From: Planctomycetota bacterium
GTDB lineage: Bacteria; Planctomycetota; Phycisphaerae; Sedimentisphaerales; SM23-30
NCBI GenBank assembly: GCA_029573975.1
Contig: JAKQBU010000445.1
Span: 1-16,633, forward strand
Direction: 5' to 3'
Length of the DNA: 16,633 bases
The notes under the pieces are model-generated. The model had not been told where the DNA came from and did not search any database. It worked only from the letters and a program-made list of their open reading frames with translations. Each line of letters starts with the position of its first letter. Positions within the stretch are counted from its first letter, which is position 1. The position numbers and the translations under genes were made by a program. This document shows positions 1 to 16,633 of the stretch, in pieces.

Positions 1-90
1 GCCAACCGGAATCTCATCAAGAATAAGGATATTTTGCAGGTTGGCTGGAAGCTGCGGATACCGTATCCGGAAGAGATAGTGAAACAATAG
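1..90 (+). CDS. C-terminal end of a LysM-domain protein (partial)
   Basis: Frame 1 is open from the window edge to a TAG at 88-90, giving 29 residues. The segment reads ANRNLIKNKDILQVGWKLRI and then PYPEE, which matches the second half of a LysM repeat: an asparagine-rich helix, 'D.LQVG..LRIP', and then the end of the chain. LysM modules bind peptidoglycan or other GlcNAc polymers, so the protein probably acts in the envelope. The domain sits at the extreme C-terminus and everything upstream is outside the window, so the full product cannot be named. It reads in the same direction as wecB, but a 175-bp gap with a strong hairpin separates them, so they need not be cotranscribed. The LysM assignment is fairly secure for so short a piece. 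Confidence 0.7.
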   Translation, partial: ANRNLIKNKDILQVGWKLRIPYPEEIVKQ

Positions 91-102
91 GCCGGCGCCT
101 GA

Positions 103-134
103 CATCCGGCGGCGGCGGGCGGAAGCGCCGGATG
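103..134 (+). terminator. Hairpin just downstream of the LysM gene, possible terminator
   Basis: CATCCGGCG at 103-111 is perfectly complementary to CGCCGGATG at 126-134, giving a 9-bp GC-rich stem with a 14-nt loop. It starts 13 nt after the LysM stop codon. No T-tract follows (the next bases are AAAGGAAG), so it is not a canonical intrinsic terminator. It could be a Rho-independent-like structure, a 3'-end stabiliser or a processing site. Confidence 0.4.
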
Positions 135-180
135 AAAGGAAGCGGCAAAAGCGATTCCCCTTGCTGGTGTTTTCTCTCTG

Positions 181-240
181 TTGGATGCGAATATTGACCT
201 TTGGCGGTTTTGGCCAAGCGCTATGAGGTTGGCAACTACA
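181..240 (+). repeat. Leader repeat, copy A, upstream of wecB
   Basis: Positions 181-209 match 1476-1504 at 25 of 29 bases without gaps (TTGGATG..AATAT.GAC.TTTGGCGGTT). After a 6-base length difference, the match resumes around an ATG-CGG/AGG-TTR stretch at 223 and 1512. Read in one frame, both copies give the pattern LD.NID.WRF...MRL.T. In this copy the frame is closed by TGA at 244-246, ahead of the wecB ATG, and no good start precedes it. It is therefore either a leader or regulatory element, a very short peptide, or a relic of duplicated coding sequence. Confidence 0.55.
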
Positions 241-265
241 GAATGATGGGAATGAAAGTTTTATC

Positions 266-1390
266 ATGACAAAGAAAATAAAAGTGATATGTGTCTGCGG
301 TGCCCGGCCGAACTTTATGAAAATTGCCCCGTTGATGCGGGCTTTTCGCCGGCAGGTCGGATTTCAGACGCTGCTGGTGCATACGGGCCAGCATTATGAC
401 GAGAACATGAGCAAGCTGTTCTTCGATCAGCTAGCGATTCCCAAACCGGACATCAATCTGGAAGTCGGTTCCGGCAGCCATGCCGTTCAGACGGCTCAGA
501 TCATGGAACGGTTTGAGCCGATCGTGCTGGATTTTCAGCCGCATTATGTGCTGGTGGTGGGGGATGTGAACAGTACGATTGCCTGCGGCCTGGTGGCAGT
601 GAAGCTGGGGGTCAAGCTGATTCACGTGGAGGCGGGGCTGCGCAGTTTTGACCGGGCCATGCCAGAAGAGATCAACCGGGTACTGACGGATTCCATCAGT
701 GATCTGCTGTTTGTGACGGAACCGGCGGGGATGGAGAATCTGAAAAACGAAGGAGTCAATTCGCACCAGGCGTATCTGGTCGGGAACGTGATGATCGATA
801 CGCTGCTGGCGAATCGGGAGAAGGCGGAGCAGACGGAAATCTTATCGCGATTCCAATTGGAGCCGCGGCACTACGGCCTGATCACCCTGCATCGGCCCAG
901 CAATGTGGATTCTCCGGCGAGCCTGATTTCGATCTTTGGCGCTTTTGCGGAGATCCAGAAGGAGATGCGGCTGGTATTTCCGATTCATCCGCGGACGCGT
1001 AAAAATATCCAAAAGGCCGGTCTGGAAGAGATGGTAGCCGGGATGAAGAACCTGCTGCTGCTGGAGCCGCTGGGGTATCTGGAGTTTTTGAATCTGACCA
1101 GCCACGCGGCGGTGGTGATGACAGATTCGGGGGGCATCCAGGAGGAAACGACTATTCTGGGCGTGCCGTGCATGACGCTGCGGGAAAATACCGAGCGGCC
1201 GATTACGATTACGCAGGGAACCAATCGTCTGGTGCATACTACCACCGAAGATATACTGGCAAAATACCGGGAATGCACCAGAAAGCCGCTGCCGGCGGGG
1301 CATACCTGTCCGGAGCTTTGGGATGGCCAGGCGGCGGAGCGGATTGTGCGGATCATCGCCGAACGGTTTGCGGGTGAAACGGGCCGTTAG
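266..1390 (+). CDS. wecB: UDP-N-acetylglucosamine 2-epimerase (non-hydrolysing), WecB family
   Basis: This cytoplasmic enzyme interconverts UDP-GlcNAc and UDP-ManNAc and supplies ManNAc-type sugars for surface glycans. The 374 residues are the usual family length and the chain looks complete. Visible signatures run in order: GARPNFMKIAPL at 12-23, HTGQHYD at 39-45, GDVNST at 99-104, HVEAGLRSFDR at 120-130, PEEINR at 133-138, TLHRPSNVD at 207-215, PIHPRTRKN at 239-247, TDSGGIQEE at 286-294 and RENTERP at 306-312. By comparison with E. coli WecB, the catalytic residues would be D100, E122, E134 and H209; all are present. The ATG at 266 has only a weak upstream purine run (GGGAATGAAAG). No UDP-ManNAc dehydrogenase lies nearby, so the onward fate of UDP-ManNAc is not shown here. 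WecB-type epimerases are frequent members of exosortase/EPS loci, which fits the neighbourhood. The family call is secure; the exact sugar product is inferred. Confidence 0.95.
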   Translation: MTKKIKVICVCGARPNFMKIAPLMRAFRRQVGFQTLLVHTGQHYDENMSKLFFDQLAIPKPDINLEVGSGSHAVQTAQIMERFEPIVLDFQPHYVLVVGDVNSTIACGLVAVKLGVKLIHVEAGLRSFDRAMPEEINRVLTDSISDLLFVTEPAGMENLKNEGVNSHQAYLVGNVMIDTLLANREKAEQTEILSRFQLEPRHYGLITLHRPSNVDSPASLISIFGAFAEIQKEMRLVFPIHPRTRKNIQKAGLEEMVAGMKNLLLLEPLGYLEFLNLTSHAAVVMTDSGGIQEETTILGVPCMTLRENTERPITITQGTNRLVHTTTEDILAKYRECTRKPLPAGHTCPELWDGQAAERIVRIIAERFAGETGR

Positions 1391-1418
1391 TTTATTCCGC
1401 CAGTGAAAACTCATTCTG

Positions 1419-1432
1419 TGACGCCGGCGTCA
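1419..1432. promoter_or_regulatory. 14-bp perfect palindrome between wecB and the hydrolase
   Basis: TGACGCCGGCGTCA at 1419-1432 equals its own reverse complement and lies 29 bp after the wecB stop. With no loop it would be a poor hairpin in RNA, but it has the form of an operator for a dimeric DNA-binding protein. It could also be chance in GC-rich DNA. No T-tract follows, so terminator function is unlikely. Confidence 0.25.
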
Positions 1433-1475
1433 AAAGCTCTTGGACTCCTTGTTGTTGGAGGGCCAGAGCGGTTTT

Positions 1476-1530
1476 TTGGATGACAATATCGACTTTTGGC
1501 GGTTCCGTCTTATGCGGTTACGAACAATTT
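1476..1530 (+). repeat. Leader repeat, copy B, upstream of or inside the hydrolase 5' end
   Basis: This is the partner of the copy at 181-240, with 25 of 29 identical bases at 1476-1504 followed by a second short match around the ATG at 1512. It falls where a longer TTG-initiated hydrolase reading frame (from 1440) would encode residues 13-30. Because the other copy sits in clearly untranslated sequence ahead of wecB, this copy argues that the hydrolase is translated from the ATG inside it, or from a site further downstream. The alternative is that both copies descend from one piece of coding DNA. Confidence 0.5.
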
Positions 1531-2660
1531 TCAAGGCACTTCTGCAATACGTGCAAAAGAGGGAGGCGGCGGGGCCGGATGGGATATCTGCGGCGGAGGA
1601 AGGCGGCCAACGGCGGCAAATTCCCCCTGCGGCCTGTTCCAGTGCGTGGGACGATTTGTTGGGGGATAGTAAGAATCTGCACGAGTGGAAACTGCATAAG
1701 GAGGTTCTGCGGCGGCGGTATCTGGACCTGATTCGGGATGACCGGAAACCCGTGCGGGTGCCGCTGGAGCTGAAGATCCATGAGTCGGTTCCGGTGGATC
1801 ATGCGTATAGCCGGCAGAAAGTCAGCTACCAGGTGGAGGAAGGGGAACGGGCGTCTGCCTATATTGCCATTCCGCTGGAGCGGGCGGGGCGGCTGCCCGC
1901 GGTGATTGCCCTGCACGGCACGGATGAATACGGCAAGGAGCAGACGGCGGGGCTGGCGGGCCAACCGGAGAAGGCGTATCTGGATCATCTGGCGCGGCGG
2001 GGGTATGTGGTGCTGGCGCCGGACCATTTTGTAATGGGGGAGCGGACTCCGCCGGAAAAGGCGTATGATACGCGGCGGTTTTATCAAAAACATCCGGACT
2101 GGACGGCGGTGGGAAAATGTACGTATGAAAATTCGATCGCGGTGGATGTCCTGGAATCGCTGGCGGAGGCGGATCCGGACCGGATCGGGGTGCTGGGGCA
2201 TTCGCTGGGCGGGCATAGTGCCTATTTTCTGGCGGCCTATGACCAGCGGATCCGGGCGGCGGCGTGCAATTGCAGCGCCCCGACGTTTGGCCAGAACCCC
2301 CAGGTGAGGGACTGGGCGCGTGATTCGTGGTACAGTTATTTCCGGCATCTGCGGCCGGTTTTTTTGCGCGGAGAGCTGCCGCCGATTGATATGCACGAGA
2401 TTATTGCCTTGATCGCCCCGCGGGCGTTTCTGGATATTTCCGGGCTGAATGACGGGCATCCGCTGACCCAGCGGCAGCGTGTTTTGATGCATATGAAGAT
2501 CATGGAAGTATATGAGCTGGAAAAGGCCCCGCAAAATTTTGCGTTTTATGTGCATGGCCAGGGCCATTCTGTCCCCTATGATGCGCGTCAGCTTTTGTAT
2601 GCGTGGATGGACAGGCACCTGAAAAAGCCCGAGGCTATTCAACCGCGCCGGGTGCGTTAA
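1512..2660 (+). CDS. Alpha/beta hydrolase, dienelactone-hydrolase/acetyl-esterase-like
   Basis: This is a soluble serine hydrolase with no signal peptide or membrane segment. Numbering from the ATG at 1512 (382 residues), the alpha/beta core begins near residue 100. An ALHG strand end, the likely oxyanion region, lies at 133-136. The nucleophile elbow GHSLGG has Ser231, a probable acid is Asp314 in GLNDGHP, and the catalytic His is His352 in GQGHS. It is most like the dienelactone-hydrolase/acetyl-xylan-esterase branch, so an ester or O-acyl substrate is plausible. The specific substrate is unknown. The start is uncertain: the frame stays open upstream to a TTG at 1440, but that region contains the leader repeat shared with wecB, and conserved sequence seems to begin only around residue 45. 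The ATG has just a weak GGCGG about 9 nt upstream. It follows wecB in the same direction, which suggests tailoring or turnover of the same glycan (inference). Confidence 0.8.
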   Translation: MRLRTIFKALLQYVQKREAAGPDGISAAEEGGQRRQIPPAACSSAWDDLLGDSKNLHEWKLHKEVLRRRYLDLIRDDRKPVRVPLELKIHESVPVDHAYSRQKVSYQVEEGERASAYIAIPLERAGRLPAVIALHGTDEYGKEQTAGLAGQPEKAYLDHLARRGYVVLAPDHFVMGERTPPEKAYDTRRFYQKHPDWTAVGKCTYENSIAVDVLESLAEADPDRIGVLGHSLGGHSAYFLAAYDQRIRAAACNCSAPTFGQNPQVRDWARDSWYSYFRHLRPVFLRGELPPIDMHEIIALIAPRAFLDISGLNDGHPLTQRQRVLMHMKIMEVYELEKAPQNFAFYVHGQGHSVPYDARQLLYAWMDRHLKKPEAIQPRRVR

Positions 2661-2663
2661 AGC

Positions 2664-2915
2664 TAGCCCGCATATTTCCCAGGCTTTTGTTTTTCAGCGG
2701 TCTTTTTGCCCGCCTTCTTCGTTCTCGTCGCTATCTGTCCTCGACATATTGCCCTATATGCCTGCGGAAGATAGCTTCTGCGGCCTCGAAGGCAGCCAAA
2801 AATTTGCGCTGAAAACGGTCTGTTGATGTCAGCGAAGAGAAAAATAGTACGCACTATATGCGGAACAGTGAAGTTAGGATTCTGTGTGTCAAAACCCCGT
2901 GAAAAATGCGGGCTA
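2664..2915. mobile_element. TA-flanked, TIR-bounded repeat element (MITE-like)
   Basis: The left end TAGCCCGCAT (2664-2673) and the right end ATGCGGGCTA (2906-2915) are perfect inverted repeats. The similarity runs on inward through a C-rich stretch to CTTTTG on the left and CAAAA on the right, about 27 bp in all with a few mismatches. Both ends abut a TA dinucleotide, which is what insertion into a TA target, as by IS630/Tc1-mariner-type transposases, would leave. The roughly 250-bp interior has no credible gene and holds a 128-bp palindrome. A third copy of the end lies at 10323-10350. Calling it a non-autonomous mobile element is inference; it could instead be a REP-like dispersed structural repeat. 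Confidence 0.6.
2689..2816. repeat. 128-bp imperfect palindrome, long hairpin, possible bidirectional terminator
   Basis: Matching arms all share one centre: 2689-2699 with 2807-2816, TTTTT 2703-2707 with AAAAA 2798-2802, GCCTTC 2712-2717 with GAAGGC 2788-2793, GCTATC 2730-2735 with GATAGC 2770-2775, and CATAT 2745-2749 with ATATG 2756-2760 around a 6-nt tip. Paired coordinates sum to 5505 at four separate stems, so the two arms carry no net indels. It lies between convergent genes and could terminate transcription from both sides. Confidence 0.75.
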
Positions 2916-3782
2916 CCGGCCGTAGGAAAAGTGGAGTTCGGCGGCCTGGAGGGATTCAAGCTGGCGGCAGACGGGGGTGAACCGATGGCGGGTCATCAGC
3001 CAGCGTAGTTTGGCGGCGGTGCGGCACAGGCCGACCCGGTGGCGCCAGCGGCTGAGGCGGGACATGGGCAAGAGGGGCTGCTGGGGATCGAATTCCCAGG
3101 GATGCAGGTAAATCATGCCGAGGGTATGGCTGCTTTCGGCTTGCCGCAAGGCCCAGTCGATCATGCGGATGGGCAGCAGCCGCAGATAGCCGCCGCCGCC
3201 GATGGGCCAGTTGGTATGGAAGAGCCGCAAGGTAAGCGGGGGGATTTCCAGAAGGCGGCCGCCGCCGGGGCCGAGGGCCTGGTGCGGCTGGGGGGGGGCA
3301 TCCGGCACGCCATAGCGGTCATGATGGACGGGGAAAATAGACGAATCATAGAGGAAGCCTTCCTCCGCCAGCACATCCAAAGCCCAGGCGGTCCGGCGGG
3401 TGATGGAAAAAGTCGGGGCTCGATAGCCCAGGACGGGCCGGCCGGCGAGATCCTCCAGAATTTTTTTACTGTCCCTTAATTCCTGCCGAAATTCGTCCCG
3501 GCTTACCCGATGAATCATGGTGTGGCTCATGCCGTGGGAGGCGATTTCATGGCCCTGGCCGGCGATTTTTTTTATCAGGTCCGGGTTCTGCCGGGCGGCC
3601 CAGCCGAGGATGAAAAAGGTGGCGCAGGTTTGCTGTTCGGCCAGGATTTCCAGGATTTCGGTAATCCCGATGTGCAGCCGGCTTTGCCAGGTGTGCCACT
3701 GCTGCGAGGAAATGCGGGCGGCGGCGGCTTCCACCTGGAAATATTCTTCGACATCAAAACTCAGCAGATGATCCATGTGCAT
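2913..3782 (-). CDS. Polysaccharide deacetylase, exosortase-associated DUF3473 type
   Basis: This is a NodB-fold carbohydrate esterase predicted to remove N- or O-acetyl groups from the exopolysaccharide. Its 289 residues are a normal length for the XrtA-linked deacetylase family (polysaccharide deacetylase plus C-terminal DUF3473). Signatures are SFDVEEYFQV at 8-17 with metal/catalytic Asp10, the zinc motif SHGMSH with His83 and His87, GYRAPTFSI at 119-127 with Arg121, YDSSIFPVHHDRYG at 145-158, GGGYLRLLP at 196-204 and YLHPWEFD at 225-232 with His227. The C-terminal part (LCRTAAKLRWLMTRHRFTPV, 252-271) is DUF3473-like and appears complete. No signal peptide is evident. The gene is the last of the leftward exosortase-TPR-deacetylase set, 21 bp after the TPR stop, with GGAA just upstream of its start. 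Its TAG stop coincides with the edge of the repeat element. The family assignment is strong; the exact substrate is inferred. Confidence 0.93.
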   Translation of the reverse strand: MHMDHLLSFDVEEYFQVEAAAARISSQQWHTWQSRLHIGITEILEILAEQQTCATFFILGWAARQNPDLIKKIAGQGHEIASHGMSHTMIHRVSRDEFRQELRDSKKILEDLAGRPVLGYRAPTFSITRRTAWALDVLAEEGFLYDSSIFPVHHDRYGVPDAPPQPHQALGPGGGRLLEIPPLTLRLFHTNWPIGGGGYLRLLPIRMIDWALRQAESSHTLGMIYLHPWEFDPQQPLLPMSRLSRWRHRVGLCRTAAKLRWLMTRHRFTPVCRQLESLQAAELHFSYGR

Positions 3783-3803
3783 CCATTTCCGGCGGCTGGT
3801 TTC

Positions 3804-6800
3804 TCAGGGCTGCTGCGCCGGAATTTTGTCCAGCTCGGCCCGGGCTTTTTGGATGATATCGGCCATGACCGGCGTGACGGCGGTTCCGTCTTTCTGCATT
3901 TTTTGCCCGATTTGCACGGCGGCCTGCCAATGCCAGGCGGCCGACTCGGTTTGGTTTAGAGCTTGTTCCGCCATGGCGAGATGGTAGTGAACTTCCGGGG
4001 AATTGGGCAATTGTTTGATTGCCCAGCGGAGGGTTTGAACCGCGGATTCGTAGCGGCCCAGCAAATAGTCGATCCAGCCGGCTGTATCGCGGACCGTGGG
4101 TTCGTTAGGCATAGCCTGCAGGACCGCTTCCATCATTTTTTGGGCTTCGGCAAGTTTTTCCGGGTTTTCCGAGTAGAGCAGGGTCATGACATAGGCGGCG
4201 TTATTGGCGGCCATGAAATTTTTGGTTTCGTTCCAGACGTTCTGATAAATTTCCAGAGCCTTCTCCAACTGGCCGGCGTTTTCCAGGGCGATGCCCTGAT
4301 AGAGCAGGAGGTCGCCCGGATCCTGTCCCTCGGCGATGATTTGGCCGTATAAAGCGGCGGCTTTTTCATATTCCTGCTCTTCCAGGAGGATTTTCGCTTC
4401 GATGGTTTTGGCCAGCAGGCTATCTTTCGGTTCCAGCAGTTCCAGGGTTTTCTGCATTACGGCCTTATCGGCGACAAAGGAGCTGGCGGTGGCCGCCGCC
4501 CAGAGGCAGGACGGGCGGGCGTGCAGCACTTCCAAGGCCCATTGGCGGCCCAGTTCGGGAATTCCCAGATCGAGTGCGGTATTGGCCATCAGCAATTGTA
4601 CGGCTTCGGGGCGATTGGGATGGGCCAGCGAATAGGATACCAGTTCCGAGGCGATGGTGCAGTCGAGGGAGCGGGGATTTTGGAAGCGGGCCAGCTCCGC
4701 CTGGGCCAGGTCGTTTTGGCCGGCGGCCAGGCGGATGCAGATTTTGTATAAAAGCGGGACGGGCCGCATATTCGGATTTTGGGCGGCCTGCCGGTCCAGT
4801 TCCTCCAGGCGGGCCAGGCGGGCCTGGATTTGATTTTCATTATTTACCCGGCCGGCGCAGCAAAGACCCAGTACGGAATCGTAGAAATCGCTCTCGGGGG
4901 CCGGCGTGAGCAGTTCCGCAGCCTGGTCGGGCTGCTGATCGAGGTAAAGCAGGATAGCCAGAAGGCGCCAGGACCGCTGACCCGACCATTGCCCCGGCTT
5001 CTGCCCCGCTGCCTGTTTGGCAATGTCCGCGCACAAAGCGGCGGCGGCGGGCCGGTCCGAGGCCTGCACGAAGGCCCGGGTCGCCGGCAGACGAAGTTCG
5101 TCAGGCAGAGGCTGATTCCTATTGTGTCCCTGGAGAAAGGCGGAAAAGACCGATACTGCTTCATCGGGCCGGTTTTCGGCCAGCAGGGTATTCATCATTT
5201 CCGCGGCGGCGGCGGCGTCCTGGGGATACCGGGCCTGTACCTGGCGCAACCGTTCTACTTTTTCATCGGTATCTTCGGTGAGCCAGGCGAGCAATAGCTG
5301 GGCCTTTACATAGTCCGGGCTGTATTCCGGGATTTTTTCCAGCATCTGGCGGGCTTGTGTTTTTTCGCCCAGGATGGCAAAATTTCTTCCCAGAAACAAC
5401 TGGAGTTTGGGATTGCTGCTGTAGCCGGAGGCGGCCAGCGCCTCATAACAAGCGATGGCCTGTTTTTGCAGGCCCCATTCCTCAAACAAAATACCCTTCT
5501 CAAACATGGCGGCCGACCAACCGCTTTGTCCGGATTTTTCGAGTTCCGCCAAAACTTCCAGGGCCTGCTGGGGCTGCTGGAGGCGGTTCAAGGCCCTGGC
5601 CAGAGAACGATAGATGGCAAACATATTGGGCTGGAGGTCTTTGGCCTGGCGATAGCAGGCGACGGCTTCTTCCCAGCGGTTTTGGCCTTCCAGAACGGAG
5701 GCGCGCAGCAGATAGGGTTCCGGATCTTGGGGGAACAACTGTTCTTCTTTTTCGGTGAGGGCCATTGCCTGGTCGAACTGCTGCCGGTCTTGATAGTAGC
5801 GAATGAGTTTGCGGAACAGGACTTTGTCCCGCTGTTCGCCGGCGGTGCGGGAAAGGTTTTGCGCGATGGCGTCGGCCTCCGCCGGGCGTTCTGCCTGGAG
5901 GAGCAGGCCGATTTTGATGAAATCGACGGATTCTCCGCCAATTTTCCCCTGGCGGATGGTATTCAGCAGTTCCAGAGCGGGGGCGATCTGTCCCTGGCTG
6001 ACCAGGCTTCTGGCGGTAAAGAGTGTGGCGAGGCTGCGAACTTCCTGGGGGGCTTCGATATTTTTTTCTGCGCGGCGATACGACTCCATTGCCTGGGGGT
6101 ACTTTTTCTGCCCTTCCAACAGCCAGCCGAGGGCCAGATCGATCAGATAGGTTTCTGCGCCCGGGATGACGGACAGTTTTTTGGTAATTTCTTCGGGGTT
6201 GTTCGTTTGGCTCAGGAAGCGGGTCAAGACCAGATAATTGGAGAGGTTCCGGGGGCCCATTTGCAGCAGGATGCGGTATTGTTCCTCGCACTGATCCCGT
6301 TGGCCGAGAGCCAGATAGGCCTGGCTGAGGAGGGTTCGGATTTCGATGCTGTCGTTTTTACGGGTTAATTCGGTTTGACAGATTTTGATGCATTCTTCGG
6401 GCTGGCCGGACTGGAGATAGGTCATGGCCAGGCCGATCCGGTCGGCAATGCCTATTTGCTCCAGGGTCGGAACCGCGGGAAGGGTCTGTTCCTGGATCAG
6501 TTTCAGTTGCAGTGCCATCAATTGGGACTGGGTGCTGGGGGAAGAAATTTGTTCCAGCATTTGCCGGCATTCTTCCAGATCCCCGGTTTCCATTTGGATC
6601 CGGGCGATGGCCAGCCGATAGGTGTCGTTGTTGCTGTCGAGACGGAGGGCTTCCCGGTATTCTTCCAGGGCCTGGAAATTCCGGCCGGTATCGGCATACA
6701 TTTGTCCCAGCGCGAAATGGATACGGTGCTGCCGGGGATCTTTTTCTAATTCATCCAGCAGGATTTTTTCCGCTTCTGCTTCCCGGTCGATTCGTATCAA

Positions 6801-8414
6801 GGCCCGTGCCTGGGCCATGCGGCCCAGAAGGGCATCGGGTTTGGATTCGGCCGCCCGGCGGAGGGTAGCGACGGCACGGGGGGTATCACCGAGCAATTCA
6901 TAACCGCCGGTGACGACCAGCAGCATGACGGGGTCGTCGGGGTGGGCGGCCTTTACTTTCTCCAGGATTTCCCGAGCCAAATCCGGCTGGTCGGTTCGGA
7001 CCAGGCAGGTGACCAGGTACTCGACCGCCTGGGGCCGGTCCGGGTAATATTTATAGTAGGCATGGGCATCTTCCAGAGCCTGCTGATAGAAGCCGTCTTC
7101 GATCAGGCTGGCGGCCAGATAGCGACGGGCGGCTGCATGGTCGGGCTGCAGTTCGGTAACGCGGCGCATGGCCAGGCGGGCCAGTTCCTGTTTGCCCTGG
7201 GCCTGCACCGCCTGGGCATAGTTATAATGCGCTTCCGGCCAGTCGCGGAATTCTGCTTTCAGGGAAAACAGTTTGGTTTCTGCTTCGGCGGCCCGGCCGC
7301 GTCCCAGCAGCATTTTGGCCTCCAGCAGGCGGGCCTGGGCATGGCGGGGATTTTCCTTGAGGATGTCCCCGACATACTGTTCTGCCAGGTGCTCATCCCG
7401 CAGCATCAGGGCCAGCGAAGCCCGCTGGAGTTTCAACTGAAGCTCGGTGGGATATAGCGCCAGCAGTTTATCCAGTTCCTGCGCGGCCTGGCCAATCTTT
7501 TCTCGCTGGGCTTCCAGGGAGAAATCGTCCTGGCTGCTATCCTGGGAGTCGGGAAAAGCGGTTTCCAGGTCGTGGACTATCAGCGCGGAGGCGGCCAGCG
7601 GAGCCGGTTTTTCGGCAGATAATATTGCCGCCCGTGCGGCCTGGAGGGCCTCCGGGTTTTTCTGCTGAATGCACAATTGTACCAGCGTACCGGCGGCTTC
7701 GTCCCGTGAGGGATCGCGGGCCACCACGGCGAGCAGCATTTCGGTCGCATGGGCAAAGGCCTGCTGGGCCTGCTGTTTTTCCGTTTCCGCCAGTTTGGCA
7801 GCGGCCTTTCGTTTGTCCTCATCCCCGGTGGTAGCAGCCACTTCCTCGTCCTGACCGTATCGGCGAGAGAGCCGCAGATGGGCCTGTCCGATTTCCGACC
7901 AGTTCAGGCCGGCGGATTGCTGCTGCAAGAGAGTTATTTTCTCCTCGGCGGGGGCGATCTGTTGAAGCACTTCGTTTGCCTGGTTCAAATGGCCAATGCA
8001 GTTTTGGATGGCCGCTGCGTCCATCCGGGATTCGGTAGATGCCAAAGCCCGCTTGGCCGGCAGCGAATAGGTGTCCGACAGGGAAAGCAAGACGCGGCTT
8101 TCGTCCGGCTGGAAGCGGTCTTTTTCTTCCCGGAGCCGAGTCAGCAGTTTTCTGGCTTCCTCGTAGCGGCCGGCAAACATCTGGACCCGCGCCTGCTGGA
8201 AATAGCCCTGCCAGTCCTCCGGAAATTTGGCGATAAAGGTATTGGTCATAGCCAGAGCTCGGTCGAGATTTCCGGCCCGGATAGCCACTTCAATCCGGCT
8301 AAGCTGGCGGTAGGAGCGGTTGTGGCGGACATACAACGTGATGGCGGCCGCGATAGCGAGGATTATAGCCAGAATAACGACGATTAAAATGATTCTGCGT
8401 TTCATAGATTCCAT
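3804..8414 (-). CDS. Giant membrane-anchored tetratricopeptide-repeat protein (PrsT-like role)
   Basis: The protein has 1536 residues. A short basic start (MESMKRR) precedes one hydrophobic helix at about 8-28, and the rest is almost entirely helical TPR sequence to the C-terminus. Recurrent TPR signatures include YEEARKLL, 'HFALGQMYADTGRNFQALEEYREALRLD'-type units near the middle, and NRWEEAVACYRQAKDLQP and YESAVQTLRWAIKQLP later on. The topology implies an N-terminal inner-membrane anchor with a long superhelix in the periplasm. It resembles in architecture the TPR proteins (PrsT) encoded next to exosortases, but it is considerably longer than the roughly 900 residues typical of those. It carries no PEP-CTERM tail and ends IPAQQP. 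The start could instead be the in-frame ATG at 8405-8403, which has GGA four bases upstream; the first ATG has its purine run immediately adjacent. The gap to the exosortase stop is only 6 bp, so the two are surely cotranscribed. The role as scaffold for secretion or polymer assembly is inferred. Confidence 0.85.
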   Translation of the reverse strand: MESMKRRIILIVVILAIILAIAAAITLYVRHNRSYRQLSRIEVAIRAGNLDRALAMTNTFIAKFPEDWQGYFQQARVQMFAGRYEEARKLLTRLREEKDRFQPDESRVLLSLSDTYSLPAKRALASTESRMDAAAIQNCIGHLNQANEVLQQIAPAEEKITLLQQQSAGLNWSEIGQAHLRLSRRYGQDEEVAATTGDEDKRKAAAKLAETEKQQAQQAFAHATEMLLAVVARDPSRDEAAGTLVQLCIQQKNPEALQAARAAILSAEKPAPLAASALIVHDLETAFPDSQDSSQDDFSLEAQREKIGQAAQELDKLLALYPTELQLKLQRASLALMLRDEHLAEQYVGDILKENPRHAQARLLEAKMLLGRGRAAEAETKLFSLKAEFRDWPEAHYNYAQAVQAQGKQELARLAMRRVTELQPDHAAARRYLAASLIEDGFYQQALEDAHAYYKYYPDRPQAVEYLVTCLVRTDQPDLAREILEKVKAAHPDDPVMLLVVTGGYELLGDTPRAVATLRRAAESKPDALLGRMAQARALIRIDREAEAEKILLDELEKDPRQHRIHFALGQMYADTGRNFQALEEYREALRLDSNNDTYRLAIARIQMETGDLEECRQMLEQISSPSTQSQLMALQLKLIQEQTLPAVPTLEQIGIADRIGLAMTYLQSGQPEECIKICQTELTRKNDSIEIRTLLSQAYLALGQRDQCEEQYRILLQMGPRNLSNYLVLTRFLSQTNNPEEITKKLSVIPGAETYLIDLALGWLLEGQKKYPQAMESYRRAEKNIEAPQEVRSLATLFTARSLVSQGQIAPALELLNTIRQGKIGGESVDFIKIGLLLQAERPAEADAIAQNLSRTAGEQRDKVLFRKLIRYYQDRQQFDQAMALTEKEEQLFPQDPEPYLLRASVLEGQNRWEEAVACYRQAKDLQPNMFAIYRSLARALNRLQQPQQALEVLAELEKSGQSGWSAAMFEKGILFEEWGLQKQAIACYEALAASGYSSNPKLQLFLGRNFAILGEKTQARQMLEKIPEYSPDYVKAQLLLAWLTEDTDEKVERLRQVQARYPQDAAAAAEMMNTLLAENRPDEAVSVFSAFLQGHNRNQPLPDELRLPATRAFVQASDRPAAAALCADIAKQAAGQKPGQWSGQRSWRLLAILLYLDQQPDQAAELLTPAPESDFYDSVLGLCCAGRVNNENQIQARLARLEELDRQAAQNPNMRPVPLLYKICIRLAAGQNDLAQAELARFQNPRSLDCTIASELVSYSLAHPNRPEAVQLLMANTALDLGIPELGRQWALEVLHARPSCLWAAATASSFVADKAVMQKTLELLEPKDSLLAKTIEAKILLEEQEYEKAAALYGQIIAEGQDPGDLLLYQGIALENAGQLEKALEIYQNVWNETKNFMAANNAAYVMTLLYSENPEKLAEAQKMMEAVLQAMPNEPTVRDTAGWIDYLLGRYESAVQTLRWAIKQLPNSPEVHYHLAMAEQALNQTESAAWHWQAAVQIGQKMQKDGTAVTPVMADIIQKARAELDKIPAQQP

Positions 8415-8420
8415 CTCTTT

Positions 8421-10058
8421 CTAGGGTAAAACCCGGTTGATTTGCGGCATGCCCATGCGCAGGAATTCGCCGGCACGGGCCCGGGCCTGGGGGATTCCGG
8501 TTTCGACGGGGGTGGAGACCCGGATCAAGGCGCCGCTGGTATTGCGATTTCCTAATCCGTTGGCAAAAATAACGGCCTGCTGGAGCCAAAAACTGTCCGT
8601 GTATCTGCGGCCGCATTTATAGGTATAGAGATAGTAGGTTTGGCGGGAGCCGGCCTGGACCACCAGTTCCCGGCATGAAACGTCCCCAATATCTGGGATA
8701 CCGGTTACGGCCAGGGTATTTTTGTAAATGATGTTTTGGCCGCCGCCTTCCAGGCACAAATCGGGCGGGTGGGTGCCTTTTCGATTGTCTTTGCTGAAGA
8801 CCAGGCAGAAATCAACCGGTTCCCGTCCGGGCCGGGCATAGCGGCGCATGAGAGCGGCTTCCGTTTCCAGAACGACCAGCACCTGGGGGTCAAATTCGAC
8901 GATATAACTGTGCCAGTCCTCGTCCTGATAGCGGATTTGTTCCGGCAGGGCCCCGGCGAGGATGGCTTCGGTATAAACGGGGGGTATGGTTCGCTGGAAC
9001 CACCAACTGCCGGCCGCCATCAGAATCGCCGCCGCCACGGCCGCTCGGCTGTTTCGAGTCCGGATGGCATTCCAGAGAAGCGTCCCCTGCGGCGGATCGT
9101 TGCCGGAGCGGCGGACATCGGCAAACAAGGGGGATACGGGGATCGGCCTGCCGGCAAGAGCATACGCCCCCAGGATGAGCCGTTCCAGGCCGAAGAGCAG
9201 CAGAAACGACATGACCAGAATCATGAGTCCGGAGAAGTCATGAAACCAGCCGGTGGCGATTTCCACAGTCCACAGGTCCGCCACCACGATGAGGCTCAGG
9301 ATGCGCAGGGCGTTGCTGATAACCGCCACCGGGACTGACATGGCAAACAGAAAGATCCGCGTCAGCCCTTTCAGCCGGCAGATATAGGCATAGAGAGCTC
9401 CGAAGGCCATCACGCTGATCAGAGTCCGCAAGCCGTTGCAGATATTGGCGATGACCATGGATTTATCCCCCTCCAGGAATACGCGGTTGCTGGAGCGTTC
9501 GGCAATAATTCCGATCCAGTTGGCCATGGTCACCCCCCAGTCCGCGGCCAGGATTTTCAGCCGGAAGTTCATCTGGGCAATCGAGACCTCGGGCAGGGGA
9601 ACCATGAAGAATAAAAAGAAAATCGGAAACCAGAGCCGTCGAAAGGCGGTGGAACCCCACCCTACCAGCGTCAGGCCGGCCAGTACTCCGATGAAGGCAA
9701 AGCCGCTGGCAAAATTGATCCGGGCGAAGGCGGCGGTGAGGTGCAAAAGGATGGAACCGCCCAGCACCAGCCAGCCCAGCATGGGGCGGGGCCTGACGGG
9801 GATACGGGTGTAGCGAATCAGCAGATAGCCTATCAGTAAACTGACCAGCGGGACCAGGGGGGCATGGGTATAATAGCTTTCTGTCTTGGTAATCTGGTCG
9901 TAAAATCCGGAATTCAGACGGTTCCACCCCGGAAACCACCGCATCCACATTTCCGCAAAGGTGTTGGCAAAAGCGACTGCCAGAGCGGCCGCCAACAGAG
10001 TCCAGCCGGCCGCGGCCAGCCATTTGTTGTTGTCTGTGTTTTCGGTTTTTTCCTGCAT
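8421..10058 (-). CDS. Exosortase with fused C-terminal EpsI-type domain
   Basis: This is a polytopic inner-membrane cysteine transpeptidase predicted to cleave the PEP-CTERM tails of exported proteins. The 545 residues comprise an exosortase domain at about 12-300 with roughly eight hydrophobic helices, then a linker, another membrane helix at 338-354, and an EpsI/DUF3485-like extracytoplasmic domain at 360-545. All three exosortase catalytic positions are visible: Cys207 in NICNGLRTL, Arg252 in ISNALRIL and His273 in GWFHDFSGL. The EpsI hallmark appears as KGTHPPDLCLEGGGQ at 427-441. In many proteobacteria EpsI is a separate gene, so the fusion is notable but already known for some exosortase lineages. 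It heads the leftward operon and is divergent from the O-antigen ligase gene. The ATG at 10058 has only a distant GGA upstream. Because the neighbouring deacetylase is of the XrtA-linked type, the system resembles EPS-linked exosortases, but the subclass cannot be fixed by eye. Confidence 0.93.
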   Translation of the reverse strand: MQEKTENTDNNKWLAAAGWTLLAAALAVAFANTFAEMWMRWFPGWNRLNSGFYDQITKTESYYTHAPLVPLVSLLIGYLLIRYTRIPVRPRPMLGWLVLGGSILLHLTAAFARINFASGFAFIGVLAGLTLVGWGSTAFRRLWFPIFFLFFMVPLPEVSIAQMNFRLKILAADWGVTMANWIGIIAERSSNRVFLEGDKSMVIANICNGLRTLISVMAFGALYAYICRLKGLTRIFLFAMSVPVAVISNALRILSLIVVADLWTVEIATGWFHDFSGLMILVMSFLLLFGLERLILGAYALAGRPIPVSPLFADVRRSGNDPPQGTLLWNAIRTRNSRAAVAAAILMAAGSWWFQRTIPPVYTEAILAGALPEQIRYQDEDWHSYIVEFDPQVLVVLETEAALMRRYARPGREPVDFCLVFSKDNRKGTHPPDLCLEGGGQNIIYKNTLAVTGIPDIGDVSCRELVVQAGSRQTYYLYTYKCGRRYTDSFWLQQAVIFANGLGNRNTSGALIRVSTPVETGIPQARARAGEFLRMGMPQINRVLP

Positions 10059-10322
10059 TTTCAGAGATAATCCTAATTGAACACCGGCAATGCCAGCCTA
10101 AGGCGTTTATTTACAAGAAGTTACAGTCAAACCAAAAATCCGCCTGCCTTTGGAGGAGCGGTACTGATTATAAGCGGCCTCTGGTTTAAATTCCATTGAA
10201 TTCTTTCAGGCTGGTGAAACACCGTATCCGGCAAACGCCTGGTTACTTTTTGTATCTTTATCGGCATTTTGTCTATTCTGATGTTGCAGTAATTTGTTGA
10301 ACAGATTTCCGTTGGCATCATC

Positions 10323-10350
10323 GTCAAAAGCCCATGAGAAATGCGGGTTA
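10323..10350. repeat. Solo copy of the 28-bp repeat end
   Basis: This stretch aligns with 2888-2915, the right end of the element at 2664-2915, over 28 bases without gaps and with 24 identities (GTCAAAA.CCC.TGA.AAATGCGGG.TA). It also matches the inverted left end (2691-2664) at 20 of 28. All three copies end in TA on the same side. No opposite-orientation end is visible nearby, so this is a solitary end, a decayed element, or a shorter repeat that the larger element has acquired. Weak similarity may continue upstream from a shared GAACAG (10299-10304 and about 2862). Confidence 0.65.
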
Positions 10351-10420
10351 AAATAATAAGGAATGGAATTTTTGACGATAACGATGTACAGTATTGCCGA
10401 CGCAGGATTTACGAAGAGTC

Positions 10421-10424
10421 AGGA
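10421..10424 (+). promoter_or_regulatory. Ribosome binding site fixing the start of the O-antigen-ligase-like gene
   Basis: AGGA lies 5 bases before the ATG at 10430. The same frame can be extended to a TTG at 10394, but that codon has no comparable site. It would also add a charged 12-residue stretch ahead of the first membrane helix. The downstream ATG is therefore preferred. Confidence 0.7.
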
Positions 10425-10429
10425 TAACC

Positions 10430-11782
10430 ATGAGTATAAAGACGATACTATTCGCTCTCTATTTCTTATTTTGCAGCGGGGGCGCCCTGTTTGTGCCGCT
10501 GCTGGGGATCCTGGGCTATATTCTGCATTATAATCTGGGGCCGGAAACGAAATGGTGGGCGAGTCCTCTGAATTCACTGAATATCCGTTATGCATATACG
10601 CTGGCGGCGGTGACGGCTATCGGGATGGTATTGCACTGGGGGAAGCTTCATTTTGGGAAATCTCTGCTTTTGCGGCAGGAAAAACTTCTGCTGCTGTTTC
10701 TGGGGGTTGTGTGGCTTTCGGTATGGATCGGGCCGGACACGGTTGAACGATATACGATTGTGGATCACCCCTCGGTTAAGATGATTAAAATTGTCATCAT
10801 AACGCTGATGATGACTCATATTATTACGAATCTTAAACATCTGGATCTGGTTTTCTGGGTTTTTATAGTTGGTGCGGTTATTCTCGGATGGCAGGCCAAA
10901 ACGACTCCCCGATCCGCTTTCGCATCGGGCCGGCTGGAAAATGTGGGGGGGCCGGATTTTGCCGAATCCAATTTTTTGGCGGCGTACCTTGCCGCTCTCT
11001 TGCCGCTTGTGGCGGTCCAGTTTTTACGAAGCGGCTGGCCGGGGAAATTGCTGTCGCTGGTGACGGGGGTATTGGTGGTCAATACCATTGTTCTGACCCG
11101 CAGCCGGGGAGCGGTGGTAGGCATGGCCGCCGGTGTGGTTTTTGCCATGTTTTCCGCGCCGAAAAAGTATCGCGGTATCATTGGCCTGGGTTTGGTGGTT
11201 TTTGCGGCGGGAGGATATTATCTGACGGATCCGCAATTCCGGGAACGCACTTCCACCATTACCCGCAGTGAAGAGCAGCGGGATAGCTCTGCCCAGAGCC
11301 GGATTGAGTTAACACGTGCGTCGCTGCGGATCCTAAGCGATCATCCGCTGGGGATCGGGGCGGGCAACTTTTACCAGACGATCGGCCGGTACAATGAGAA
11401 TTTAGCCGGTAAGGACGCTCATAATACCTATTTGCGCTGTGGAACGGAATTGGGCCTGCAAGGCATCCTTTTGTTTGGCTTTATCATTTTTCATGTTTTC
11501 TGGCAGCTCCGGCGAGATAGCAAACGTATCCGGAATCTTCCGGCCGGTCCCGTTCACGATAGTCTGGTACTGCTGGGTTTTTCGCTGACCATCAGCGTTG
11601 TGATTCTGTTGGGATGCTGTTTAACGGTATCTTTGCTGTACGTGGAGTTTACCTGGTGGTTGTTGTGCCTGCCGATCTGTCTGACACGAGTGATTGACAA
11701 TCTGGAAGCGGAATTGCCTGCCGAACCGGTCCCGGCTGGCAACCCTGCAAAACCTTTTGAGCCAAAACATGAACCAGTTTAA
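10430..11782 (+). CDS. O-antigen ligase/polymerase family membrane protein (Wzy/WaaL-like)
   Basis: This polytopic inner-membrane protein of 450 residues is predicted to polymerise lipid-linked glycan repeat units or transfer glycan to an acceptor. About ten or more hydrophobic helices are visible, starting with one at 5-32. The conserved family region contains GGPDFAESNFLAAYLAALLP at about 173-192, TRSRGAVVG at 223-231, and the large extracytoplasmic loop with SRIELTRASLRILSDHPLGI. It ends at KDAHNTYLRCGTELGLQG at 328-345, where His331 is the conserved Wzy_C position. The N-terminus, with an ALFVPLLGI run and a long segment before the next helices, recalls the exosortase-system-associated O-glycosylation ligases. 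Polymerase, ligase and O-glycosylation roles cannot be told apart by sequence reading alone. It starts the rightward operon, and its last 14 bp overlap the next gene, pointing to translational coupling. Confidence 0.87.
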   Translation: MSIKTILFALYFLFCSGGALFVPLLGILGYILHYNLGPETKWWASPLNSLNIRYAYTLAAVTAIGMVLHWGKLHFGKSLLLRQEKLLLLFLGVVWLSVWIGPDTVERYTIVDHPSVKMIKIVIITLMMTHIITNLKHLDLVFWVFIVGAVILGWQAKTTPRSAFASGRLENVGGPDFAESNFLAAYLAALLPLVAVQFLRSGWPGKLLSLVTGVLVVNTIVLTRSRGAVVGMAAGVVFAMFSAPKKYRGIIGLGLVVFAAGGYYLTDPQFRERTSTITRSEEQRDSSAQSRIELTRASLRILSDHPLGIGAGNFYQTIGRYNENLAGKDAHNTYLRCGTELGLQGILLFGFIIFHVFWQLRRDSKRIRNLPAGPVHDSLVLLGFSLTISVVILLGCCLTVSLLYVEFTWWLLCLPICLTRVIDNLEAELPAEPVPAGNPAKPFEPKHEPV

Positions 11783-12941
11783 CCATCAGCCCAGAAACAC
11801 GGCTGTCCGGCGCATCGCCATGGTGATTACCGAGCTGCGTCTGGGCGGTGCGGAGCGGATTGTCGTCCATCTGGCCCGTTCGTTTGCCGGGCAAGGGGCC
11901 GCGGTTCAGGTTGTCTGCCTCCAGGAGAAAGGATGTCTGGCCCGGGAACTGGAAGATACCTCCGTCGGGGTAACCGCCCTGCACAGCCATCGGGGCTATG
12001 ATGTGCCTGCTTTGTGCCGGCTGGCCGCCCTCTTTCGCGATTTCCGACCTTCGGTGGTAAATGTCCACGATTATGCCTCGTTTCCATATGCGGCCCTGGC
12101 CCAGGGTATTTTTCCTTGCTGTCCGCTGGTCTTTTCCGCACATGGCCTTTTGTATGAGGGGTTTGAAAGGCTTCGGCTTCGTTATCGCCTCAGCCGTCGG
12201 CGACTGGCGGCTCTAACGGCGGTTTCCGACCAGGTGGCCCAGCGCCATCGGCAGCATCTGGATTGGAAGGGTCTGGTCGAGATTATTCCCAACGGAGTGC
12301 CGGAGCACACTCCCTGCCCGCAGGCGAGAAATCGCATTCGCAGCGAATGGAATATTTCCGCTGGGACGTTTGTTTTTCTGGCGGCGGGGAATGCCCGGCC
12401 CGAAAAGGCCTTTGAGGATCTGCTGGAGGCCGCGGCTCGGCTGGCGGGAAGCGGCACCAATCCTCCTTTCGAGGTATGGATTGCCGGCTATCTGTCGGAA
12501 ACGGCATATTGCCGGGAACTGCTGGCCTTGCAGGATCGTTTGCAGTTGAAAAATCGGGTACGGTTTCTGGGCGCCCGTGACGACATGGTTTCCCTGTATT
12601 CCGCGGCCGATGGGTTTGTTCTTTCCAGCCGCAGCGAGGGTTTGCCTTTGGTTTTGCTGGAGGCGATGATGGCGGGTCTGCCCCTGATTGCCACGCGGGT
12701 GGGCGGGGTTCCGGCGGTGGTGAAAGAAGGAGTGGGGCTGCTGGTGGACCCGGCCGCGCCGCAGCAGCTTGCGGAAGCCATGCAGACCGTATTGACGAAT
12801 AGGCCGCTGGGGACGGCCATGGGGGAAAAGGCGGCGCAGTATTCGCGGGCCAACTACAGTCTGGAGCGGATGGCCGCGAATTATCTGCGGTTTTTCGATA
12901 GTATCACAGGCCAAAACCAGCGAAACAGGACGGGTCCATAA
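11769..12941 (+). CDS. Glycosyltransferase family 4 (GT-B), first of two
   Basis: This is a cytoplasmic or membrane-associated GT-B glycosyltransferase of 390 residues that transfers a sugar from a nucleotide donor to a growing glycan. The N-terminal acceptor-domain signature ELRLGGAER is at 22-30, IIPNGV at 172-177 opens the linker, and GNARPEKAFEDLLEA at 207-221 is the phosphate-binding area. The GT4 donor motif SEGLPLVLLEAMMAG is at 289-303, with the E-x7-E pair at Glu290 and Glu298. The ATG at 11769 was chosen because upstream in-frame sequence (to TTG 11694) lies wholly inside the previous gene and has no family similarity. A later ATG at 11820 would remove a non-conserved tail of 17 residues and cannot be excluded. 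The start overlaps the preceding stop by 14 bp. Donor and acceptor sugars cannot be predicted. Confidence 0.9.
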   Translation: MNQFNHQPRNTAVRRIAMVITELRLGGAERIVVHLARSFAGQGAAVQVVCLQEKGCLARELEDTSVGVTALHSHRGYDVPALCRLAALFRDFRPSVVNVHDYASFPYAALAQGIFPCCPLVFSAHGLLYEGFERLRLRYRLSRRRLAALTAVSDQVAQRHRQHLDWKGLVEIIPNGVPEHTPCPQARNRIRSEWNISAGTFVFLAAGNARPEKAFEDLLEAAARLAGSGTNPPFEVWIAGYLSETAYCRELLALQDRLQLKNRVRFLGARDDMVSLYSAADGFVLSSRSEGLPLVLLEAMMAGLPLIATRVGGVPAVVKEGVGLLVDPAAPQQLAEAMQTVLTNRPLGTAMGEKAAQYSRANYSLERMAANYLRFFDSITGQNQRNRTGP

Positions 12942-12942
12942 G

Positions 12943-14148
12943 TTGAAAGTGTTATCCTTTTCCTATTGTTTTCCGAATGCCGTGCAGCCTGCCTGGGGGA
13001 TGTTCGTGAAGCAGCGGCTGGCGGCCCTGTCGCAGATTATGGATTTACAGGCCGTTTCTCCAGTCCCCTATTTTCCTCTGCTGGCGCCGTTTCGTCGTTT
13101 TCCGGCTGCCGGTTCGGAACGGCTGGACGGCCTGACGGTTCACCGGCCCCGGTTTTTTTACATCCCCGGCGTTTTGAAATCCTGGGATGGCCGGTGGTAC
13201 GCCCGGGGGCTGAACGGCTGGCTGAGAAATCTGATTCGGGATTTTCAACCGGACCTGCTCGATGCCCATTTTATCTGGCCCGACGGGGTGGGAGTTTCCC
13301 GGCTGGCCCGGTTTTTTGGCCTGCCCTATGTGATTACCCAGCGCGGGAAAGTTTATCCCTGTCTGGAAGTGCCCTCCCAGCGGCGCCAGTGCGCTGAGGC
13401 CCTGCAAAACGCCGCCGCGGTAATCAATGTTTCCGGGGAACTAGCCGATATTGCCCGCCGACTGGGCACTGCTGCTGAGCGGATTCATGTGATTCCCAAT
13501 GGGGTGGATACCGTCCGGTTTCGGCCGCGCGATAAAAAAACCAGCCGTTTGCAACTTGGTTTGCCGGAGGATGGCCGGCTGATCGTGACTGTGGCCCATC
13601 TGGGGCCTCGCAAAGGCCACTGGGAAACGGTGCGAGCCTTGTCCCGGCTGAGCGGGGATGTTCGCCTGGTTATCGTCGGGGGGGATATGCAGGGCGGCAA
13701 AAACGAACGGGCGCTGCGAAATTATATCGACGGACTTCATCTGACGGATCGGGTTTTTTTGCCCGGCGCGCAGCCGTATGACAAAATCCCGCTTTATTTC
13801 AACGCCGCCGATGTCAGCGCCCTGGCGTCGTATCGTGAGGGCTGTCCCAATGTCGTGCTGGAAAGTCTGGCCAGCGGCACACCGGTGGTCGCCAGCCGGG
13901 TGGGGGCGGTTCCGGATATCCTGCCGGTGCCTGAATACGGACGGATCATTCCCCCGTGCGATGCCGAGACACTCACCGGAGCCCTGCAGGAGGTTCTTGA
14001 GGCCGAATGGCTGCCGGAAAAAATCGCGCATTGCCCTGCCGTTCAATCCTGGGACAGTGTGGCCCGGGAAGTAGAGAAAGTTTTTGTCCGTGTCTTGAAT
14101 CCTTCCCCTTCCTCCGGAAAATACCATGAAATTACTCAAAGCTCCTAA
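12943..14148 (+). CDS. Glycosyltransferase family 4 (GT-B), second of two
   Basis: This 401-residue GT-B enzyme of the GT4 family differs clearly from its upstream neighbour. It opens with MKVLSFSYCFPNAVQPAWGM (1-20) and FVKQRLAAL. That N-terminus, with 'FPN...P..G.FV..RL..L', is typical of exosortase/EPS-cluster glycosyltransferases. Other signatures are DAHFIWPDGVG at 107-117, IPNGVDTVRF at 184-193, HLGPRKGHW at 219-227 and EGCPNVVLESLASGTPVVAS at 299-318 with Glu299 and Glu307. Translation appears to begin at TTG 12943, one base after the previous stop, because conserved sequence starts at once and no ATG is available. An AGGA lies about 12 bases upstream, longer than ideal. Coupling to the upstream gene probably aids initiation. 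The sugar specificity is unknown. Confidence 0.9.
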   Translation: MKVLSFSYCFPNAVQPAWGMFVKQRLAALSQIMDLQAVSPVPYFPLLAPFRRFPAAGSERLDGLTVHRPRFFYIPGVLKSWDGRWYARGLNGWLRNLIRDFQPDLLDAHFIWPDGVGVSRLARFFGLPYVITQRGKVYPCLEVPSQRRQCAEALQNAAAVINVSGELADIARRLGTAAERIHVIPNGVDTVRFRPRDKKTSRLQLGLPEDGRLIVTVAHLGPRKGHWETVRALSRLSGDVRLVIVGGDMQGGKNERALRNYIDGLHLTDRVFLPGAQPYDKIPLYFNAADVSALASYREGCPNVVLESLASGTPVVASRVGAVPDILPVPEYGRIIPPCDAETLTGALQEVLEAEWLPEKIAHCPAVQSWDSVAREVEKVFVRVLNPSPSSGKYHEITQSS

Positions 14149-15385
14149 ACCGTCTTCCAAACCGAGAAGCCACAAAGTTCTGGCGATCTGCGGAGATACC
14201 CAGGTGGGCCTGTGGATGGTCCGGGACCTGGGCAGGAACGGTCTGGAACCCTTTTGCGTGTGCCGCAGTCCGGAAGGGCTGGCGGCTCACAGCCGCTTTG
14301 CCGCCGGGGCCTGGATGGCGGAACACGGCCCCTCGAAGAAAGAGTTTATTCAGGAAATTCAGCAGTTGGCTCAGGACTTGCAGGCCGGTTCCATCATGAC
14401 CATCTCCGAAGGCTATCACAATACCCTGATTTCGGCCCGGGATTTCTTCGAGCCGGATATCCACCTTTTTTCTCCGGACCGCAGCTCGTTCGACAAGGCC
14501 ACCGATAAGGATTTTATGCACTCGCTGTGCGTGCAGCTTGGGATCCCGGTTGCCCGGGGGACCACGCTGGATAAACTCATGGCGGGCGAGGGGGAATCGT
14601 TGACCTTTCCGCTGGTTTTGCGGACGTCCCGCCAGAATGACCAGACCACGCAGTGGGCGCCCTGGAAGGCCGCCTATGCCCTGGATTTGGAACAATTGAA
14701 TACATTGTATGAAGAGGTCCGGCCCATTGCCCACAATGTGATTGTTCAGGAATATCACCCCGGCGTCGAAGACCATGTGCAGATACTCATGCACGAGGGA
14801 CGGGCCTTTATGGCTGGCGAATACATCGGGGAGCATCATATGCCGCTGGCCGGGGGGGTCACGGTGCAGCGGGTTTCCTGCCGGCATGAAGGCCTGATTG
14901 CCGATGCGGTCAAACTGCTGCAGGCGATTTCCTGGCAGGGCGTGGCCGGGGTTCAGTTTCATTATGACCCGCAAACCAACCGGTATATCTTTCTCGAGAT
15001 TAATCCCCGTTTCATCGGCGGCCTGCCGACGGTCATCCTGGCCGGCTTTCACGCCCCATTCCTGCTGTGGCAGAGCCATTTTGAGCCGGAAAAAATGAAA
15101 CCTGCCTCCTATCGGCTGGGCCTGAGAACCAGGATCCTGGGCGGAGATGCCAACTGGATGCTGGGCATGCTCCGCGGCGATCCGCTGCCACCCGACCAGC
15201 AGCATCTGAGTAAGCTGGCGGCCGCCGGAGAGTTTTTGTGGAACTGCGGCCCCTGGACCCATGATGATTGTTTTCTCCTGCGCGATCCGAAGCCGTTCTG
15301 GGTCGATTGCCGGAACATGACCCGGAAACTGCGCGTCAAACAGTATGATATTGTGGGAAATCCGGAAACACAGGGAAATACCTGA
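14126..15385 (+). CDS. ATP-grasp domain protein, putative carboxylate-amine ligase
   Basis: The protein has 419 residues, is soluble and has no signal peptide. ATP-grasp enzymes join a carboxylate, activated as acyl phosphate, to an amine or thiol. An N-terminal nucleotide-like fold (HKVLAICGDTQVGLWMVRDL, 16-35) resembles the pre-ATP-grasp domain. The linker helix at 122-145 is FDKATDKDFMHSLCVQLGIP plus VARG. The ATP-lid strand FPLVLRTS is at 161-168, and VIVQEYHPG is at 206-214. The metal-binding signature GVQFHY...IFLEINPRFIGG covers 275-299, with Glu291 and Asn293. The lysine usual in the P.V.K strand is Arg166 here. After residue 300 there is a C-terminal extension of about 120 residues. 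It overlaps the second glycosyltransferase by 23 bp and is followed one base later by a deacetylase, so it belongs to the glycan operon. A role adding an amino acid or similar group to the glycan is inference; a precursor-synthesis role is equally open. Confidence 0.83.
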   Translation: MKLLKAPKPSSKPRSHKVLAICGDTQVGLWMVRDLGRNGLEPFCVCRSPEGLAAHSRFAAGAWMAEHGPSKKEFIQEIQQLAQDLQAGSIMTISEGYHNTLISARDFFEPDIHLFSPDRSSFDKATDKDFMHSLCVQLGIPVARGTTLDKLMAGEGESLTFPLVLRTSRQNDQTTQWAPWKAAYALDLEQLNTLYEEVRPIAHNVIVQEYHPGVEDHVQILMHEGRAFMAGEYIGEHHMPLAGGVTVQRVSCRHEGLIADAVKLLQAISWQGVAGVQFHYDPQTNRYIFLEINPRFIGGLPTVILAGFHAPFLLWQSHFEPEKMKPASYRLGLRTRILGGDANWMLGMLRGDPLPPDQQHLSKLAAAGEFLWNCGPWTHDDCFLLRDPKPFWVDCRNMTRKLRVKQYDIVGNPETQGNT

Positions 15386-15386
15386 T

Positions 15387-16391
15387 ATGAAACCGGGCGT
15401 ATTTATAACCTTTGATGTAGAATGCAGCATGGGGGGCGCCTGGAACGACCCGGCGCTGAAACCCGTCCCGCCTTCGCGCGGGATGATGGGGCAATACGGC
15501 AGCCAGAGTTTCGGTCTGCCTCTGATTGTGGATATTCTGAAGCAGCATGGGCTTTCCGCCACCTTTTTTGTCGAGCCATTTAACGATGAACTGGGCCATG
15601 CCGGCCAGACGGAACCGGTCTGCCGGTACCTTCTGGACCGCGGCCAGGATGTGCAGCTTCATATTCACCCGAACCATAAGCATTACGGCCTGTTCAAAGC
15701 CTCTCTGCCCCACCCGCGAATCGATAACCTGGCGGATCTTCCGCCGGAGCAGCAGCGGGCTTTACTGGCGGAAGGGGCGCAGCGGCTCCAAAGTTATACT
15801 GGTATCTATCCCGCGGCTTTTCGGGCCGGGAATATGGCGGCTTCTGAAGAAACCCTGCACCAGCTCGAGGCGGTGGGCATCTATCTGGACAGCAGTTATT
15901 CTTTCCCGTTTCTCGGCGGCCAGTGCCTGTTTGCGGATACCACCGCCTATAACGGGTCCAAATGGTACGGCAAAGTCCTTGAATTGGCCTTGTCCGGTTT
16001 TTATCAGCCCCGGCTGCCGGGCCTGAAGCCGGCCAAGCCGTTTGACCTGATGGGGATTTCTTTTCCGGAATGCCGGGACGCCATTATCAAGACGGCGGCT
16101 GCCGGGGGGGATTCGGTCCTGATCCTTCACAGCTTCAGCCTCTTCAAGGTTCGTAACAAACAATATGAGGGAGGCCGGATTAACCGGATTGTCAACCATC
16201 GGTTCCGCCGCCTCTGCCGGTGGCTGGCAGAGCATCCGCAGGAGTATCCGGTTTATACCTTTTCTGATTTAGCGGGCGCCCTGGCGGCTGGACAATACAC
16301 CGCCCAAAGCGTAACGCCGTGCCGGCTGGCCAGTCCCCGGGCTATTGTGCGCAAGGCGGTACAGGCCCTCAATAATTTATACTGGATTTAA
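15387..16391 (+). CDS. Polysaccharide deacetylase-like protein (NodB fold), second type
   Basis: This 334-residue protein belongs to the divergent polysaccharide-deacetylase group found in surface-polysaccharide clusters (WbmS-like). Its metal-site signature FITFDVECSMG at 6-16 supplies Asp10 and Glu12. TFFVEPF is at 59-65, and QLHIHPNHKHYG at 90-101 gives the likely ligands His92, His94 and His98. FRAGNM is at 145-150 with Arg146, DSSYSF at 168-173, and VLILHSF at 244-250 with His248. This differs markedly from the DUF3473-type enzyme at 2913-3782, which has the classical H-x3-H motif and HPWEFD, so the two are not recent duplicates. The start ATG at 15387 lies one base after the ATP-grasp stop. 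The same frame also opens at ATG 15345 inside that gene, but those extra 14 residues show no family similarity. The activity could be de-acylation of a glycan or another amide hydrolysis; the substrate is unknown. Confidence 0.85.
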   Translation: MKPGVFITFDVECSMGGAWNDPALKPVPPSRGMMGQYGSQSFGLPLIVDILKQHGLSATFFVEPFNDELGHAGQTEPVCRYLLDRGQDVQLHIHPNHKHYGLFKASLPHPRIDNLADLPPEQQRALLAEGAQRLQSYTGIYPAAFRAGNMAASEETLHQLEAVGIYLDSSYSFPFLGGQCLFADTTAYNGSKWYGKVLELALSGFYQPRLPGLKPAKPFDLMGISFPECRDAIIKTAAAGGDSVLILHSFSLFKVRNKQYEGGRINRIVNHRFRRLCRWLAEHPQEYPVYTFSDLAGALAAGQYTAQSVTPCRLASPRAIVRKAVQALNNLYWI

Positions 16392-16420
16392 GGTATGCAA
16401 TGGATTGAATAGTGAAAAAT

Positions 16421-16424
16421 GGAG
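16421..16424 (+). promoter_or_regulatory. Ribosome binding site for the CapK-like gene
   Basis: GGAG sits 8 bases before the ATG at 16433, an ideal Shine-Dalgarno placement and the best in the window. It fixes the start of the partial gene at the right edge. It also shows that this gene has its own initiation site, unlike the coupled genes before it. Confidence 0.7.
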
Positions 16425-16432
16425 ATTATCGT

Positions 16433-16633
16433 ATGCTGCCCGGCATAGCCAGATTTATTTTTAACATGCAGGAACGGTGTCTTGGCCGAAACAGTTTTTC
16501 TATCCTGCGGCAGTTGCGTTCCAGCGAGCGGTGGCCGCGGGAGCGGCTAAATCAGCTTCGGCTGGAGCGCTTGCAGCGTATGGTTCATCTGGCCTATGCG
16601 CATACTCCCTATTGGCGGGAACTGATGGAGCAG
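16433..16633 (+). CDS. N-terminus of a CapK / phenylacetate-CoA-ligase-like adenylating enzyme (partial)
   Basis: The frame is open from ATG 16433 to the window edge, giving 67 residues. The visible part has a short amphipathic lead (MLPGIARFIFNMQERCLGRN) followed by SSERWPRERLNQLRLERLQ. It ends with MVHLAYAHTPYWRELMEQ at about 50-67. The pattern 'W....L...Q...L..LV.HAY..TPYYR' is the characteristic N-terminus of CapK/PaaK-type AMP-forming enzymes in capsule and EPS clusters. The ATP-binding core is outside the window, so activity cannot be checked. It is the next gene in the rightward operon, 41 bp after the deacetylase, with a strong ribosome binding site. In such clusters these proteins are thought to activate a carboxylate for transfer; the substrate is not known. 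Confidence 0.75.
   Translation, partial: MLPGIARFIFNMQERCLGRNSFSILRQLRSSERWPRERLNQLRLERLQRMVHLAYAHTPYWRELMEQ

Follow-up and report, generated by a model that had tools for sequence, protein, structure and literature searches.

MITEs are usually viewed as leftovers of one insertion sequence. REP and BIME sequences are short palindromic intergenic repeats without transposon ends or duplications. MITEPye1 of Paracoccus yeei is reported to be small and gene-less; it has inverted ends and direct repeats, lies between genes, folds as RNA in silico, and is linked to IS1182 through a mover inferred from matching insertion sequence ends (PMC11578231). IS1380 transposases are described in another study as distant prokaryotic relatives of piggyBac, used there as an outgroup (PMC10140906). 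Multicopy palindromic sequences of Geobacter are described as dispersed palindromic intergenic repeats (PMC2996986).

We analysed a stretch of 16,633 nucleotides from a Planctomycetota bacterium, referred to in its entirety as the window. The element found in it shares its terminal repeat and a 4-bp YTAR duplication with insertion sequences assigned to the IS1380 family (NF033539, PF13701) through the transposases scanned, and differs in lacking a transposase gene and in containing a hairpin that was not seen in the insertion sequence loci searched. Like MITEPye1 it is small, gene-less, inverted-ended, flanked by direct repeats, intergenic and foldable as RNA in silico, with a putative mover assigned through insertion sequence ends; unlike that element, the window MITE is linked to IS1380 and its hairpin is common to elements with other ends (PMC11578231). 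Its family recalls the piggyBac superfamily in having TTAA among its targets, but is bacterial and targets YTAR, not only TTAA. It is palindromic and intergenic like REP/BIME sequences, but is longer and has transposon ends and target duplications. The hairpin module and the Geobacter palindromes are both dispersed, palindromic and intergenic, a comparison made by description only (PMC2996986). The element itself is of an ordinary kind, an IS1380-type MITE with a clear history; what is out of the ordinary is the cargo, a structured module common to elements with other ends.

We consider it very probable that a MITE with CCCGCAT ends and a hairpin module as its interior was moved in trans by an IS1380-family transposase, and was inserted into a YTAR-like site at a stop codon after the split from UR.bin216, the sister metagenome-assembled genome (MAG; G001).

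Results and discussion

Anatomy and setting of the element

The boundaries of the MITE were drawn from 15 nearly full-length copies in UR.bin216 and from an empty site in the same genome (locus L010). The features are as follows.

2663..2666, no strand: left target duplication CTAG, matching the family-wide duplication YTAR
2667..2912, no strand: whole MITE, 246 bp
2667..2680, plus strand: left terminal inverted repeat CCCGCATATTTCCC, ATATTTC subtype
2681..2825, minus strand (the better folding strand): conserved, structured hairpin module of 145 nt, supported by cmsearch with model R3 (115.2 bits), covariation and strand stability
2826..2887, no strand: variable right segment, the least conserved part of the element besides the hairpin loop
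2899..2912, minus strand: right terminal inverted repeat, CCCGCATTTTTCAC on the minus strand
2913..2916, no strand: right target duplication CTAC, in which CTA serves, read on the minus strand, as the TAG stop codon of gene 2913-3782, with the same CTA stop in L010
10323..10347, plus strand: solitary right end of the MITE's family, followed by TTAA, the same in UR.bin216

The inverted repeat reported in the original prediction is present, with arms at 2664-2689 and 2890-2915 (26 nt, 85% complementary) and a perfect match over the outer ten bases. The TA said to bound it on both sides does lie within the outer TAG and CTA, but these belong to the target duplication, and the element proper spans 2667-2912. 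No gene is enclosed, the sole listed open reading frame (ORF) of at least 80 amino acids across the element being a 98-residue frame with a TTG start. The element is therefore not an autonomous member of the IS1380 family, since it encodes no transposase ORF; it is short, lacks a transposase gene and carries terminal inverted repeats, as a MITE does.

The flanking genes are convergent, as had been noted. To the left ends a plus-strand hydrolase-like gene (1440-2660), whose family matches all fall below cut-off, and to the right lies the minus-strand gene 2913-3782, which encodes a polysaccharide deacetylase of the XrtA system (TIGR03006, above cut-off). The setting is an exosortase/PEP-CTERM type locus. 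An exosortase-like protein encoded at 8421-10058 scores above the general exosortase model and below the XrtD and XrtA subtype cut-offs. Another dispersed repeat, some 90 bp long, is found at 1419-1509, with a part at 181-209, and has copies of 79-86% identity in many UR.bin216 loci. This repeat overlaps the TTG start predicted for gene 1440-2660, whose true start may be downstream.

The end sequence recurs at 10323-10350 with the reported identity of 86% (24/28), a match expected by chance in the window with a probability below 1e-5 (an estimate with uniform bases). This right end is at the same place in UR.bin216 (L008/L055). No left partner was seen for it, and the hairpin model had no match there.

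A dispersed family and an empty orthologous site

UR.bin216 contains 40 dispersed matches to the window element (E up to 1e-3), including 15 that are nearly full length and 79-87% identical, and a 12-base end occurs there 34 times, against 2 occurrences of the reversed pattern. In a collection of species genomes the right-end pattern was found in 21 stretches, 15 of which are in UR.bin216. One further stretch, in an Acidobacteria MAG, is an element of 85 bp that shares these ends and is flanked by TTAA left and right; the other five are isolated matches not flanked by YTAR.

The window element gave no useful match to plasmids, phages or viral contigs, with one plasmid match at E 0.3, and one end pattern and two core patterns had no match in the same three collections. 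Three further cores had no match on plasmids, a fourth matched a Halomonas plasmid in part, and a shorter end pattern had matches in 11 viral contigs.

UR.bin216 is 95-97% identical to the window on both flanks of the element. At L010 it aligns with window positions 271-2665 (96.6%) and 2912-6688 (94.6%), with the element absent in between. The two alignments overlap by 4 bases, and the empty site reads CTAC, a single target copy with no remnant. The corresponding left and right flanks in the window, CTAG and CTAC, are identical at three of four bases; the duplication of the window copy is therefore imperfect, and CTAC, also the sequence of the empty site, is not a YTAR. The minus-strand deacetylase gene terminates at the same TAG in either genome. 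At about 1482-1602 of L010 there is also a right-half MITE beside the 90-bp repeat, and the window equivalent (about 158-271) is without a MITE.

The search for copies and for an empty site proposed with the original prediction gave both, further UR.bin216 copies and one empty site; neither a lack of copies nor conservation of the sequence without an empty site was encountered. The suggestion of a dispersed family and a non-autonomous transposon is borne out by the many copies in the sister genome, the empty orthologous site, the target duplications, and insertion sequences that share the ends; the element is a non-autonomous transposon (MITE). We infer that the polarity is one of insertion in the window lineage after its split from UR.bin216, not of loss. 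The reverse history, an old element precisely excised in UR.bin216, appears very unlikely given the one 4-bp target copy and the absence of a remnant at that site; in its favour, two genomes were compared at the site, so that the duplication is the one feature that sets the polarity.

The duplicated target and stop codons

A TA-targeting transposase had been proposed, which is wrong in detail: the duplication is the 4-bp YTAR, as in the IS1380-type elements found. Duplication of TA was ruled out because 4-bp flanks are duplicated, including asymmetric pairs such as CTAA/CTAA. Among 13 elements of UR.bin216 paired by script, nine had identical 4-bp flanks and four had one mismatch. The 35 pairs from other genomes comprised 16 identical pairs, 11 with one mismatch and 8 with two to four, some of these last being chance pairings. 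Two of the 15 nearly full-length UR.bin216 copies lay beyond the end-score limit of the script (L037, TTAA/TTAA; L032, TTAG/CTGG). Five identical pairs, one of them in UR.bin216, are asymmetric (CTAA or TTAG), a pattern accounted for by a direct 4-bp duplication and not by symmetric ends.

End counts were taken from the all-ends search with the window pair included, and the other counts were about the same as in the best-match search. The first three target bases are partly fixed by the search patterns and the fourth is free; it was A or G at all 54 UR.bin216 ends and at 140 of 150 other ends. The full YTAR was present at 46/54 and 129/150 ends, respectively, the first three bases being subject to the same constraint.

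Any YTAR carries TAA or TAG on each strand, so an insertion at a gene end rebuilds the stop codon. Using ORFs of at least 100 codons and crude ORF controls, we found ends inside a stop codon significantly more often than control sites in the other genomes (33/126 against 5/160), and without significance in UR.bin216 (9/45 against 4/48, P 0.14). Selection against gene disruption may explain part of this placement. In the window, the YTAR-like site of insertion coincides with the stop codon that terminates the XrtA-type polysaccharide deacetylase gene; as 4 bp were duplicated, this codon was kept and no gene was broken. The YTAR target offers a simple reason for the tolerance of such elements at gene ends.

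The putative mobilising transposase

The exact 17-base end was present in 22 of 392 sampled Planctomycetota genomes. In four of these, facing CCCGCATTTCTCAC ends bound insertion sequences of 1675-1746 bp that enclose a long ORF and are flanked by identical duplications (CTAG or TTAA). Scans of two of the four transposases gave PF13701 matches of 517.8 and 524.9 bits; one of the two was also run against NCBIfam and matched NF033539 (IS1380) at 381.8. The terminal repeat of the MITE is thus the repeat of elements encoding an IS1380 transposase, as judged from these two of the four.

In the order of UR.bin216, 17 of 161 genomes had a protein matching this transposase (E up to 1e-20). Paired ends were found at four of the 24 transposase loci examined there (L212, L213, L215 and L232); L213 and L215 are bounded by identical CTAA duplications, and L215 carries the ATATTTCA subtype. 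The other 20 showed no convincing paired ends. No IS1380 transposase with the MITE's ends was found in UR.bin216 itself. Its complete IS1380-type transposase (L124, G001:C44) belongs to another subgroup (32% identity) and lies beside a CCCGGATTTCCC sequence, with no paired ends at the locus. The transposase with matching terminal repeats that was to be looked for is therefore of IS1380 type and present in other Planctomycetota genomes, but none was found in UR.bin216.

Two end positions co-vary in both arms of the UR.bin216 family, each in 4 of 16 copies, a pattern to be expected if the ends track their transposase. Among further small elements with the MITE's ends, L120 and L121 have no match to the hairpin model and L122 and L123 contain the hairpin; a 38-bp element (L102), hardly longer than its two adjoining ends and flanked by perfect CTAG duplications, is perhaps a minimal substrate. 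Origin of the MITE by internal deletion of an insertion sequence was rejected, since the interior shares little with insertion sequence ends beyond about 14 bp. The hairpin model had no match in 27 loci around IS1380-type transposase matches. Judging from the shared ends and target, an IS1380-family transposase would have acted in trans on the CCCGCAT ends and moved the window copy.

These observations also bear on whether the element could be a REP/BIME-like or regulatory structural repeat, spread by recombination, of which the inverted ends are simply part. It is intergenic, palindromic and, here, at gene ends, as such a repeat would be; the precise empty site, the direct 4-bp duplications and the insertion sequences with the same ends make this highly improbable. 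The structural repeat offered earlier as an alternative to a transposon was correct in that a structured hairpin, one of a wider family, makes up the interior, and incorrect as a substitute for the transposon, because both hold.

A hairpin module with covarying base pairs

Identity within the MITE family is 95-97% in the inner hairpin arms, 88% in the outer arms, 74% in the loop and 70-77% in the right segment. We built a covariance model (R1) from window positions 2681-2825 and relatives, read on the plus strand, and two further models (R2 and R3) on the folded strand. With R1 the same fold was found in 8 of 161 genomes of the order, with 19 scored matches in one genome (G424) and 11 in another (G510).

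Compensatory covariation exceeded both shuffled and slid controls. In a MAFFT alignment of 29 sequences found with R1 and read on the plus strand (A5), for which 12 of the 36 pairs were added by hand from an earlier consensus (A3), 91.5% of cells pair, compared to 74.6% in shuffled and at most 43.2% in slid alignments. The covariation score was 0.404, against 0.121 and at most 0.117, respectively, and a measure of further pair types showed no excess over shuffles in A5. In a MAFFT alignment of 36 sequences from four phyla (A10), 25 of 26 predicted pairs have changes on both sides, a count made without the shuffled and slid comparison. An alignment fitted to the model (A8), which leans towards it, scored 0.720 against 0.198. 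In the arms of the hairpin module, base pairing is better conserved than sequence.

The plus-strand reading as RNA, used for R1 and A5, was rejected in favour of the reverse complement, which gives the better fold. Stability is greater on the folded strand in 25 of 29 single sequences of A5 (consensus energy -36.0 against -17.0) and in 32 of 36 of A10 (-27.9 against -11.4). G-U cells outnumber A-C cells by 35 to 30 in A5 with the plus-strand structure, where 28 of the 35 fall in one pair; by 92 to 5 in A8, which leans towards the model; and by 90 to 18 in A10 with its own fold, where 27 of the 90 fall in one pair. For the 18 A10 pairs that both strands predict, G-U leads by no more than 27 to 15, which weakens the strand argument at these pairs.

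The folded strand is the minus strand of the window and the sense strand of the deacetylase gene, so the hairpin would form the 3' untranslated RNA of that gene. Of several possible roles, we consider it likeliest that the hairpin acts as RNA, in 3'-end stabilisation, termination or protein binding. No Rfam family was matched in the window at gathering score; five loci with related hairpins gave six weak sub-threshold matches.

Folding of single-stranded DNA, or repair acting between the two arms, could also underlie the covariation. Long imperfect inverted repeats are known to undergo arm correction, and template switching would transfer changes between the arms with no function involved, which would suit the modest excess of G-U (27 to 15) where both strands predict a pair. 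Arm correction should, however, erase mismatched segments, and those around CAAGG/AACGC and CCGSAGGC/GTCGAGGA are among the best conserved in the aligned hits from four phyla; together with the much better consensus folding on one strand, this renders a purely mutational origin of the covariation, our null hypothesis, unlikely.

Distribution of the hairpin across phyla

Scoring the best 8 to 11 candidates per genome, we found matches (E up to 1e-3) with R2 in 43 of 392 Planctomycetota genomes, the phylum of UR.bin216, and with R3 in 56 of 297 Acidobacteriota, 52 of 299 Pseudomonadota and 29 of 274 Bacillota, phyla that include, respectively, an Acidobacteria, a Zoogloeaceae and a Lachnospiraceae MAG. 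The best E was up to 1e-6 in 23/392, 43/297, 26/299 and 16/274 genomes, in the same order. Bacillota were discarded as a negative control, the best hits in the 29 positive genomes having the same core by eye, and the false-positive rate of weak matches is uncalibrated. Single MAGs of Zoogloeaceae, Legionellales and Lachnospiraceae gave no matches with R2, and the Acidobacteria MAG gave 18.

The best hits have a common unpaired signature, roughly CAAGGCG...CCGCAGGCGTA(loop)TACGTCGAGGA...CAACGC. Three loose motifs, which are uncalibrated, all occurred in 102 of the 110 hits examined, mostly the strongest ones (55/60, 21/21, 18/20 and 8/9 by set). Core strings of 10-13 letters, searched in the open-access literature, returned only papers with unrelated titles among the matches listed.

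Different ends on one core

Hairpin flanks were read by script at 26 loci. Elements with CCCG ends and 4-bp duplications contain the hairpin at L265 (TTAG), L285 and L297 (CTAG) and L304 (within TTTAA). Ends of GAGCC, GAGTT or GGAGC type with 3-bp duplications surround it at L266 (TTA), L267 (TAA), L272 (CTA) and L281 (TTA). A 3-bp match is weak by itself and gains its weight from the combination with the end type; GAGCC-type ends with 3-bp duplications we take to be those of the IS5 family. The remaining loci have other ends or unclear duplications. The hairpin module is thus found in elements with at least two different types of end and duplication.

In REP, attC and the ends of IS200/IS605, a folded single strand is recognised by a protein. 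The hairpin might likewise act as single-stranded DNA, with one strand folded and recognised during replication or transposition, which would help the element to move with different transposases. The occurrence of the module with different ends and duplication lengths fits such a role, as does the lack of a hairpin match around the IS1380-type transposases, and the strand asymmetry is expected for single-stranded DNA as well. The elements have ordinary inverted ends and duplications, though, and we hold this role, the main rival reading, to be possible but somewhat doubtful, a role as RNA being preferred.

Tentatively, we propose a single ancient module of about 145 nt with conserved internal loops, present in at least four phyla as gene-less transposon cargo that would have exchanged its ends repeatedly. 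Mobile non-coding elements of this kind would form a new class, in which a portable hairpin, of RNA or single-stranded DNA, borrows the transposase at hand and can land harmlessly in stop codons. If this is true, the unit that evolves is the core rather than the ends, and a structured RNA or single-stranded DNA element that is so far uncharacterised becomes testable across several phyla.

By rough ORF calls, and with some near-duplicate loci included, the neighbouring genes were convergent at 21 and divergent at 7 of the 110 hits examined, a tally that carries no weight in our interpretation. The Pseudomonadota hairpins (L323-L342) were antisense to both neighbours in 13 of 20 cases, some of these loci again being near-duplicates and the ORF calls rough. 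At one locus of the Bacillota set (L344, G1151:C32:11162-11459), two hairpin copies lie in tandem, 1 base apart.
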